Origin: a bacterium
GTDB lineage: Bacteria; UBP6; UBA1177
Length of the DNA stretch: 64,000 nt
Direction: 5' to 3'
NCBI GenBank assembly: GCA_017645765.1
Contig: JAGCNV010000026.1
Coordinates: 1-64,000 of the forward strand
Positions 1 through 64,000 of the stretch are shown here, piece after piece. The position numbers and the translations under genes were made by a program. Below the pieces are notes generated by a model. It had not been told where the DNA came from. It was given only the letters and a program-made list of their open reading frames with translations, and did not search any database. Position 1 is the stretch's first letter; the number at the start of each line of letters is the position of its first letter.

Positions 1-68
1 GTCCGCTACCGCTGCTTCCTCTCGGACCTGACGGGGTTTGCGGGGCTTGTTGTACGGCACCCGGCCAC
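1..68 (-). ncRNA. ffs: Signal recognition particle (4.5S) RNA, partial
   Basis: Read on the minus strand, this stretch contains GTCAGGTCCGAGAGGAAGCA followed by GCGGTAGCGG. This is the conserved domain IV apical region of bacterial SRP RNA (usual form GTCAGGTCCGGAAGGAAGCA), the Ffh binding site. The 5' end is placed near position 68, at the GCCGGGTGCCGT-like start seen in many small SRP RNAs; the 3' end runs off the window. It lies downstream of tadA and the serine tRNAs on the same strand. In many bacteria tadA, ffs and dnaX are neighbours, so dnaX may lie just outside the left edge (inference). The exact 5' boundary is approximate. Confidence 0.8.
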
Positions 69-70
69 AA

Positions 71-161
<91 letters not shown>

Positions 162-186
162 ATGAACCGGAAAAAGGATAAAAATA

Positions 187-278
187 TGGCGGAGAGATAG
201 GGATTCGAACCCCAGGCACCCTGTAAAGAGCGCACCTGATTTCGAGTCAGGCTCCTTCGACCACTCGGACATCTCTCC
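187..278 (-). tRNA. tRNA-Ser (anticodon CGA)
   Basis: A 92-nt class II tRNA on the minus strand, with acceptor GGAGAGA/TCTCTCC plus G and CCA. The anticodon stem-loop CCTGACTCGAAATCAGG presents CGA, reading UCG. It lies 3 nt downstream of the tadA stop codon, so its transcript is probably processed from a tadA-containing RNA. Confidence 0.95.
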
Positions 279-281
279 GCG

Positions 282-779
282 TTATTCAAGATTTCCGGAT
301 TCGGACTGTTTTTTCGAAAGTTTCTGCTTTTCCCTGATTTCACGGAAGAAACCTGATAAAAGTTCGGCAGACTCTACAGCCAGAATCCCTTCAACGACTT
401 CCACCCTGTGATTTAAGCGCTCGTCTTCCAGAAGCGTGTAGAGCGATCTCACTCCTCCCGCTTTAGGGTCTCGCGCGCCAAAGTAGACTTTCGGGATCCG
501 AGACTGCACTATCGCGCCGCTGCACATGATGCAGGGTTCCAAAGTGACATAAAGCTCGCAATCCTCGAGCCGCCAGCTTTTTAAATAAGCCGCAGCTTCG
601 CTTATCGCCTCGATTTCCGCATGGGAAAGGGGCGACTGGGCGGATTCTCGTTTGTTGAATCCTTTTCCGATTACTCTGTTTTCAAAGACCACGACTGCGC
701 CGACGGGAACTTCGCCCATCTCTCTTGCCTTTTCGGCAAGTTCCAGCGCAATTTTCATATATTCGGTTTCTCTTGTCAT
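282..779 (-). CDS. tadA: tRNA-specific adenosine deaminase TadA
   Basis: Deaminates A34 to inosine in tRNA-Arg(ACG), allowing one tRNA to read CGU, CGC and CGA. The 165-aa protein has the zinc deaminase signature HAE (His53, Glu55) and PCIMC (Cys83, Cys86) with the TadA-typical EVPVGAVVV near the N-terminus. The open frame runs on into the tRNA-Arg gene, so the start chosen is the ATG at 779, 8 nt from that tRNA. A second ATG at 758 (MKIALEL) is possible, and no strong ribosome site precedes either. The gene is sandwiched between its own substrate tRNA-Arg(ACG) and tRNA-Ser(CGA) on the same strand, which suggests co-transcription and processing. Confidence 0.93.
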   Translation of the reverse strand: MTRETEYMKIALELAEKAREMGEVPVGAVVVFENRVIGKGFNKRESAQSPLSHAEIEAISEAAAYLKSWRLEDCELYVTLEPCIMCSGAIVQSRIPKVYFGARDPKAGGVRSLYTLLEDERLNHRVEVVEGILAVESAELLSGFFREIREKQKLSKKQSESGNLE

Positions 780-787
780 CACCGGTA

Positions 788-864
788 TGGCGCGCCCAGG
801 AGGACTCGAACCTCCAGCCTTTTGGTCCGTAGCCAAACGCTCTATCCAATTGGGCTATGGGCGC
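788..864 (-). tRNA. tRNA-Arg (anticodon ACG)
   Basis: A 77-nt tRNA on the minus strand including CCA. Acceptor GCGCCCA pairs with TGGGCGC. The anticodon stem TTTGG/CCAAA encloses loop CTACGGA, giving ACG. The T-arm is GGAGG-TTCGAGT-CCTCC. The ACG anticodon needs A34-to-I editing by TadA, whose gene starts 8 nt downstream. Confidence 0.96.
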
Positions 865-874
865 CCAAAAAAAG

Positions 875-967
875 TGGCGGAGAGGGAGGGATTCGGACCC
901 TCGATGGAATTATTAGTCCCATACCCACTTAGCAGGCGAGCTCCTTCGGCCTCTCGGACACCTCTCC
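875..967 (-). tRNA. tRNA-Ser (anticodon GCT)
   Basis: A 93-nt class II tRNA on the minus strand with acceptor GGAGAGG/CCTCTCC, CCA encoded. The loop CTGCTAA gives anticodon GCT, reading AGC/AGU. The anticodon stem CTCGC/GTGGG includes two wobble pairs. The T-loop reads GGTCCGAATCC instead of the usual GGTTCGAATCC, a small departure from its neighbours. Confidence 0.92.
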
Positions 968-977
968 GCAGCACATC

Positions 978-1065
978 TGGCGGAAGAGGTAGGATTCGAA
1001 CCCACGGACGCGTAAACGTCAACGGTTTTCAAGACCGCCGCCTTCGACCACTCGGCCACTCTTCC
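978..1065 (-). tRNA. tRNA-Ser (anticodon TGA)
   Basis: An 88-nt class II tRNA on the minus strand. Acceptor GGAAGAG pairs with CTCTTCC, with G and CCA, and the loop CTTGAAA gives anticodon TGA. It is the promoter-proximal member of the minus-strand tRNA/tadA/ffs cluster. Confidence 0.95.
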
Positions 1066-1103
1066 GCAAATGAAATTCAATGCTCAAAGAACAAAGCGGA
1101 GCA

Positions 1104-1131
1104 ATGATGCTTATTTTTTGTTGAAAGTCAA
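1104..1131 (-). promoter_or_regulatory. Probable promoter of the tRNA-tadA-ffs cluster
   Basis: On the minus strand, TTGACT (1131-1126) and CATCAT (1109-1104) are separated by 16 bp and followed by a GC-rich TGCTCCGC then a T-rich run, about 40 nt upstream of the first tRNA. The -35 is good and the -10 is weak. The GC-rich discriminator matches other promoters in the window. Confidence 0.4.
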
Positions 1132-1224
1132 TAAAAATTTCTCTTTTTTTGGTGAAAGGGCTTCATTTTTGGAAAACTACACTCATTTTTGTTTGATCCA
1201 CGGCTTGAAAAATCTCCAAAAATA

Positions 1225-1252
1225 TTGATTTAAAACTAAAAAAGGGCATAAT
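1225..1252 (+). promoter_or_regulatory. Probable promoter of the tpiA-gap-pgk operon
   Basis: TTGATT (1225-1230) and CATAAT (1247-1252) are 16 bp apart in an AT-rich stretch, about 65 nt upstream of tpiA. The leader ends in a strong TTAGGAGG ribosome site at about 1306. Confidence 0.45.
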
Positions 1253-1317
1253 TTCGACCTTGTCTGCCGGCAGAGATATAAAAATTTCGTCTGCCGCTCG
1301 TTTTTTAGGAGGTTAAA

Positions 1318-2067
1318 ATGAGAAGAACAATAATTGCTGCAAACTGGAAAATGAACAATCTGATGAAAGATACGATCACTTTCTTTTCAGAATTCGGAGA
1401 TACGGCGCTCAAATCAGAGAACGAAGTTATCATTGCACCTGCTTACCCGTACATCCCGCTTGCTTCTGCGCTTGCAAAAAACCAGAATATCGAGATCGCG
1501 GCTCAGGATGTCTATCCGAAAGCTGAAGGTGCTTTCACCGGCATGGTCGGCGGAAAGATGCTTGCAGATATCGGTGTCTCTGCCGTAATAATAGGTCACA
1601 GCGAGCGTCGCAGGATCTTCGGCGAGCCTAACGAACTTATCCGTGAGAAGGTAAAATTCGTGCAGGAAAACGGTTTCCATCTTATTTTCTGTGTCGGTGA
1701 AACTCTGCCCGAAAGAGAAAACGGTTCGATGTTCGATGTGCTTAAAGAACAGATTCATTCCGCTTTTGACGATAATCTTACACTTGCTCCGGAAAAGATC
1801 ACTGTTGCCTACGAGCCTGTCTGGGCGATAGGAACCGGCGTCACGGCAACTCCGGAACAGGCGGTCGAGATGCACGCTTTCATCCGCAAAATATTGAAAG
1901 AGAGATACGGCTACGAAGATTCGAGAATCCTTTACGGCGGAAGTGTAAAACCTGAAAATATTCAAGGGCTTTTGAGCCATGAAGATATTGACGGCGCACT
2001 TGTCGGCGGAGCAAGTCTCAAGGCGTCGTCATTCATGAAACTGGTGAATTTCCAAGCGGTGAAATAA
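1318..2067 (+). CDS. tpiA: Triosephosphate isomerase
   Basis: Interconverts dihydroxyacetone phosphate and glyceraldehyde 3-phosphate in glycolysis. The 249-aa length is standard. Visible active-site elements are AANWKMN (Lys11), GHSERR (His94), YEPVWAIGTG (catalytic Glu166) and the phosphate-binding YGGSVKP and VGGASL loops. The start ATG has an ideal AGGAGG site. Its TAA overlaps the ATG of the next gene by one base (TAATG), so translation is probably coupled. It opens a glycolytic operon with gap and pgk. Confidence 0.98.
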   Translation: MRRTIIAANWKMNNLMKDTITFFSEFGDTALKSENEVIIAPAYPYIPLASALAKNQNIEIAAQDVYPKAEGAFTGMVGGKMLADIGVSAVIIGHSERRRIFGEPNELIREKVKFVQENGFHLIFCVGETLPERENGSMFDVLKEQIHSAFDDNLTLAPEKITVAYEPVWAIGTGVTATPEQAVEMHAFIRKILKERYGYEDSRILYGGSVKPENIQGLLSHEDIDGALVGGASLKASSFMKLVNFQAVK

Positions 2068-3113
2068 TGAAAAACAGAAGACTTATAGTCGCCGCTATCG
2101 AAGACGGCGATATAATAATTCCCGATTCCAAATGCTATTTTTTAGTCAAAAAATCTTCGGTTAAAGTCGGTAAAACCGGCAAAAAATACATTGATCTTGA
2201 CCTTTTTGACGGTGAGACGACCGTTGCAGGGAAAGTCTGGGATATTACCGAAGAAACCAACGAAGCAGTGCAAGCCGGAAACGTCATTCAGGTGCTTACA
2301 GGAAAAGTCGGAAAGTATCTTTCGAATATGCAGATAACGATAAACGACGCGGTAATCGTGCCGCCGGAAAAGATTGATTCGGAGTGTGCCGGGATCCTGC
2401 CTGAGTCGTTTTATACTTATGAAGAGCTCAAAAAACAGTGGGACGAGCTTATGGAAGTTCTTGTTCCGAAGCACCGCGAACTTGTGAACAAATTCATGGA
2501 AAACGAGAAGATATGGCAGCTTTTTACGACGATCCCCGGCGGAAGAAGCATGCATCACGCCTGCCGCAGAGGGCTTTGGGAACATTCGATTTCGGTCGCT
2601 CAGTCGGCTCTTGCTGTTTCAGACGTTTTCGATGAAAAGTACGGTCTAGACGTTTCGCTCGTCGTTCTGGCTTCGATGCTCCACGATGTCGGAAAAATCT
2701 TTGAATTTCAGATAAATCCGGCTACTTCGATGGTCGACAGATATTCCGACAGAGGCAAACTTTTGGGACACATCTACATGGGAGCGACCTGGCTTGAAAA
2801 GCTGGTTTCAACGTGTTTTCCCGAAGACAGCGACCTTAAAATGGATCTTATTCACATAATTCTGAGTCATCACGGGCAGTATGAATTCGGTTCGCCTAAA
2901 CGCCCGAAAACGCTTGAAGCGCTCATCGTTTCGGCATGCGACAACCTCGATGCAAGCTGCGATGCAGTAAAATCGTGCTTCGGCGACAATATGGAAGGAA
3001 ACTGGACAAAACCTGTTTATATGATGGAACGCGCATTTTTCAGACGCCAGGAAAACGGCGGAAACGGCGCGGAAATTCCGGATGAAACGGAAGAACAAAC
3101 TTTTAATAATTAA
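2067..3113 (+). CDS. YhaM-like OB-fold/HD-domain 3'-5' exoribonuclease
   Basis: A 348-aa protein with an N-terminal OB-fold nucleic-acid-binding segment (about residues 20-100: FLVKKSSVKVGKTGKKYIDL and onward) and a C-terminal HD metal-dependent domain with WEHS (His173), LHDVGK (His206-Asp207) and ILSHHGQYEFGSP. This order and these motifs match the YhaM/Cbf1 family of 3'-5' exoribonucleases. The last 20 residues are Glu/Asn-rich. It sits inside the glycolytic operon, translationally coupled to tpiA and followed by gap after 18 nt. The family call is good; the substrate (RNA or single-stranded DNA) is not visible. Confidence 0.85.
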   Translation: MKNRRLIVAAIEDGDIIIPDSKCYFLVKKSSVKVGKTGKKYIDLDLFDGETTVAGKVWDITEETNEAVQAGNVIQVLTGKVGKYLSNMQITINDAVIVPPEKIDSECAGILPESFYTYEELKKQWDELMEVLVPKHRELVNKFMENEKIWQLFTTIPGGRSMHHACRRGLWEHSISVAQSALAVSDVFDEKYGLDVSLVVLASMLHDVGKIFEFQINPATSMVDRYSDRGKLLGHIYMGATWLEKLVSTCFPEDSDLKMDLIHIILSHHGQYEFGSPKRPKTLEALIVSACDNLDASCDAVKSCFGDNMEGNWTKPVYMMERAFFRRQENGGNGAEIPDETEEQTFNN

Positions 3114-3131
3114 CTTTTTCAGGAGGAAAAA

Positions 3132-4133
3132 ATGTCAAAAATTCGTGTTGCAATCAACGGCTTCGGCAGAATCGGAAGAGCTGTTTTCAGAATCGCTGAA
3201 GGAAGCGATCAGGTTGAAATCGTCGTAATAAATGATCTTACCGATCCCAGAACTCTGGCTCATCTTTTGAAGTATGACTCGGTTCACGGAACTTGGGATA
3301 AAGAGGTCAAGGCAGGCGAATCCTCAATTATCGTCAACGGCCGCGAAGTTCAGATCCTTGCAGAAAAAGATCCGGAAAATCTTCCGTGGAGAGATATGAA
3401 AATCGATGCAGTTCTTGAGTGCACAGGCCGCTTCACAGCAAGGGAAAAGGCAAACCTTCACATCGAAGCAGGCGCAAGAAAAGTCCTTATTTCCGCTCCG
3501 GCGAAAGGAGAGGACATGACGGTCGTCTACGGCGTAAACGATTATCTTTACGATAAAGAGAGACACAACATCATTTCGAATGCAAGCTGCACCACGAACT
3601 GCCTTGCACCGATAACCTACATCATGCACAAACATTTCGGGATCAAACACGGTCTTATGACTACGATCCACTCATACACAAACGACCAGCGCATCCTTGA
3701 CCTTCCGCACAAGGATCTCCGCAGAGCGAGAGCGGGCGCAGTCAGCATGATCCCGACGACGACCGGCGCGGCAAAGGCTATCAGCCTCGTCATTCCTGAA
3801 CTCAAGGGCAAACTTGACGGTATTTCGATAAGAGTTCCGACACCCAACGTAAGCGTTGTCGACGCAACTTTCGTCATCGAAAAGGAGACTACTGCCGAAG
3901 AGATCAACGCACTTATGAAAGAATACGCTGAAGGTCAGATGAAAGGCGTTCTCAGATACTGCGACGAGCCGCTTGTTTCACACGATTTCAACGGCGATCC
4001 GCACTCTTCGATCCTTGACGCTCTCAACACTGCCGTAATGCAGGGAAATATGGTAAAACTTCTCAGCTGGTACGACAACGAATGGGGATACAGCAACAGA
4101 ATGTTCGATGTTCTGAAAAAACTTTTTGCTTAA
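3132..4133 (+). CDS. gap: Glyceraldehyde-3-phosphate dehydrogenase
   Basis: Oxidises and phosphorylates glyceraldehyde 3-phosphate to 1,3-bisphosphoglycerate. The 333-aa protein has the Rossmann start INGFGRIGR, Asp35 in VINDLTD (typical of NAD use), the catalytic SCTTNC with Cys153, and the C-terminal WYDNEWGYSNRM. AGGAGG precedes the ATG by 6 nt. It lies between the YhaM-like gene and pgk with short spacers, in one operon. Confidence 0.98.
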   Translation: MSKIRVAINGFGRIGRAVFRIAEGSDQVEIVVINDLTDPRTLAHLLKYDSVHGTWDKEVKAGESSIIVNGREVQILAEKDPENLPWRDMKIDAVLECTGRFTAREKANLHIEAGARKVLISAPAKGEDMTVVYGVNDYLYDKERHNIISNASCTTNCLAPITYIMHKHFGIKHGLMTTIHSYTNDQRILDLPHKDLRRARAGAVSMIPTTTGAAKAISLVIPELKGKLDGISIRVPTPNVSVVDATFVIEKETTAEEINALMKEYAEGQMKGVLRYCDEPLVSHDFNGDPHSSILDALNTAVMQGNMVKLLSWYDNEWGYSNRMFDVLKKLFA

Positions 4134-4148
4134 AAACGGAGGCTTTTT

Positions 4149-5354
4149 ATGGGTTTTTTCGATACTCTCGGTGTCAAGTGCGTAAACGAGCTCGCCATCA
4201 GGGAAAAGAGGGTTTTTCTCAGAACCGATTTTAATTTTCCCGTTGATGAAAACGGAAATATCGCCGATCTTGAAAGGATAAACAAGACGATACCTACGAT
4301 AAAGCACATTCTGGAACACAATGCGCGCCTTATAATCGCGTCGCATTTCGGAAGACCCGAGAGCGAAAAGGATGTTCAGTACACTCTTGAACCTTTTGCG
4401 GCAAAACTCGCAGAAATCCTCGAACAGGATATCTACTTCTTTGAGGATTGCTGCGGCATGGGCGCAATGCAGATGGTAAGAGACCTCAAACCAGGTCAGA
4501 TACTCGTTCTCGAAAACCTCAGATTCAACAGCGAGGAAAAGAAGGGGTCTACCGCTTTTGCGAGAGAGCTTGCGAAGATGTGCGATGTATATATCAATGA
4601 CGCTTTCGGCGTTTCGCACAGAAAGGATACCTCAATTGCCGTTCTTCCGCGTTTCGTCGATACGAAAGGAGCAAGCTTTACAGTCAAGCAGGAAGTCGAT
4701 GAACTGTCGAAATTCCTCGGTTTGGAACACGGAAGCGGTCTTGGCATCATGCTCGGCGGATCGAATACAGCCGATAAAATGGGGCTGATACGTCCGATGC
4801 TCGACATGGCCGACAAAATCATACTCGGAGGTCCGCTTGCCTACATTTTCATGGCGGCACAGGGGATCAGTGTCGGTGCTACACAGGTCGACGAGGAAAA
4901 AATCCCGCTTGCAAAAGAGATCCTGAAAAGCGCGAAAGTCCGCAAAGTCGAAATCGTTCTTCCTGTTGACCACGTTGTTGCCGAAACTGTAAATTCGACT
5001 GAACCCGTTATATGCAGCACGGAATCTTTCCCTGAAGGAATGTCTGCTTTCGATATCGGTCCTGAAACGGTTGAGCTTTTTGCGCAAAAAATTGCGGAAT
5101 GCCAGCATCTTTTCTGGAGCGGTCCGATGGGAGTCTACGAAAAACCGCAGTTTTCGGTCGGAAGTCTCAGACTTGCACAGAAGATCACGCCTCTCAGCAT
5201 ACACAAAGTTGCAGGCGGCGGAGATACCGAAGAAATGCTCAGAAAAACGGAATTCGCGAAAAATTTCGACTATGTTTTTACATGCGGAACAGCCGCGCTG
5301 GAATTTCTTAAAAATGGAGGGATGATTCCAGGTTTGGAAGCTCTCAAAAATTAA
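4149..5354 (+). CDS. pgk: Phosphoglycerate kinase
   Basis: Transfers phosphate from 1,3-bisphosphoglycerate to ADP. The 401-aa protein has the substrate-binding RTDFNFPVDENG near residue 25, the YINDAFGVSHR signature, the GGSNTADKM hinge region and the C-terminal nucleotide loop VAGGGDT. It starts at an ATG 15 nt after gap, preceded by ACGGAGG. Length and motifs are standard. Confidence 0.98.
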   Translation: MGFFDTLGVKCVNELAIREKRVFLRTDFNFPVDENGNIADLERINKTIPTIKHILEHNARLIIASHFGRPESEKDVQYTLEPFAAKLAEILEQDIYFFEDCCGMGAMQMVRDLKPGQILVLENLRFNSEEKKGSTAFARELAKMCDVYINDAFGVSHRKDTSIAVLPRFVDTKGASFTVKQEVDELSKFLGLEHGSGLGIMLGGSNTADKMGLIRPMLDMADKIILGGPLAYIFMAAQGISVGATQVDEEKIPLAKEILKSAKVRKVEIVLPVDHVVAETVNSTEPVICSTESFPEGMSAFDIGPETVELFAQKIAECQHLFWSGPMGVYEKPQFSVGSLRLAQKITPLSIHKVAGGGDTEEMLRKTEFAKNFDYVFTCGTAALEFLKNGGMIPGLEALKN

Positions 5355-5366
5355 AAAAAGGGGAAT

Positions 5367-5687
5367 ATGGCAAAACTTACGATGGCAACATCGGCTAATT
5401 TTAAGCCGAGAGAAAAGAAACTGACGCAGGTCGAAATGGAGAAAATCACCGAAAGCCGCAAGGTGAATCTCGGTTATTCGCAGGAATGGCCGCGCCAGAA
5501 ACTCAGGATTTCCGACCTCTATCCGGACGAAAAATTCCTGAAAGAAAATCTGATGCACGAATATAAGTACTTTATTCTGATGGTTCTCCCGGTCATCGTC
5601 ACATCTGCTGTAGTCCTTATTCACAGAAACAATCTATACAACGAATTCCTTGCTTATTTGGAAGAGTTTTTTTCGCAACTCTGGTGA
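5367..5687 (+). CDS. Small protein with one membrane segment, unknown
   Basis: Encodes 106 aa. Residues 1-65 are charged and hydrophilic; one strongly hydrophobic helix (about residues 69-86, FILMVLPVIVTSAVVLI) follows, then a short tail rich in Asn, Leu and Phe. It starts 12 nt after pgk behind AAAAGGGG and is probably the last gene of the glycolytic operon. I recognise no family. It looks like a bitopic membrane protein with its N-terminus in the cytoplasm. Confidence 0.65.
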   Translation: MAKLTMATSANFKPREKKLTQVEMEKITESRKVNLGYSQEWPRQKLRISDLYPDEKFLKENLMHEYKYFILMVLPVIVTSAVVLIHRNNLYNEFLAYLEEFFSQLW

Positions 5688-5786
5688 TTCTGCGGCTTTT
5701 TCAGATCGCCGAAAATCTTGACTTGATTATTTCAAAATATACTCTCACGCGAAAATTTGTTGTTTTATAAATTTAAGGAGTTTGAA

Positions 5787-7475
5787 ATGACTAAAATCAT
5801 CGAATGTGTTCCCAATTTTTCTGAAGGAAGAGATATGTCCGTAATCGACAAGATTACAGCTGAAATCAAGAAGGTGAGCGGTGTCAGACTGCTTGATGTC
5901 GATCCCGGATACGACACGAACAGAACTGTCGTTACCTTTGTCGGTGAGCCGGAACCGGTCAAACAGGCAGCTTTCGCAGCAGTCAAAAAGAGCCACGAAC
6001 TCATTGACATGCGCCACCACAAAGGCGCTCATCCGCGCTTCGGAGCGTGTGACGTCTGCCCCGTTATTCCGGTAAGCGGCGTAACGATGGACGAATGCGT
6101 TGAAATCGCGCACGATCTCGGCAAAAGACTTGGCGAAGAGCTCGACTATCCGGTTTATTTCTACGAATATGCGGCTACAAGCCCGGAAAGAAGAAACCTT
6201 GCTACTGTCCGTTCCGGCGAATACGAAGGTCTTGAAGCAAAACTCAAAGATCCTAAATGGAAACCCGATTTCGGCCCGGCGGAATTCCGTCCGACAAAAG
6301 GTGCAACCGCTGTTTCGGCGCGTGATTTCCTCATTGCCTACAACATCAACCTCAATACGACGAACGCGAAGAAGGCGAACGCAATTGCTTTGAGACTGCG
6401 CGAGCAGGGCTATCCGGAAAAAGATGCCGACGGCAACCCGAAACTTGACGCAAACGGCAAAAAAATCATGCATCCCGGAATGTTCAAAAACTGCAAAGCC
6501 ATCGGCTGGTATGTCGATGATTTCAAAAGGGCTCAGATTTCGATAAACCTCACGAATTACCACGTAACCAACATGTTCCACGTTTTTGACGCCGCTTCGA
6601 AACTTGCAGAAGAGAAGGGACTCCGTGTTACAGGCAGCGAGATCGTCGGCGTTCTTCCGAAAGAAGCTCTTATCGAAGCCGGCATCCACTACCTTGAAAA
6701 ACAGGGGACATGCGCTGGTCAGAGCGAAGCAGAGCTCATCAAAATCGCGGAACAGTCTTTAGGACTCAGCGATGTAGTCAAATTCAAACCCGAAGAAAAG
6801 GTCATCGAATACATGGTGAAGGAGACAAAAGGACTTTCAGATATCACGGTAACAGAGTTCTCCGACCTTCTGGCAAGTGACGCTCCGGCTCCTGGCGGCG
6901 GTTCTGTCGCTGCTCTCTGCGGCTCATTGGCTGCGGCGCTCGGAAGCATGGTCGCAAACCTCACTTTCAACAAAAAAGGCTACAAAGAGCATAACGAAAA
7001 GATGAACTGCGTTGCAAAAGATATGCAGGTAAGACGAGCTGAACTTCTTCATCTCATCGACGAAGATACAAACGCTTTCAACATCATGATGGCGGCTATG
7101 AAAGCTCAGAACGCAGCTAAAAAAGCTGGAAATCCCGATGAGATCGCAGCTGCGGACAAAAATATGGACGAAGCCAACAAATACGCGATCTCAGTCCCGC
7201 TTCACGTTCTTGAGAAAACCTACGAGCTTCTTCCGAACCTTAAAGTTGTCGGCGAATTCGGCAACATCAACGCCGCAAGCGACGCCGGCGTAGGCGCTCT
7301 GCTCGTTCAGTCTGGTGTAAAAGCTGCTGCTCTTAATGTTAAGATCAACCTCAAGAATTTCGCGAAAGACGATCCTTTCTACGCTGAAACCTTCAACGCG
7401 ATGAACAAAGTTCTTGCTGTTGTCGATAAGGAAGCCGAAGAGATTCTTGCAATCGTCGAAAAGAAAATAAGCTAA
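5787..7475 (+). CDS. ftcD: Bifunctional glutamate formimidoyltransferase / formimidoyl-THF cyclodeaminase
   Basis: A 562-aa fusion. Residues 1 to about 325 form the formiminotransferase (ECVPNFSEGRD, RMRHHKGAHPRFGACDVCP-like segment), which moves the formimino group of formiminoglutamate to tetrahydrofolate. About 340 to the end form the cyclodeaminase (FSDLLASDAPAPGGGSVAAL), which gives 5,10-methenyl-THF and ammonia. Together they link histidine breakdown to one-carbon metabolism. The frame extends 10 codons upstream, but the ATG at 5787 has AAGGAG 6 nt before it. No other hut gene is in the window. The fused form is as in animals and some anaerobes. Confidence 0.95.
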   Translation: MTKIIECVPNFSEGRDMSVIDKITAEIKKVSGVRLLDVDPGYDTNRTVVTFVGEPEPVKQAAFAAVKKSHELIDMRHHKGAHPRFGACDVCPVIPVSGVTMDECVEIAHDLGKRLGEELDYPVYFYEYAATSPERRNLATVRSGEYEGLEAKLKDPKWKPDFGPAEFRPTKGATAVSARDFLIAYNINLNTTNAKKANAIALRLREQGYPEKDADGNPKLDANGKKIMHPGMFKNCKAIGWYVDDFKRAQISINLTNYHVTNMFHVFDAASKLAEEKGLRVTGSEIVGVLPKEALIEAGIHYLEKQGTCAGQSEAELIKIAEQSLGLSDVVKFKPEEKVIEYMVKETKGLSDITVTEFSDLLASDAPAPGGGSVAALCGSLAAALGSMVANLTFNKKGYKEHNEKMNCVAKDMQVRRAELLHLIDEDTNAFNIMMAAMKAQNAAKKAGNPDEIAAADKNMDEANKYAISVPLHVLEKTYELLPNLKVVGEFGNINAASDAGVGALLVQSGVKAAALNVKINLKNFAKDDPFYAETFNAMNKVLAVVDKEAEEILAIVEKKIS

Positions 7476-7478
7476 GGC

Positions 7479-8126
7479 ATGAAACTTCATTCTCTTTTCA
7501 CTTCGCTTCAGGGTGAAGGCCGTTTTCAGGGCTATCCGACAGATTTCGTCAGATTCTTCGGATGCAATCTCAACTGCTCATACTGCGACACGAAATATGC
7601 GCTTTCCGGTGATTCGTTTTACTTTGATACACCTGAGGCGGTCGCTGAAAAAATCAATAAATCTGATGTTTTAGATGTTTGCATTACCGGCGGAGAGCCG
7701 CTGTGCCAGGCGGAAGAACTTCTGAAACTTCTGAAACTGCTTCGCGGCAAAAGGATTTCAGTCGAAACCAACGGAAGTTTCGGGCTTGAGCCGCTTTACC
7801 GCGCTTTTTCAGCTGAAAACAAAACCTCGGAACTCTGGTTTTCGACAGACTGGAAAACTCCTTCATCGGAAAATCCGCTTTTTGACGAAAAGAATATTGG
7901 TTTCCTGAAAAATAGTGGGTCTGGGTGGATCAAATTTGTGACCGGAACAGCTGAAGATCTTGATTTTATTGATGAAAAACTTCAACTGCTTGACGGGATC
8001 GAAACTTATCTGAGCCCGGTTTTTGAAAACGGCTGCGGGTGGTTCGCAGAAGTTGAAAGGTTTGTCAAGACACATAAAAACATCCGCTTGCAGCTTCAGC
8101 TGCATAAAATTCTCGGGATAGAGTAA
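7479..8126 (+). CDS. queE: 7-carboxy-7-deazaguanine synthase QueE
   Basis: A radical SAM enzyme of queuosine/7-deazaguanine synthesis that converts 6-carboxytetrahydropterin to CDG. The 215-aa protein begins with the family hallmark FTSLQGEGRFQG, then the iron-sulfur motif CNLNCSYCDT, then ITGGEP. Its length is normal for QueE. It starts 3 nt after ftcD and may share its transcript. No queC, queD or queF lies nearby. Confidence 0.93.
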   Translation: MKLHSLFTSLQGEGRFQGYPTDFVRFFGCNLNCSYCDTKYALSGDSFYFDTPEAVAEKINKSDVLDVCITGGEPLCQAEELLKLLKLLRGKRISVETNGSFGLEPLYRAFSAENKTSELWFSTDWKTPSSENPLFDEKNIGFLKNSGSGWIKFVTGTAEDLDFIDEKLQLLDGIETYLSPVFENGCGWFAEVERFVKTHKNIRLQLQLHKILGIE

Positions 8127-8142
8127 AACAGAGAGGTCATTC

Positions 8143-9255
8143 ATGGATAAAGCTTTTTTCAATTACGAAAACTTTAAAACCGACAAAATCCGCGGCGTCG
8201 ATGCCAAATTCGAGGCGCAGAAAATCGCATTTTCCCCGCTTTCTTTCCAGGCAGTAAACGCACTGCTTGAGCTCGGTGTCATGAAAATCATCGAGGATGC
8301 AGGCGATACAGGCATCACTCTTGAAAAAATTGCGGAAAAATCGGGAATTTCGAAATACGGCCTTTCTGTTATCTGCGAAATGGCGCTCGGTATGGAAGTC
8401 CTCAAACTTTCGGCGGACTCAAACCCTGAAAACGAGAGATTCGTTCTCGGAAAAATCGGCTGGATGCTCCTTGAAGACGATCTGACCCGCGTCAATTTCC
8501 GCTTCACGAACGACATCTGCTTCCAGGGCTCGTTTGACCTCGAAAAATCGATAAAAAACGGCAAGCCGGAAGGTCTCAAAGTTTTCGGCGACCAGTGGGT
8601 CACGGTTTATGAAGCTCTTTCAACTCTTCCCGAAAAGGCGAAAAAAAGCTGGTTCGAATTCGATCACTACTATTCCGATATCGCGTTTCCCGAAGCACTT
8701 CCGATAGTTTTTGCAGATAATCCGGAAACGATAGTCGATATCGGCGGAAACACGGCGAAATGGTCGCTTGCATGCTGCAACTACGACAAATCTGTGAAAA
8801 TGACGATAGTTGATCTGCCGGGGCAGACGAAAGTCGCTGCTGAAAACGCGAAAAAAGCTGGTTTTGCAGACAGAATTTCTTTCTGCGAAGGGAACATCCT
8901 GCGTGAATCGACAAAACTCCCGGAAAATCCCGACGCATTCTGGATGAGCCAGTTCCTTGACTGTTTCTCGCTTCACCAGATTATGAAAATCATGAAAAAA
9001 ATACACGAAGCGGCTGGCGCAAATACGAAAGTTTACGTTCTTGAACCGCTCTGGGATTGTCAGCGTTTCAATGCGGCGGCATATTCGCTTCAGGCGACAT
9101 CGCTTTATTTCACCTGCATCGCGAACGGAAACAGCAAGATGTACCGCTTCAAAGAACTCTGCGACGCGATCTGCGAAGGCGGTTTCAAGCTTGAATGCGC
9201 GCACCATAATTTAGGCTCGAACTCTTATTCTCTGCTTGTTTTTAAGAAAATATGA
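8143..9255 (+). CDS. SAM-dependent O-methyltransferase, aryl-polyene-cluster type
   Basis: 370 aa. An N-terminal winged-helix dimerisation region (about 35-100, with LEKIAEKSGISKYGL) precedes a class I methyltransferase fold with IVDIGGNTAKWSLA as the SAM-binding glycine motif and the following acidic TIVDLPGQ. This layout is that of the O-methyltransferase 2 superfamily. It overlaps the next gene by 4 nt (ATGA), and the next two genes encode a ketosynthase chain-length factor and a lysophospholipid-type acyltransferase. This trio resembles one end of aryl-polyene clusters, where such a methyltransferase modifies the aryl head. Substrate specificity is inferred from context only. Confidence 0.8.
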   Translation: MDKAFFNYENFKTDKIRGVDAKFEAQKIAFSPLSFQAVNALLELGVMKIIEDAGDTGITLEKIAEKSGISKYGLSVICEMALGMEVLKLSADSNPENERFVLGKIGWMLLEDDLTRVNFRFTNDICFQGSFDLEKSIKNGKPEGLKVFGDQWVTVYEALSTLPEKAKKSWFEFDHYYSDIAFPEALPIVFADNPETIVDIGGNTAKWSLACCNYDKSVKMTIVDLPGQTKVAAENAKKAGFADRISFCEGNILRESTKLPENPDAFWMSQFLDCFSLHQIMKIMKKIHEAAGANTKVYVLEPLWDCQRFNAAAYSLQATSLYFTCIANGNSKMYRFKELCDAICEGGFKLECAHHNLGSNSYSLLVFKKI

Positions 9256-9917
9256 GTGAAATTTTTGTTTCAAAACCGGTGATGTGGGCACCCGGAGTTG
9301 AAGATGACTCCGAAAAATGGGAAAAATGGCTGAAAGGCGAAGGCAGAATCGAAAAATCGACTTCCGCGCCGAAACTCGAATACACCGATCCGCTTTTCAG
9401 GCGCAGGCTGAGCCAGATTTCGAAGATGACAGTCCACGTTGTCCACGAACTTCTTGAAAAAGAGGGTTTTGACAAAGATACAAAGATTGTTTTTGTCTCG
9501 CTTCGCGGAGAGATCGCCCGCGAATTTTCGATAAATAAAGGAATAATCAATGAAAACATGATCCTGCCGGCTGGATTTTCGCTTTCAGTCTTCAATACTC
9601 CTGTAGCCCTTGCAACGATCGCTTTCGGTCTCACGGGCGGATATTCGGCAGTTTATCCCTCAAAAGGTGATTTTTTATCGGCTTTGAAAAACGCTTTTGC
9701 TCCGGTTTTATGCGGCGATGAAGAAAAAATCGTCCTTGTCTATGCCGACGAACTTGTTCCCGAGTGTTACGGCGTAGATTCGACTCCGCTTGCATTTGCG
9801 GCGGTAGTGAGCGCCGAAAAAACGGAAACCTCAGTGAAAATTGATGATTTCGAGAGCATAAAATCGCCGGATGCCTTTTTGAAACGCCTTCTTGAAGCGG
9901 GGAGGAGCGATGTTTAA
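9252..9917 (+). CDS. Beta-ketoacyl synthase chain-length-factor-like protein
   Basis: A 221-aa protein matching the short N-terminal ketosynthase-like family used as chain-length factor in aryl-polyene clusters. Matching elements are a region like FRRRLSQISKMTVHVVHELL, FVSLRGEIAREFSI, FSLSVFNTPVALATIAFG and VLVYADELVPE. The catalytic Cys of true ketosynthases is absent, as expected for this family. It overlaps the methyltransferase by 4 nt and the acyltransferase by 8 nt. No partner ketosynthase or acyl carrier protein is seen nearby. Confidence 0.78.
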   Translation: MSEIFVSKPVMWAPGVEDDSEKWEKWLKGEGRIEKSTSAPKLEYTDPLFRRRLSQISKMTVHVVHELLEKEGFDKDTKIVFVSLRGEIAREFSINKGIINENMILPAGFSLSVFNTPVALATIAFGLTGGYSAVYPSKGDFLSALKNAFAPVLCGDEEKIVLVYADELVPECYGVDSTPLAFAAVVSAEKTETSVKIDDFESIKSPDAFLKRLLEAGRSDV

Positions 9918-10749
9918 GATCCCCGAAAATCTGCCCAAAATCAGGAATATATTTTTCTACTGCTACCATTCGTTAGGCAAGATCGCGGCGATCCTCTATA
10001 TCGTTTTCGGCTCGATGGTCATCGGTTTTATCATTTTTCCTTTCATCAGGCTTTTTTCGAAAGATAAAAACGATTTTTATGTGAAGGCGCGTGGATATGT
10101 TTCGAATGTTTTCAAACGCTTCCTTTTCATGCTCAAAATAACGGATATCGTCGAGATGAGAGTGCCGGAAATGGAGAAGCTGCGGAATATGAAAGGGAAA
10201 GTCATCGTCGCGAACCACCCGTCGCTCCTTGATTTTGTCTGCATGACGGCCCTTGTTCCGAACGCGAACTGTATCGTCCGTGCGAATCTCACAAAAACGC
10301 CTTATGTCGGCATAATCAGCCAGATCTACATCACTAACGACGAAAATTATGACGATTTGTTCGAAGCGTGCAAAGAAGATCTTGACAACGGCAACAACGT
10401 CCTGATTTTTCCTGAAGGAACGCGCACTCCGCGCTTCAAAAGGAACATCTACCAGAAAGGTGCCGCAAGAATCGCGCTCCACGCAAAATGTGACGTTCTT
10501 CCTGTTTTCATCGGCGGAAGCGACAAATACGGCCTCGGCAAGCACGATCCGCTCTTTTCCTACAATCCCGTTGAAGAGTATTTTTACGATTTTCAGCTTC
10601 TTCCCGAAATAAAAAGCTCAGACTACGAAGGAATGCCTTCTCCCGCAGCGGCAAAGCGCATCACCGACAAAATCGAGGAGGAGATCCTCGCCGCCGATGC
10701 CGAATACAGAAAAACCAACACCAAGTGCAGAACCTTCAATAATGTGTAA
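9910..10749 (+). CDS. Lysophospholipid (PlsC-type) acyltransferase
   Basis: 279 aa. An N-terminal membrane helix (about 20-45, GKIAAILYIVFGSMVIGFII) is followed by the PlsC acyltransferase motifs NHPSLLD (HX4D) and FPEGTR. The start chosen is the ATG at 9910, which has GGGGAGGA just upstream inside the previous gene; a frame 6 codons longer exists. In aryl-polyene clusters a similar enzyme is thought to act on the lipid anchor. Here it is the last of three overlapping genes. General membrane-lipid acyl transfer is an equally possible role. Confidence 0.85.
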   Translation: MFKIPENLPKIRNIFFYCYHSLGKIAAILYIVFGSMVIGFIIFPFIRLFSKDKNDFYVKARGYVSNVFKRFLFMLKITDIVEMRVPEMEKLRNMKGKVIVANHPSLLDFVCMTALVPNANCIVRANLTKTPYVGIISQIYITNDENYDDLFEACKEDLDNGNNVLIFPEGTRTPRFKRNIYQKGAARIALHAKCDVLPVFIGGSDKYGLGKHDPLFSYNPVEEYFYDFQLLPEIKSSDYEGMPSPAAAKRITDKIEEEILAADAEYRKTNTKCRTFNNV

Positions 10750-10898
10750 GCCGGGTTTTAATTGAAGACGCGAAAATTTGTCAATAAAATCCGCTGTTTA
10801 TAAAACTTTTCGGGGGAGGGTGATTTTTTCTCAATAAAAATCGGATTTTGTGGTACTAAATATAAGACGAGTCTGGTTTTTTTTACTTGGAGGCTATC

Positions 10899-11759
10899 AT
10901 GAAAAAATCGATGATTTTTATTGCAATGCTTGCTGTTGCGACAACACTTTTTGCAGAAACTGTCGACTGCGAGTCAGAAAAAGGAAAATGCACTTATGAG
11001 ATTACTGATGAATTTTATTCTCAGGAATGCACATGCCGTGACGGCATGAGTGTCGGGGAAGATTCAACAATTGATGACTCAAAGACACTGCCGACAGCCG
11101 AAGAATGCGAAGCTGAACTTGAAAAAGTCTGCAAAGATGCCGGTTTCAAATGTGAAAACGAAGCGGGATACTGCGATCTTGACCCGGATGGACATTACAG
11201 ATGTGCATGTTTCGGTGTTGCAGGAAGGAAAAGCGGAGAAAGTGAGAATTTCAGCGCTGAAGGCTGCACTGCTGTTTTGGAAACAGAATGCGGAACACAG
11301 GCGGCGACTCCTAAAGTAGTCTGTACAGATGAGAAAATTCTCAATGATTGCATTTCCTACGAACAGACTTTTGCAGACACCTGCTTTGAACCGCTTACCG
11401 ATGAAGATATAGCAGCTCTTCTTGAAACTTCTGTAAAAGAAAGCGGATTGGCAGAAGATATCGCAAACTGCTGTCAGAATGAGGGCATGAGAAACATCTA
11501 TAAGACTAAATTCGAATGTGTCGAGGCTGCAGGTACTTGTGAAAACAAAGAATGCTGTGCAACTTGTGATGTCCAGCTCGGTTATGATAGTTATGATGAA
11601 GGAGAAGGCGGTGTTGACGCTGCAAATACTGAAGCACCTGCTGACGACAGTGCGGTTCCTGGTGAAGATTTTGATGTAGAAGAGTCTTCGGGTTCCAAAG
11701 CAGATTCTGAAAATAAAGAAGAAAGCAAATCCGACGGCTGTTCGATGCTGTTTATCTAA
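10899..11759 (+). CDS. Secreted cysteine-rich acidic protein, unknown
   Basis: 286 aa with a cleavable signal peptide (KKSMIFIAMLAVATTLFA, cut before ET). The mature part carries more than 20 Cys residues in repeated spacings such as CESEKGKC, CTCRDG, CACFG, NCCQNEG and NKECCATC. A 60-residue Asp/Glu/Ser-rich tail follows, ending in GCSMLFI. Disulfide-rich folds in the periplasm or outside the cell are likely. The ATG at 10899 follows TTGGAGG. It stands alone, about 150 bp from its neighbours. No family is recognised. Confidence 0.8.
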   Translation: MKKSMIFIAMLAVATTLFAETVDCESEKGKCTYEITDEFYSQECTCRDGMSVGEDSTIDDSKTLPTAEECEAELEKVCKDAGFKCENEAGYCDLDPDGHYRCACFGVAGRKSGESENFSAEGCTAVLETECGTQAATPKVVCTDEKILNDCISYEQTFADTCFEPLTDEDIAALLETSVKESGLAEDIANCCQNEGMRNIYKTKFECVEAAGTCENKECCATCDVQLGYDSYDEGEGGVDAANTEAPADDSAVPGEDFDVEESSGSKADSENKEESKSDGCSMLFI

Positions 11760-11816
11760 TTTCAAACTTTCAGATTGATTTTCAAAAAAATCTGTCGAAA
11801 TTTTCTAAATTTTGAG

Positions 11817-11822
11817 TATAAT
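11817..11822 (+). promoter_or_regulatory. -10 element before the toxin-antitoxin pair
   Basis: A perfect TATAAT followed by TACCGCG and a long T-run, 38 nt before the DUF4258 start. No clear -35 is seen. The GC discriminator and T-run repeat a pattern at other promoters in the window. Confidence 0.45.
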
Positions 11823-11859
11823 TACCGCGTTTTTGTTTTTTTTAACGAAGAGTTGAACT

Positions 11860-12174
11860 GTGATTAAGATTGAAAAATTAAGATTTTATTACGAAAACGA
11901 TAAGGTTTTTGTTAGCGAACACGCCGCGGAACGTTTCCGTCAGCGCGGTATAAAGGCGAAAGATATTCGTGCCGTAATAAACAATGGCGAAATTATTGAG
12001 CAATATCCGGATGATTTTCCTTTTCCGAGTTGTCTGATAACCGGATATGATGAAAAGGGTAGTTGTATTCATGTCTGTATGAGCGATGAAGGAAGTTGCG
12101 CCAGAATTATTACAGCATATTACCCTGATAAAAAACTTTGGAGTGAAGATTTTAGGCAAAGATTGGAGAAATAG
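11860..12174 (+). CDS. DUF4258 protein, probable toxin of a toxin-antitoxin pair
   Basis: 104 aa with the DUF4258 pattern: SEHAAERFRQRGI, then a segment ending in GEIIEQYPDD, then a central strand and ITAYYPDKKLW. The start is GTG. DUF4258 proteins are often found next to a YgiT/MqsA-type zinc-finger protein, and here such a gene starts one base after the stop. By analogy with MqsRA this is the toxin-like partner, possibly an RNA-targeting RelE/MqsR-like fold. Toxicity itself is inference. Confidence 0.8.
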   Translation: MIKIEKLRFYYENDKVFVSEHAAERFRQRGIKAKDIRAVINNGEIIEQYPDDFPFPSCLITGYDEKGSCIHVCMSDEGSCARIITAYYPDKKLWSEDFRQRLEK

Positions 12175-12175
12175 G

Positions 12176-12406
12176 ATGAAATGTTTGGTATGCAAAGCGG
12201 AAGAAATGAGTGAGAGCACCAGCACTTATTTTACTCAGGTCGATAACTGCTATGTTATTATTGAAAATGTTCCATGTTTTAAGTGTAAGCAGTGCGGAGC
12301 GGTCGTTTACCCGATGTCCGTTCAGGAAACGATAGATGACATTTTGGAAAAAGTCAGAAACATCGCAAGTAAAATCTTTATCATGGACTATTCCAAAGTG
12401 GCATAA
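12176..12406 (+). CDS. YgiT-type zinc-finger protein, probable antitoxin
   Basis: 76 aa with two CxxC knuckles (CLVC and CKQCG) and the YgiT-like VVYPMSVQETIDDIL stretch. The frame extends upstream, but the ATG at 12176 follows GGAGAAATAGG and lies one base past the toxin stop. It resembles the zinc-binding N-terminal half of MqsA. No helix-turn-helix follows, so DNA binding and autoregulation are uncertain. Confidence 0.82.
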   Translation: MKCLVCKAEEMSESTSTYFTQVDNCYVIIENVPCFKCKQCGAVVYPMSVQETIDDILEKVRNIASKIFIMDYSKVA

Positions 12407-12458
12407 TTCTCTTGTAAAAATTCGTAAATAAAATCAAATTGTTATCTTTGAGGGGTCT

Positions 12459-13553
12459 TTGTCGGCAATGTTTGATAGTGCAAAAGAGTATCTCGATTTT
12501 CTGAAATCGGTTCAGTTTGATTTTTCAGCATTCGAAACCGTCCGCGGAAAACCGCGCAAAGTTGTAATAAGTGTTGGAAAATCTGCTGGTTATATGTATG
12601 AAAAGTTCGTTTTGCGCTATCCGGAAACGGCTGCTTTGCCTGCATTTGCAGTGCTTCCTGAAGGGATAAAGTGTAATGTTTCCAAAAATGTTGAAACTTT
12701 CTTTTCAAGTCATCCGCACCTTACTGAAAAGAGCTTCGAAGCGGCTGAAAAGCTCATAAATTTCATAAAAAAGCATGAGCCGGAAAATGTTATTGTTCTT
12801 TTGAGCGGCGGAAGTTCGGCTCTGATCGAAAAAAGTGATAACGAAAAAGAGTCAGTGGAGCTCAACGAAAAACTGCTCAAAAGCGGCCTTCCGATAACTG
12901 AGATCAATAAAAAAAGAAGTGAATATTCGCTAATTAAGAACGGAAAACTCGCTGAAATGTTCGGAAAAACTAATTTTTATGTTTTTGTCGCAAGCGACAT
13001 TCCGTTTGAGGGCGGAGAAAAGTTTGTCGGAAGCATGCCTTTTTTCAGGGAAGATCTTGAAAATACTCATCTTTTTAAGTGCGCTGATTCCGATTTGCTG
13101 CATGATGCGCTTTTAAAAAAACTGCCGGAAAACACCGAATCATTCAGGCGTTTCACCGGAAGCGTCGATGAATTGAAAAGCCTCGTTATCGACCGCATCG
13201 AAGCTGGTGCGGAGGCTGTTCTGGTTACAGGCGAGCCTCTTTTGAAAATCGACTCAAAAAATGCCGGAACCGGCGGCAGAATGAGCCATTTCGCCCTTAC
13301 GATGCTGCCGTTTCTGCAAAAAGGGATGAAGCTTTGCGCTCTTTCTTCTGACGGGATCGACGGAAATTCGCCGTTTGCAGGAGCGGTGGTCGAAGGCGGT
13401 TTGAAAATCATACCCGAAAACGAAATTTCATCCGCGCTTGAAAACTATAACTCGGCTTCCTTGCTTGATAAATGCGGTTTTATGATAAAAAGCGGCTACA
13501 CAGGACTCAATCTCAACGATTTCGTGATCTTTTTGAGAAAAAGCAGCTCTTAA
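12459..13553 (+). CDS. Glycerate 2-kinase family protein (DUF4147/MOFRL)
   Basis: Phosphorylates glycerate in glycerate or serine metabolism. The 364-aa protein shows the family markers VLLSGGSSALIE, the hinge ITEINKKRSEYSLIKNGKLAE, TGTGGRMSHFAL-type glycine motif, ALSSDGIDG and the C-terminal SGYTGLNLNDF (usual form GPTGTNVNDL). The protein is somewhat shorter than the usual 400-450 aa. The first start is TTG at 12459; an ATG at 12468 is better spaced from GAGGGG and may be the real one. Confidence 0.85.
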   Translation: MSAMFDSAKEYLDFLKSVQFDFSAFETVRGKPRKVVISVGKSAGYMYEKFVLRYPETAALPAFAVLPEGIKCNVSKNVETFFSSHPHLTEKSFEAAEKLINFIKKHEPENVIVLLSGGSSALIEKSDNEKESVELNEKLLKSGLPITEINKKRSEYSLIKNGKLAEMFGKTNFYVFVASDIPFEGGEKFVGSMPFFREDLENTHLFKCADSDLLHDALLKKLPENTESFRRFTGSVDELKSLVIDRIEAGAEAVLVTGEPLLKIDSKNAGTGGRMSHFALTMLPFLQKGMKLCALSSDGIDGNSPFAGAVVEGGLKIIPENEISSALENYNSASLLDKCGFMIKSGYTGLNLNDFVIFLRKSSS

Positions 13554-13558
13554 AATTG

Positions 13559-14254
13559 TTATTTTTCACTTGAAATTTTCTTGAGATACTTTATTTCGCT
13601 TATCGAAAACGCGAGCGGCATATATTTGTCGGAAAGTTTTGATTTCAGTAGCGAATATAAAAACGGTACGACAAACATGGAGGGTATTGACGCTAGAAGA
13701 AACATCGTCAACAGGTTCTGTGTTTTGTTTTTCATGTTTTCGTCGCCGTAAGTGAACATCGAACAGTTGTAAAGAAGTAATGAAACAAGAGAGAAACCTG
13801 AAAAATATGGAACAAGAAACCATTCTGTGAACGAGAGCAGCAGAAATGCCGAAGCGTAAAGCTGAAATACCATTCTGAAATCGTTTGCGCCGGCGATGAA
13901 TCCGATCATCGTTATTATTGCCGACATCATATATATGGAGACTATCTCACCGAAAAAACAGGCACACTGCTGTCTGCGCGGAATTTCCTGCCACTGTTCG
14001 TTTCCGAGAAGAATAATCCCTTCCTCTTTCGATATTTCGTCGAGACTGATGCTTCCGATGTGGGAAATTGTGGTTACAGTCACATCTGAAGAAAGAAATT
14101 TGCTCTCGATAATGTCGATCACTTCTTCTATAAAATCGGATGAGGAGGATTTTTTTCTCTCTTCCGGTTTGGAAACAGGTGGAATTTTCCTTCCGCAGCC
14201 TTTACAGTAGTAAAAATTGTTGTTTTCGCTTTTGCAGTGCGGGCACGTCGTCAT
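13559..14254 (-). CDS. Zinc-ribbon membrane protein, unknown
   Basis: 231 aa. An N-terminal zinc ribbon (CPHC and CKGCG), a Ser/Lys linker, a soluble middle region, then about four hydrophobic segments (near residues 105-125, 130-150, 155-170 and 185-205). It overlaps the upstream periplasmic gene by 4 nt, so the two are expressed together. No specific family is recognised. Confidence 0.7.
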   Translation of the reverse strand: MTTCPHCKSENNNFYYCKGCGRKIPPVSKPEERKKSSSSDFIEEVIDIIESKFLSSDVTVTTISHIGSISLDEISKEEGIILLGNEQWQEIPRRQQCACFFGEIVSIYMMSAIITMIGFIAGANDFRMVFQLYASAFLLLSFTEWFLVPYFSGFSLVSLLLYNCSMFTYGDENMKNKTQNLLTMFLLASIPSMFVVPFLYSLLKSKLSDKYMPLAFSISEIKYLKKISSEK

Positions 14255-15177
14255 TTCCCTTCCTTTTCGTTGCCTGATATGTTGACCGGCTCGTGCTTGA
14301 GAGCTTTTGCTATGATTTTTGCCGCTTCAGCCTGATTCATAGCTGTTTTTTCAGGCAGAAACCATAAATCAATAAGGATCTTGTCGTTTTTAACTCCTTT
14401 TATATACCTTCCGTCAAAGGAGAGCAGGGGATCTTTTTCAATTTTGCTTTCGACATTTTTTATCGCGTCGTGTATGAAAAGAGCCTCTTTGATGTTTTTG
14501 CCGATAATATTTTCGTAAAGTTCGCCGGTATATGCGATTTCGTAGGCGATGTTCGGGATACGGATGAAGTAAAGCATCTTGCTGTCAGCGAATTTTGCGC
14601 GGTAAAACTTTTCGGCCTGATTGAATACAGGCTTGAAATCCTTTACATTTTCAAGCGAATTCAAAACCATGTTGGTGAGTTTGTTCATGTTTATGAAAAA
14701 TGTGAGCGAAATCGAAAGGTCGAACTTGTCTGCTCCCAGAACGAGATTATCAACGACTTTTCTTTTGAACGGAAGCCCCATCATTCTCATCTCAGTGTAG
14801 TCGAGGCTCATGAACTGCGAATTTGCGGAAGCTGAAATTTTGCCGGAATGAAGAATTTCCATTAAATCTTCGCCAAGCCTTTCTTCGCCTTTTTCATCAG
14901 CGTAGGCAAAGTTGGGAACTACCTGCAAAAACATGAAATCATTGAGTGTTTCAATCACTACATGGCTGCTTTTGATAGCTTTTCCAATAATTTCGTCGAT
15001 TTTCTTTTCCTGCTGGTTTCCTTTCGAGTTTTTGATGAGCTCGTCGTAATTCGCGGGGAGTTCCACCATCGGTGCGACAGGAAGCTGTCTCATTTCAAGA
15101 TTTTCCGGAAGCGGTTCCTGAGCAGAAAGAAGTGTTCCGAGAAAAAGCAAAAAGAAGAAAAAAACGATTTTTTTCAC
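14251..15177 (-). CDS. Periplasmic protein with signal peptide, unknown
   Basis: 308 aa beginning with a clear signal peptide (KKIVFFFFLLFLGTLLSA, cut before QE). The chosen GTG start at 15177 has GGAGG 7 nt upstream, while the longer frame would put that ribosome site inside the gene. The mature part is mixed alpha/beta without recognised motifs. Paired with the zinc-ribbon membrane protein by a 4-nt overlap. Secretion is well supported; the role is not. Confidence 0.75.
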   Translation of the reverse strand: MKKIVFFFFLLFLGTLLSAQEPLPENLEMRQLPVAPMVELPANYDELIKNSKGNQQEKKIDEIIGKAIKSSHVVIETLNDFMFLQVVPNFAYADEKGEERLGEDLMEILHSGKISASANSQFMSLDYTEMRMMGLPFKRKVVDNLVLGADKFDLSISLTFFINMNKLTNMVLNSLENVKDFKPVFNQAEKFYRAKFADSKMLYFIRIPNIAYEIAYTGELYENIIGKNIKEALFIHDAIKNVESKIEKDPLLSFDGRYIKGVKNDKILIDLWFLPEKTAMNQAEAAKIIAKALKHEPVNISGNEKEGK

Positions 15178-15294
15178 ATTGACCTCCACAAAAAGCGGAA
15201 GATTTTATTTTTCCTGACGGAAGTGTCAACAAAGTTTTTATTTCCAATTAGCAATAAAAGAATTATTTTATTATGTTTTTTGGCGGAGGTGAAA

Positions 15295-16230
15295 ATGAAG
15301 ATAGTTTTTATGGGAAGTCCCGAAATTTCGGTTCCTTTTTTGGATTTCTGCGTCTCCCGAAATGCAGAGATAATTGTTTTTTCGCAGAAGGACAAGATCC
15401 GCGGCCGCGGCAAAAAACTTGAGCCGACGCCCGTGAAAAAGAGGGCTCTCGAGCTCGGTCTTGAGGTCCACACGCTCTGGTCGAAGTCGGAAAAGGCGTT
15501 TGAAATAATGAAAAACTTCGCTCCGGACATGCTTTTTGTAGTGGCTTACGGGCAGATCCTTCCGAAGCGCATTCTGGACTTGCCGAAACTTTATCCGCTG
15601 AACGTCCATTTTTCGCTTCTTCCGAAATACCGCGGCTCGACGCCTGTTAACACCGCTTTGCTGAACGGCGATGCTGTTAGCGGAACTTCAGTCATGGTGA
15701 TGGATGAAGAGCTTGACAGCGGAGATGTGGTCCTTTCGGCTGAGTGCGCTGTCGAAGAGAGCGACAATGCGACAACGCTCTTTGAAAAACTGACAAAACT
15801 TTCGCTTGAACTCCTGGAAAACAACTGGGAAAAGATTGTGAACGGAACTCTTGAACGTGTTCCGCAGCAGGGAGAGCCGGTTTTCACGAATATGATCCAG
15901 AAGTCCGACATGTGGCTTGATTTCGAAAACGATGCAAGAACTTTGTTTAACAAAATCAGAGCTTTGACATATGAACCCGGAGTGCGTGCCATTTTCCGCG
16001 GAAACATTGTCGGCATCGAAAAAGCTGAATTTATCGAAAACTGCAGTGGTAAAGCGGGAGAAATCACCGAAGTTTCCAAAAGCGGAATTGTCGTCGCGTG
16101 CAGGAACGGCGGAATAAAAATTGCAGAACTCAAGCCGGCCGGCAAAAAACCGATGAAGGCGGCAGAATTTATCAACGGTTACAGACCGCAGCCGGGAGAA
16201 GTTTTCTCTGCGAAACCGGAAGAAATTTAA
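15295..16230 (+). CDS. fmt: Methionyl-tRNA formyltransferase
   Basis: Formylates initiator Met-tRNA for translation start. 311 aa with MKIVFMGSPEISVPFLD, the folate/catalytic segment NVHFSLLPKYRGSTPVN, and the C-terminal OB-like domain. The open frame continues far upstream, but the ATG at 15295 has GGCGGAGG at ideal distance and matches the family's N-terminus. The stop overlaps the next ATG by one base. Confidence 0.97.
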   Translation: MKIVFMGSPEISVPFLDFCVSRNAEIIVFSQKDKIRGRGKKLEPTPVKKRALELGLEVHTLWSKSEKAFEIMKNFAPDMLFVVAYGQILPKRILDLPKLYPLNVHFSLLPKYRGSTPVNTALLNGDAVSGTSVMVMDEELDSGDVVLSAECAVEESDNATTLFEKLTKLSLELLENNWEKIVNGTLERVPQQGEPVFTNMIQKSDMWLDFENDARTLFNKIRALTYEPGVRAIFRGNIVGIEKAEFIENCSGKAGEITEVSKSGIVVACRNGGIKIAELKPAGKKPMKAAEFINGYRPQPGEVFSAKPEEI

Positions 16231-16889
16231 TGAAAAATCTGGTCGAAAAAATAAATAAAATCCCTCTTTGGGCAGTTTTTCTGCTTTATCAGATCCTTAT
16301 TCTGGTCAGGATTGCTGTCGAAATGCAGGAGGCGATGATTTGGATATTCGTCATGCAGCTTTTCTGGTTTGACTGCGTTCTGATGTTTTTCGTGATAGGT
16401 TTCAAATACATTCTGAAGTTGAAGAACAGTGACCTTCCGGTTTTGTTCTTAGGAGGTTTTCTAACTTATATTCCGATGCTTTATTCAGTCCTGATGAATC
16501 ATGAATGGCATCTCAACTTCATAAATCCGACTTCTTTCAAACAGGTCGCATTTGACATGCTTACGCTTCTGGCAGTGCATGAATACGATTGGCCGATGTT
16601 TCCGGAGCTTGTGCTGCTGGTTTTAGGTTCTTTCGCCTTGGGTTTTCTGCTTTCCGGAAAAGTGCTGAAATCGCTTTTTGCGGCACTTTTTTCGACATAT
16701 ACTTCATTTTTTTGTCTCGGATTTTCGTGGGTCGCCGTAAACCCCGATCATCCTTCATTTTCGCACTTCAATTCGCCGTTGCCTGACGATATCACTTACA
16801 CTCTTTTTTATGTTTTGTTTTTTCTGATTCTCACTCTTGTTGCCTTTTTTAGGGAAATCCGTGCTTTCTTAACAAATATATTTGCCTAA
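16230..16889 (+). CDS. Integral membrane protein, unknown
   Basis: 219 aa with about six hydrophobic segments (about 12-32, 36-60, 67-88, 120-142, 145-165 and 190-210). It starts at the ATG overlapping the fmt stop (TAATG), so it is probably translated together with fmt. No family is recognised. A longer upstream frame overlapping fmt is rejected as start. Confidence 0.7.
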   Translation: MKNLVEKINKIPLWAVFLLYQILILVRIAVEMQEAMIWIFVMQLFWFDCVLMFFVIGFKYILKLKNSDLPVLFLGGFLTYIPMLYSVLMNHEWHLNFINPTSFKQVAFDMLTLLAVHEYDWPMFPELVLLVLGSFALGFLLSGKVLKSLFAALFSTYTSFFCLGFSWVAVNPDHPSFSHFNSPLPDDITYTLFYVLFFLILTLVAFFREIRAFLTNIFA

Positions 16890-16910
16890 TTTAAAAAAAA
16901 GTCGTTAAAT
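16882..16910 (+). promoter_or_regulatory. Probable hppA promoter
   Basis: TTGCCT (16882-16887, overlapping the upstream stop codon) and TTAAAT (16905-16910) are 17 bp apart, followed by ACGGCGCA and a T-run. It lies 50 nt before hppA. The arrangement matches promoters at 38512 and 40803. Confidence 0.5.
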
Positions 16911-16959
16911 ACGGCGCATTTTTTTGAACGGTCTTTTTTTGTTATTTTAGGAGGTTTGT

Positions 16960-19143
16960 ATGTCAAGTTTGGTTTACTTGGTTTTAGGCGCTTCCGTTCT
17001 TGCTCTCACATTCGCTTTCTTCTTCTTCAAACAGATGATGAAGGAATCCGAGGGAACGGATACGATGAAGAAGATCGCGCTCCACGTCAGAAAAGGCGCG
17101 ATGGCTTATCTTAAGCAGCAGTACAAAATCGTAGGAATCGTTTTTGTAGTTCTTGCTGTTATTTTTGCCGTAATGGCTGTTTTCGGACTTCAGAACAACT
17201 GGGTTCCGTTCGCATTCCTGACAGGCGGTTTCTTCTCGGGACTTGCCGGTTTCTTCGGAATGAAGACTGCGACCTATGCTTCGGCAAGAACCGCTAACGC
17301 AGCTCAGAAGTCACTCGACAAAGGACTCAAAGTCGCTTTCCGTTCGGGAGCTGTTATGGGTCTTACCGTTGTCGGACTTGCACTTCTCGACATTTCTGCA
17401 TGGTACATCATCCTCAACATTTTCGTCAAAGAGGCTGACACGACCCACAAACTTATTTTCATCACCACGACGATGCTTACTTTCGGAATGGGTGCTTCAA
17501 CTCAGGCTCTTTTCGCTAGAGTCGGCGGCGGTATCTACACGAAGGCAGCCGATGTCGGTGCCGACCTTGTCGGTAAAGTTGAAGCAGGAATCCCGGAAGA
17601 CGACCCGCGTAACCCCGCTACGATCGCTGACAATGTAGGCGACAATGTAGGCGATGTCGCAGGTATGGGCGCAGACCTTTACGAATCATATGCAGGATCT
17701 ATTCTTGCCACGGCTGCTCTCGGCGCTTCGGCGTTCTCCGGCAGCGCGGAATTCCAGGAAAAGGCTGTCATCGCTCCGATGCTTATCGCTTCGGTCGGCG
17801 TCGTTCTTTCGCTTATCGGAATTTTCCTTGTTAAAACCAAAGAAGGCGCAACGATGAAAGAGCTTCTCCGCGCTCTCGGAAGAGGCGTAAACGTCAGCGC
17901 ATTCCTTATCACGATAGCTACATTCGTAATTCTTTACGTCATGGGCTTCGAAAACTGGCTCGGAATATCCTTCTCGGTAGTCAGCGGCCTTGTTGCAGGT
18001 ATCATCATCGGCCAGGCTACTGAATACTACACTTCGCAGTCCTACAAACCGACTCAGAAAGTTGCTGAAAGCTCGGCAACCGGTCCTGCTACTGTCATCA
18101 TTTCCGGTCTCGGACTCGGAATGCTTTCGACTGCTATTCCTGTAATCACGGTCGGTGTCGCGATCGTCATGGCTTACCTTTGCGCTAACGGTTTCGAACT
18201 TGCTTTCTCGGCAAAGGCTCTCTCTGAAGGTCTTTACGGAATCGGTATCGCGGCAGTCGGTATGCTTTCGACTCTCGGTATCACGCTTGCAACCGATGCT
18301 TACGGTCCTATCGCCGACAATGCTGGCGGAAACGCTGAAATGAGCGGTCTTGGCGAAGAAGTAAGAAAGAGAACTGACGCTCTCGACGCACTCGGCAACA
18401 CAACAGCTGCAACCGGTAAAGGTTTCGCAATCGGTTCGGCTGCTCTTACCGCTCTCGCTCTTCTTGCTTCCTACGTTGAGGAAATCAAAATCGCCCTCAT
18501 CCGTATCGGTGAAAAACTTCCGAACGGTCTTGAACCGGCGAAGGCAACACTTATCGACTTCATGGATGCATACAACGTAAACCTTATGAACCCGGTCGTT
18601 CTCGTAGGTGTTTTCGTAGGCGCAATGATGGCTTTCCTTTTCTGCGGTCTTACAATGAACGCTGTCGGCAGAGCAGCTCAGAAAATGGTTGAGGAAGTCC
18701 GCCGTCAGTTCCGCGAAATCGCAGGAATCATGGAAGGAAAGGCTGAACCCGACTATGCAAGATGTGTTGCTATTTCAACAAAAGGCGCGCAGCACGAAAT
18801 GCTTGTTCCTTCAATAATCGCGATCGTAGTTCCTGTTCTTACAGGTGTCGTTCTCGGTGTTGCAGGCGTTATGGGCCTTCTCATCGGCGGTCTCTCCTGC
18901 GGCTTCGTTCTTGCAGTATTTATGGCTAACGCAGGCGGCGCTTGGGACAACGCTAAGAAATACATCGAAGAAGGCAACTTCGGCGGCAAAGGTTCAGACA
19001 ACCACAAAGCTACAGTTGTCGGCGACACAGTCGGCGATCCTTTCAAAGATACATCGGGTCCGTCGCTCAACATCCTTATCAAACTTATGAGCATGGTTTC
19101 GATCGTTATGGTCGGTCTTACGGTTGTTTTCCATCTGATGTAA
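16960..19143 (+). CDS. hppA: Membrane-bound ion-pumping pyrophosphatase, K+-dependent type
   Basis: Couples pyrophosphate hydrolysis to H+ or Na+ export. The 727-aa protein has about 16 membrane helices, the pyrophosphate-binding [11 protein letters not shown], then the acidic loop [19 protein letters not shown], and a C-terminal [10 protein letters not shown] with [17 protein letters not shown]. The segment [10 protein letters not shown] has Ala where K+-independent enzymes carry Lys, so the K+-dependent subfamily is predicted from known families. H+ versus Na+ specificity is not decided. AGGAGG precedes the ATG. It suits an energy-limited anaerobe. Confidence 0.96.
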
Positions 19144-19161
19144 TTTTACTTTAAATCAAAA

Positions 19162-22068
19162 ATGTCTGTCGTTATCAGCCTTGCAGATCTTGTGACTTCC
19201 GATTCGTATTTCGACGGATGTGCTCTGCACGGACAAAATTCCACAATGATACTTTCGGTATCGGCCAAAGAGGGGATTACGTTCGTTCACGGATCTGCAG
19301 GCGGATGCGACGTAAGGTTGGAAATAGACGAGTTCGGCAACCTTTTCAACAGTATCTGCTCGTGTCACAGCGGCGATATATGCGCACATATCGTTGGAGT
19401 TGCACTAAGTTTCAACGATCTTTCGATGGACAATACCGACATCGCGGAACAGCTTTCACGCTTCAACGTGAAGAAGGATGCACACAAAACCGAGGCTCCG
19501 TTCAAGCTTGTTCTCGATAGAAAAAGCTGCTCGGTGAAGATCGAAAACGGCGGTGATCTCCAGCTCAAAAGGCTTTCTGCGCTTTTTTCCGGAGACGATC
19601 CTCTGCTTTTGGTTTCGCTTTATCCCGAAAAGTTCGTTTTGGGGCAGCTTCAGCTTTTTCCGGCCGAACATCCGCTGATCCTTTCATACAATGTCGATTC
19701 TGAAGGCATTGATTTTTCGATGCCCGAAAGCGTTTTCTACTCGGAGAAAAACGGTGTTGCGATCGACTGTGACGAAGGTGCTGTATGGCGTTTTCCTGCC
19801 GGGATCAGAGATACTGTTTCGGCTCTTGCCGGCAAGACGATAGGCTATTCGAAAAAGGAAGCTCTGATCAAGGCGGTGTCGGATCTCAGCGACAGTCTCA
19901 GTCCGGAAGTTGTTCTAAGCGGTGTCTTCAACCTCAAAAAAATAGAACTTGACGAAAACACGAATGTCGTTTTCAAGACAGAGCTTCGAGAAGGAAAAGT
20001 TTTCCTGAAGATCTTTCTTAAAAACGGCAGAACGTCGATCGAATTTCAGCCTAGAAAAAGGACTCTGGAGCAGAATTATCCCGTCAACGGGCGTATTTAT
20101 TCGATTGATCCGCAGCTTGTCCGCAACATAAAGTCGGCTCTTGCAAACGACGGTTTCAGGCTTTTCAAAAATTCCTACACAGTTCCGATGCAGGATTATT
20201 CGAGGATAATCTCGCCCGAAAGTGCTCTTTCGCAGATCGGAACGGTCGTCAACGAGCAGGAGATCAAAAAAATCAACATTCCTCAGGCTGCTGCCGAAAA
20301 TTCTGAGATCGTTCTTGACGTCAACTCGGACGAGCAGTGGTTTTCGTTCAACATCAAACTGCCTCAGATGTCAGATTTCATCCCGTCGACCTCGCTTATG
20401 GAAGCTGTCAGACAGTTCGAACGCGGTGTCGAAGAACCTGTTGTCAACGATACGGAAGGAAAGCCGGTCATTCTTGAAAACAGTTCCGAATTTCTTGCAA
20501 AAGTCGCAGATATGATAGGTTCGGCGCTATATTCCGACAGTGAAAAACTTCCGGTTGCGAACCTGGTCGGGCTTCTGAAATCGAAAAACAAAAAAGTTCT
20601 CAAAAATTTCACCGGTTCGGCCGAGGCGAAAAAGAAATATATCTCGATTTTCGATTCTCTTGCGAAAGGAGAGCTGCCGAAGCCTGACGAAAGATGTATC
20701 GAAGGGATCCCGCTGAGAAAGTATCAGATCGAAGGTTTCAGGTGGATGTCGCTTCTCAAAGCGCTAGGTCTCGGCGGCGTTCTGGCCGACGAAATGGGTC
20801 TCGGAAAAACACTTCAGTCGCTCTGCATGATAAAATCGGAAACAGGAGAGATGCCATCCATCGTTGTCTGCCCCAAGACTCTTATCTGGAGCTGGGATCG
20901 CGAAATTGAGAAATTCTTTCCTGACATGAAGCGGACGGTTATTGATTCGCTTAAGCCGGAAGAACGTGTCGCGAAATGGAAAAGCACGGGAAAAGAGCTC
21001 ATAATTACGTCTTATTCAGTTGTTATCAACGATTTTTCGTTATTAAAAGACAAATTCTTCGAAACGATAATTATAGACGAGGCGCAGCAGATCAAGAACA
21101 ACAACACGAAACGGTTCAAACTTCTAAGTTCTCTCAAGTCGAAGCACCGTTTCGCCCTTACCGGAACGCCGCTTGAAAACCACGTGAGCGATCTCTGGAG
21201 CATTTTCCAGTTCATCATGCCTGACTACCTTGGTACAAGAAGGGATGTCGATAAAATGGAGAAGATCGGGAACAGCGAAGAACTTGATATCCTGCGCAAA
21301 AAAACGGCTCCTTTCATTCTGCGCCGCCTCAAAAACGAGATCCTTGACGAGCTTCCTGAACTGATAATCAAGGAATATCCGGTAGAAATGACGCCGAAGC
21401 AGAAGGATGTCTACCTTTCGGCTATGCTTCGCGGAAAGGCCGAATTTATCGACCGCGGCGATTCTATCAACAAAATCGAGATTCTGGCGATGCTTTCCAA
21501 ACTTCGTCTTGCGGCAGACCATCCGTCGCTTGCATCAGACGGAGTGCTTGAGCCCGAACTTTCGGGGAAGATTGCGGCTCTGAGAGAACTTTGCGAAGAA
21601 ATTTTCTCAGGCGGCGGCAGAGTGCTGATATTCAGCCAATATGTGAAGATGCTCAAAATAATCGAAACCGCTTTCCGCGCCGACGGAACTGAATATTTTT
21701 ACATGGACGGCGACACGAAAGACCGGATCGATCTTGTCGAAAAGTTCAATAACGGCGAGAAAAACGCTTTTCTCCTCAGTCTGAAAGTCGGCGGAGTAGG
21801 TCTCAACCTTACCGGAGCAGACCATGTCATCATCGTCGATCCGTGGTGGAATCCCGCTGTCGAAGAGCAGGCGTGGTCGCGGGCACACAGAATAGGCCAG
21901 ACGAAAAAGGTCGTAGTTACAAAACTTTACTCAAAGGGAACGATCGAAGAAAAAATTCTTAATCTTCATCAGAAAAAGCGCGGAATGATCGATTTTTTCC
22001 TTTCGCAGAGCCTGAAGGAACCGAGTGAAGACTTTGTAAAAATGGTCGCAGACCTGGCATTTGAATAG
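19162..22068 (+). CDS. SWIM zinc-finger SNF2-family ATPase/helicase
   Basis: 968 aa. An N-terminal SWIM zinc finger (CSCHSGDICAH, about residues 71-81), a long middle region, then a SNF2 ATPase core: LADEMGLGKTLQ (Walker A, about 541), DEAQ box (about 639), ALTGTPLENH, and the C-terminal helicase half with VGGVGLNLTGADHV and WSRAHRIGQ. It is a DNA-stimulated translocase of the bacterial RapA-like/SNF2 group. The role (transcription recycling, repair or defence) cannot be read from context. It sits 18 nt after hppA. Confidence 0.92.
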   Translation: MSVVISLADLVTSDSYFDGCALHGQNSTMILSVSAKEGITFVHGSAGGCDVRLEIDEFGNLFNSICSCHSGDICAHIVGVALSFNDLSMDNTDIAEQLSRFNVKKDAHKTEAPFKLVLDRKSCSVKIENGGDLQLKRLSALFSGDDPLLLVSLYPEKFVLGQLQLFPAEHPLILSYNVDSEGIDFSMPESVFYSEKNGVAIDCDEGAVWRFPAGIRDTVSALAGKTIGYSKKEALIKAVSDLSDSLSPEVVLSGVFNLKKIELDENTNVVFKTELREGKVFLKIFLKNGRTSIEFQPRKRTLEQNYPVNGRIYSIDPQLVRNIKSALANDGFRLFKNSYTVPMQDYSRIISPESALSQIGTVVNEQEIKKINIPQAAAENSEIVLDVNSDEQWFSFNIKLPQMSDFIPSTSLMEAVRQFERGVEEPVVNDTEGKPVILENSSEFLAKVADMIGSALYSDSEKLPVANLVGLLKSKNKKVLKNFTGSAEAKKKYISIFDSLAKGELPKPDERCIEGIPLRKYQIEGFRWMSLLKALGLGGVLADEMGLGKTLQSLCMIKSETGEMPSIVVCPKTLIWSWDREIEKFFPDMKRTVIDSLKPEERVAKWKSTGKELIITSYSVVINDFSLLKDKFFETIIIDEAQQIKNNNTKRFKLLSSLKSKHRFALTGTPLENHVSDLWSIFQFIMPDYLGTRRDVDKMEKIGNSEELDILRKKTAPFILRRLKNEILDELPELIIKEYPVEMTPKQKDVYLSAMLRGKAEFIDRGDSINKIEILAMLSKLRLAADHPSLASDGVLEPELSGKIAALRELCEEIFSGGGRVLIFSQYVKMLKIIETAFRADGTEYFYMDGDTKDRIDLVEKFNNGEKNAFLLSLKVGGVGLNLTGADHVIIVDPWWNPAVEEQAWSRAHRIGQTKKVVVTKLYSKGTIEEKILNLHQKKRGMIDFFLSQSLKEPSEDFVKMVADLAFE

Positions 22069-22076
22069 GAGGTGAC

Positions 22077-22502
22077 ATGGAAAACTCACTGAAAAAACGT
22101 GTTTTGGGAACAAAAAGAGGTTTTTACGGCCTGATTATTTCGGTAGTCAGCATCCTCGCGCTCTGCTGGATGCTCTATGCGAGAGACGATGCACGTGCCG
22201 AATTCGAGCAGCTCAAGGCGGAAGGTTGCTTCACGGATGACAACTCATGGAAGCAGCTTGACCAGGAGGAGCAGACAAGACGAAACAGCAAGGAGTTCAC
22301 GCGGCGCTGCATGGCGGCGTCCAACAGACTTTCGCAGGCAGAGTACGCGCCTTCGATTTTTGCAGTGTTTTCAATCATCGGACTGTTGCTGCTTTCGTCG
22401 TCTCTGGTTGCGGTGAAAAGCGAGGCCGATAAAGTCTTGGAAGAATTCGAAAAAGAGGAGTCTGAAAAAGAGGGAGATAAAAATGATAACGAACTATCTT
22501 GA
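22077..22502 (+). CDS. Small protein with two membrane helices, unknown
   Basis: 141 aa. Two hydrophobic helices (about 17-35 and 91-110) flank a charged loop of about 55 residues with two Cys; the C-terminal 30 residues are very rich in Glu and Lys. It starts behind AGGAGGTGAC, 9 nt after the SNF2 gene, and overlaps the next gene by 20 nt. No family is recognised. Confidence 0.7.
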   Translation: MENSLKKRVLGTKRGFYGLIISVVSILALCWMLYARDDARAEFEQLKAEGCFTDDNSWKQLDQEEQTRRNSKEFTRRCMAASNRLSQAEYAPSIFAVFSIIGLLLLSSSLVAVKSEADKVLEEFEKEESEKEGDKNDNELS

Positions 22503-23073
22503 CAAGATTCCGGCAATAGATCCGGAAGCTGTGATTTTCAAAACTGCCGATGTTATCGGTGATGTCACTATCGGAGCAGAAAGCGGGATCTGGTTCGGCG
22601 CAGTCGTCCGCGGCGATGTCAACAGCATCAAAATCGGGAAAAGGACGAATATTCAGGACAATGCTACTATTCACGTCACGACGGCTTTTTATCCGACGGT
22701 CATCGGCGACGACGTTACTGTCGGTCACAACGCGGTGATCCACGGTTCGATAATTGCGGAAAATGTTCTCATCGGAATGGGGGCGGTCATTCTCGACGGC
22801 TGCAAAATCGGGAAAAACTCGATAATTGCGGCAAATTCCGTTCTTTTAGGCGGCACTGAGATACCTGAAGGTGTTCTTGTAGCGGGCAATCCTGCCAAAA
22901 TAAAACGAGAAGTTACGGCTGAAGAGATAGAAGGTTTGAAAAAATCGGCTGAGAATTATGCAAGATATGCACGCAACTATTTGACTTCTTCAAAAGATTC
23001 AATATATTCTGCGACTGATATGAAACGGGTCATCGAAAGTTTAACATTTGATAAATCAGGGGGATCAAAATGA
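22483..23073 (+). CDS. Gamma-carbonic-anhydrase-like hexapeptide-repeat protein
   Basis: 196 aa with a left-handed beta-helix of hexapeptide repeats (IGDVTIGAESGIWFGAVVRG, then NIQDNATIHV, then TVGHNAVIHGSIIAENVLIG). His residues in IHV, GHNAVIH match the zinc ligands of the YrdA/CaiE/PaaY group of gamma-class carbonic anhydrases. A C-terminal helix follows. It overlaps the membrane protein upstream by 20 nt and the nucleotidase downstream by 4 nt. Carbonic anhydrase activity is likely but not certain. Confidence 0.85.
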   Translation: MITNYLDKIPAIDPEAVIFKTADVIGDVTIGAESGIWFGAVVRGDVNSIKIGKRTNIQDNATIHVTTAFYPTVIGDDVTVGHNAVIHGSIIAENVLIGMGAVILDGCKIGKNSIIAANSVLLGGTEIPEGVLVAGNPAKIKREVTAEEIEGLKKSAENYARYARNYLTSSKDSIYSATDMKRVIESLTFDKSGGSK

Positions 23074-24695
23074 GAAAATTTCTCGTTGCTGTTTTTTGTA
23101 TTCTTTTTGTTATGACGGTTTTTGGCGGTGAAAGCAAAAAGCGTCCTCTTACCAATCCTGGCGGCGATCCGATCATGTCGTCTGCAACTTTTAAAGGCGA
23201 CAATAAAGATCGTCTCCTTACAGTAGTTTTTACCAATGACGGACACGGTATGGCTTGGAAATTCGATGAGCCGCATAATCCCGGTATCGGTGGTCTTGCA
23301 GCTCAGAAAACTCTGGTTGACAACATCAGAGCCGAAGTTCAGGGCAAAGGCGGAAGCGTTCTCGTTCTCAGTGCAGGTGACATCACTCTTGGTGATCCGA
23401 GAAGCAACATCTGCGAAAATATCCCGATGGTAGAGGGTATGAACCTTGTCGGTTACGATGCAATGACTATCGGAAACCACGAATTTGACTTCGGTTTTGA
23501 CGCTTTCAAAAAAATGCAGGAAACGGCAAAATTCCCGTTCCTCAGCGCAAATATGTATAAAGAAGGCGGAGAAGAGTCGGTCGGCAAAAACTACATTGAA
23601 AAGAAGATGGATGACGGACTCAAGGTTGCAGTGCTTGGTCTTACAACAAGAGAAACCGAAAGCATTTCGAGCCAGGGCATCAAGGGAAATCTTACAATGA
23701 GCGATCCGATCGAAACCGCAAAAATGTGGGTTCCGATTTTGAAGAAGAAAAACGATGTCGTTATCGTTCTCAGTCACCTCGGTTTCTATGACAGCGACAA
23801 AAGTTTTGACGGCTACGAAGGTGACAACTACCTCGCAAAAGCTGTTCAGGGCATCGATCTAATCGTCGGCGGTCACACTCAGAGACAGCTTGCAAGCCCG
23901 GTAAAAATCGGTGATACCTATATCGTACAGACTGAAGGTCTCGGCAAATGGGTTGGCAGAATCGACTTCTATTTCCAGGGAACAAAAATCGTAAAAACCG
24001 AATACAAACTTTACCCGATAAACCTCAAGGAAAAGACTGATAAAGGCTACAAGTTTGTCGGCGAAGAAATCAAAGAAAACAAGGCTATGGTCGATATGCT
24101 CAACGGTTTTAAATGCGAATTTTCGACCAAACAGATCGGCACGATCGACAGAGATCTTGCAGGCAGCGAGGATATAGCAAGAAAGAAAGAGGTCGAACTC
24201 GGCGACATCATCACTGACATTATGCGTGAAAAGACAAAAGCCGATATCGCTCTTCTGAATGGCGGAAGCATCAGACAGTCGCTCAAGAAAGGTGCTGTTA
24301 CCGAGAAAGACATCTACAGCATTTTCCCGTTCCAGGATACGGTTTACACTGCTGAACTTACCGGTGCTCAGATTCAGGATGTTCTTGATTTCTTTGCTCA
24401 GAAAGGTGTCGGTGCAGGCGGATTCCTTCAGGTTTCAGGTATCGAAATGAAGATCTTGAAAGGTGATGCGCTTGAAGTCAAAGTAGGAGGCAAACCGCTC
24501 GAAAAAGCGAAAAAATATAAAGTTGCCCTCAACTCGTTCATTGCAAACGGCGGCGACGGGTACGCTATGCTTAAAGAGATCAAATCAAAGAAAGACACAG
24601 CTTATCTCCTTTCTTCGATTCTTGTAGACTACATGAAGGCGAACGGAACTTTCGCAAAAACACAAGTCGGCCGTATAAAAATTTATAACAAGTAA
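23070..24695 (+). CDS. Secreted 5'-nucleotidase / metallophosphoesterase (UshA family)
   Basis: 541 aa with a signal peptide (RKFLVAVFCILFVMTVFGG), an N-terminal metallophosphoesterase domain (FTNDGHG, GNHEFDFGFDAF, LSHLGFYDSD, GGHTQRQLASP) and a C-terminal 5'-nucleotidase domain (LNGGSIRQSL, FPFQDTVYTAELTG, FIANGGDGYAML). It hydrolyses nucleotides or related phosphoesters in the periplasm. The first metal motif reads NDGHG where many relatives have NDxHG, so it is intact. The adenosine-kinase-like gene follows 32 nt later, which fits nucleoside salvage. Confidence 0.93.
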   Translation: MRKFLVAVFCILFVMTVFGGESKKRPLTNPGGDPIMSSATFKGDNKDRLLTVVFTNDGHGMAWKFDEPHNPGIGGLAAQKTLVDNIRAEVQGKGGSVLVLSAGDITLGDPRSNICENIPMVEGMNLVGYDAMTIGNHEFDFGFDAFKKMQETAKFPFLSANMYKEGGEESVGKNYIEKKMDDGLKVAVLGLTTRETESISSQGIKGNLTMSDPIETAKMWVPILKKKNDVVIVLSHLGFYDSDKSFDGYEGDNYLAKAVQGIDLIVGGHTQRQLASPVKIGDTYIVQTEGLGKWVGRIDFYFQGTKIVKTEYKLYPINLKEKTDKGYKFVGEEIKENKAMVDMLNGFKCEFSTKQIGTIDRDLAGSEDIARKKEVELGDIITDIMREKTKADIALLNGGSIRQSLKKGAVTEKDIYSIFPFQDTVYTAELTGAQIQDVLDFFAQKGVGAGGFLQVSGIEMKILKGDALEVKVGGKPLEKAKKYKVALNSFIANGGDGYAMLKEIKSKKDTAYLLSSILVDYMKANGTFAKTQVGRIKIYNK

Positions 24696-24727
24696 TTCTT
24701 TCAATTCAGATTTCAAAGGTATCAAAT

Positions 24728-25702
24728 ATGAAAAAAATCCTCGGTATGGGAAATGCTCTTCTGGATATTCTTGTGGCTTTGCCTGGAGATTCCGTTCTTG
24801 CGGAACTCGGTCTGGTCAAAGGAAGTATGCAGCTTGTCGATCTTGCTTTCAGCGAAAGAGTTTTGAAAACGGTTGAAAATCTCGATTTTTCGCTTGTGAG
24901 CGGAGGAAGTGCATCGAATACTATTCACGGTCTGGCGAAACTCGGAGTTGAGACTTCATTTATCGGAAAGGTAAGTGATGACGAATTCGGTTCCATTTTT
25001 GAAAAAGATATGCTTGCTTCTTCGATCCGTCCGATTCTTTTCAGAGACGAGCCCCAGACCGGAAGGGCGATAGCTCTTATCACGCCGGATTCGGAGAGAA
25101 CTTTTGCGACATATCTCGGTTCGGCGGTAAGACTTGCGGCAGATGAACTCACTGTCGATCTTTTCAAAGGTCATGATCTTTTCCACGTCGAAGGTTATCT
25201 TGTTCAGGATCACGATCTGATCGAAAGATCGCTCGTTCTTGCAAAAGAGGCGGGGCTTACGACTTCGCTTGACCTTGCAAGTTTCAACGTTGTTGTAGAA
25301 AATCTTGGATTCCTCCAGTCAATAGTTTCAAGGTATGTCGACATAGTTTTCGCAAACGAGGAGGAGGCGCGTTCGTTCACGGGACTTTCTGCAGAAGAAA
25401 GCGCTTTGAAAATCGCTGAAATGTGCAAAATCGCAGTTGTCAAGACAGGACCGAAAGGTTCGCTTGTCGCATGCGGCAAAGATCTGCTGACGATTCCGCC
25501 GGTTGATGCGAAACGTGTCGATACGACAGGCGCCGGAGACCTTTACGCGTCAGGTTTCCTTTACGGTTACGTCAACGGTTTGTCTCTTGAAAAGAGCGCA
25601 ATGGCCGGAACGATACTCGCTGCATGCGTTATAGAAAAAATCGGAGCGAAAATTCCGGATGAATGCTGGCCGTCAATGGTGGAAAAGATAAGAGCATTAT
25701 GA
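24728..25702 (+). CDS. PfkB-family carbohydrate/nucleoside kinase, adenosine-kinase-like
   Basis: 324 aa of the ribokinase/PfkB fold: MGNALLDILVALP at the start, SGGSASNTIHGLAKLG (substrate-binding), and the anion-hole/catalytic signature DTTGAGDLYASGFLYG near residue 262. The N-terminal GNALLDILV and overall length resemble bacterial adenosine kinases. Its place just after a secreted 5'-nucleotidase makes nucleoside phosphorylation plausible. It overlaps the next gene by 4 nt. Confidence 0.85.
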   Translation: MKKILGMGNALLDILVALPGDSVLAELGLVKGSMQLVDLAFSERVLKTVENLDFSLVSGGSASNTIHGLAKLGVETSFIGKVSDDEFGSIFEKDMLASSIRPILFRDEPQTGRAIALITPDSERTFATYLGSAVRLAADELTVDLFKGHDLFHVEGYLVQDHDLIERSLVLAKEAGLTTSLDLASFNVVVENLGFLQSIVSRYVDIVFANEEEARSFTGLSAEESALKIAEMCKIAVVKTGPKGSLVACGKDLLTIPPVDAKRVDTTGAGDLYASGFLYGYVNGLSLEKSAMAGTILAACVIEKIGAKIPDECWPSMVEKIRAL

Positions 25703-26064
25703 GTACAAGTCTGATTTTTCTTATTCTGGCGATAGTTTTCAATGCCGGAGCAAATATTTTCATGAAAGCCGGAGTAATGGCTGAGCCGGTAAAACTGAGT
25801 GACGGCATTATTCCTTTTGTTTTGAGTTACATCACCAATTTTAAGCTGATGTCGGGTATTGCATGCTTCGGAATAGCTCTTGTTTTCTACACGAAAGCGC
25901 TTGAAAAATTCAACCTTTCGATCGCTTATCCGATGATGACTTCATGCGGACTCATAATCGTTACGCTCTGGTCTCTTTTTGTGTTTCAGGAGAAACTGAG
26001 CGCAGTTCAGTTTGGTGGACTTTTTATGATAATAGGTGGGATATGGCTTTTAAACATTCACTGA
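25699..26064 (+). CDS. EamA/SMR-type small membrane transporter
   Basis: 121 aa with four hydrophobic helices (about 5-25, 30-55, 58-75 and 80-120) and the SMR/EamA pattern ALEKFNLSIAYPMMTSCGLI and FQEKLSAVQFGGLFMIIGGI. It resembles half-size transporters such as EmrE or ArnE/ArnF. The ATG at 25699 overlaps the kinase stop. The next gene, a polysaccharide-export lipoprotein, starts inside its 3' end, so a role in moving a lipid-linked sugar is possible; drug export cannot be excluded. Confidence 0.82.
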   Translation: MSTSLIFLILAIVFNAGANIFMKAGVMAEPVKLSDGIIPFVLSYITNFKLMSGIACFGIALVFYTKALEKFNLSIAYPMMTSCGLIIVTLWSLFVFQEKLSAVQFGGLFMIIGGIWLLNIH

Positions 26065-27062
26065 TTCTTCTGGCGGTTCTGATTATAAGTTCCTGCGCAT
26101 ACTCGGGAGCCAGGAAATTTGCCGATATTCCCGAAGAGGAGTTCAAAATCGAGGAGATGAATTTCGATGAGGATTTCAAGGAATTCGCCGAAGGTGATAT
26201 GAACTACACTGTCGGAGTCGGTGACGAGATCAAGATAACGATCTACGGAAATCCTCAGGACAGCACGCAGGCAACGGCTTTGGGTGAGATTTTCGGTTAT
26301 GCGGTCGATGAAAACGGCGAGATCAACATTCCTCTTTTGAAACAGGTGAAGATTGCTGGTCTCACGAGAAAGGAAATCGTCGAAAAACTTGAAGAAGGTT
26401 ATTCAAAATTCATCAAAGATCCTCACATAATGTTCGACATCGTTAAGTACGAAAGCAAATTCTACTATGTTGTCGGCAATGTGAAAAATGCCGGTAAAAA
26501 TCCGATAAAAGTCAATACGAACATGCTTGAAGCGGTTACCGGAATGGTCCCCGCATCGACTTCGGAAAAGTCTTCGGTAGAGTTCGTCTATCTGAAACGC
26601 GGAGAGATTGTTCTGCCGATAAGTGTGAGCGAGATGGCGACAGGTGCACGTGATTTTTCGAAATATTATCTGAAAGACGGCGACACATTCTATGTTCCAG
26701 CTCCTTCGGCAAACAGAGTCTATATTCTGGGCGAAGTCAAGGAACCAGGCGCTTTCGAGATGACAGGCAGCAACTACACGATGATTGATCTTGTTGCTGA
26801 TGCCGGTGGTCTTGTTCAGCCGAACGCTGCTGACGGAAGGATATATATGATCCGCCAGACCGGAGGAAAACACCTGCTTGTGCAGTTTCATTTCGATGAC
26901 ATTATGACCGGCAAGGCCGGTTCGGTGCGCCTGATGCCGGGAGACAGAGTTTATGTTGCTACGATGGCTCTGGTCAGCTACAACCGCATAATACAGCAGA
27001 TCGCACCGACATTCTCTCTCCTTTACACTGGAACGCTTCTTTTCAACAGTTGGACGAAGTAA
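26043..27062 (+). CDS. Wza-like polysaccharide-export outer-membrane lipoprotein
   Basis: 339 aa starting with a lipoprotein signal (LILLAVLIISSC, lipid Cys at about 17). The polysaccharide export domain (MNYTVGVGDEIKITIYG, then FGYAVDENGEINIPLL) is followed by two SLBB-like segments (KFYYVVGNVKNAGK and NRVYILGEVKEPGAFEM). This is the family of Wza-type channels for capsule or exopolysaccharide. It overlaps the SMR gene by 22 nt. No Wzc, Wzx or Wzy is adjacent, which is unusual for this family. Confidence 0.9.
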   Translation: MAFKHSLILLAVLIISSCAYSGARKFADIPEEEFKIEEMNFDEDFKEFAEGDMNYTVGVGDEIKITIYGNPQDSTQATALGEIFGYAVDENGEINIPLLKQVKIAGLTRKEIVEKLEEGYSKFIKDPHIMFDIVKYESKFYYVVGNVKNAGKNPIKVNTNMLEAVTGMVPASTSEKSSVEFVYLKRGEIVLPISVSEMATGARDFSKYYLKDGDTFYVPAPSANRVYILGEVKEPGAFEMTGSNYTMIDLVADAGGLVQPNAADGRIYMIRQTGGKHLLVQFHFDDIMTGKAGSVRLMPGDRVYVATMALVSYNRIIQQIAPTFSLLYTGTLLFNSWTK

Positions 27063-27108
27063 ACGTCACGGAATTATAACGTCACGGCGAAACGGCGTCA
27101 CGTCGTCA
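27062..27108. repeat. Intergenic CGTCACG repeat cluster
   Basis: Between two convergent genes, CGTCACG occurs four times within about 45 bp in slightly varied surroundings. It belongs with three other low-complexity CG-rich palindromic intergenic segments (30451-30548, 34108-34160, 36126-36253). Its function is unknown; it might work as a bidirectional terminator. Confidence 0.6.
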
Positions 27109-29571
27109 CGATTTCAGCTTTTTTTTAATCGATTCTTTTACAGCTTCCGCCAGTTCTTCTCGGGTTTTCCCTTCAGGACTTATCATCGGAAGATAGGTGA
27201 CGTTGATTTTTTTGAACGGATGGGGGAACTTTCTGTTGCGCGGAAAGGCTTCGAATGCGCCGTCAATGGCGACAGGAATGATCGGAACGCTGATTTCGCA
27301 GGCGAGAAGGGTGAAAGTCTGTTTGAATTCGCTCAGACTTCCGTCACGGCTGCGTGTTCCTTCAGGGAAAATCAGGATGTTGCGTCCTTTTTTGAGAACG
27401 GAGGCCATCCGTTTTATCGAATCGACGATCTCTTCGTCTTCACGCATGATTATAATGTTGTTGCGTTTTGCCAAATATCTGCGCCACCACTGCTTGAAGT
27501 GCTTTCCTTTGGCGAAGCAGTAGGTGCGTTTGAACTCTTTAGCAGGAATTTGCGCCAGAACAAAGAGCGCATCAACGATGCTTTGGTGGTTTGCTGCGAA
27601 GATCACGGGCCCGCTTGGGATGTTTTCCGCGCCGTAAAAGCGGACTTTGAAGAATGTCCTGACGGCGCTTACAAGAGAAAATCTGAGCAGTCTGTGGTAA
27701 AACGCGCTTCTTGGTAGTTCAATGCTGTTGAGGTTTTCTCTGAGGACCGTTTTCCAGTCCTGCTTTGCATGTTCCGCTTTTCTGCTGCTCCGCTCGACCG
27801 TAAAATCAGCTATTTTTCGAACGGTTGCCATATTCTGAATATCTGTTTCGCTGATTTTGATACAGAACTCTGAATTTATGAATGAAGCAAGCTCGATTTT
27901 ATCGAGAGAGTCAAGCCCGAGATCTATTTCTATGTGATCGTCGGGAAAAACATCCTTTTCGGTTGTTTTTCTGATGTAACCGGCGATTTTTTCATATTCT
28001 TTAGTTTGCGGGACATCGCTTTCAGCTCGTTTTTCAACCTTGTGCTTTAAGAAATCTTCAAGTTTGAATCGCTGTATCTTGTCAAGTCTCGTTCTCGGCA
28101 GCGGCTGGTTGGTAAGGACGAAATCGAGGATCTTTTTGTGGTGTGACGCCGTTGAGTTGTATTTGTCAATGATTTCCCAGCGGATGAATTCTTCCAGATT
28201 CGGGATCTGCCGCTCTACAAGTACTTTCTCATCAGGTCTGATGATCGCACAGAGGACACCGTTTTTTGCGATTACTGCGATCTCTTTGATCAGAGTGTCG
28301 CTTCTTTCGATGTCCTGCTCGATTTCGGTCGGATTTACGTTTTTGCCGTTCCCCAGAATTATTATTTCTTTTTTTCTGCCTGTGATGCAGAGATTCCCAT
28401 CTTTGTCAAAATGCCCGAGATCGCCGGTATAAAGCCAGCCGTCTCGCAGAACTTCGGCAGTTTCTTCCGGGCGGTTGTAGTAGCCTTTCATTATGTTTTT
28501 TCCGGTAGCTACGATCTCTCCGTCAACGATTTTTACAGTTCCTTTCGAGAGTTCTGTTCCGACGCATCCGGCTTTTCCTTTGCCAGGGCGGGGGAAGGTT
28601 ATCATCGGGCTCGCTTCGGTCATTCCGTAGCCGTCGCCTATCGAAAAACCTAGCACTTTGAAGCAGTTCCAGACCTCCGGATCGAGTTTCGCGCCGCCGC
28701 AGATGAAGTGCTTCATATTGCCGCCGAACTTCTTCGCGACTGATTTGAAAATTATCTTTGAAAAAGCGGTGCTGTCCGCGATTTTTGCGATTTTGAATAT
28801 TGCTTTTGTGAGAAATCCTGAATTTATCTTCTGCATGATCCCTTTCATCAGCATTTCGTAGAATCTGGGGACTGCGAGGATCATCGTCGGATGGCTCTTT
28901 TCCATCATTTTTGCAATGTCAGAAGCCTGGAGCGACGGGCAGATCACGGCTCTTCCTCCGCCGAGAAGGGGTGCGACAACTGTGCCTAAAAGCGGAAAGA
29001 CGTGGTGGAGCGGAAGTATCATCAGAACGACATCAGTGCTCGTGTAGTATCCGCATTCCTGAAGCGCGTCCATGTTTGCCATGATGTTGCGGCACGAAAG
29101 CATGACTCCTTTCGGAGAGCCCGTTGTTCCGGAAGTGTAGATTATAAGTGATGTTTTTTCCTTGTCTTCAACATCGAAATCGGCGGCTTCGTATTTGGAA
29201 ATGTCGCCGTTTATTTCCTCGAAAACGAGCTTTCTTATCTCTGTTTTTCCCGAAATTTCTATTGCTTTTGTGACGTTTTCCCGCACTTTCTCCGAAAAGA
29301 AAACCACATCCGGCGAGCAGTCGTTGATTATATATGCAATCTCTTCCGGTGTGCTCATGAAATCGACTGGAACGACGATCCCGTCTGATTTCCAGATGCC
29401 GTAAAACGCATAGATGTATTCAGGTCTGTTCTCGCTTAGGATGATGACTCTTTTCCCGTCGAGTTTTCCAAGAATATCCGAAAAAAACGCAACTGTTTTG
29501 AGTAGTGTAGAGTAGGAAATTTCGGAATTTTCCGTGACTACCGCGATGTTGCTGCTGTTTTTTATGAACAT
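27106..29571 (-). CDS. Acyl-CoA/ACP ligase - acyl carrier - PlsC acyltransferase fusion
   Basis: 821 aa with three enzymes in order. Residues 1 to about 500 are an AMP-forming fatty acid ligase (YTSGTTGSPKGVMLS, DGYGMTEASP, TGDLGHFDKDGN, GRKKEIIILGNGKN). About 525-605 is an acyl-carrier domain with the phosphopantetheine site DLGLDSLDKIE. About 610 to the end is a 1-acylglycerol-phosphate acyltransferase (NHQSIVD, FPEGTRSRDG). It resembles Aas-type phospholipid re-acylation proteins, with the carrier domain built in. The ATG at 29571 has GGAG upstream and is preferred to one 4 codons earlier. It is divergent from the GT2 gene. Confidence 0.9.
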   Translation of the reverse strand: MFIKNSSNIAVVTENSEISYSTLLKTVAFFSDILGKLDGKRVIILSENRPEYIYAFYGIWKSDGIVVPVDFMSTPEEIAYIINDCSPDVVFFSEKVRENVTKAIEISGKTEIRKLVFEEINGDISKYEAADFDVEDKEKTSLIIYTSGTTGSPKGVMLSCRNIMANMDALQECGYYTSTDVVLMILPLHHVFPLLGTVVAPLLGGGRAVICPSLQASDIAKMMEKSHPTMILAVPRFYEMLMKGIMQKINSGFLTKAIFKIAKIADSTAFSKIIFKSVAKKFGGNMKHFICGGAKLDPEVWNCFKVLGFSIGDGYGMTEASPMITFPRPGKGKAGCVGTELSKGTVKIVDGEIVATGKNIMKGYYNRPEETAEVLRDGWLYTGDLGHFDKDGNLCITGRKKEIIILGNGKNVNPTEIEQDIERSDTLIKEIAVIAKNGVLCAIIRPDEKVLVERQIPNLEEFIRWEIIDKYNSTASHHKKILDFVLTNQPLPRTRLDKIQRFKLEDFLKHKVEKRAESDVPQTKEYEKIAGYIRKTTEKDVFPDDHIEIDLGLDSLDKIELASFINSEFCIKISETDIQNMATVRKIADFTVERSSRKAEHAKQDWKTVLRENLNSIELPRSAFYHRLLRFSLVSAVRTFFKVRFYGAENIPSGPVIFAANHQSIVDALFVLAQIPAKEFKRTYCFAKGKHFKQWWRRYLAKRNNIIIMREDEEIVDSIKRMASVLKKGRNILIFPEGTRSRDGSLSEFKQTFTLLACEISVPIIPVAIDGAFEAFPRNRKFPHPFKKINVTYLPMISPEGKTREELAEAVKESIKKKLKS

Positions 29572-29698
29572 AATTTTCTCCATCGAAAAAACGGCTCTAT
29601 ATTATTGTTTCGGTACTAAAAGTAAAGAGAGAGGCTGTGATTGTCAGGGTAGAATTATGAAAAATTCGCAATCAGTTTTATTTTTTCCTGAAAAACAT

Positions 29699-29704
29699 TA
29701 TAAT
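29699..29704 (+). promoter_or_regulatory. -10 element before the GT2 gene
   Basis: TATAAT followed by GCGCCGC and a T-run, 36 nt before the glycosyltransferase start. No convincing -35 is present. The discriminator shape matches other promoters here. Confidence 0.4.
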
Positions 29705-29739
29705 GCGCCGCTTTTTGATTTGTTGACTGTCGGTGATTT

Positions 29740-30450
29740 ATGAAGTTATCTCTCCTTATTCCTGTATATAACGAAGAAAAAACGCTTGACGCTATTTTTG
29801 AAAAAGTTTTCGAAATAGAAAAATCGCCTTTGATTGACGAACTTGAAGTCGTTGCAGTTGATGACTGTTCAAAGGATAACTCGTTGAATATATTGGAAAA
29901 ATATGTTGGTTGCGGAAAGGTGAAACTTTTAAGACATGAAAAAAATCAGGGCAAAGGTGCGGCGATAAGAACTGCTGCCGCGAATGCTACCGGCGATTAT
30001 GTCGTTTTTCAGGATGCAGACCTTGAATACGATCCGCAGGATCTTCTGAAAATGCTCGATTTTGCCGTGAAAAACAATGTCGATGTGCTTTACGGGAGCA
30101 GATTCATGAAAAAATCTACAAGTCCGCTCGGAAAAATGCACTATTTTGTCAATGCCGGTCTTACGACTTTCTCAAATCTTTTCACCGGTCTGAATCTGAC
30201 TGACATGGAAACATGCTACAAAATGTTCAAAGGCGAAGTTTTGAAAGAAATAAACATTGAAGAAGACCGCTTCGGTCTTGAGCCTGAAATCACGGCGAAA
30301 ACGGCAAAAATCTGCGCCGCAAAAAATCTTACAATCAAGGAAATTCCGATCAGCTACAACCCGAGAAAATCGGATGAAGGCAAAAAAATCGGCTTTAAGG
30401 ATGGTGTGAGAGCCGTTTATATCATCTTGAAATACGGTTTTTTCGGATAA
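29740..30450 (+). CDS. Family 2 glycosyltransferase (polyprenyl-phosphate sugar transferase type)
   Basis: 236 aa of GT-A fold: LLIPVYNEEKTLDAI at the start, VVAVDDCSKDNS, NQGKGAAIRTAA, and the metal-binding VFQDADLEYDP. The later ETCYKMFKGE and EISYNPRKSDEGKKIGFKDG-like segments are typical of dolichol/undecaprenyl-phosphate mannose or glucose synthases. No membrane anchor helices follow, so it is the short soluble-type form. It probably supplies lipid-linked sugar, for example to GT39 enzymes such as the one at 47380. Confidence 0.9.
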   Translation: MKLSLLIPVYNEEKTLDAIFEKVFEIEKSPLIDELEVVAVDDCSKDNSLNILEKYVGCGKVKLLRHEKNQGKGAAIRTAAANATGDYVVFQDADLEYDPQDLLKMLDFAVKNNVDVLYGSRFMKKSTSPLGKMHYFVNAGLTTFSNLFTGLNLTDMETCYKMFKGEVLKEINIEEDRFGLEPEITAKTAKICAAKNLTIKEIPISYNPRKSDEGKKIGFKDGVRAVYIILKYGFFG

Positions 30451-30548
30451 GTTTTCGACGCCGCCAGTCTTTTTCGTTATAACGTTATTTCGATATAACG
30501 ATATATTGAGGCGGCGAATCGTTATGAACGATAATAACGATAATCCCG
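30451..30548. repeat. CGCCGCC-bounded palindromic intergenic repeat
   Basis: Between convergent genes, CGCCGCC and GGCGGCG enclose about 45 bp of AT/CG palindromes (CGTTATAACG, CGATATAACGATATATTG). More CGTTAT/ATAACG copies follow. The whole can fold into one long hairpin. It has the same layout as the element at 36126-36253. Confidence 0.65.
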
Positions 30549-32003
30549 TTATTCCGAAGTTTCTTCGTTGAATGAATCAAGCATTGCTTTGACGGTTTCG
30601 GGCGGAAGCCTGAAGTGAAGTCCTTTCGGTATTTCGAGAAGTTCATGCGGATAGAAGTTTTCTATTCCGACAAAATTCATGTTTCTGTCGAGAATCGCCG
30701 CTTTTCCTTTTCTTCCGGTCGTTCTGAAAACATCAAGCGAGCATGCCAGCTGTTTCTTGCCGATTACGCGAAGCACTGTTCCGGGAGGGAATACTCCGAG
30801 CGCACTGAAAAGTGCTTTGACTGTTACTTTGGCAAAACAGCGCATATCAGCCATCTTGAAAAGTTGTTCTATTGCTTCAGGACGTTTCATCGGCATTGTT
30901 TTGCGAGAAGGCCACCAGCGTGTCGCCAGATCGTAGTAGTCGCAAACTTTGATAAGTTCTCCGAGCGGCGTCGACATTATCGGTTTTTCCGGCGGGATCG
31001 GTTGGCAGTCGAAAGTGTATGTCGTATGGTGCAGACCAGCAGTGATCGCAGCTTCCATCATTGCGAAGTTGAGCGAGTTGAGTCTGCTGAGGACTGCAAA
31101 ACCGTTCTGGCAGTGTTCGATGACTTCACCGCGTGAATTTTCGGGAAGGTCGATGTCGTGGAAATATGCCGCTATACCGATTCTGGTGAGAAGCGAGCGG
31201 TCGATACCGAGCTGGACTCCCGCTGCAATACTTAAAATAGCCGTATTCGTCAGGTGGGTCGCGATCATTTTGCCGCGCAGACTGTTTATTGAAGCCAGGA
31301 CCATGATGTGGGATTCCTGCGAGTCGGTTGAACCGTCGCATATCATATCGATCGTGTTCTGGATGTTTCTCATTGCCTTCTTCAGCGGCATGGGGCGGTT
31401 TTCCTTGATTTTTGTCTTGAACATCGAATGGTCGAGAATCATATTTCTATATGTGAGCCTTGCAAGCTGGCTTTTGTTCAGAATGTTGAAAAGATCATCA
31501 CCGCCGGAACTGTCGCGCTGTGTTATCTGGATCTTTATTCCTTTGCTTTTAATTTTCTGCTCGAAACGGTCAAAGACGGTATCGCTTTTCGGGTTTGATT
31601 TCAGTATTTCCTGACCTGTGAGCATGAAATCGACTATCTCGCTGATACCGCTTGCTTTTTGGAATATTATCGTCGCGATCTGGAGATTGATGTAAAAGTC
31701 CTCCAACTCTTCAAATGAAATATTCAGCCCTTTTTTTCTTCTGACGCGGACGTCGTTAATCAAAAAGTCGTTGCCGTTGAAAGTGAAATCAAAAATAGCA
31801 TCTGTAGTAAAGAAGAATTTTATTATCTCACTTAATTTTTCCATGTTTTTTTCAACAGTTTCGTTCCCTTGACCGTAAAGTCTGAGTGACTTCAGAAGAG
31901 CATTGAATGCAACGGTGAAATCATACATTCTTTCTCTTTCGACGCGGTCTGAATTTTCAAAAAATTCAGAGGATATTACATTGTTCTGCAGTTCTTCGCT
32001 CAT
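30549..32003 (-). CDS. Degenerate HD-GYP-like domain protein
   Basis: 484 aa. A mixed N-terminal region (about 1-250) precedes an HD-type helical domain with KMIATHLTNTAILSIAAG, IGIAAYFHDIDLPE (His-Asp), GLHHTTYTFDCQ and KVCDYYDLATRWW. This resembles HD-GYP phosphodiesterases, but the GYP motif is not apparent, so cyclic-di-GMP hydrolysis is doubtful. It overlaps the upstream HEAT-repeat gene by 4 nt. Such HD/HEAT pairs occur in delta-type bacteria; a role in signalling is inferred. Confidence 0.75.
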   Translation of the reverse strand: MSEELQNNVISSEFFENSDRVERERMYDFTVAFNALLKSLRLYGQGNETVEKNMEKLSEIIKFFFTTDAIFDFTFNGNDFLINDVRVRRKKGLNISFEELEDFYINLQIATIIFQKASGISEIVDFMLTGQEILKSNPKSDTVFDRFEQKIKSKGIKIQITQRDSSGGDDLFNILNKSQLARLTYRNMILDHSMFKTKIKENRPMPLKKAMRNIQNTIDMICDGSTDSQESHIMVLASINSLRGKMIATHLTNTAILSIAAGVQLGIDRSLLTRIGIAAYFHDIDLPENSRGEVIEHCQNGFAVLSRLNSLNFAMMEAAITAGLHHTTYTFDCQPIPPEKPIMSTPLGELIKVCDYYDLATRWWPSRKTMPMKRPEAIEQLFKMADMRCFAKVTVKALFSALGVFPPGTVLRVIGKKQLACSLDVFRTTGRKGKAAILDRNMNFVGIENFYPHELLEIPKGLHFRLPPETVKAMLDSFNEETSE

Positions 32004-34048
32004 AAGTATTTGTCCTTGATTTTATTGACTATTTTAACTGTTTCCTTGTTGCCTGACTCCAAAGATTTTTCAATGAATTTTTTCGCTTCCGGGTCATTCC
32101 TGTAGTAAAAAATTGCTTTGTAGAACTCTTCTTTGGCGTTTGTCACAGATTTGTTGAAAAGACTTCCGGAAGCAGAGAGCATATTCTTGACTGCAGGGAA
32201 AAGCTCAGGAAAAATTTCGGGTCTCAGAAGCCGGCAGAAATCCTGAAGCTCGTCATTTTTCATTTTTGAAAGTGAATTTATATCGGCAGCCCTGACGATA
32301 AATCTTGAAAAATGTGTCATTGTCGTCGCTTTCTGTATCGCCTGTATCGCCTTCAGCCTTATTTCGGGGTCTTCGGTCAGAAGCTGCTGCCCTAAAAGGT
32401 CGAAAAGATCGTAGCGGCGCAGAGAAATTATCATCTGAAAAATCTCGTCAATTTCGTCATTTTCGAGTTTTTTAAGGTTATGGACCTGAAGCAGACGGTT
32501 TACGATCGGTTTGATCGCCGTATTGTCCTTGAGTTCGAGAATTTTCTGAATCGCAGCGCTTCTGACATCCCTTGCAGACGAAAATACCGCCCTTTCAAGT
32601 GCCGGAAGAGCCTCTTCAACTGAAAATTCCATAAGCAGCGCAAGTGCTTCGATCCGGGCCTGTTTCTGCGGGTGGGAAACTGTTGCCCTGATTGCCGGAA
32701 GGATCCTCGGATCTTTTTTATCTTTCATCATTGCAAGCGCGTTTCGGACGACTTTCCAGTCGGAATGTCGCGTGAGAGCAAGAAGATCATCAGTTATAGG
32801 CATGTGCTCGGAACAACTGTTTATAATAGCTATTCGTGTTTCTTTAGAGTCGATACTGTTTATTTTGGAAAGAAGAAATTCCATTTTTCGTGACGGAATC
32901 ATCGCAAAAAGTTTGCCGATAACGGCGATTTCTTCCTCAGGAATATCACTGATGGTGAAGAAGAAGTCGCTTAAAAAGTCTTCATTTTCAAGATCTGCAA
33001 AAGTGTCTCTTATTTTTTTTGCATATTCCGGCTGAGTGTTCTGGAGTTGTTCAGCGATGGTTTTCAAGGTCTGGATAAAGAGAATCGCGCCGCTGACAGA
33101 GCCGAACATAAGCAGTTTTTCCCAAAGTGAAACGGCTGTGTCCAGAAGTTCCTTGCCCGCTTTTGTTCCCTGGCTGCTCGTAAGTCTTGCCGAAAGCTCT
33201 TTGAGAAAACGGTTTACGACGAAAGCATCGCTGTTTCTTTTCAGAGCTTCGTCGAATTTAAACATCTCCATTTTGCCGACGATGTAGTTCGAAAGCCTCT
33301 GGTTGAGCAGCTCTTTGCGCTCATTGAAATCGATCTCTCTCTCTTCTTTCATCATAAGTTCCGAATATTTTTCGAAATCGGATGATTCGAACTTCGGAGC
33401 GTTCGCCATATCCTGCGGTGAGTTTCCCGCGCCTTCCTTGCCTTCATTGTCTATTTCGCCGATACCGTCGAAACCGGGACCGTATGAAAGTTCTTCGACA
33501 AGAAACGGTGAGAAATTATCTGCATCATTCGAAATTGAAAGATTCTGTTTTATGAGCTCATCCTCAGTAATATAGCCGATATTCGTGAAATTGTGATCCC
33601 AGAGAAGAGTTGAAAGGTCGTAGTCTTCGTTTGCGAACAGCGTACACTGTGCCAGAATATCGAAAAACTGCCAGATTTCATCTTTCTGGGTTCCTTTCTG
33701 GAAAAAAATCTCGCGCAGACCATCGTTGTAAAGGAAAAAAACGACTTCGCGGTCTTTTTCACCGGTTTCCAGAACATGACTGCCGAGCATAAAACCCTTT
33801 GTGGAAATCCTTAATGAAATCGAAGGAATATCGGAAAGAATCTCATCCAGTTTTACCTTGAACTGGTCTGCAAACCTGGAAAATGCGGGATTCGTTCTCG
33901 GATAGAGCCTGTAGCCGCGGATGACCTTTCCGAAAAGGGTGACAAGTTCTTTAGTCGATTTGACCAGCTCGTTGTCATCAAACAGCTTGTCGGCATTGTC
34001 TTTAAAAAAATCAAATATTTCTCTCTTTTTTTCGCTTGCTTTTACCAT
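32000..34048 (-). CDS. HEAT-repeat protein paired with the HD protein
   Basis: 682 aa, hydrophilic and mostly helical. The C-terminal half has HEAT-like repeats (about 400-560: SDWKVVRNALAMMKDKKDPR, then HPQKQARIEALALLMEF, then ARDVRSAAIQKILELKDN). The N-terminal 150 residues (FGKVIRGYRLYPRTNPAF, LYNDGLREIFF) resemble the N-terminal part of its HD neighbour, including the phrase RLY followed by a polar segment and RISTKGFMLG. That suggests a shared signalling-associated domain. Function unknown; a scaffold role is likely. Confidence 0.72.
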   Translation of the reverse strand: MVKASEKKREIFDFFKDNADKLFDDNELVKSTKELVTLFGKVIRGYRLYPRTNPAFSRFADQFKVKLDEILSDIPSISLRISTKGFMLGSHVLETGEKDREVVFFLYNDGLREIFFQKGTQKDEIWQFFDILAQCTLFANEDYDLSTLLWDHNFTNIGYITEDELIKQNLSISNDADNFSPFLVEELSYGPGFDGIGEIDNEGKEGAGNSPQDMANAPKFESSDFEKYSELMMKEEREIDFNERKELLNQRLSNYIVGKMEMFKFDEALKRNSDAFVVNRFLKELSARLTSSQGTKAGKELLDTAVSLWEKLLMFGSVSGAILFIQTLKTIAEQLQNTQPEYAKKIRDTFADLENEDFLSDFFFTISDIPEEEIAVIGKLFAMIPSRKMEFLLSKINSIDSKETRIAIINSCSEHMPITDDLLALTRHSDWKVVRNALAMMKDKKDPRILPAIRATVSHPQKQARIEALALLMEFSVEEALPALERAVFSSARDVRSAAIQKILELKDNTAIKPIVNRLLQVHNLKKLENDEIDEIFQMIISLRRYDLFDLLGQQLLTEDPEIRLKAIQAIQKATTMTHFSRFIVRAADINSLSKMKNDELQDFCRLLRPEIFPELFPAVKNMLSASGSLFNKSVTNAKEEFYKAIFYYRNDPEAKKFIEKSLESGNKETVKIVNKIKDKYL

Positions 34049-34107
34049 TTTTCAAGACCTCAAAAATTTCCGCGCATTTTAGCTTTTAAGATGAAAAGTG
34101 CAATTTT

Positions 34108-34160
34108 TATTATCGTTACGACGAAACGACGTGACGACGTTACGTTATTACCCCGTTACG
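34108..34160. repeat. Intergenic ACG-rich quasi-palindromic repeat
   Basis: GTTACGACGAAACGACGTGA and following GACGTTACG form overlapping inverted repeats in the divergent space before galT. Low complexity is similar to the elements at 27062 and 36126. Confidence 0.55.
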
Positions 34161-34178
34161 ATGACCTGGCGCGTATTG

Positions 34179-34223
34179 AGGAAAAAGCCTGGCTTTTTCC
34201 TGGAACTGTGTTATAAAACACAG
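34179..34223 (+). promoter_or_regulatory. Two hairpins upstream of galT
   Basis: A perfect 11-bp inverted repeat (AGGAAAAAGCC at 34179-34189 and GGCTTTTTCCT at 34191-34201, one base between) is followed by CTGTGTT (34206-34212) and AACACAG (34217-34223) around ATAA. They end 28 bp before the galT start. The first could act as an operator; the second could be an operator or leader hairpin. Confidence 0.5.
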
Positions 34224-34250
34224 CTTTTGTTGATTTTGTTGGAGAATGCA

Positions 34251-35261
34251 ATGGCTGAAGGGATTTTGAGAAGAGACCCTCTCAATAAGATCTGGGTGAT
34301 TTTTGCTCCCGAGAAGGTGAAAACGGTGATTTCGGGAAGTTCTGAAAATGATGCCGTATTCGATGTCGATCCTTTTGTTCCGGGTTTTGAGTCTGCCACA
34401 GGTCCCGATATTATGCGGAGTTCCGATCCGGTTTATTCTGTAGGGGGCTGGTCTTCGCGCGTTTTTCCTGCGAAAAATCCGATACTCAGAGTCGAAAACG
34501 ATAAAAACAGCCGCGGAAAAGGGCTCTATGATTCGATGTCACGCCAGGGAGCGCACGAAGTCGTCGTTGAAACGCCTAAAAGCGGTGTCAGCATGGATCA
34601 GCTTTCAGTTGAAGAGATCGCGGATGCAGTAAAAATCATATTCGACCGTATCGCAGACCTTAGAAAAGACACCCGTTTCCGCTATATTTCGGTCACGAAA
34701 AGCAGAGGTGCCGCAGCCGGAGGAACGATCAACCACAATTATTCCGAAATCAAGGCCTATCCGTTCATTCCGCCGTTTGTCAGAAACAAACTCGACAACT
34801 GTCTTGCATATTACCGCGAAAAGGAAAGATGCCTTCTCTGCGATATCATCGATCAGGAACTTTCCGAGAGAAAAAGGATCGTCTGCGAGCATGACAACTT
34901 TGTCGCTTTCTGCCCTTACGCAAGCCGCTTTCCCTTTGAAATCATGGTGATTCCTAAAAAACACGGCAGGATTTTGAGCGATAATCCCGCTTTGGCGATT
35001 GCTGATTTCGCAAAAATCCTGAAAACGGTGATGACAAAACTGAGGATAGGACTCAATTCTCCGGCTTACAACATGGTTTTCCACTATCTTCCGGTGAACA
35101 GCGGAGCCGATTCCGAAGCTGAAAGCAGGGCTTACCACTGGCACCTTGAGATAATTCCACGCATAACAGTGATAACTGCCGACAGTCTTGAAAACGGCAT
35201 TTTTGTAAATCCGACTCTGCCCGAAGATGCGGCTGAGTTTTTGAGAAACATAAGGGAGTAG
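34251..35261 (+). CDS. galT: Galactose-1-phosphate uridylyltransferase
   Basis: Leloir-pathway enzyme exchanging UMP between UDP-glucose and galactose 1-phosphate. The 336-aa protein starts MAEGILRRDPLNKIWVIFAP. It has the GGTINHNYSEIKAYP substrate loop, CLLCDII (half of a metal site) and the catalytic HxH as YHWHLEI, where the usual HPH has Trp in the middle. The open frame extends 51 codons upstream through two hairpins, so the ATG at 34251 behind TTGGAGA is chosen. It runs directly into galU. Confidence 0.92.
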   Translation: MAEGILRRDPLNKIWVIFAPEKVKTVISGSSENDAVFDVDPFVPGFESATGPDIMRSSDPVYSVGGWSSRVFPAKNPILRVENDKNSRGKGLYDSMSRQGAHEVVVETPKSGVSMDQLSVEEIADAVKIIFDRIADLRKDTRFRYISVTKSRGAAAGGTINHNYSEIKAYPFIPPFVRNKLDNCLAYYREKERCLLCDIIDQELSERKRIVCEHDNFVAFCPYASRFPFEIMVIPKKHGRILSDNPALAIADFAKILKTVMTKLRIGLNSPAYNMVFHYLPVNSGADSEAESRAYHWHLEIIPRITVITADSLENGIFVNPTLPEDAAEFLRNIRE

Positions 35262-36125
35262 ATGATGAAGTATTCCGTTATTCCGGCCGCCGGGCTCGCG
35301 ACCCGTTTCCTGCCTGCTTCAAAGTGCATTCCGAAGGAGCTTTTTCCGGTTCTCGACAAACCTGTGATCCAGTATATCGTTGAAGAGTCGATAGAAGCGG
35401 GTGCAACCAATGTCGTTTTTGTTTCGGGTAGCGGAAAAGAGGCTATTCTCGACCATTTCGACAAGATAAATCCTAAATTTTCGGCCAAAAATCTCAAAGA
35501 AGATGTCCGAGAGAAAGTCGAAACGCTTGACGACATGATTGAAGTTATTTCGGTCCGCCAGAAATCTCCGCAAGGGCTCGGTCACGCCGTAATGAAGGGG
35601 ACTTTCGTGGTTCCGAAAGAGGAATCGTTTGCCGTAATGCTTCCCGACATGCTCATTTTTTCGGAAGGCAAAAGCACTGTCATGCAGGAAATGAGCCGTA
35701 TCAGCGAGAAATACGCCTGCTCCGTCATTGCCCTCATGGAAGTTCCGGCCGAATCGCGCGGAATGTACGGCATTGCCGAAGGTGCAAAAGTTGAAAACGG
35801 TGTCATTGATATAAAAAAACTTATCGAAAAACCGGCTGAAGGAGAGACTGAATCAAATCTTGCAATTTTGGGAAGATATATTTTTACCCCGAGGATCGCA
35901 GAAATTTTGAGAACTGTAAAACCTGGTCGAGGCGGGGAGATCCAGCTTACCGACGCGATGGTGAGCCTTCTTGCCGAAGAGCAGATCTTGGGTTACGTCA
36001 TTGACTCCAAAACCCGCGTTTTCGACACCGGAAATATGGAAGGTTTCGCCCTTGCCAACGCTTACGCTGCGCTTCGCAGAGTGCCTGATTTCGACAAAAA
36101 AATCGCGGAATTAATCAAGAAATAA
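35262..36125 (+). CDS. galU: UTP-glucose-1-phosphate uridylyltransferase
   Basis: Makes UDP-glucose from UTP and glucose 1-phosphate. 287 aa with the nucleotidyltransferase start IPAAGLATRFLPASKCIPKE, the VIQYIVEESIEAG segment, LPDMLIF, IEKPAEGE and RGGEIQLTDAM. Its ATG follows the galT stop with no gap, so the two are coupled. Together they feed galactose into UDP-sugars for surface glycans. Confidence 0.97.
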   Translation: MMKYSVIPAAGLATRFLPASKCIPKELFPVLDKPVIQYIVEESIEAGATNVVFVSGSGKEAILDHFDKINPKFSAKNLKEDVREKVETLDDMIEVISVRQKSPQGLGHAVMKGTFVVPKEESFAVMLPDMLIFSEGKSTVMQEMSRISEKYACSVIALMEVPAESRGMYGIAEGAKVENGVIDIKKLIEKPAEGETESNLAILGRYIFTPRIAEILRTVKPGRGGEIQLTDAMVSLLAEEQILGYVIDSKTRVFDTGNMEGFALANAYAALRRVPDFDKKIAELIKK

Positions 36126-36253
36126 ACGTTACGTCGTTTCGTCGTGCCGCCGTCACGTTTCATCGTTGCGCCGCCTTCGAAATATTGTTGCCGCCATGTC
36201 GATATATCGGAATATCGAAATTTCGAAATATCGACGAGATCTGGCGGCGGCGA
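36126..36253. repeat. Large imperfect palindrome between galU and clpB
   Basis: Starts with AACGTTACGTCGTTTCGTCG, continues with CGTCACG and CGCCGCC, then a dense run of TCGATAT/ATATCGA palindromes, and closes with GGCGGCGGCG. Inner arms CCGCCATGTCGATAT and ATATCGACGAGATCTGGCGG pair with a small bulge. The genes on both sides converge on it. Confidence 0.65.
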
Positions 36254-38389
36254 TTATTTCTTGACCAACTTGAATTTCCCGTTCTCAACTGTGATGACGG
36301 CTTTGGTCTTTGGCGGCAGGTTGCCTTTTAAGATCTCGGTCGCAAGGAGCGTTTCGACATTCTTTTCAAGGTAACGTCTGACAGGTCTTGCACCGTATTC
36401 GGTGTTGAAGGATTCGTCGATGACTTTCTGCATTGCCAAATCATCAAGGTCGAGGTGAAGCTCCTTGTCCTCAAGGATCTTGTTGATGTTCTTGAGAAGA
36501 AGAGCTGTTATCTCCTTCAGGTTATCGGTCGAAAGCGGGTTGAAGACCACGATATCGTCGATACGGTTGATAAATTCAGGTTTGAACCTTCCTTTTATCG
36601 TCTGCATTACGGCATCGAGCTCGGCTTCGGAAAGTTTTCCGTCCTTTCCTTCGATCATGTCGCTTCCGAGGTTGGAAGTCATGATTATTATTGTGTTTTT
36701 GAAGGAAACAGTCCTTCCCTGGTTGTCAGTCAGTCTGCCGTCTTCAAGTATCTGGAGCAGAATGTTGAAGACATCCTCGTGCGCTTTCTCGATCTCATCA
36801 AGCAGGACGATGGAGTAGGGTTTTCTTCTGACTGCTTCGGTGAGCTGTCCGCCTTCGTCGTAGCCGACATATCCTGGAGGCGCACCGATAAGACGCGAAA
36901 CTGAGAATTTCTCCATGTATTCGCTCATATCGATCCTGACCATGTTGTCAGCCGTGTCGAAAAGCTGTTCCGCCAGTTTTTTGGCAAGTTCTGTTTTGCC
37001 GACACCTGTGGGGCCTACGAAGATGAAGGAACCGAGCGGCCTGTTCGGGTTGGTAAGGCCTGCACGCGATCTCAGGATCGCCCTCGTGATGCTTTCTATC
37101 GCCTCGTTCTGGCCGATGATCTCCTCTTTCAATCTGTTGGAAAGATTGAGGATCCTCTCTTTTTCGGTCTGAGTCATGCTCGAAACCGGAATGCCTGTCC
37201 ACTTGCTTACGACTTCGGCGATCTGCTTTTCGGTGAGGACTTCGGTGACCATGACATTTTCGTTTTTGGTGATCTCCTGAGCCTCTTTCAGTTTGGTTTC
37301 AAGAGTTCTCAGTCTGCCGTACTGGAGTTCGCCCACTTTGTTGAAGTCGCCTTCGCTCTGGGCTCTTTCGATCATGGTCTTGACTTCGTCGATCTCCTTT
37401 TTGAGCTTTTTGACCTCTTCGATCGAAGCTTTTTCCTTCTGCCAGATCTTGTACTGCTTGTCGTATTCGTCGGTCGTCTCTTTCAGACGCTCTTCGACGT
37501 TTCTGATTTCCTCTTTCGTCGCGCCGGAATCCTTTCTGCGGAAGCCTTCGAACTCGATCTGGAGCTGGAGTTTCTTACGCTTGAGGTCGTCAAGCTCTGC
37601 CGGCATGCTGTCGTTGTCTGTCCTGAGCATTGCACACGCCTCATCGATAAGGTCGATCGCCTTGTCGGGCTGGAAACGGTCTGAAATGTAACGGTTCGAA
37701 AGTTTTACCGCCGCCACGATCGCGCCTTCAGAAATCGTGATACCGTGGTGGATCTCGAAACGTTCACGCAGACCACGCAGAATTGATGTCGTCTCGTCTT
37801 CATCCGGCGGCTGGACGATAAGCGGCTGGAACCTTCTTTCAAGAGCCGCATCCTTTTCGATGTACTTCCTGTATTCGTCGAGCGTAGTTGCGCCGATGCA
37901 GTGGAGCTCTCCTCGTGCCAGCATAGGTTTGAGCATATTCGCCGCATCCATGCTGCCGTCGGTTTTGCCTGCCCCGACGATTGTGTGGAGCTCATCGATG
38001 AAAAGGATGATTTTTCCTTCCGATTCCTTGACCGCTTTCAGGACGTCTTTCAGCCTTTCCTCAAATTCGCCGCGGTATTTCGCTCCCGATATAAGGGCAC
38101 CCATATCGAGCTCGAAGATCTCTTTGTTCTGAAGGCTTACAGGCACGTCGCCGCGGACGATCCTCCGTGCCAGACCTTCAACGATCGCCGTCTTGCCGAC
38201 ACCGGGCTGACCGATGATGACCGGGTTGTTTTTGGTTCTTCTCGAAAGGATCCTGATGATCCTTCGGATTTCGCCGTCACGCCCGATCACAGGGTCGAGT
38301 TTCCCCGCCTTGGCAAGATCGACAATGTTTCTTCCGTAGTTTTTCCACGAATCTTTGTTCGTTTCATTCTCGTTAACATTGTAATCCAT
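36254..38389 (-). CDS. clpB: ClpB-type disaggregase lacking the N-terminal domain
   Basis: 711 aa. NBD1 has GQPGVGKT (about 60-67) and [13 protein letters not shown]. The coiled-coil middle domain (about 280-400) is of ClpB length with LQYGRL. NBD2 has [12 protein letters not shown] and [15 protein letters not shown], then the C-terminal domain. The usual 145-residue N-terminal domain is missing: the protein begins about 30 residues before NBD1. The ATG at 38389 sits behind GGAGG. The product remodels aggregated protein with DnaK. It resembles the short ClpB form made by internal starts in other species, but here it is the gene's only form. Confidence 0.93.
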
Positions 38390-38511
38390 AGCAACCTCCA
38401 TTTAAAATCCGGCATCTGTTATAAACAACTTTTCGCAGTTTCAAGGGGGAAAATCACAGCTGCGGGAAAAAATTTAAAATAAGCTGGCGGGGAATTTGGT
38501 GAGAATAGAAC

Positions 38512-38539
38512 TTGTTTTTTTAAGATTTTCTCCTAAAAT
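38512..38539 (+). promoter_or_regulatory. Promoter upstream of DUF1566 lipoprotein gene
   Basis: TTGTTT (38512-38517) and TAAAAT (38534-38539), 16 bp apart, followed by ACTGCGTTTTT. It is nearly the same in layout as the promoter of the DGR target at 40803-40830. The leader to the start codon is about 140 nt. Confidence 0.55.
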
Positions 38540-38682
38540 ACTGCGTTTTTCGGGGTTTGTTATGACAAAAATCAGTAACAACAATACATTTTGCCGCGCA
38601 TCACTAGACACCTTAAACACCTTAGATTCCCTAAATTCACTAAGTTTTGCAGCGGTGTGCACCACAAAACCGGAGGTTTAAA

Positions 38683-39594
38683 ATGAAGAAAATTTTTGCA
38701 GTTTTTGCGCTTTTCACACTGTTTTTCGCAGTTTCCTGCGGAAGTTCAGATCTTACAGAAGAAATAAGAGAAGCATGGCAGGAAACGCATGATGATACAC
38801 AGGATATATTGGACAGTTCTGACACTGCGGAAGATTCCGACGACGCAGGTGACACGGCGGGAGAGCCCGGCGACACATCAGACTCCGCAGAAGAGCACAA
38901 CGACTCAGGTGACACAGTGGAAGAGCCGGATGACACGTCAGACACAGCAGAAGAAACGGATGACAGCGATTCAACGCCGGATCAGCCCAACGATGCAGAT
39001 TCTGCCGACGATTCCGACACTTCGGATTCCGACGACGCTGACACTTCGGATCCGACTGACGAGGCCGATCCGCAGTCGGACGACGATGCAGATACCGACA
39101 GCGGTGATCCGGATGAACCCTGCACAACAATTGACGCCAAGCTGTGGTGGTCACCAAAAACAACGGATACAATGGATTGGCTGAGTGCGCTTGATTACTG
39201 TGAAAAAAAGTTGAACGATTCGAACAAATGCGGGTATTCAGACTGGCATCTGCCTATAATCGATGAACTGAAGATGCTCCTCAAGTGGAGAAGGGATTCC
39301 CAATGCAAGGTTTCTGAAACGGACGACCATTTGTCTTTTAATGATTACTGGACATGCTCAAGCTGCTGCCATGATTGTACGCTTGGAGGCGGAGGAGAGT
39401 GCAACTACTCTTCTTATTATTACGACGGAAGATACAGCAAATTAGGCGACTCCGGCTCGCTCTGGTCTTCCTCTGTTCCAACCGAATATATTCATTCTGC
39501 GTGGTTTGTAAATTTCAATGCCGCTCAGGTGTACAACAAAAGTAAGTCGAACACGACTGAAGTCTATGTTCGTTGTGTGCGGGGAGCTCAGTAA
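38683..39594 (+). CDS. Lipoprotein with Asp/Ser/Thr-rich linker and DUF1566 domain
   Basis: 303 aa. A lipoprotein signal (FTLFFAVSC, lipid Cys about 19) leads to about 120 residues made almost only of Asp, Ser, Thr, Glu and Pro, then a C-terminal DUF1566 domain (KLWWSPKTTDTMDW, DWHLPIIDELKML, LWSSSVP, YVRCVRGAQ). Such linkers extend surface domains from the cell. The domain is a paralogue of the variable domain of the DGR target and shares its last 15 coding bases before RG (39565-39579). The ATG at 38683 follows CGGAGG. Codons in the linker are repetitive. Confidence 0.88.
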   Translation: MKKIFAVFALFTLFFAVSCGSSDLTEEIREAWQETHDDTQDILDSSDTAEDSDDAGDTAGEPGDTSDSAEEHNDSGDTVEEPDDTSDTAEETDDSDSTPDQPNDADSADDSDTSDSDDADTSDPTDEADPQSDDDADTDSGDPDEPCTTIDAKLWWSPKTTDTMDWLSALDYCEKKLNDSNKCGYSDWHLPIIDELKMLLKWRRDSQCKVSETDDHLSFNDYWTCSSCCHDCTLGGGGECNYSSYYYDGRYSKLGDSGSLWSSSVPTEYIHSAWFVNFNAAQVYNKSKSNTTEVYVRCVRGAQ

Positions 39595-39599
39595 CTGAG

Positions 39600-39690
39600 G
39601 CTCTGCAACCAAGCCCTCTCCGTCACTATGTGACACCTCTCCCAGAGTGAGAGCCAAGTTCACAAATTCCCTATAATTTCCACAATCCAT
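39600..39690. repeat. Intergenic dispersed-repeat-like segment
   Basis: Contains CCCTCTCCGTCACTATGTGA with palindrome GTCACTATGTGAC, then CTCTCCCAGAGTGAGAG. This kind of sequence resembles dispersed intergenic repeats of other genomes (from memory, not searched). It separates two convergent genes. Confidence 0.35.
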
Positions 39691-39707
39691 GATTTCAAAA
39701 CCTAAGC

Positions 39708-40553
39708 TTATTTATTTTCCACAATCATAAGATCTTTTCTTAAATCAAGCGAAAGTATCGTTCCGAGTTGTTTTTTAGCTGTATCTCTGAGTTTCAAAAG
39801 ACGCTCTTTCTGCGGAATGTTCTGTTCAATCAGAATAGCGTTGTAGCTTTCAAGGTTCGCAAGAACCAAAAGATGAGGAATGTCCGCATAATCCCTGATG
39901 TTTCCGCTTTTATCCGGATTTTCTGAACGCCATTCTTTTGCAGTTTTTCCGAAAAGAGCGACATTCAGCAAGTCCGCTTCGTCGGCGTAAACAAAATTTT
40001 TCTGTTCCGGCGTAAGATCAGGCAGAATCAGATTTTCTTTAACCGCGCTCATTTGGATTTTGTAATTCAGTTTTGAAATTTCGCGGTTCAGATTCCAGTT
40101 CAACGAAAGACGGCTGTTTTCATCCGACTTGAGACGACGGTAATCCTTGACGATATAAAGTTTGAATTCCGGCGAAATCCATGATGCGAACTCCAATGCA
40201 ATGTCAGAATGGGCAAAAATGCCGCCGCCGTAACGACCGGATTTTGTAATTATGCCGATTCCGTGCAAAATCTCGTTCCAATTTTTTATTGAAAAAGTGT
40301 AGGCGTTGCTTCCTGCATCCTTTTTAAACGTATCGAATTCGTGACGTTTAAAATCAGGATTGTGAAGACTTTCCCAAAGTCCGAGAAATTCCACAATGTC
40401 ACGGCTTCTAAGCCAGCTGTGGATTGTAATTCGCGGATCGGAACTTCTGAAACGGGCAATATCCGTCAGAGAAATATACTCTTCCTTAAAATCCGTTGTG
40501 TAAATACCAATTTCAATGCCTTTCGCGTGAATTGTTTCTGTAACTGTTTTCAT
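39708..40553 (-). CDS. KilA-N domain protein
   Basis: 281 aa. The N-terminal part has the KilA-N pattern (YISLTDIARFRSSDPRITIH, WLRSRDIVEFLGLWE, GRYGGGIFAHSDIALEFASW), a DNA-binding fold common in phages and mobile elements. The C-terminal part (ILPDLTPEQKNFVYADEADL and onward) is the associated DUF found in chromosomal copies. It is a likely regulator or remnant of a mobile element next to the DGR. The region upstream is AT-rich. Confidence 0.88.
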   Translation of the reverse strand: MKTVTETIHAKGIEIGIYTTDFKEEYISLTDIARFRSSDPRITIHSWLRSRDIVEFLGLWESLHNPDFKRHEFDTFKKDAGSNAYTFSIKNWNEILHGIGIITKSGRYGGGIFAHSDIALEFASWISPEFKLYIVKDYRRLKSDENSRLSLNWNLNREISKLNYKIQMSAVKENLILPDLTPEQKNFVYADEADLLNVALFGKTAKEWRSENPDKSGNIRDYADIPHLLVLANLESYNAILIEQNIPQKERLLKLRDTAKKQLGTILSLDLRKDLMIVENK

Positions 40554-40871
40554 GTTGTTACCTCAAAATATTATTTTGTGTTTTCATAAAATTATTACAA
40601 AGAATCTTAACATTTATAAAAGAACTAGAATTGTTTATTTAAAGTATAACAATATAGAATTTAAGTCAACAAAAATTTTATATTTTAATAAAAATATGGA
40701 CGGAAAAGATATTGAACAGGGACTAACTTTTTCAATGTCGAAGATTGCAGTTGCAAGAAAAAGTGTAAAATAGCGAGTAGGGGAATGCTGTGGAAAAGGT
40801 TCTTGCCTTTTTGGGATTTTTTTCTAAAATACCGCGTTTTTTTTTGAATGATTCGTTTTTTTGAGGTCGAA
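40554..40871. other. AT-rich 318-bp gap between KilA-N gene and DGR target
   Basis: No gene is seen. On the minus strand TTGACT (40669-40664) and TATACT (40648-40643), 15 bp apart, may drive the KilA-N gene. On the plus strand the DGR target promoter lies at 40803-40830. The rest is strongly AT-rich with no clear repeats. Confidence 0.5.
40803..40830 (+). promoter_or_regulatory. Promoter of the DGR target gene
   Basis: TTGCCT (40803-40808), 16-bp spacer, TAAAAT (40825-40830), then ACCGCG and a run of T. The start codon is about 40 nt further on. It matches the promoter of the neighbouring DUF1566 gene in spacing and discriminator. Confidence 0.6.
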
Positions 40872-42284
40872 ATGAAAAAAATTTTCATTGTTTTAGTACT
40901 TTTTTTGCTTTCGTTCGGGTTGTTTGCGGAAAAACCGAGAATCGCCATTCTCGATTTTGATGACAACAGCGGCACTCTCAGCAAAAAACTCAGCAAAGCG
41001 CAGATGCAGGCGGAAAGAAAAGTTATGAGCATCTATTTCAGAAAGCAGGCTAAAGGCAAATTCATTATTCTTTCCGACAGCGAGCAGGAAGCGATAATCA
41101 AAAAGATGAAGAAAGAATCGACTCGTCTCGACAGAAACCAGGTTTATAAAATTGCGACAGGAATGGGTGTTTCTGCTGATAAGATTCTTTACACGACGAT
41201 AGTTGCATTCGGCAGAAAATACACCGTCACATCGGAGCTGATAGACCTTGAGCGTGAAATTTCCGACGAGCAAGGCATGGTCGGATATGCCGATTTCGAC
41301 GGAACACAGGAATCTCTGCGCGAGGCGATGGAGAAAATTGTTAACCAGCTTATGGGAAAGGACGAAGAATCCGCCCAGTATGCGGCGATTGAAGCTAAAA
41401 AAAGCAAAGATCAGGAAGCGTGCGAAATTGCCAGATACACAACAGGTCCGAGTGGCTGGCTGACATATCTCGAGATGTTTCCGAAAGGCCAGTGTGCGGC
41501 TGAAGCGAAAAGAGTACTTGACAAATCTCTCTGCGAACATGCTCAAAACGAAAACACCGTTGAAATCTGGCAGAAATATCTGAAACTCCATCCCGGCGGT
41601 GACTGTGAATTCGAGGCAAGAAGTGCCATCCGCACTCTGCAGCATCAGAACCGTCCCGGAAATGCAGAAAGACCTGCTTACAATCAGCCTTCCGGCGGCT
41701 CAACACGAGACGCAAAAGCGTGCAAATACGCTCAAAACGAAAATTCACTTGAAGCATGGCAGGATTACCTTGATTCGTTCCCTGACGGAGAATGCTCTTT
41801 TGAAGCAAAGGGCAACATCAGAAAACTTCAGAAAGAAAGAGAAAAGCAGGAACATATTGCAAGATATCTTAAAGGGCGCAAAATCGGCAACCTCATCTGG
41901 TCAGACCGTTCGTCAAACAAAATGAACTGGAGCAGTGCGAAACAATATTGTGAAGATCTTACTGAGGGTGGTTTTGACGACTGGAGACTGCCTACAATAA
42001 GCGAACTTAAAACAACAATACAGAACTGTCAGTCAGGCGGTTCCTCGTGCAGAGTGTCGGACAGCTGCCTTTCTTCAGACTGCTGGTCAAAAAGTTGTTA
42101 TTGTGATGGCCGAAGCAACAACGGCGGTTATTACAGCAAGCTTGGTGATGACGACAAAGTTTGGCTTTGGTCGTCTTCTACTCGGTCTGGTTATCCAGAT
42201 CACGCATGTTACGTGTATTTCCTCAAAGGTTATGTGATCAGCATCAATAAGTCCTACAATAACTATGTTCGTTGTGTGAGGTAG
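40872..42284 (+). CDS. DGR target (variable) protein with C-terminal DUF1566 domain
   Basis: 470 aa. Signal peptide (KKIFIVLVLFLLSFGLFA, cut before EK). Residues about 20-165 look like the CsgG/FlgO-like domain common in secreted proteins (RIAILDFDDNSGTL, LIDLEREISDEQ). Three repeats follow (about 183-320) of the form W..YL..FP.G.C..EA with paired Cys. A DUF1566 domain (about 338-470: NLIWSDRSSNKMNW, DDWRLPTISELK, YYSKLGDDDKVWLWSS) ends in YVRCVR. Residues 433-470 are the variable repeat, in the C-type-lectin-like fold region used for ligand binding in known DGR proteins. The ATG at 40872 follows GAGGTCG. It probably acts outside the cytoplasmic membrane; the ligand is unknown. Confidence 0.92.
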   Translation: MKKIFIVLVLFLLSFGLFAEKPRIAILDFDDNSGTLSKKLSKAQMQAERKVMSIYFRKQAKGKFIILSDSEQEAIIKKMKKESTRLDRNQVYKIATGMGVSADKILYTTIVAFGRKYTVTSELIDLEREISDEQGMVGYADFDGTQESLREAMEKIVNQLMGKDEESAQYAAIEAKKSKDQEACEIARYTTGPSGWLTYLEMFPKGQCAAEAKRVLDKSLCEHAQNENTVEIWQKYLKLHPGGDCEFEARSAIRTLQHQNRPGNAERPAYNQPSGGSTRDAKACKYAQNENSLEAWQDYLDSFPDGECSFEAKGNIRKLQKEREKQEHIARYLKGRKIGNLIWSDRSSNKMNWSSAKQYCEDLTEGGFDDWRLPTISELKTTIQNCQSGGSSCRVSDSCLSSDCWSKSCYCDGRSNNGGYYSKLGDDDKVWLWSSSTRSGYPDHACYVYFLKGYVISINKSYNNYVRCVR

Positions 42285-42305
42285 GAGATGGTCGTTGAGA
42301 CCGCA
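42166..42305 (+). repeat. DGR variable repeat (VR)
   Basis: Aligned base for base with the template repeat 880 bp downstream, without gaps. From 42168 to the target stop codon there are 16 differences: 15 fall at template adenines (to G, T or C) and one is G to T at 42209. The last 45 bp before 42301 are identical, including the stop codon TAG and a copy of the RT start region. A further A-to-C difference lies at 42301. Changed codons are mainly AAY codons in the template. Confidence 0.97.
42256..42300 (+). other. IMH-like invariant 3' end of the VR
   Basis: 45 bp identical to 43136-43180 although it contains 12 or more adenines. This is where initiation of mutagenic homing is expected in DGRs. 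It includes YVRCVR codons, the stop, GGTAGGAG and ATGGTCGTTGAGA. Confidence 0.85.
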
Positions 42306-42310
42306 TTTTT

Positions 42311-42323
42311 GCGCGGAACGCGC
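42311..42323 (+). other. Hairpin just downstream of the VR
   Basis: GCGCG (42311-42315), loop GAA, CGCGC (42319-42323), beginning 5 bp after VR/TR homology ends. In the Bordetella phage DGR a cruciform close to the VR is needed for target recognition; this is the best counterpart here. Confidence 0.6.
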
Positions 42324-42329
42324 TGGTTT

Positions 42330-42357
42330 GCGTCCGCCGGTTGCGAGAGGCGGGCGC
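42330..42357 (+). other. Second GC-rich hairpin downstream of the VR
   Basis: GCGTCCGCC (42330-42338) pairs with GGCGGGCGC (42349-42357) with one G-T pair and a 10-nt loop. It adds to the cruciform-prone region between target and avd. Confidence 0.6.
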
Positions 42358-42364
42358 AGGTTTT

Positions 42365-42401
42365 CCGATTTCGTCGCTGTCGGCGAAATCGGCGTTTTTT
42401 T
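42365..42401 (+). terminator. Rho-independent terminator after the DGR target
   Basis: A 12-bp stem (CCGATTTCGTCG at 42365-42376 and CGGCGAAATCGG at 42381-42392, one T-G pair), loop CTGT, then CG and seven T. It would end target transcription and separate it from avd-TR-RT. It might also add to VR recognition. Confidence 0.75.
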
Positions 42402-42405
42402 CGTA

Positions 42406-42427
42406 GAGGCGTTTCCTGAAACGTCTC
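42406..42427. repeat. GAGRCG palindrome, copy 1
   Basis: GAGGCGTTTC, CT, GAAACGTCTC: a 10-bp inverted repeat with one G-T pair. The same sequence family recurs at 44257-44278 (in the RT gene), 47346-47368 and, in shorter form, 42454-42471. Confidence 0.7.
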
Positions 42428-42453
42428 ACAGATGAAAAACTAGGTTCTTTGAA

Positions 42454-42471
42454 AGAGACGTTAATGTCTCT
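42454..42471. repeat. GAGACG palindrome, short copy
   Basis: AGAGAC (42454-42459) and GTCTCT (42466-42471) around GTTAAT, 20 bp before avd. It may also influence avd expression. Confidence 0.45.
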
Positions 42472-42490
42472 ATGGGTTTAGGGTTTAATC

Positions 42491-42877
42491 TTGTCGGATT
42501 TCAAACAAACAGATTTATACAAAGCAACATTTGATCTCACGGTTTACATTGAAGAATGTTTTCGCAATTTCAAAAGATCCGACAAATACACGATAGGAGG
42601 TGAACTGAGAACATTATTCAACGATTTTCTATTCAAAGTTTCGACATTCAACGACCGCGCGGAGAGCGAAAAAGCCGCTTTCTGCGACGAGCTCTTGAAG
42701 GATCTCGACAAGTGCCAGATAAAAATGACACTGTGTCAGGAATTATCGGTGTTTAAAAGCTACAAATCGTGGTATCATGCAGCAAAAATGCTGTTTGATA
42801 TATACCGGCAGTGTGAAAAGCTCAAAAATCATTTTGAGGGTTCCGGGCAGAATCACGGAGGTAAAAAACTTCTGTGA
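42491..42877 (+). CDS. avd: DGR accessory variability determinant (Avd-like)
   Basis: 128 aa, all helical and basic/polar, fitting the four-helix-bundle Avd family: TDLYKATFDLTVYIEECFRN at the start, then FKRSDKYTIGGELR (compare the family's PRSERFTLG), and a last helix with YKSWYHAAKMLFDIYRQC. In known DGRs a pentameric Avd binds the RT and template RNA and is required for mutagenic reverse transcription. The only upstream start is TTG at 42491 with a weak GGGTTTAGGG leader. It lies between VR and TR, as in the Bordetella phage DGR. Confidence 0.88.
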   Translation: MSDFKQTDLYKATFDLTVYIEECFRNFKRSDKYTIGGELRTLFNDFLFKVSTFNDRAESEKAAFCDELLKDLDKCQIKMTLCQELSVFKSYKSWYHAAKMLFDIYRQCEKLKNHFEGSGQNHGGKKLL

Positions 42878-43045
42878 GCGTCCCAAGTCTGCGGTTAGAT
42901 CAGAGAGCCAGTGAAGCATATCCGGCAGTCAATTCAAACAATGAACACAGTCACGACTTTTCACACGGTTCTGGCTATTCCGGAAAGACTGCCGCAGAAA
43001 TCCGTACCCTGGCAGGATCGGATTTTCTGATAATAATCTCTGAAT
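42878..43045 (+). ncRNA. Leader/spacer of the DGR template RNA
   Basis: 168 bp between avd and the template repeat without convincing protein similarity. An open frame starts at a GTG overlapping the avd stop (GTGA at 42874) and runs through the TR to 43164, in frame with the target's reading frame. It is most likely the 5' part of the template-carrying RNA rather than a gene. RNA ends are not determinable here. Confidence 0.5.
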
Positions 43046-43185
43046 TTTGGTCGTCTTCTACTCAATCTGATAATCCAGATAACGCATGGAACGTGAATTT
43101 CAACAAAGGTAATGTGAACAACAACAATAAGTCAAACAATAACTATGTTCGTTGTGTGAGGTAGGAGATGGTCGTTGAGAACGCA
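43046..43185 (+). repeat. DGR template repeat (TR)
   Basis: Homologous to the VR at a constant offset of 880 bp. It is adenine-rich and holds 13 AAC/AAT codons in the target frame (..FNKGNVNNNNKSNNNYVRC); 10 of them are altered in the VR. AAY codons allow wide amino-acid change without stops, a hallmark of DGR templates. Its 3' part overlaps the first codons of the RT gene (ATG at 43168). Confidence 0.97.
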
Positions 43186-44496
43186 GACATTTTTACCCCC
43201 AAAAACATTTTCAAGGCTTACATCGACTGCCGCAGACGCAAGCGCAGCACCGTGAACGCGCAGAAGTTCGAGCGAAAGCTCTGCACAAACATCGTATCGC
43301 TCACAAAATCGCTGCAGAGCGGAAACTACGAGCCCGGCAAATCGATCTGCTTCGTCGTGAGAAATCCCAAGCCGCGCGAAGTTTTTGCAGCCGATTTCCG
43401 TGACAGGATCGTCCATCATCTTTTAGTCAGATTTCTGGAACAGCACTGGGAAAAGGTTTTCATCCACGATTCCTACGCATGCCGCAAAAACAAAGGGACT
43501 CTCGCCGCCGTGGAAAGGCTTCATCACAACATGCTGAGTATTTCTAAAAACGGAAAAAAGCGGGCATATTTCATGCAGCTTGACGTGAAGAACTTTTTCA
43601 TGTCTATTGACCGCGAAATTCTGTGGAAATTCCTCGAAAAAGGGCTCAGAAAACAGCTCGGGATCAGAAAAAATGCTGAAAATTGTGTTCAGATGACGAT
43701 TTTTGACCTAGATTTTTCAGAAAAAGAGCAGAATTTTAAGAAAATCTCAAAAGTTCTGCACACCCTGCTTTTTCACGAGCCGACAAAAGATTACATAAAC
43801 AAATCGACAAAGCGCGAATGGTCGTGGGTTCCGCCCGAAAAAAGCCTTTTCAACGCAGAAAAGGGCAAAGGACTGCCAATCGGAAACCTGACATCGCAGT
43901 TTTTCGCAAACGTCTATCTCAATGCGCTCGACCAGTTCATCAAACATGTCCTCAAAATCAAATATTATGTCCGCTATGTCGATGATTTTGTGATCATGCA
44001 CGAAGACAAAGAACAGTTGAGGACGTGGCTCACCGCAATCAAAGAATTTTTGAAGGAAAAACTCGGTTTAAGGCTCAAAAACGAGGTCAAAGTTGCATCT
44101 CTCGGCAACGGAATCAATTTTCTCGGTTATGTCCAGCACATTTTCTACCGTTTGGTGAGAAGAAGAGTCGTTGACAATTTCAGGAATAAATTGAGGTGGT
44201 GGGCGGTTGGTGAGCCAGTCGAACCATCGCTCATTTCGACTTCGCTCAATGACCGGGAGACGTTTCAGGAAACGTCTCTACAAGAATCTAATAAAATCAA
44301 TGTGTTATCAAAATTGAGATCCGTTCTAACCTCGTATCTGGCATATTCATCAAAGGCAAATTCATTCCGAATCGTGCAGAAAACATTGAGTCCGCACAAA
44401 TGGATAGACAAAATTTTCAAAATATCGGGAACAAAAGCGGCGTTTTCAGAGGAAATCACACAGGAACAGGAAAGAATTGTTTTCGGGTTTTATTAG
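43168..44496 (+). CDS. DGR reverse transcriptase
   Basis: 442 aa. Motifs in order: FAADFRDRIVHHLL (about 73-86), FIHDSYACRKNKGT (98-111), QLDVKNFFMSID (catalytic Asp139), GLPIGNLTSQFFANVYLNALD (236-255), YYVRYVDDFVIM (YVDD 270-273) and FLGY. The (I/V/L)GxxxSQ form of motif 4 is typical of DGR enzymes, where group II intron RTs have QGxxxSP. There is no maturase/endonuclease domain. The product copies the TR RNA with errors at adenines for transfer to the VR. A palindrome inserted about residues 348-375 adds GEPVEPSLISTSLNDRETFQ and more. The start has GGTAGGAG and overlaps the TR. Confidence 0.95.
   Translation: MVVENADIFTPKNIFKAYIDCRRRKRSTVNAQKFERKLCTNIVSLTKSLQSGNYEPGKSICFVVRNPKPREVFAADFRDRIVHHLLVRFLEQHWEKVFIHDSYACRKNKGTLAAVERLHHNMLSISKNGKKRAYFMQLDVKNFFMSIDREILWKFLEKGLRKQLGIRKNAENCVQMTIFDLDFSEKEQNFKKISKVLHTLLFHEPTKDYINKSTKREWSWVPPEKSLFNAEKGKGLPIGNLTSQFFANVYLNALDQFIKHVLKIKYYVRYVDDFVIMHEDKEQLRTWLTAIKEFLKEKLGLRLKNEVKVASLGNGINFLGYVQHIFYRLVRRRVVDNFRNKLRWWAVGEPVEPSLISTSLNDRETFQETSLQESNKINVLSKLRSVLTSYLAYSSKANSFRIVQKTLSPHKWIDKIFKISGTKAAFSEEITQEQERIVFGFY
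44204..44290 (+). repeat. Dispersed repeat inserted in frame in the RT gene
   Basis: A stretch with GAACCATCGCTCATTTCGAC and TTCGCTCAATGACCG followed by the palindrome GAGACGTTTC-AG-GAAACGTCTC (44257-44278) and TACAA. It adds about 28 residues to the RT after the palm/thumb region without breaking the frame. The palindrome belongs to the family at 42406 and 47346. Confidence 0.7.
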
Positions 44497-44502
44497 AATC
44501 TC

Positions 44503-44560
44503 CGTTGTGTGAGGTAGGGCTTCGACTCCAACGACCGCTCAGGAACCGGTTCAGCAACCT
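44503..44560 (+). repeat. Partial IMH copy and dispersed repeat after the RT gene
   Basis: CGTTGTGTGAGGTAGG (44503-44518) equals 16 bp of the VR/TR 3' end (43150-43165), 7 bp after the RT stop. It is followed by GCTTCGACTCCAACGACCGC and CAGGAACCGGTTCAGCAACC, which looks like a dispersed repeat. It may be the remains of a second target site. Confidence 0.6.
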
Positions 44561-44657
44561 TAAAATTTTTCCTGTTCCAAAAATACTTGCTTTCCCTAAA
44601 TTATAAGTCTACATTAGCCCGTTGTTTGTTTTATTAACCATCCAATCGGAGGAAAAG

Positions 44658-45866
44658 ATGTACTCAAATCTTGACAATTACTTTTCAGACATGTCCAAAA
44701 GGGCTAAAAAATCGGCTATCAGAGAGTTGCTCAAACTTACGAAGGAACCCGGCATCATTTCTTTTGCAGGCGGCCTTCCGGCTCCCGAAACTTTCCCGGT
44801 AGAGGAACTTCGCGAAGTTACTGAAGAAGTTCTCAAGAACGAAGCTGCTTTCGCACTTCAGTACGGCACGACCGAAGGTGACGACCTTCTGAGAGAACAG
44901 CTTGTAAAACGCTACCGCGAGATGGGTCTCGACATCACGAAGGAAAACCTAGTCATCACCACGGCAAGCCAGCAGTCGCTCGACTTCCTCGGCAGAGTTT
45001 TCATCAACAAAGGCGACAAAGTCATCGTTGAGTTCCCGAGCTACCTCGGCGCACTTCAGGCTTTCAACGCTTTCGGCGCAAGCCCCATCGGAATTCCTTC
45101 CGACGAACACGGTATGGATCCGAAACTTCTCGAAGCAAAACTTGCAGAGCTTCAGGCTAAAGGCGAGCAGGTAAAATTCATGTACATCATCCCCGATTTC
45201 CAGAACCCGTCGGGTGTCACGATGCCGGAATTCAGAAGAAAAGAGATCATAGAGATCGCTCACAAATATCACGTTCTCATCGTTGAGGACAGCCCCTACA
45301 GAGAACTTCGTTTCGAAGGCGAAGCTCAGCCCACGATCTATCAGCTCGACAAAGAAGGAACGACCATCACGCTCGGAACCTTCTCGAAGATTTTCGTTCC
45401 GGGATTCAGAATCGGCTGGGTAATCGCAGATCCGAAGATCATCGACAAGTTCGTAACCACGAAACAGTCGGTTGACCTCTGCACGCCGCCTTTCGTTCAG
45501 AGAATTGCTGGCAGATACATGGAAAAAGGTCTTTTCTCGACAAAACTCGGCGACATCATCAAACTTTACAAGCACAAAAAAGACCTCATGATGGACTGCT
45601 TCGAAAAATATCTTCCGGAAGGAGTAAAATGGACGAATCCGGAAGGCGGTCTCTTCCTTTTCGTTTACCTTCCAGAGCACATGGATGCTGAGAAACTCTT
45701 CAAGATCGCGATTGCAAACAAGGTTGCATTCGTTCTCGGAACAGTTTTCTACTGCGACGGCAGCGGCAAGAACACTCTCAGAATCAATTTCTCCTACTGC
45801 TCTGACGAACAGATCGTAGAAGGCGTCAAGAGACTCGGTCAGGCTATCAGAGAATACAAAGACTAA
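44658..45866 (+). CDS. PLP-dependent aminotransferase (class I/II, 2-aminoadipate/LysN type)
   Basis: 402 aa of fold type I: SFAGGLPAPETFPVE near the N-terminus, ALQYGTTEGDDLLRE, PDFQNPSGVTM, VEDSPYRELRF and the PLP-lysine motif TFSKIFVPGFRIGW. This pattern is that of the MocR/LysN subgroup acting on aromatic, branched or 2-aminoadipate substrates. Such enzymes supply 2-oxo acids, which IorAB (50252-50239 region) could oxidise. GGAGG lies 8 nt before the ATG; a short upstream extension is rejected. Confidence 0.92.
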   Translation: MYSNLDNYFSDMSKRAKKSAIRELLKLTKEPGIISFAGGLPAPETFPVEELREVTEEVLKNEAAFALQYGTTEGDDLLREQLVKRYREMGLDITKENLVITTASQQSLDFLGRVFINKGDKVIVEFPSYLGALQAFNAFGASPIGIPSDEHGMDPKLLEAKLAELQAKGEQVKFMYIIPDFQNPSGVTMPEFRRKEIIEIAHKYHVLIVEDSPYRELRFEGEAQPTIYQLDKEGTTITLGTFSKIFVPGFRIGWVIADPKIIDKFVTTKQSVDLCTPPFVQRIAGRYMEKGLFSTKLGDIIKLYKHKKDLMMDCFEKYLPEGVKWTNPEGGLFLFVYLPEHMDAEKLFKIAIANKVAFVLGTVFYCDGSGKNTLRINFSYCSDEQIVEGVKRLGQAIREYKD

Positions 45867-45892
45867 TAAAATCTGTCGTTTATTCTTTTTAC

Positions 45893-45919
45893 AGGCTTCC
45901 TTCGGGAAGCCTTTTTTTT
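45893..45919 (+). terminator. Rho-independent terminator after the aminotransferase
   Basis: Perfect 8-bp stem AGGCTTCC / GGAAGCCT with a UUCG tetraloop, followed by eight T. It is the clearest intrinsic terminator in the window. Confidence 0.92.
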
Positions 45920-45991
45920 ATTGAAAATCTGTAAAAATAGCAAAAACTTTGTCCTTAAGTAAAATTCTTCGTTTTTATTGGCGGAGGGGTT

Positions 45992-47338
45992 ATGAAAAAA
46001 ACGTCGTTTTTTCTTTTTTTAGTTTCTTTTTTTCTTTTAGTCTCATGTGAAAACCACATTGCGTCAGAGTGTTCGCAGGCAAGTGTGAACAGGCAGGCTT
46101 TTGCCTATCTCAAGGAGTGGTATCTCTGGTATGAGTATCTTCCGGCGATAAATCCGGCTGATTATGAATCGCTTGACAAGATGATTGCGGCAGTGAAATA
46201 CCGCGAAGGGGACAAACTGATAGATCGTTTTTCATACGCTGTGAAAAAGGAGGAACACGACAATTACTACGCAGGCAAGCGTTATGGCATGGGAATGTCT
46301 ACACAGCGCGATGAAAACAATGACATTTTCATAACAATGGTTTATCCGGGAAGTCCGGCAGGAGAGGCGGGACTCAAGCGCGGTCAGAAGCTTCTTGCGA
46401 TGAACGGTGTGACTGTCGAAGAACTTGACGAAAACGGTACCTACAACAAAGAGCACCGCAACGACGAGGATTTTGAGGAAAAAACCGACTGGAACAATGT
46501 CTACAACGCTGAAAACAAAGGCGAGGCGGTTCAATTCAAAGTTCTTGATGAAGGCGAGGAGCTCGAAACGACGGTCGTTCTTGATGACTACATCGGAAAA
46601 TCGGTGCTGGCATATAAAGTTCTTGATCATGACGGCGTGAAAACGGGGTACATCCACTTTAAATCGTTCATAAACTCTTCGGAAGATGAGTTGAACGAGG
46701 TCTTCGCGCACTTTAAAGAAGAAAATGTTGAGCAGCTTGTTCTTGATCTTCGCTACAACGGCGGCGGGCTGGTTAAGATCGCGCATCAGCTCGTAAACCT
46801 TATCGTCGGTGACAAAGTGAAAGGTGACGAGATAATCAAACTTATCTACAATAACAAGCATTCCGAGCAGAACTATTCGTATAAGGGAGAGGTCCTTAAA
46901 AATTCGCTTTCCGGTATCAGCAAAGTTGCAGTCATTGTTTCATCTGGAACTGCAAGCGCTTCCGAAATGGTTATAAATTCACTCACTCCTTATGTTGAAG
47001 TTGTTCTTGTCGGCGAAACGACTTACGGAAAGCCGGTCGGAATGAATTCAAGGGATTTCTGCGACCAGACGATCGTTCCGATCACTTTCAAATACGCCAA
47101 TTCCCTGGATTACGGCGATTTCTTTTTAGGAATGGAAGCCGACTGTGCGGCAGATGACGATATCAAGCACGATTTCGGCGACGAGAGGGAAGCGGAACTT
47201 GCTGTTTCGCTTTACTATCTTTCTAACGGGAAATGCCCGTCGAATGCGGATGTGAAGAGTTTCGCAAAGAGAAAAACAATCGAAGAGCGCATTCCGCTTC
47301 AGCTCAAGGGAATGGGAAAGATCGATTATACGTTCTAA
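45992..47338 (+). CDS. S41-family C-terminal-processing-type protease, lipoprotein
   Basis: 448 aa. Lipoprotein signal (FLFLVSFFLLVSC, lipid Cys about 19), a PDZ domain (about 95-165: YPGSPAGEAGLKRGQKLLAM) and an S41 peptidase core (GYIHFKSFINSSEDEL, LRYNGGGLV, VSSGTASASEM with the catalytic Ser, GETTYGKPVG with the conserved Lys). It acts in the periplasm on protein C-termini or misfolded proteins. GGCGGAGG precedes the ATG. It stands alone between a terminator and a convergent gene. Confidence 0.9.
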   Translation: MKKTSFFLFLVSFFLLVSCENHIASECSQASVNRQAFAYLKEWYLWYEYLPAINPADYESLDKMIAAVKYREGDKLIDRFSYAVKKEEHDNYYAGKRYGMGMSTQRDENNDIFITMVYPGSPAGEAGLKRGQKLLAMNGVTVEELDENGTYNKEHRNDEDFEEKTDWNNVYNAENKGEAVQFKVLDEGEELETTVVLDDYIGKSVLAYKVLDHDGVKTGYIHFKSFINSSEDELNEVFAHFKEENVEQLVLDLRYNGGGLVKIAHQLVNLIVGDKVKGDEIIKLIYNNKHSEQNYSYKGEVLKNSLSGISKVAVIVSSGTASASEMVINSLTPYVEVVLVGETTYGKPVGMNSRDFCDQTIVPITFKYANSLDYGDFFLGMEADCAADDDIKHDFGDEREAELAVSLYYLSNGKCPSNADVKSFAKRKTIEERIPLQLKGMGKIDYTF

Positions 47339-47345
47339 CCATATC

Positions 47346-47368
47346 GAGACGCCATGGTATGACGTCTC
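47346..47368. repeat. GAGACG palindrome between convergent genes
   Basis: GAGACG and CGTCTC around CCATGGTATGA, followed by TACAA as in the copy inside the RT gene. It belongs to the same dispersed family as 42406 and 44257. Confidence 0.65.
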
Positions 47369-47379
47369 TACAAAAAAAT

Positions 47380-48891
47380 CTATTTCAGGTCAGAATTTGT
47401 CTTCAAAAGTTCCGGATCGACTTCGTAGAGGTTGAAATATGGGGTTTTGTGTTTCAGGACCATTCCTTTCGGCGGTTTATTCCTCAGTTTTCTCAGGTCT
47501 TCCTTTGATATTTTGAAGCGTGCCGCACTGGAATTGAATTGGTGCGTAATCAGGAAAATTCCAGGTTTTTTGATCTGTTTAAGCGAATTGATGAACCTGT
47601 AGTTTTTGTTTTTGTAGCCTGAATAGTAGTCTATGCGGTAGTAAATATTTCTGTCTGCCAGGTATATCGTGGTATTCGGGTAGTTCGTGAGCAGTATCTT
47701 CATCGATTCTTTCTGGTTTTTTCTGCTTGTTTTGTAGAAGTTGCTGTTGTCGAGAGAGTAGTAGATGTTGCTTATAAAAATTATAAGAAAAATTACCAAA
47801 GCAACTACCTTTGCGGCGATTTTTTTCGTTTTGACCAAATCTAAAAGGAGAATTGCGCAGATGGCGCAGAGGGGAAGAACGAAAATTATCGTATAGCGGT
47901 TGTTTCTGATGAGAGTGGTGTAGGGCGAAAGGCTTGTCGGCGCGAACGACATGAAAAGGAAGTATGAGAGAAACCAGATGAAGAAAGTAACTTCTTTGCC
48001 TTGTTTTTTCAGGCACATTTTCACGATGCAGGCGAGAAGAGCGGCAACAGTGAAGTATCCGCCGAATCCGAATGTTTTCCAGCGGGCGAAGTTGCCGGAG
48101 GTGAAAACAGTTCTGATGTAGAAAAAGAGGTCTTTCGGATCGACATCGGTCATTCTGTTCTGGTATTCGACAGCCTTTTTGCTGATTTCAAAGACGTGGA
48201 AGAAGTTGTTATGGACTTTGAGATAGACAAAGCCCTGAAATATTGCCGGAACAAGCGAGACGAGCGCAGCAGAGGCTACCCAGATAACGGTTTTTTTGTT
48301 GAAGCCTTTTTTATACCACACATAAATCGAGACTAGCAGCGCGATAAAAAGTCCAGTCGTTCTTGCGAAAAATATCCAGCCTATAGCGAAGCCGCCAAGA
48401 ATGAACCATCCGATTTTTTCGCTTTTTGCACCTCTCTGGAATGAATAAACTGTGAGGAGTGTGAAAAATTCGAGCGGAGCTGCGACCTGGAGAAAGTTCG
48501 AAAAGATGGCGACGATCGGGTATGTAATGTAGAAAAGAGTCGTGATGATTGCGGTTGCTTTGTCGGTCTCCTCTTCGATTATTCTGTATGCCAGCCAGAC
48601 GCTTGAGATGCCGTAAACCATCGTCGGGAGCAGCGATGTGAAGTCGCTTACGCCGAACAGTTTGTAAAGAAGCGCCGCCGGAGCGAAAACGACCCATCTG
48701 ACGTCGAAAATAAAACCTGCTGAAAAGTTGCCGTTGGCGAATCTGTTTGCCAGAGTGCTGTAGGGAAAATCGTCGCCCTGGGCTATTCCCATGAAGTTGA
48801 TCATCCGGAATATGAATGAGAAAATCATAAGAAGATATACAGGTTCGACAGGAAATTCTTCAAGTTTTTTACGGATTTTGTATAAATTCAT
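47380..48891 (-). CDS. GT39/PMT-like membrane glycosyltransferase
   Basis: 503 aa with about 10-12 membrane helices and a soluble C-terminal tail. The first loop has NFMGIAQGDDFPYSTLANRF, with the acidic GDDFPY where GT-C enzymes (ArnT/PMT type) carry the catalytic Asp. FARTTGLFIALLV and YTTLIRNNRYTIIFVLPL are further family-like segments. It probably moves a sugar from a polyprenyl-phosphate donor to lipid or protein at the periplasmic side. GAGGTGG precedes the ATG. Confidence 0.85.
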   Translation of the reverse strand: MNLYKIRKKLEEFPVEPVYLLMIFSFIFRMINFMGIAQGDDFPYSTLANRFANGNFSAGFIFDVRWVVFAPAALLYKLFGVSDFTSLLPTMVYGISSVWLAYRIIEEETDKATAIITTLFYITYPIVAIFSNFLQVAAPLEFFTLLTVYSFQRGAKSEKIGWFILGGFAIGWIFFARTTGLFIALLVSIYVWYKKGFNKKTVIWVASAALVSLVPAIFQGFVYLKVHNNFFHVFEISKKAVEYQNRMTDVDPKDLFFYIRTVFTSGNFARWKTFGFGGYFTVAALLACIVKMCLKKQGKEVTFFIWFLSYFLFMSFAPTSLSPYTTLIRNNRYTIIFVLPLCAICAILLLDLVKTKKIAAKVVALVIFLIIFISNIYYSLDNSNFYKTSRKNQKESMKILLTNYPNTTIYLADRNIYYRIDYYSGYKNKNYRFINSLKQIKKPGIFLITHQFNSSAARFKISKEDLRKLRNKPPKGMVLKHKTPYFNLYEVDPELLKTNSDLK

Positions 48892-48958
48892 TTTCCACCT
48901 CTAAAAAAACCGGTCGAAGTCTACTTTTTATTTTAAGGATTGCAAATGCGTTGGAAAA

Positions 48959-49636
48959 TCAGCTGTTCTCAAACAGAAATTTGTCCGAAAAAAGGTCTTT
49001 GTCGAGCCCTGAAAAGTTGTTTCTGAAGAAAGTTAGTCCTTTGTCGACGCTTTCAAGTTGCGTTGCGCGGTGAAGGTCAGTCCCGAGATTGTCGATTATC
49101 TCTTTTTCAAGAAAGCGGATGACCTGCTTTTTCTTGGGGTGGAATGAGGCTTTCGCCAAAGTTCTGACAGATGACTGGAAAAAAACTTTGTATTTGTTCT
49201 TCAGTTCAAGCCAGAACCCGTCGTCTTTCAGGTATCTTTCGATATGTGCCAGAAGCGGGATGAAACCGCCTGCATTGAGTGAAAAAACTGAGGTTTCAAT
49301 CTCTTTTTTGCCGACAAAAGGAGAAAATTCGACCATAATTATTTTGTAACCGTTTTTTGTCCGTGAAAATTCGCGGTGGTCGGAAAGGGTTTTTATCTTC
49401 GGGATGTTGCACATATATTCGAAGCTGAAACGCCTGACCATCGTTTTGCCGAGAGCCGAAATCCGTCCCATGACGATGTTCGGATCGGGGTTGAAAAGAG
49501 TGTGGAACTTGTGCGGAGTGGGGATTATCTCGATGTAGCCAAATGAAGACATTTCCTTAATTATTTCAAGTGTTTCAGAAACTTCTTCGGGGCCGTCGTC
49601 CAGCCCCGGAAGAAGATGTGAATGAAGATCGATCAT
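48959..49636 (-). CDS. PHP-type tyrosine phosphatase (CpsB/YwqE family)
   Basis: 225 aa starting MIDLHSHLLPGLDDGPEEVS, the metal-binding PHP motif, with TPHKFHTLFNP and a central PLLAHIERYLKD and LGTDLHRATQLES. These are the hallmarks of manganese-dependent protein-tyrosine phosphatases that control capsule or exopolysaccharide kinases. No tyrosine kinase is adjacent; the Wza-like gene at 26043 is the nearest surface-polysaccharide gene. Confidence 0.9.
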   Translation of the reverse strand: MIDLHSHLLPGLDDGPEEVSETLEIIKEMSSFGYIEIIPTPHKFHTLFNPDPNIVMGRISALGKTMVRRFSFEYMCNIPKIKTLSDHREFSRTKNGYKIIMVEFSPFVGKKEIETSVFSLNAGGFIPLLAHIERYLKDDGFWLELKNKYKVFFQSSVRTLAKASFHPKKKQVIRFLEKEIIDNLGTDLHRATQLESVDKGLTFFRNNFSGLDKDLFSDKFLFENS

Positions 49637-49648
49637 TGACTTGAAGAA

Positions 49649-50239
49649 CTATTTTTTCGAATTTTTCTCGGCAAATTCCCAACCTGCATTGATCGCTGCA
49701 AGGTTTGCTTTGACGATTTCTTCGCCTTTGCTTCCGAAAATGACTTCAACGCCTTTTCTGATGATGTTGATGTCAAGACCGGTGAAAAGGCTTGCAGCGC
49801 CTGCGATGACCATGTTCATGCCGCGTGCGTTGTTAACTTCTTTAGCGATTCCGTCGCCGTCGATAGCGATGCAGCGGGGCTGTTTTTTGAGCTCAGCCAT
49901 AAGTTCGTCAACTTTCGGATAGTTGTCGATATTGATGAACGGGTTGGTGTTGGTTACGATCCAGCCTGTTTCCGGGTTGAGCCACGGAAGGTAACGGAGC
50001 GATTCCATCGGCTCTACGCTGATGATGATGTCAGCTTTTCCCATCGGAACAAGGTCGCTCCAGATCGGTTTATCGGAAATTCTGAAGTGGCTCTGAACGT
50101 CGCCGCCGCGCTGGCTCATGCCGTGAACTTCGGCCTGTTTGAGGTAAAGACCGCTTTCAACTGCGGCATAACCGAAGATCTGCGCGATCGAAAGAATGCC
50201 CTGACCGCCTACACCTGCAAGAATCATATCACATTTCAT
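49649..50239 (-). CDS. iorB: Indolepyruvate:ferredoxin oxidoreductase, beta subunit
   Basis: 196 aa of the pyruvate:ferredoxin oxidoreductase gamma-type fold: ILAGVGGQGILSIAQIFGYA, EVHGMSQRGGDVQSH and SVEPMESLRYLPWL are conserved in IorB. With IorA it oxidises arylpyruvates to aryl-acetyl-CoA, reducing ferredoxin, in anaerobic amino-acid fermentation. GGAGGTG lies before the ATG, 12 nt after iorA. Confidence 0.95.
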   Translation of the reverse strand: MKCDMILAGVGGQGILSIAQIFGYAAVESGLYLKQAEVHGMSQRGGDVQSHFRISDKPIWSDLVPMGKADIIISVEPMESLRYLPWLNPETGWIVTNTNPFINIDNYPKVDELMAELKKQPRCIAIDGDGIAKEVNNARGMNMVIAGAASLFTGLDINIIRKGVEVIFGSKGEEIVKANLAAINAGWEFAEKNSKK

Positions 50240-50251
50240 AAGAGCACCTCC

Positions 50252-51856
50252 TTACTTCTTTGCCGCTTTGGTTTTTCTTCTTAAAGTCTGCATGCATTCT
50301 CTCTGCGGAATGATGACAGAAACGCCGTTGTATTCGATTTCTTCGGTGATGACTTTGACCATTTCCTCGTGGTTTGCCTTGGTCGGAACAACTACGCGGA
50401 TGTGGTTTTCGTCAACGCCGAGACCTTTTACTATCTGGTAAAGTCTTCCTTCAGCGTGCGATTTCTGGCCGCCCGTCATACCGGTGGTCGAGTTGTCGCT
50501 GATGAAAACGACGATGTTCGCCTTGTCGATGACTGCGTCGAGAAGACCTGTCATGCCGCTGTGTGTGAAGGTCGAGTCGCCGATCACAGCGCAAGCCGGG
50601 AACATTCCTGCATCTGCAGCACCTTTTGCCATAGTGATGCTTGCACCCATGTCGACGCAGCTGTTTACTGCCTGGAAAGGCGGAAGTGCGCCGAGTGTGT
50701 AGCAGCCGATATCGCCGAAAAGGTGACCGTCGCCGTATTTTTCTTTGACTGCTTCAACGTAAGCTGCGTAGAAGTCAGCGTGGCTGCAGCCGGGGCAGAG
50801 TTTAGGAGGTCTGCCTGCAACGAGGGAGGGAACATTTTCACCGATGGTCTCTTTGAGGCCGAGAGCAGCTGCGATGAGGTTCGGATTAAGTTCGCCGTCA
50901 CGCGGAAGTTCGCCCGACATTCTTCCCTGAACTTTGACATCCTTGTCGAGAAGGCCGCGGAGAGCTTCTTCGACCATCGGCATACCTTCTTCGAGAACGA
51001 GAACTTTCTCGCATTCCGAAGCGAGGCGAGCGATGAGTTTTTTCGGAGCCGGATACTGGCAGACTTTGACTACCGGATAGGGGCAGACGCCGTCGAAATT
51101 TTCCATGAGGTAGTTGAACGCAAGGCCGCATGCGATGATGCCGAGCGACTTGTCTGCGCCGTCGATGTATTTGTTCCACGGAGAGTTTTCGGACTCTTCC
51201 ATGAATTTTTTCTGGTTTTCGAGAGTTCTTCTGTAGCTCTTTTTCGCAAGTGCCGGAAGAAGGACGAACTGGCGTTTGTCTTCCGGAAGCTTGAGTTCGT
51301 TCGGAGCGATCGGATCTCTGAGTTCTACACCCGAACGGGAGTGCGAAAGACGAGTCGTGACACGCATAAGAACCGGAGTTTTGTACTTTTCGGAAAGTTC
51401 GTAGCCGTGGAAAACCATGTCGTAAGCTTCCTGCTGGTTCGATGGTTCAAGGATCGGAAGAAGGGCAAACTTTGCAAGGATTCTCGAATCCTGCTCGTCC
51501 TGGGATGAGTGCATGCTCGGATCGTCAGCAACCGTTACGATGCAGCCGCCGTTTGCGCCGGTTACGCCTGAGTTTACAAACGGATCCATTGCGACATTGA
51601 GGCCGACGTGCTTCATCATAGCCATGCTTCTTTTGCCTGCATAGCTCATTCCGAGTGCGCCTTCAACAGCGGTTTTTTCGTTTGCCGACCATGTTCTGTG
51701 AACGTTTCTTTCAGCTGCGACTTTGGAAGCCTGAGCATACTCCATGATTTCTGTCGAAGGAGTGCCGGGGTAAGAGTAAAATCCCGAAATACCGGCATCA
51801 AGAGCCGCCTGGGCGATAGCTTCATCGCCGAGAATCATCATTTTTTTCTTAGTCAC
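50252..51856 (-). CDS. iorA: Indolepyruvate:ferredoxin oxidoreductase, alpha subunit (no ferredoxin domain)
   Basis: 534 aa. N-terminal pyrimidine-binding region with GFYSYPGTPSTEIMEYA and a C-terminal TPP-binding core (GDIGCYTLGALPPFQAVNSC, VIGDSTFTHSG, ISDNSTTGMTGGQ). Typical IorA proteins end in two 4Fe-4S clusters; this one stops at IIPQRECMQTLRRKTKAAKK with no Cys clusters, so electrons must pass to a separate ferredoxin or another subunit. The GTG at 51856 has TGGAGG at good distance; the longer frame is rejected. Confidence 0.94.
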   Translation of the reverse strand: MTKKKMMILGDEAIAQAALDAGISGFYSYPGTPSTEIMEYAQASKVAAERNVHRTWSANEKTAVEGALGMSYAGKRSMAMMKHVGLNVAMDPFVNSGVTGANGGCIVTVADDPSMHSSQDEQDSRILAKFALLPILEPSNQQEAYDMVFHGYELSEKYKTPVLMRVTTRLSHSRSGVELRDPIAPNELKLPEDKRQFVLLPALAKKSYRRTLENQKKFMEESENSPWNKYIDGADKSLGIIACGLAFNYLMENFDGVCPYPVVKVCQYPAPKKLIARLASECEKVLVLEEGMPMVEEALRGLLDKDVKVQGRMSGELPRDGELNPNLIAAALGLKETIGENVPSLVAGRPPKLCPGCSHADFYAAYVEAVKEKYGDGHLFGDIGCYTLGALPPFQAVNSCVDMGASITMAKGAADAGMFPACAVIGDSTFTHSGMTGLLDAVIDKANIVVFISDNSTTGMTGGQKSHAEGRLYQIVKGLGVDENHIRVVVPTKANHEEMVKVITEEIEYNGVSVIIPQRECMQTLRRKTKAAKK

Positions 51857-51955
51857 GATAACCTCCAGAATATCAAAAAAATAAACCGAAACTTGAACCA
51901 ACTTAAAAAACGCGGGTCACTCTAACATCTTGAAATAGGAATGGTCAAATTTTTT

Positions 51956-54799
51956 TCAGTTTCTTATGCAGATAACGCTGTAGGCTAAGTTTGCGGCGCA
52001 GTCCGAACACTCTTTCCTTCCGGAATATATTTCTCCGTTAAGATTTATTTTAACGGCATAGAATGGACTAAACGAATCAGTTGTCGAGGAGATAAATTCG
52101 TTACTAAAGTTGAAAAATTCCGAAACAGGGGAGTATTCACCAAAATAGACGAGCGATGAAAGTTCATTCTTGTTCGGCAGTCTCCAGTCATCGTGACCCG
52201 CATAAGTCAAGTCTTCGCAAATTGCAAGAGCCTGTGCCCAGCTGTAGATTTTTTTATTGGATTGGATGAGTGGCTGCCATATATGTCCTGTTGTCGAATC
52301 CGTGATAACTGTGTCTCCGTTTATTGTTGATGCGGTCAGTTTCGCAAGAGGAAGTTTCCTGCCGCGGACGCATACGGTGTCGTAAATGTTAGTTTTAGGG
52401 GCATAATACATTGAAAAACCGTCTCTTGAATCAAAAGTCAAAGCTTTTTCCGGATCTCTCATGTCTGTTACAGATGTCCATACGAGGTTGCTTGATAAAG
52501 AAATGCCTGTGGAAGAAGATATAGATTTTTCGTATTCGTGTATCGTTATGATCTCATGAGGTGCCGGAAGACGCCAGTCGTTTTGGCCTGCATATTCAAG
52601 TTCTTCGCAGTAAATCCAAGCCTCGTTCCATGTGAAATCGATCAAATGGATATCCTGCTGCCACTCAAGCCCTGTGTTGTTGTCCACCACGATATTCTGG
52701 TTTGCGACCGTTTTGACCGTAAAATCCTGCTCCGAGCATGTTATTGAGGCATACTGAGCGTCCTGACCGTAAAACTCACTTCCCTCAGCCGGACAGTTTG
52801 CCTCTCCTTCATTGTCGTAGCATTTTTTCTGTCCGGTGCAGATGTTGCCGACAGTCATGACACCTGTTGCAAAAGTGTCGCATTTTCCGTTATTCCAGGT
52901 ATATCCTTCGAGACAGCCGCAGTAGTAAATATCCGAACTCAGCGCATGGCATGTCGTTTGATCGGAATTCGTTATTTCCGAGCAAGGATCGTCATCGCAC
53001 GGGTTCATACACTTTGAACCGTTCCAGAAAAAGCCTTCAAGACACTCGCATTCATGTTCAGTTTCTGTTTCGGGAATGCAGAGGCCTGTCGAATTCTCTA
53101 TTTCGCAAAGTTCTTCCCGGCAAGGATTTTCAAGGCACTCGAGACCTCGCAGGAAGTAACCTTCAGGGCAGATTTCGGAGCGGACACAAGTGACATAATT
53201 GTCGAGGTGTGAATATTCTTTCATGATATTACCGATATACCCTATGGAAAAATCGACTGCGGAGGCATAGTTTGTCCCGAAGTGGTTTCCGCCTATAGCG
53301 TTGATGGAAAGTGTAGAAGAAAAGAATGAGTCGAATTTGGAGAAAGGTTCAGAATAGTTTTCAAGCATGAACGGAAGATTTGACGCAGGTTCTTTTCTGC
53401 TGTAGTCGATAAGTGAGGCGAGTTCGTTTCTGTTGGGAAGTCTCCAGTCGCTGAAACCGGCATAATTCAGTTTTTCGCAGTGCGCCAAAGCAAGTCCCCA
53501 ACCCTGTTGCATAGTGAAAGTGTTCTGCCACATCAGTCCGGTCGTTTTGTCCGTCACGACTTCCTCGCCGTTGATTTCGGATGTTTCGAATTCTGATGAA
53601 GGCAGCCCTTCGCCGCGGACACACCAGAAGAGAGATGTGTATATTGCATCGAGAGCGTCTGTATAGTTGGCTCTTAAACTTGACTGCCACGCAATTTTTG
53701 TGTCGGAAGGATAGATCGTGGAAGACCACGCATAAGTTGTGCCCTCAAACAGATTCGGAAAATAAAAGGGGTAATGATATAGGAAATATTCGTTGCTGGT
53801 CATAATTGAAATCAGTTCCTGAATTGAAGGGAGCCGCCAGTCGTCATAGCCTGCGTAAACGAGGTTTTCGCAGTAATCAAGAGCCTCTTCCTGCGAACCT
53901 TCCTCCGAAGTTAAGCCCTGCCACATGAGGTTTGTGTTCGCACTTACCACAACAGGTTCTTCTGGAACAGTGTAGTCTATTTTCAGATCTATCGGAGAAC
54001 AGGCGCCGATGCCGGCATACTGAGGATCCTGACCGAAAAAGCTTTCACCGAATGCAGGGCAGTCAATCGTGCCGGAATCGTCATAGCAGAGGCTCTGCCC
54101 TGTGCAGATGTTGCCGAAGCCCGGTTTTTGTGTTGTGCAGCCGCGTTTTTTGCCCCACCAGTAATAGTTTTCGTCGCATTCACAGGTGTACATATCTACT
54201 CCGACAGAAAAGCAGTGTCCTGATGAGTGCCCGATTCCAGCGCAAGGATCCGGTTTGCACGGGTTTACGCATTCGGAAGCGTTCCAAAAGTAGCCCTCAT
54301 CGCATGTAAAAAGACAGTCTTCCGATCTTGGACTGTAAACATAGCTGCCTTCGTTTGACGGCCCCCAGCCGTACCGGTCCCAGGTCTGTTCTACGGTCGA
54401 AGCTGTGCTCCAGTGAGCGTTTTCGGGAAGATTCTCGCAGTCCACGATTCTGGTGTCTCCTTTGCATCGGTCGTCTTCCCAAGTGTAGTTGGTGTTGCAT
54501 CCGCAGTAATATGAGTCGCCGTCAGGGAAACATTCGCCGGTGGATCCGGAAAGATGTGCACACGGATTTTTTTTGCAGGGATCATTGGTGTTAACGGTGT
54601 CGTAGTCGTCATCCGATGCTGAAGTTTCATCTTTATCACTCTCTGTATCAGGGGTGTCGCTGTCTGAAATATCGTCATCAACGGTGTCCTTGTCATTTAA
54701 AGATTCATCGGGGTTATCGGATACATGTTTTTGGGAACAGCCGGAATTTGTCATGATGAAAAGTGAACATAAAATAAAAAGCAGACAGACTTTTTTCAT
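51956..54799 (-). CDS. Large lipoprotein with EGF-like and four DUF1566 domains
   Basis: 947 aa. Lipoprotein signal (lipid Cys21 in TNSGCSQ), an Asp/Ser/Thr-rich linker (about 25-70), Cys-rich EGF-like units (CKKNPCAHLSGSTGECF, CKPDPCAGIGHSSGHCF, CREELCEIENSTGLCI, CDDDPCSEITNSD), and four DUF1566 domains in two pairs (DWRLPSIQELI, DWRLPNRNELA, DWRLPAPHEII, DWRLPNKNELS). Both halves share the same plan, so an internal duplication is likely. It is probably a surface-exposed binding protein. Its DUF1566 ends (CVRGEGL, CVRSEI, CVRGRK, CIRN) are not DGR variable repeats by DNA sequence. Confidence 0.9.
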   Translation of the reverse strand: MKKVCLLFILCSLFIMTNSGCSQKHVSDNPDESLNDKDTVDDDISDSDTPDTESDKDETSASDDDYDTVNTNDPCKKNPCAHLSGSTGECFPDGDSYYCGCNTNYTWEDDRCKGDTRIVDCENLPENAHWSTASTVEQTWDRYGWGPSNEGSYVYSPRSEDCLFTCDEGYFWNASECVNPCKPDPCAGIGHSSGHCFSVGVDMYTCECDENYYWWGKKRGCTTQKPGFGNICTGQSLCYDDSGTIDCPAFGESFFGQDPQYAGIGACSPIDLKIDYTVPEEPVVVSANTNLMWQGLTSEEGSQEEALDYCENLVYAGYDDWRLPSIQELISIMTSNEYFLYHYPFYFPNLFEGTTYAWSSTIYPSDTKIAWQSSLRANYTDALDAIYTSLFWCVRGEGLPSSEFETSEINGEEVVTDKTTGLMWQNTFTMQQGWGLALAHCEKLNYAGFSDWRLPNRNELASLIDYSRKEPASNLPFMLENYSEPFSKFDSFFSSTLSINAIGGNHFGTNYASAVDFSIGYIGNIMKEYSHLDNYVTCVRSEICPEGYFLRGLECLENPCREELCEIENSTGLCIPETETEHECECLEGFFWNGSKCMNPCDDDPCSEITNSDQTTCHALSSDIYYCGCLEGYTWNNGKCDTFATGVMTVGNICTGQKKCYDNEGEANCPAEGSEFYGQDAQYASITCSEQDFTVKTVANQNIVVDNNTGLEWQQDIHLIDFTWNEAWIYCEELEYAGQNDWRLPAPHEIITIHEYEKSISSSTGISLSSNLVWTSVTDMRDPEKALTFDSRDGFSMYYAPKTNIYDTVCVRGRKLPLAKLTASTINGDTVITDSTTGHIWQPLIQSNKKIYSWAQALAICEDLTYAGHDDWRLPNKNELSSLVYFGEYSPVSEFFNFSNEFISSTTDSFSPFYAVKINLNGEIYSGRKECSDCAANLAYSVICIRN

Positions 54800-54994
54800 A
54801 ATCGTACCTCTAATTAAAACAGAAACGACCTCTCAATAATTTACTACATTTAAGTCGTGGTCAAATTTTTTCTGATGTCGGGCTGGAAATTAAGAAAGTG
54901 CCGGATTTGTCTTGTTTCTTGTCAGATTTCTCCAAAAAAAGTGGAAAAAGAGACTTTTTCGTGTAATATACCCCGGCTTTTTTGGAGACTGTTC

Positions 54995-56278
54995 GTGGAA
55001 TATTTCGAAATACAGGGCTGCGGGGTCGTAAGCGGCGAAATAGTGACTTCCGGCAACAAAAACGAGGCGCTTCCTGTCATCGCGGCTTCGCTTCTTTCAA
55101 AAGGAACGGTCATCCTCGACAATGTTCCCGATATTCTTGATGTCAGGAATATGCTTGAAATTGCAAGCGATCTCGGTGTTTCAGTTACGAAAATCAGCAA
55201 AAACAAAATTGAGATAAATGCGGCGAATCTTCAGAGAAAGCCGCTTGACCGCGACCTCTGCGGAAAGGTGAGGACTTCGGTTCTTTTTGCAGGTCCGCTT
55301 CTTGCGAGAAACGGCGAAGTCATCCTTCCTCCTCCCGGCGGAGACGTCATCGGCAGAAGAAGGCTCGACACTCATTTCCTCGGTTTCAAACAGCTCGGTG
55401 CAGACTACACGGTCGAAGGCGAAGGTTACGAAATTCATTCGGAAAAGCTTGTCGGAGCCGACATTTTCCTTGATGAAGCGAGTGTTACCGGAACCGAAAA
55501 TATAGTTATGGCTGCCGTTCTTGCCGAAGGACGCACGACAATAATGAATGCCGCGACAGAGCCGCATGTCCAGGGTCTGTGCAACTTCCTCAACAAAATG
55601 GGAGCGAAAATCAGCGGCGTCGGTTCGAGTACGCTCTGCATTGACGGCGTTCCATCGCTTTCGGGTTGCACTCACACGATCGGTTTCGACTACATCGAGG
55701 CGGGAAGCTACATCGCTCTGGCTGCGATGACGGGCGGCGAACTCCTTATTAAGGATTCCGCGCGAGACAATACTTTAAGAATGGTGCTCCACACTTTCGG
55801 AAAACTCGGAATAAAAACCGAAAAACGGGGAGACGACATTTTTGTTCCGTCTCAGAAAATGGTCGTTGTCAAAGAGATGAACAACGCGATCGCCAAAATC
55901 GACGACGGCACATGGCCTTCGTTCCCGTCAGATCTGATGTCGATCGCGATAGTTGCGGCGACTCAGGCTGAAGGAACGGTGCTTTTCTTTGAAAAAATGT
56001 TCGAAAGCAGGCTCTTTTTCGTTGACAGGCTCGTCGCTATGGGTGCCCAGATAATTCTGTGCGATCCTCACCGCGTTGTCGTTTCGGGAGCTTCACAGCT
56101 TCACGGTGCAAGTCTCGATTCCCCCGACATCCGCGCCGGAATGTCGATGCTTATGGCAGCCGCTGCGGCAAAAGGTAGGAGTAAGATATACAATGTGCGT
56201 CAGATCGACCGCGGATATGAGTCGATTGAGAATAAATTGACAAAAATAGGAATAACAATAGAACGTAAAAATGGTTAA
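54995..56278 (+). CDS. murA: UDP-GlcNAc 1-carboxyvinyltransferase MurA, Asp active-site form
   Basis: First committed step of peptidoglycan synthesis, adding enolpyruvate to UDP-GlcNAc. 427 aa with the catalytic Lys22 in SGNKNEALP and the loop LPPPGGDVIGRRRLDTH. In that loop the usual Cys (E. coli Cys115) is Asp117, as in the naturally fosfomycin-resistant MurA of mycobacteria and chlamydiae. The GTG at 54995 follows TTGGAGA and matches the family N-terminus; the frame runs 46 codons further up and is rejected as start. Confidence 0.95.
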   Translation: MEYFEIQGCGVVSGEIVTSGNKNEALPVIAASLLSKGTVILDNVPDILDVRNMLEIASDLGVSVTKISKNKIEINAANLQRKPLDRDLCGKVRTSVLFAGPLLARNGEVILPPPGGDVIGRRRLDTHFLGFKQLGADYTVEGEGYEIHSEKLVGADIFLDEASVTGTENIVMAAVLAEGRTTIMNAATEPHVQGLCNFLNKMGAKISGVGSSTLCIDGVPSLSGCTHTIGFDYIEAGSYIALAAMTGGELLIKDSARDNTLRMVLHTFGKLGIKTEKRGDDIFVPSQKMVVVKEMNNAIAKIDDGTWPSFPSDLMSIAIVAATQAEGTVLFFEKMFESRLFFVDRLVAMGAQIILCDPHRVVVSGASQLHGASLDSPDIRAGMSMLMAAAAAKGRSKIYNVRQIDRGYESIENKLTKIGITIERKNG

Positions 56279-56316
56279 AAATGCAAAGGAATTTTAGCTA
56301 TATTTTGCATAATTAT

Positions 56317-56412
56317 ATGAATATGATATATTTTTTTGCAAAATTTCTTGCTTTTTACATTTTTCTTACTATCATCGCCTCCGGATTTGTTATTTTTATT
56401 GCGATGGAGTAA
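56317..56412 (+). CDS. Possible 31-aa membrane microprotein
   Basis: A short frame, MNMIYFFAKFLAFYIFLTII and 11 more residues, almost wholly hydrophobic, ending 3 nt before the XRE gene start. No good ribosome site is seen, though CATAAT 9 bp upstream could be a -10 of a near-leaderless transcript. Its stop region supplies the GGAG of the next gene, so translation would be coupled. It may be chance. Confidence 0.3.
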   Translation: MNMIYFFAKFLAFYIFLTIIASGFVIFIAME

Positions 56413-56415
56413 GCA

Positions 56416-56622
56416 ATGGCGGAAAACAACCTTAAAAAAATGAGAGAAAGGCTTCTTATGAGCAAATCTGAACTCGCGCGTAAGGCGGGTGTTTCGGTCC
56501 TTACTATCGACAGGATAGAAAAGAACGGAAAGTGCCGCATGGAAACTAAGAGAAAGATTCTTCTTGCTCTGGGGCTTTCGCTTGATGAAAAACATAAAGT
56601 TTTTTCGGATGATGAAGAATAG
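56416..56622 (+). CDS. XRE-type helix-turn-helix regulator
   Basis: 68 aa, a single HTH_3 domain (LKKMRERLLMSKSELARKAG, then VSVLTIDRIEKNG, METKRKILLALGLSLDE) with a short acidic tail. It lies 15 nt before pilM on the same strand, so it is probably co-transcribed with the pilus operon and could control it. Confidence 0.88.
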   Translation: MAENNLKKMRERLLMSKSELARKAGVSVLTIDRIEKNGKCRMETKRKILLALGLSLDEKHKVFSDDEE

Positions 56623-56637
56623 CCAGAGGAGGCGGAG

Positions 56638-57693
56638 ATGTTTTATAACAAGCAACTGATGGGACTTGACCTCGGGTCTTATCTGATCAAAGCTGCCCAG
56701 CTCCAGAAAAAGGGGAAGGGGAAGTATCAGCTTAAAAAATTCGGGTTTATTCCGATTCCGGTAAACACGATGGTCGACGGCAGCATCATGAACACTTACG
56801 AGATGAACGATGCCGTAAAGACGCTTCTTGCAAAGGAGAGATTCAGAGACAAATTCTGCTCGATCGCCGTTGCGGGACACGGTATCATCAACAGAGTCAT
56901 CAATGTCCCGAAAGTTTCGCAGCAGGAGTTTTACAATGCACTTCAGGTTGAAGCTGAAACGCATATCCCGCACGACATCAAAGAGATTTACTTCGACGGC
57001 ATTAAAACCGACATCGTCGAGGACGGACGCGACAGAGTCATACTGATCGCTGCAAGGAAAGACCTTATCGGCGACTTCATTCAGGTTGTAAGCGATGCCG
57101 GCGTAAAACCGATGTCTGTAGAAATCGACGCAACGGCTCTTGCAAACATTTTTGAGCTTAACTACCCGGAAGAAAAGGATAAAACAGTCGCTGTTCTCAA
57201 TATCGGCGCTTCGAAAACCAATATCGTCGTCATGTCGAACGGCAACGTCAGGTTCTTCAGAGACGTTCTGACGGGCGGCAACTTCATCACTGAAGAGATC
57301 ACGAGAAGGCTTAAAGTCAGCTTCCAGCAGGCAGAGAGCCTTAAATCGGGAACCCATGCGACAGGCGATTCGATTCTTCCGAACCAGGTCGAAGAGATCA
57401 TTGCCGATGTTGCAAAGAACATGGTTTCCGACATAATGAGAGTTTTCGATTACTATACAAACACAAATCCGGAAGACAGTGTTGCAAAGGTCTTCGTAAC
57501 TGGCGGAACGACAAAAAGTTTTACCTTTATGCAGTCTCTGCAGTCGACTCTGACGATCCCGGTCGAAAGAATGAACCCGTTCAAAGAGATAATCGTTCCC
57601 GGGCAGGTTCTTTCGAGAGAGGAAGTTGAGGATTACAGCCATGTTGCAGCCATCAGTCTCGGATTAGCATTACGGAGGATGGACGAACAATGA
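56638..57693 (+). CDS. pilM: Type IV pilus assembly protein PilM
   Basis: 351-aa actin-like cytoplasmic ATPase of the pilus alignment complex: MGLDLGSYLIKAAQL (phosphate 1), VAVLNIGASKTNIVVMSNG (phosphate 2) and VFVTGGTTKSFTFMQ (adenosine motif). It binds the PilN N-terminus. AGAGGAGGCGGAG precedes the ATG, and it overlaps pilN by 4 nt. Confidence 0.96.
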   Translation: MFYNKQLMGLDLGSYLIKAAQLQKKGKGKYQLKKFGFIPIPVNTMVDGSIMNTYEMNDAVKTLLAKERFRDKFCSIAVAGHGIINRVINVPKVSQQEFYNALQVEAETHIPHDIKEIYFDGIKTDIVEDGRDRVILIAARKDLIGDFIQVVSDAGVKPMSVEIDATALANIFELNYPEEKDKTVAVLNIGASKTNIVVMSNGNVRFFRDVLTGGNFITEEITRRLKVSFQQAESLKSGTHATGDSILPNQVEEIIADVAKNMVSDIMRVFDYYTNTNPEDSVAKVFVTGGTTKSFTFMQSLQSTLTIPVERMNPFKEIIVPGQVLSREEVEDYSHVAAISLGLALRRMDEQ

Positions 57694-58325
57694 TAAAAAT
57701 CAATCTGTTACCCGTAAAGGAAGACAAACTTATAGCCGAGGCGAAGGGATTCCTTGCGATCTGTGTGATCTCGATTGTGGTCGTCGTAATTCTCATTGTT
57801 TCGAATAGTTCGCTTCTGACTGCAAGAGAGCAGGAGAGCAGGGAGCGTATCGCTGAGGCGGATGCTGAGATCGCGAAACTCAAATCGATCATGGGTGAAA
57901 TCCAGAATCTGAAGGACAAAAAGGCTAAACTTCAGGAAAAAATGGATATGATCATCAAGCTGCAGGAACAGAATATCGGTCCTGTCCGTGTTCTTGACGA
58001 ACTTTCGCTCAAGATCCCGTCAAACAAAATCTGGGCTGACAAACTCACGATAAAGGGCAATAAGCTCGATCTTGACGGAAAAACGCTCGAAAATCAGGAA
58101 GTTGCAAACTTCATGAAACAGCTTGAAAATTCCCTTTTCTTTTCGAATATCAACCTCAAAAAGGTTACGAAAGACAAGGTGGTTCAGGGTGTTACAGTGC
58201 TTTCCTACGGTTTGAACACAACTGTTCACTTCGCTGGAAGGCAGGAACAGCCTCAGCAGCCGGCAAAACCCGCAGAACAGCAGCAGGCGGCAGGGTCGGA
58301 AGCTCAGACAGGTGCTAATCAATAG
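57690..58325 (+). CDS. pilN: Type IV pilus assembly protein PilN
   Basis: 211 aa. The conserved cytoplasmic tip MIKINLLPVKEDK (PilM-binding INLLP motif), one membrane helix (about 20-43), a coiled coil (about 45-90) and a periplasmic ferredoxin-like domain. The tail is Gln/Ala/Pro-rich. It forms a heterodimer with PilO. Confidence 0.95.
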   Translation: MIKINLLPVKEDKLIAEAKGFLAICVISIVVVVILIVSNSSLLTAREQESRERIAEADAEIAKLKSIMGEIQNLKDKKAKLQEKMDMIIKLQEQNIGPVRVLDELSLKIPSNKIWADKLTIKGNKLDLDGKTLENQEVANFMKQLENSLFFSNINLKKVTKDKVVQGVTVLSYGLNTTVHFAGRQEQPQQPAKPAEQQQAAGSEAQTGANQ

Positions 58326-58337
58326 GGAGGAGTGAAT

Positions 58338-59003
58338 ATGAAATCCTTGCTGGTAAATATCGGAAAATTAAAGCCGGCATACAGGTACGGAGGATTGCTT
58401 CTGGTTATTGTCATAATCATTGCGGTTTATTACGTTACAGTTTATATGCCGCATGTCGAGACGATGGAATCTCTTTACAGAGAGTTCAATTCCAAGAAAG
58501 CCGAGTTCTCCAAAATGGTTGTGCTGGTTCGTGACAGAGGTCAGTTCATGGAAGAAGTCGAAGCTCTTGACAGAGACCTGAAAGTGGCCATCAGTATGCT
58601 TCCGGACAAGAAAGAAATTCCTTCGTTGCTGAAAAAGCTCTCCGACGAAGCCGAGAAGTTCGGTCTTGAGGTTTATTACTTCGAGCCTCTTGCAGAACGT
58701 AAAAAGGAGTTCTACGCCGAGGTTCCGGTTTCGATGAAGGTCAAAGGCAGTTTCCACGAGGTTCTGGGTTTCTTCGACAGTGTGAACAAACTGGCGCGTA
58801 TCGTCAATGTCAGCGACCTTGAAATGAAGGTTATCGGTGACAACAGCGCTCCTAAAAAAGACGATAAGAAGAAAGGCAAAGTTACAACGTCTTTCGGCGG
58901 TTTCCAGCCGAACAAGACCGCGCTCGACATAACTTTCAGGGCGACGACTTACCGTTTCCTTTCGTCGGCCGAAATGGGTGGAGGTCAGAATGCAAACAAA
59001 TAA
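58338..59003 (+). CDS. pilO: Type IV pilus assembly protein PilO
   Basis: 221 aa with one membrane helix (about 20-40, YGGLLLVIVIIIAVYYVTVY), a coiled coil and a periplasmic domain (FGLEVYYFEPLAERKKEFY). The ATG at 58338 is 7 nt past GGGAGG; a GTG two codons earlier is too close. It overlaps pilP by 14 nt. Confidence 0.94.
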   Translation: MKSLLVNIGKLKPAYRYGGLLLVIVIIIAVYYVTVYMPHVETMESLYREFNSKKAEFSKMVVLVRDRGQFMEEVEALDRDLKVAISMLPDKKEIPSLLKKLSDEAEKFGLEVYYFEPLAERKKEFYAEVPVSMKVKGSFHEVLGFFDSVNKLARIVNVSDLEMKVIGDNSAPKKDDKKKGKVTTSFGGFQPNKTALDITFRATTYRFLSSAEMGGGQNANK

Positions 59004-59613
59004 TATGCGCTTTATGTTTTTGATTTCCTGTTTGATCCTTTGCTCTGTTCTCGCAGGCTGTGCGAACGAATATCAGATCGAGCCCTACGATTATAAAGCG
59101 GAATACGAAAGGGTCAGCAAAACCAAATCAAATGAAAACAAGACGAAAAAAGAGATCGATATTACCGACATCGCGCAGAGAAGGTCGAACTACCGCTACT
59201 CTGCAGTCGGCAAAAAGGATCCTTTCAGAAACTATTTCGGCGACATGGCGAGCCTCAACAAAGAGAAAAAGATCGTCAGCGAGCTGCAGAATTTCGATGT
59301 TACGGATGTCAGACTTTCCGCTATAATATACGGTATAACCGATCCTAAGGCTGTCGTAATTGCGCCCGACGGAAAAAGCTATATCGTTAAAAACGGAAGC
59401 TTTATCGGCAAAAACTGGGGTAAGATCAGCAGAATTTTGCCGGATAAGCTCGAAATAGTCGAGACATACAAAGATCCGCTCGGAAGAAAGATAATAAACA
59501 AGCTTTATCTTGAGCTTCCGGTAAAGTCGCCTCTCAAAGAGTCCGAAGAGCCGGATGACGCTGCGGAATTTAACGGCGGCGCAGAAAAAGGAAAAGAAGA
59601 TTTGAATAACTAA
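58990..59613 (+). CDS. pilP: Type IV pilus assembly lipoprotein PilP
   Basis: 207 aa. Lipoprotein signal (FLISCLILCSVLAGC), a basic linker, then the PilP beta domain (RSNYRYSAVGKKDPFRNYF, LSAIIYGITDPKAVVIAPDG, YIVKNGSFIGKNWGKI). It connects PilNO to the secretin PilQ. The ATG at 58990 follows GGAGG; a GTG 4 codons earlier would lie on that site. Confidence 0.94.
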   Translation: MQTNNMRFMFLISCLILCSVLAGCANEYQIEPYDYKAEYERVSKTKSNENKTKKEIDITDIAQRRSNYRYSAVGKKDPFRNYFGDMASLNKEKKIVSELQNFDVTDVRLSAIIYGITDPKAVVIAPDGKSYIVKNGSFIGKNWGKISRILPDKLEIVETYKDPLGRKIINKLYLELPVKSPLKESEEPDDAAEFNGGAEKGKEDLNN

Positions 59614-59629
59614 TGGAACGGAGATTGGA

Positions 59630-62041
59630 ATGAAAAGTCTCAGGTTGTCATTTGTTCTTGTTTTGGTTTTTTCAGTTGTAACGGTTTTTGCTGTTGCACA
59701 GAACAAGAATGATTCGTTATCCGTCGAACAGAACGGGAACAATGTCGTAGTTTCCGAAAATTTTGACGGAACTTACTTTAAACTCAATTCCGACAGCGTT
59801 GAAGTGATCGGTCTCGGAGAGGCTGCTGAAGGAACTGCCGAACAGGGAACCGTCAACGGCAAAAAGGCTGCTCACCTCAAAATCGATGCTGACGAAGGAA
59901 ATGTTCTGTTTGAGTCGCTTTCTACGGGTATGACTTCCGTAAAAACCGGCGATTTCGACAGTCTTGTTTCGATGTCGGAAGAGAGGGAACTTAAAAACAG
60001 CCGCGTCACAATGAACTCGAAGTCGGGAAATATCAGTTTCGCATTCACGGAGCAGCCTGAAAAAGTCCGTTTCTTCACGTTGAAAGGTCCGGACAGGCTC
60101 GTTTTCGATTTTATCGGCATCAAAGGCTCGATGAAATCCGTAAACGGTGTCCGCAGCGCGAACCATCCGGCAGGATACCGCGTTGTCGTAGAAAAGGAGA
60201 TTCCGCAGTACTTCACTATCAGCCGCTCGAAAGTCTACGCTTTCGGTGCTGAAGGCAAAAAGATGTTTGCAGCTTTCAAAAATCAGCCCGCTGAAACGGC
60301 TATTGCTGCTGCTGAGCCAGAAAAAGTCGAGGAAATTCCGGCTGTTGACAACAGAACCGAGATCAAAGGTCTTGCTTTCATAGGTGAAGAGCCCGAAATC
60401 CTTAAAGTAAAGGCTGACAAAAAACTCGAAATCGTCAGAAATGCAAACGGTCAGACGATAGAGATCACAGTTAAAAACGCTTTCATCGCGAAAGACAAAG
60501 AGCAGGTTATCGACGCAACTTCGCTTACCGGTCCGGTTGCAGAACTTGCAGTTTACAACGATAAGGAAAATGTAAAGATCATCGCGAAGATGAAATCGGC
60601 AAAACATGATCTCAAGATCGAAGAATCGGCTCACGGAAGCGATTTCGTTTTCAATACGGCAACTGAAAAAGTTCAGGGTGTAGCAGGTTATTCCGAAGCT
60701 CAGATCGTAAGACTTCCGCAGGCTGCTGTTGCTCAGGAAGAGGGCGGCGCAGACGAAAAAGGCGGCGCGATCAATATGGAAGACGAACCGGTTCAGTACA
60801 CCGGCAAAAAGATCAACCTTGATTTCAAAGAGGTCGATATTCTTGATATCCTTCGTCTTATGTCAGATATCAGCAAGCTCAATATCATCGCCGGCGACGA
60901 CGTAAAAGGAACCGTCACGGTAAGACTTGTTGATATTCCCTGGGATGAAGCACTTGACGTTATCCTCAAGAGTAAATCGCTCGGCAAAGAGAGATTCGGC
61001 AACATCATCAGAGTTGCTACTATCAGAACGATGCAGAGAGAGAAAGAGGAAGAACTTGCAAAGAAGAACGCGCAGAAAAAGCTGGAACCTGTAAAAGTAA
61101 GACTTGTTCCGGTAAACTACGCTATGGCTGATAAACTTGTTCCGCAGATCAAAGAGCTCCTTACCGACAGAGGTACGGTCAGCTACGATCAGAGAACCAA
61201 TGTCCTTATCGTAAAGGATGTTGAAGAAATTCTTGATAAATCGGAACAGTTGGTTGATTACCTTGATACGCAGACACCTCAGGTCCTCATCGAAGCAAGA
61301 ATCGTTGAAGCTACTTCGACGGCTGCTCTGGGTCTTGGTATTCAGTGGGGTTCGAATCATACTTATACTGATGCAAACGGTCATCCGACCAACGCGATAT
61401 TCCCATACAACCTGGGCGTAGGCGCTAATGTTGCAGTTCCCGGCCCGGCAGATCCGACAGGAACGCTCGGTTTCATGTTCGGCAGTGTCGGCATGATTAA
61501 CGACCTCAACCTTACTTTGAACGTCATGGAATCCGACGGTAAGATCAAGATCGTAAGTTCTCCGAAAGTCGCAACACTTGACAACAAGGAAGCTATGATC
61601 CAGCAGGGTACCAGTATTCCTATCACGACGAGAGGTACAGGCGGCGACGTTACGACGAAATACGTTGATGCCAGCCTTATCCTCAAGACCACGCCGCACA
61701 TCACGGCTGACGGTTCGATCCTTCTGAACATCGAAATCAACAAGAGCGAACCCGACTGGTCGAATTCGAACTACCTTGGTGAACCTTCGATCATCAAGAA
61801 AGAAGCTAAGACAGAGATTTTGATAAAGAGTGGTGACACGGTCGTTATAGGCGGTGTTTACACCAATTTGACTTCCAAAACCAAAAGGTATGTTCCGCTT
61901 CTCGGAAAAATTCCGGTACTCGGCTGGCTCTTCAAATCGGAAGAGAGCAGAGTTGAAAGAAGCGAGCTCTTGATTTTCCTTACTCCTAGAATCATGAATA
62001 AGGTAAAATCATCGATTCCTTTGCAGCAAAGTGAAGAGTAA
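59630..62041 (+). CDS. pilQ: Type IV pilus secretin PilQ
   Basis: 803 aa. Signal peptide, an AMIN-like peptidoglycan-binding region (about 125-215: FFTLKGPDRLVFDFIGIKGS) and probably a second, STN/N0 (LDFKEVDILDILRLMSDISK), N1 (VPVNYAMADKLVPQIKELL) and the secretin core (LIEARIVEATSTAALGLGIQ, GDTVVIGGVYTN, PLLGKIPVLGWLFKS, LLIFLTPRI). It forms the outer-membrane gate for the pilus. Its stop overlaps the aroC start. Confidence 0.97.
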   Translation: MKSLRLSFVLVLVFSVVTVFAVAQNKNDSLSVEQNGNNVVVSENFDGTYFKLNSDSVEVIGLGEAAEGTAEQGTVNGKKAAHLKIDADEGNVLFESLSTGMTSVKTGDFDSLVSMSEERELKNSRVTMNSKSGNISFAFTEQPEKVRFFTLKGPDRLVFDFIGIKGSMKSVNGVRSANHPAGYRVVVEKEIPQYFTISRSKVYAFGAEGKKMFAAFKNQPAETAIAAAEPEKVEEIPAVDNRTEIKGLAFIGEEPEILKVKADKKLEIVRNANGQTIEITVKNAFIAKDKEQVIDATSLTGPVAELAVYNDKENVKIIAKMKSAKHDLKIEESAHGSDFVFNTATEKVQGVAGYSEAQIVRLPQAAVAQEEGGADEKGGAINMEDEPVQYTGKKINLDFKEVDILDILRLMSDISKLNIIAGDDVKGTVTVRLVDIPWDEALDVILKSKSLGKERFGNIIRVATIRTMQREKEEELAKKNAQKKLEPVKVRLVPVNYAMADKLVPQIKELLTDRGTVSYDQRTNVLIVKDVEEILDKSEQLVDYLDTQTPQVLIEARIVEATSTAALGLGIQWGSNHTYTDANGHPTNAIFPYNLGVGANVAVPGPADPTGTLGFMFGSVGMINDLNLTLNVMESDGKIKIVSSPKVATLDNKEAMIQQGTSIPITTRGTGGDVTTKYVDASLILKTTPHITADGSILLNIEINKSEPDWSNSNYLGEPSIIKKEAKTEILIKSGDTVVIGGVYTNLTSKTKRYVPLLGKIPVLGWLFKSEESRVERSELLIFLTPRIMNKVKSSIPLQQSEE

Positions 62042-63072
62042 TGCAGTTTGTTTCTGCCGGAGAGTCCCACGGTTCGGAACTTGTTGCCGTTCTCAGCGGA
62101 TTTCCGGCGGGTGTCAGGTTTGACAGTGTTCTTTTTGAGGAAGATTTAAGGAGACGCCGTTCAGGGTTAGGCCGCTCGGCACGACTCGATATCGAAAATG
62201 ATGATGTCAGGGTCGTTTCGGGGGTTGCTGCCCGCGTTACGACAGGCGCTCCGATAGCTTTTCTGCTGAAAAATGCGGCAGAAGGCACGCTCTTTGAAAA
62301 TGGAGTAATTGATAAAGGGTTTCCGAGACCGGGACATGCGGATTACAGCTCGTTCAGGAAATTCGGGTACGACAACATTTCAATCGGGGCTGAACGCTCG
62401 AGTGCACGCGAAACGGCTTTAAGAGTAGCAGCCGGCGCTTTGTGCAGGATGTTCCTTAACGAAATGAATGTTTCAGTCGCTTCCGAAATTCTTGAGATCG
62501 GCGGAGTTCCTTACAGCGTTTTTGATGCTGAAAAGGCGCTTGCCGATAAAACGAACGGTACCTGCGGCGGAGTTCTGAAAGTTGTTGTTTCAGGAATTCC
62601 GGCGGGTTTGGGTTCAAATGTCCAGTGGTCGGATCACTTGGATTCACGGCTCGCGGCGGCATTGATTTCAATTCCGTCGGTTAAAGGAGTCTATTTCGGG
62701 GATACGGAACTTCACAGGATGAGAGGAATCAACGCAGCCGATGCTTTCTGCGGAATGCGCGGCGAGCGGGCGACAAACAGATGCGGAGGAATCGAAGGCG
62801 GCATTTCAAACGGTATGCCTCTGGTTGCAACGCTCTATTTCAAGCCTGTTCCGACTCAGCCTTTTGAAGTCGAATCGGTTTCGCCTGTTACGGGCAGAAC
62901 CGGAAAATGCCTCCCCGGAATGAACGATCTCTGGTGCATCGAACGCGCCGGAGTCATTGCCGAAAGTATGGCGGCTTTGATTGTTGCCGACGCTTTCTGC
63001 GATAAGTTCGGATCTGACAATCTGAGTGATATCAAGTCGGCTTACACGGCTTATCTGGAGAAGGTAAGATGA
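62041..63072 (+). CDS. aroC: Chorismate synthase
   Basis: 343 aa. Converts EPSP to chorismate with reduced FMN. Motifs: GESHGSELVAVLSGFPAG, RRRSGLGRSARLDIENDDV, GRPGHADYSSFRKFGYDNI-like segment (here PRPGHADYSS), RSSARETALRVAAGA and a GGIEGGISNGMPL loop. It is shorter than some but complete. Coupled to pilQ (TAATG) and to aroK (4-nt overlap). Confidence 0.96.
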   Translation: MQFVSAGESHGSELVAVLSGFPAGVRFDSVLFEEDLRRRRSGLGRSARLDIENDDVRVVSGVAARVTTGAPIAFLLKNAAEGTLFENGVIDKGFPRPGHADYSSFRKFGYDNISIGAERSSARETALRVAAGALCRMFLNEMNVSVASEILEIGGVPYSVFDAEKALADKTNGTCGGVLKVVVSGIPAGLGSNVQWSDHLDSRLAAALISIPSVKGVYFGDTELHRMRGINAADAFCGMRGERATNRCGGIEGGISNGMPLVATLYFKPVPTQPFEVESVSPVTGRTGKCLPGMNDLWCIERAGVIAESMAALIVADAFCDKFGSDNLSDIKSAYTAYLEKVR

Positions 63073-63569
63073 GGCGGCTCGGTCTGATCGGTTTTTCGGG
63101 AAGCGGAAAGAGCTTGCTTCTGGCTGTTGCTTCAAAGAACGGTTTCAATACGGTTGACACCGATTCTATGATTGAAAAGCAAAGTCCGGAAGCATTCGGG
63201 TTGCTTGAAAACGGCGCGGAGGATGATTTCAGAACGATTGAAACTTCGGTTATAAGCAAAGTTCTGAATTCAGATTTCGATTTTGCCGCTTTCGGCGGCG
63301 GCGTGCATTACGCTCATCCGGCATGGAAAGAGATTTACCGAAGCGGTCTCAAGCTGGTTTATCTGAGAAGTACATTCGAAAATCTCATCGGGAGATTTGA
63401 GGCGAGACCTCTCTATAAAAAGCTTGGGCGTGAAGGTTACGAAAAGCTCTTTTCTGCGAGATTGTCTCTTTACGAAAAGGCGGCGGCGTTTGTCGTTGAT
63501 ACCGACGGGCGCGGTTTGAGTGAAATCTGGTCGGAGATTGAGGAGATATGGAACTCACTTTTTCTGTAA
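63069..63569 (+). CDS. aroK: Shikimate kinase
   Basis: 166 aa with Walker A GFSGSGKS at residues 8-15, DTDSMIEK (shikimate-binding Asp) and FGGGVHYAHPAW. A lid-like region has RFEARPLYKKLG. It phosphorylates shikimate in the aromatic amino-acid pathway. It overlaps aroC by 4 nt and aroB by 21 nt. The pilQ-aroK-aroB order is old and widespread. Confidence 0.93.
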   Translation: MRRLGLIGFSGSGKSLLLAVASKNGFNTVDTDSMIEKQSPEAFGLLENGAEDDFRTIETSVISKVLNSDFDFAAFGGGVHYAHPAWKEIYRSGLKLVYLRSTFENLIGRFEARPLYKKLGREGYEKLFSARLSLYEKAAAFVVDTDGRGLSEIWSEIEEIWNSLFL

Positions 63570-64000
63570 CGCACACGACAAAAGTCGGTTTTGAGAAGTC
63601 TTTTGCAGATTTTACGGAATCTCTCGGACTGGACTGCTGTTTCGTGATCGACAGATCGCTTGAAAGTTTTGCGGGATCACTTCCTGAAGTTCGCGTTTTT
63701 TACGTCGACGGAGAGAAGGAGAAGGATCTGAACCACGTTGAAAGCTGTCTGGAATGGCTGATCGACCTCAACGCGGGTCGCAAAACGACTCTCGTTGCAG
63801 TCGGAGGCGGTGCCACGACCGATTTTGCGGCATTCACGGCTTCGATCTACAACCGCGGAATGAGACTTGTGCTTCTTCCTACGACGCTTCTTTCGGCTGT
63901 TGACAGTTCGATCGGCGGGAAAACGGCAGTGAATTTCGTGGCGAAAAACACGATCGGTACCTTCTATCCGGCGCATGAAGTTGTGATCATAGAGGATTTC
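63549..64000 (+). CDS. aroB: 3-dehydroquinate synthase, 5' part
   Basis: The frame opens at ATG 63549 (MELTFSVTHTTKVGFEKSF) behind GAGGAG and stays open to the window end, giving 150 residues. It carries the NAD-binding LVAVGGGATTDFAAFTASIY and the substrate loop LPTTLLSAVDSSIGGKTAVN, then NTIGTFYPAHEVVI, all diagnostic of AroB. The 3' end lies outside the window. Confidence 0.93.

Follow-up and report, generated by a model that had tools for sequence, protein, structure and literature searches.

A chromosomal diversity-generating retroelement with an Lcl_C (DUF1566) target, apparently recently active, in an uncultured bacterial lineage

A target gene, an accessory gene, a pair of repeats and a reverse transcriptase (RT) gene lie in a row in the stretch of 64,000 nucleotides analysed here (the window, contig C34 of the 2.6 Mb genome G000), which raises the question of whether they form a complete diversity-generating retroelement (DGR), whether it is still active, and which genes it rewrites. 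DGRs are a known bacterial system in which a target, an Avd protein, a template repeat (TR) and an RT act together in adenine-directed change. We hold it to be almost certain that this locus is a complete and canonical chromosomal DGR, with the order target-Avd-TR-RT, acting by mutagenic homing at an IMH-like end (Table 1), and its activity is apparently recent. We infer present activity, IMH priming, a surface location and ligand binding from the evidence given below. The relatives of the source bacterium are ruminant-gut MAGs (reindeer, goat, yak gut or rumen).

Table 1. Features of the DGR locus, in window coordinates
Feature	Position	Strand	Basis or remark
Target gene, 470 aa, ending in an Lcl_C (DUF1566) domain	40872..42284	+	ORF, Pfam
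Lcl_C domain of target, predicted C-type-lectin-like fold	41889..42281	+	Pfam, structure model
Variable repeat (VR)	42166-42305	+	Direct-repeat search and base-by-base VR/TR comparison
IMH-like 3' end of VR, ACCGCA then TTTT	42300..42305	+	TR counterpart AACGCA
Inverted repeats 3' of VR, candidate hairpin/cruciform	42311..42358	+	Fold z -4.7
Further hairpin then T run, terminator-like	42365..42392	+	Hairpin search; T run read from sequence
Avd accessory protein, 128 aa	42491..42877	+	PHROG profile, fold match
Template repeat (TR)	43046-43185	+	3' end overlaps first 18 nt of RT gene
IMH*-like 3' end of TR, AACGCA	43180..43185	+	VR/TR comparison
DGR reverse transcriptase, 442 aa	43168..44496	+	PF00078, E 4.6e-20
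RT-gene insert of dispersed short repeats	44205..44290	+	Closing palindrome recurs inverted at 42398-42427
Third copy of VR/TR 3' end, CGTTGTGTGAGGTAG	44503..44517	+	6 nt beyond RT stop

The original prediction had paired VR and TR without gaps at an offset of 880 and had placed 15 of the 16 differences in the coding part at TR adenines; on realignment over 140 nt its coordinates and all of its listed positions hold, and an independent direct-repeat search recovers the same pair (88% identity, spacing 880). Over the whole 140 nt there are 17 differences, one at a G and 16 at TR adenines (A->T 8, A->G 4, A->C 4), that is, 16 of the 48 adenines are changed versus 1 of the 92 other bases (Fisher p = 7e-8). 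The sole coding difference at a base other than A, G->T at 43089, turns Trp446 of the VR into Cys, while the seventeenth difference, A->C at 43181, lies directly beyond the stop codon and is read by us as the IMH/IMH* mark. The changed bases of the VR run from 42184 to 42255, from where the repeat continues through the stop codon to its IMH-like end; 14 codons are altered between 42183 and 42255, mostly from AAC or AAT to Tyr, His, Ile, Ser or Leu, and the 21 codons that hold an A would allow about 2e21 protein variants by computation. When 11 VR/TR pairs drawn from the window, the DGR on contig C35 of the same genome and related genomes were pooled, 183 of 486 TR adenines were changed versus 3 of 799 other bases (p about 1e-83), so that TR adenines account for 183 of the 186 differences.

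VRs of different genomes had been expected to vary at the adenine-matched positions, and they do so in the compared assemblies, which are of different species. The target and its orthologue in G007 are 91.5% identical across 470 aa. Outside the VR, 92 of 1294 bases differ (7%), 62 of them at codon position 3, versus 25 of 119 (21%) inside it; of these 25, 24 fall on TR adenines and 23 on the first or second base of a codon. Likewise, in the C35-type pair of G009 C11 and G014 C46, which are 98.8% identical over 1747 nt, all 26 VR differences are at TR adenines. The non-A change matched to 43089 is missing from the G007 orthologue. In one further pair, the targets of G005 and G008, the sequences outside the VR are 98.6% identical and the VRs differ at a single base; no TR matching this target type was found in either genome, an absence that can reflect an assembly gap where assemblies are fragmented. 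Such low VR divergence is what frozen leftover targets would be expected to show.

In all VR/TR pairs, the shared sequence passes the stop codon and a short spacer, after which the VR ends in [A/G]CCGC-TTTT and the TR in AACGC. Every pair has a putative IMH at the VR 3' end that differs from the IMH* at the TR 3' end, as is typical of DGRs, and the CCGC/AACGC difference probably plays this IMH/IMH* role. Used as a search pattern, the VR form of the mark has 31 sites in 12 of the 15 genus genomes, while its reversed pattern, the control, has zero sites in these genomes. The TR form has seven sites, six of them beside an RT; the seventh (L177, in G007) was rejected as a TR, because an ordinary Lcl_C gene ends there. 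Many of the 31 marked VR ends are remote from every RT or come from genomes in which no RT was found. The spacer between the stop codon and CCGC varies by DGR type. VR ends were scored if they align without indels and have a spacer type with a known TR; for nearly all of these the best-fitting TR is the one of the same spacer type, and non-A mismatches to it usually number 0 or 1. Downstream of the mark in the window, GCGCG-GAA-CGCGC (42311-42323) is followed by a G+C-rich 10-bp stem (42329-42358), and stable inverted repeats of this kind occur after most VRs and are mostly weak or absent after TRs. These inverted repeats resemble the hairpin/cruciform that BPP-1 needs; in phage DGRs it has a 7-10 bp stem and a 4-nt GRNA loop (PMC3240598), and the loops found here are not of that kind.

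The three genes agree with the original prediction of a DGR made up of a target with a DUF1566 domain, an Avd-like gene and an RT. The target ORF has an ATG at 40872, a further in-frame ATG at 40848 and its stop at 42282-42284, and its N-terminus reads as signal-peptide-like. Residues 340-470, at the C-terminus, match Pfam PF07603 Lcl_C (E 1.9e-18), the family earlier named DUF1566. A structure model was made of this domain only, as an alignment of full-length multidomain targets misplaced rows; the model (pLDDT 72, moderate confidence) has as its top PDB match 8q4e, the C-terminal domain of Legionella Lcl, and then C-type lectin domains. The VR is thereby the 3' part of a gene whose product has a predicted C-type-lectin-like fold, as in other DGRs. 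Because of this predicted fold and the signal-peptide-like N-terminus, the diversified part may reasonably be taken for a surface or periplasmic ligand-binding domain. The Avd ORF starts with TTG, a start codon common to the relatives, and its product matches PHROG 3206 'Avd protein of DGR' (E 1.7e-10); the predicted structure is a four-helix bundle (pLDDT 84) that resembles BPP-1 Avd (TM 0.83-0.87 to 4dwl and 8ub7_C), and the 128-aa protein stays below the cut-off of the NCBIfam Avd equivalog (16 vs 80 bits). Accessory proteins of the Avd type accompany many DGRs, not all.

The RT has the motifs LPIGNLTSQ (IGNLTSQ at 43879-43899) and YVDD (43975-43986), and the nearest of the solved structures is that of the BPP-1 DGR RT (8ub7 bRT, E 3.9e-43). 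The nearest phage RTs adjoin annotated Avd genes. A tree of 20 RTs, which covered DGR, group II intron and CRISPR-associated RTs, puts the RT of the window within the DGR clade (support 100/100) and apart from the group II intron RTs, a placement that rules out its being one of the latter. It stays below the NCBIfam cut-offs for group II introns and retrons, and an Rfam scan returned tRNAs only, with no intron RNA or retron RNA family. With these parts, RNA of the TR would be reverse transcribed by an RT/Avd complex with mis-insertion opposite adenines. Synthesis of cDNA would start near the IMH-like ACCGCA just beyond the target stop codon, and the cDNA would then replace the VR, so that about 21 codons for the tip of the secreted Lcl_C (DUF1566) protein would be randomised, while the TR would be spared as a target because it carries AACGCA.

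Four observations run counter to this account: the Avd score below the NCBIfam cut-off, the lack of a GRNA loop, the loss of a conserved Trp and the repeat insert in the RT gene. The insert in particular bears on whether the DGR diversified the VR in the past and is now silent here, for example through a crippled RT. Relatives in which the core is being deleted down to RT 3' remnants, and the one non-A VR change that the G007 orthologue lacks, would also agree with silence. We nevertheless consider it unlikely, since the RT, Avd, TR and IMH are all intact and the coding VR has accumulated only one non-A difference, and since the insert, which is in frame, appears to be tolerated: G009 keeps the same insert in frame, and the RTs of C35 and G014 hold other repeats at the same linker position. 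Dispersed palindromic repeats of this sort (L058 5989-6162, L054 4884 onward) lie in frame at this one RT linker and differ between RTs; similar repeats also lie between the TR and the RT start in relatives.

The DGR of the window is one of several in the genus. Contig C35 of the same genome carries another complete DGR (VR 3990, TR 4826, RT 4948-6336), and further DGRs are found in the relatives G002, G004, G005, G009, G012, G014 (two) and G023 (one TR, two VRs). The third copy of the VR/TR 3' end, beyond the RT gene, is probably the vestige of a second, downstream target gene, and an intact second target does lie downstream of the RT in G014 and G023 (L056 4702-5124 and L140 3395-3811). Two VR-like ends with an IMH, C67 16876-16994 and C49 28739-28857, are remote from any RT of the window's genome. 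A third VR-like stretch remote from an RT, C67 20121-20239 (L059), has 21 of its 24 differences at adenines of TR2 and is without the CCGC mark; it looks like a VR made from a TR2-like template, perhaps in a target that has lost the capacity to be rewritten. Marked VRs also occur in G006 (99% complete) and G008 (98%), where no RT was found, possibly owing to gaps in these fragmented assemblies. In G007 and on contig C18 of G014 the core is gone, and an RT 3' remnant with short palindromic repeats at the junction directly follows the VR. Such remnants show cores undergoing deletion, and the junctions in these two genomes suggest that the palindromic repeats may promote it. It is possible, and we propose it tentatively, that in this genus the DGR core (Avd-TR-RT) is gained and lost while a pool of IMH-tagged Lcl_C targets persists. 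Each core would serve its own scattered targets, because the type-specific spacer from stop codon to CCGC matches the cognate TR; targets would freeze upon loss of the core, and a new core of the same type could re-activate them.

Many DGRs are phage-borne, and a phage-type regulator with a KilA-N domain (39708-40553, minus strand) adjoins the target upstream, so the cassette could be part of an integrated phage and not of the host gene set. We regard this as very improbable, since a scan of viral contigs gave no relative, phage RT matches stay at <60% identity, and no phage structural genes are among the listed ORFs between 38 and 48 kb; around the locus lie clpC and genes for an aminotransferase, a protease and a glycosyltransferase-like protein, and the order Avd-TR-RT-aminotransferase-protease is preserved in G009.

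The chromosomal DGR shares its genome with a very large set of Lcl_C domains: there are about 140 Lcl_C matches in G000 and >100 in most genus genomes, which makes these secreted or lipoprotein tips an unusually large family. In G000 the analysis covered the stretches that hold an Lcl_C gene or a VR mark. When TR1 and TR2 were slid over all stretches with Lcl_C genes, mismatches in distant paralogues were also enriched at TR-adenine positions, because these positions encode variable sites; a match that exceeded about 15 non-A mismatches was therefore not taken for a VR. The upstream Lcl_C gene at 38647-39594, whose end resembles the TR, was rejected as a paralogue (32/78 non-A mismatches against the TR, no IMH mark); it has an Asp/Thr-rich linker, and a 112-nt stretch 5' of it recurs 5' of the target at 71%. 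Although the enrichment in distant paralogues and the abundance of Lcl_C matches might suggest a duplicated gene end whose divergence came from positive selection or gene conversion and involved no mutagenic reverse transcription, we give that next to no credence, since it would also hit third positions and other bases, of which the pooled pairs have so few changed, and since the gene sequence flanking the VR diverges normally and the RT, the Avd gene and the IMH are all there in order.

The mutagenic DGR described here adds a clean, apparently recently active element from an uncultured lineage. Its mark (stop codon, type-specific spacer, then CCGC-TTTT in the VR or AACGC in the TR) locates target ends without a nearby RT, whereas large DGR surveys acknowledge that remote targets escape them (PMC8144416). 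Provided that the mark holds, the remote and orphan targets of the genus become directly countable, and it can be traced on the species tree where DGRs were gained, lost or frozen.

Earlier papers already describe DGRs, targets with DUF1566, and targets that are remote or left over; what may be new here is an IMH mark simple enough for counting remote targets, together with the density of Lcl_C domains. The locus resembles the DGR of Bordetella phage BPP-1 (mtd-avd-TR-brt) in gene order, Avd fold, RT family, adenine-specific VR change, IMH/IMH* difference and the inverted repeat after the VR (PMC3240598), but it is chromosomal, has an Lcl_C target domain, RT insertions and hairpin loops other than GRNA, and shares its genome with a second DGR and dispersed VRs. 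In human microbiomes and in genomes, DUF1566 ranks with the most frequent target domains of DGRs, sometimes with several VRs (PMC4159848, PMC6642488); the DGRs described here differ from those in their host lineage and in the >100 Lcl_C matches per genome. A parallel to the scattered targets is found in Treponema denticola, whose DGRs likewise have remote targets, several TR types, IMH-like 3' ends, and leftover targets in core-less strains where RT and TR are missing (PMC4891356). Unlike in that species, which belongs to another lineage, a fixed CCGC/AACGC mark here locates VR ends genus-wide, and RT remnants reveal how cores were lost.
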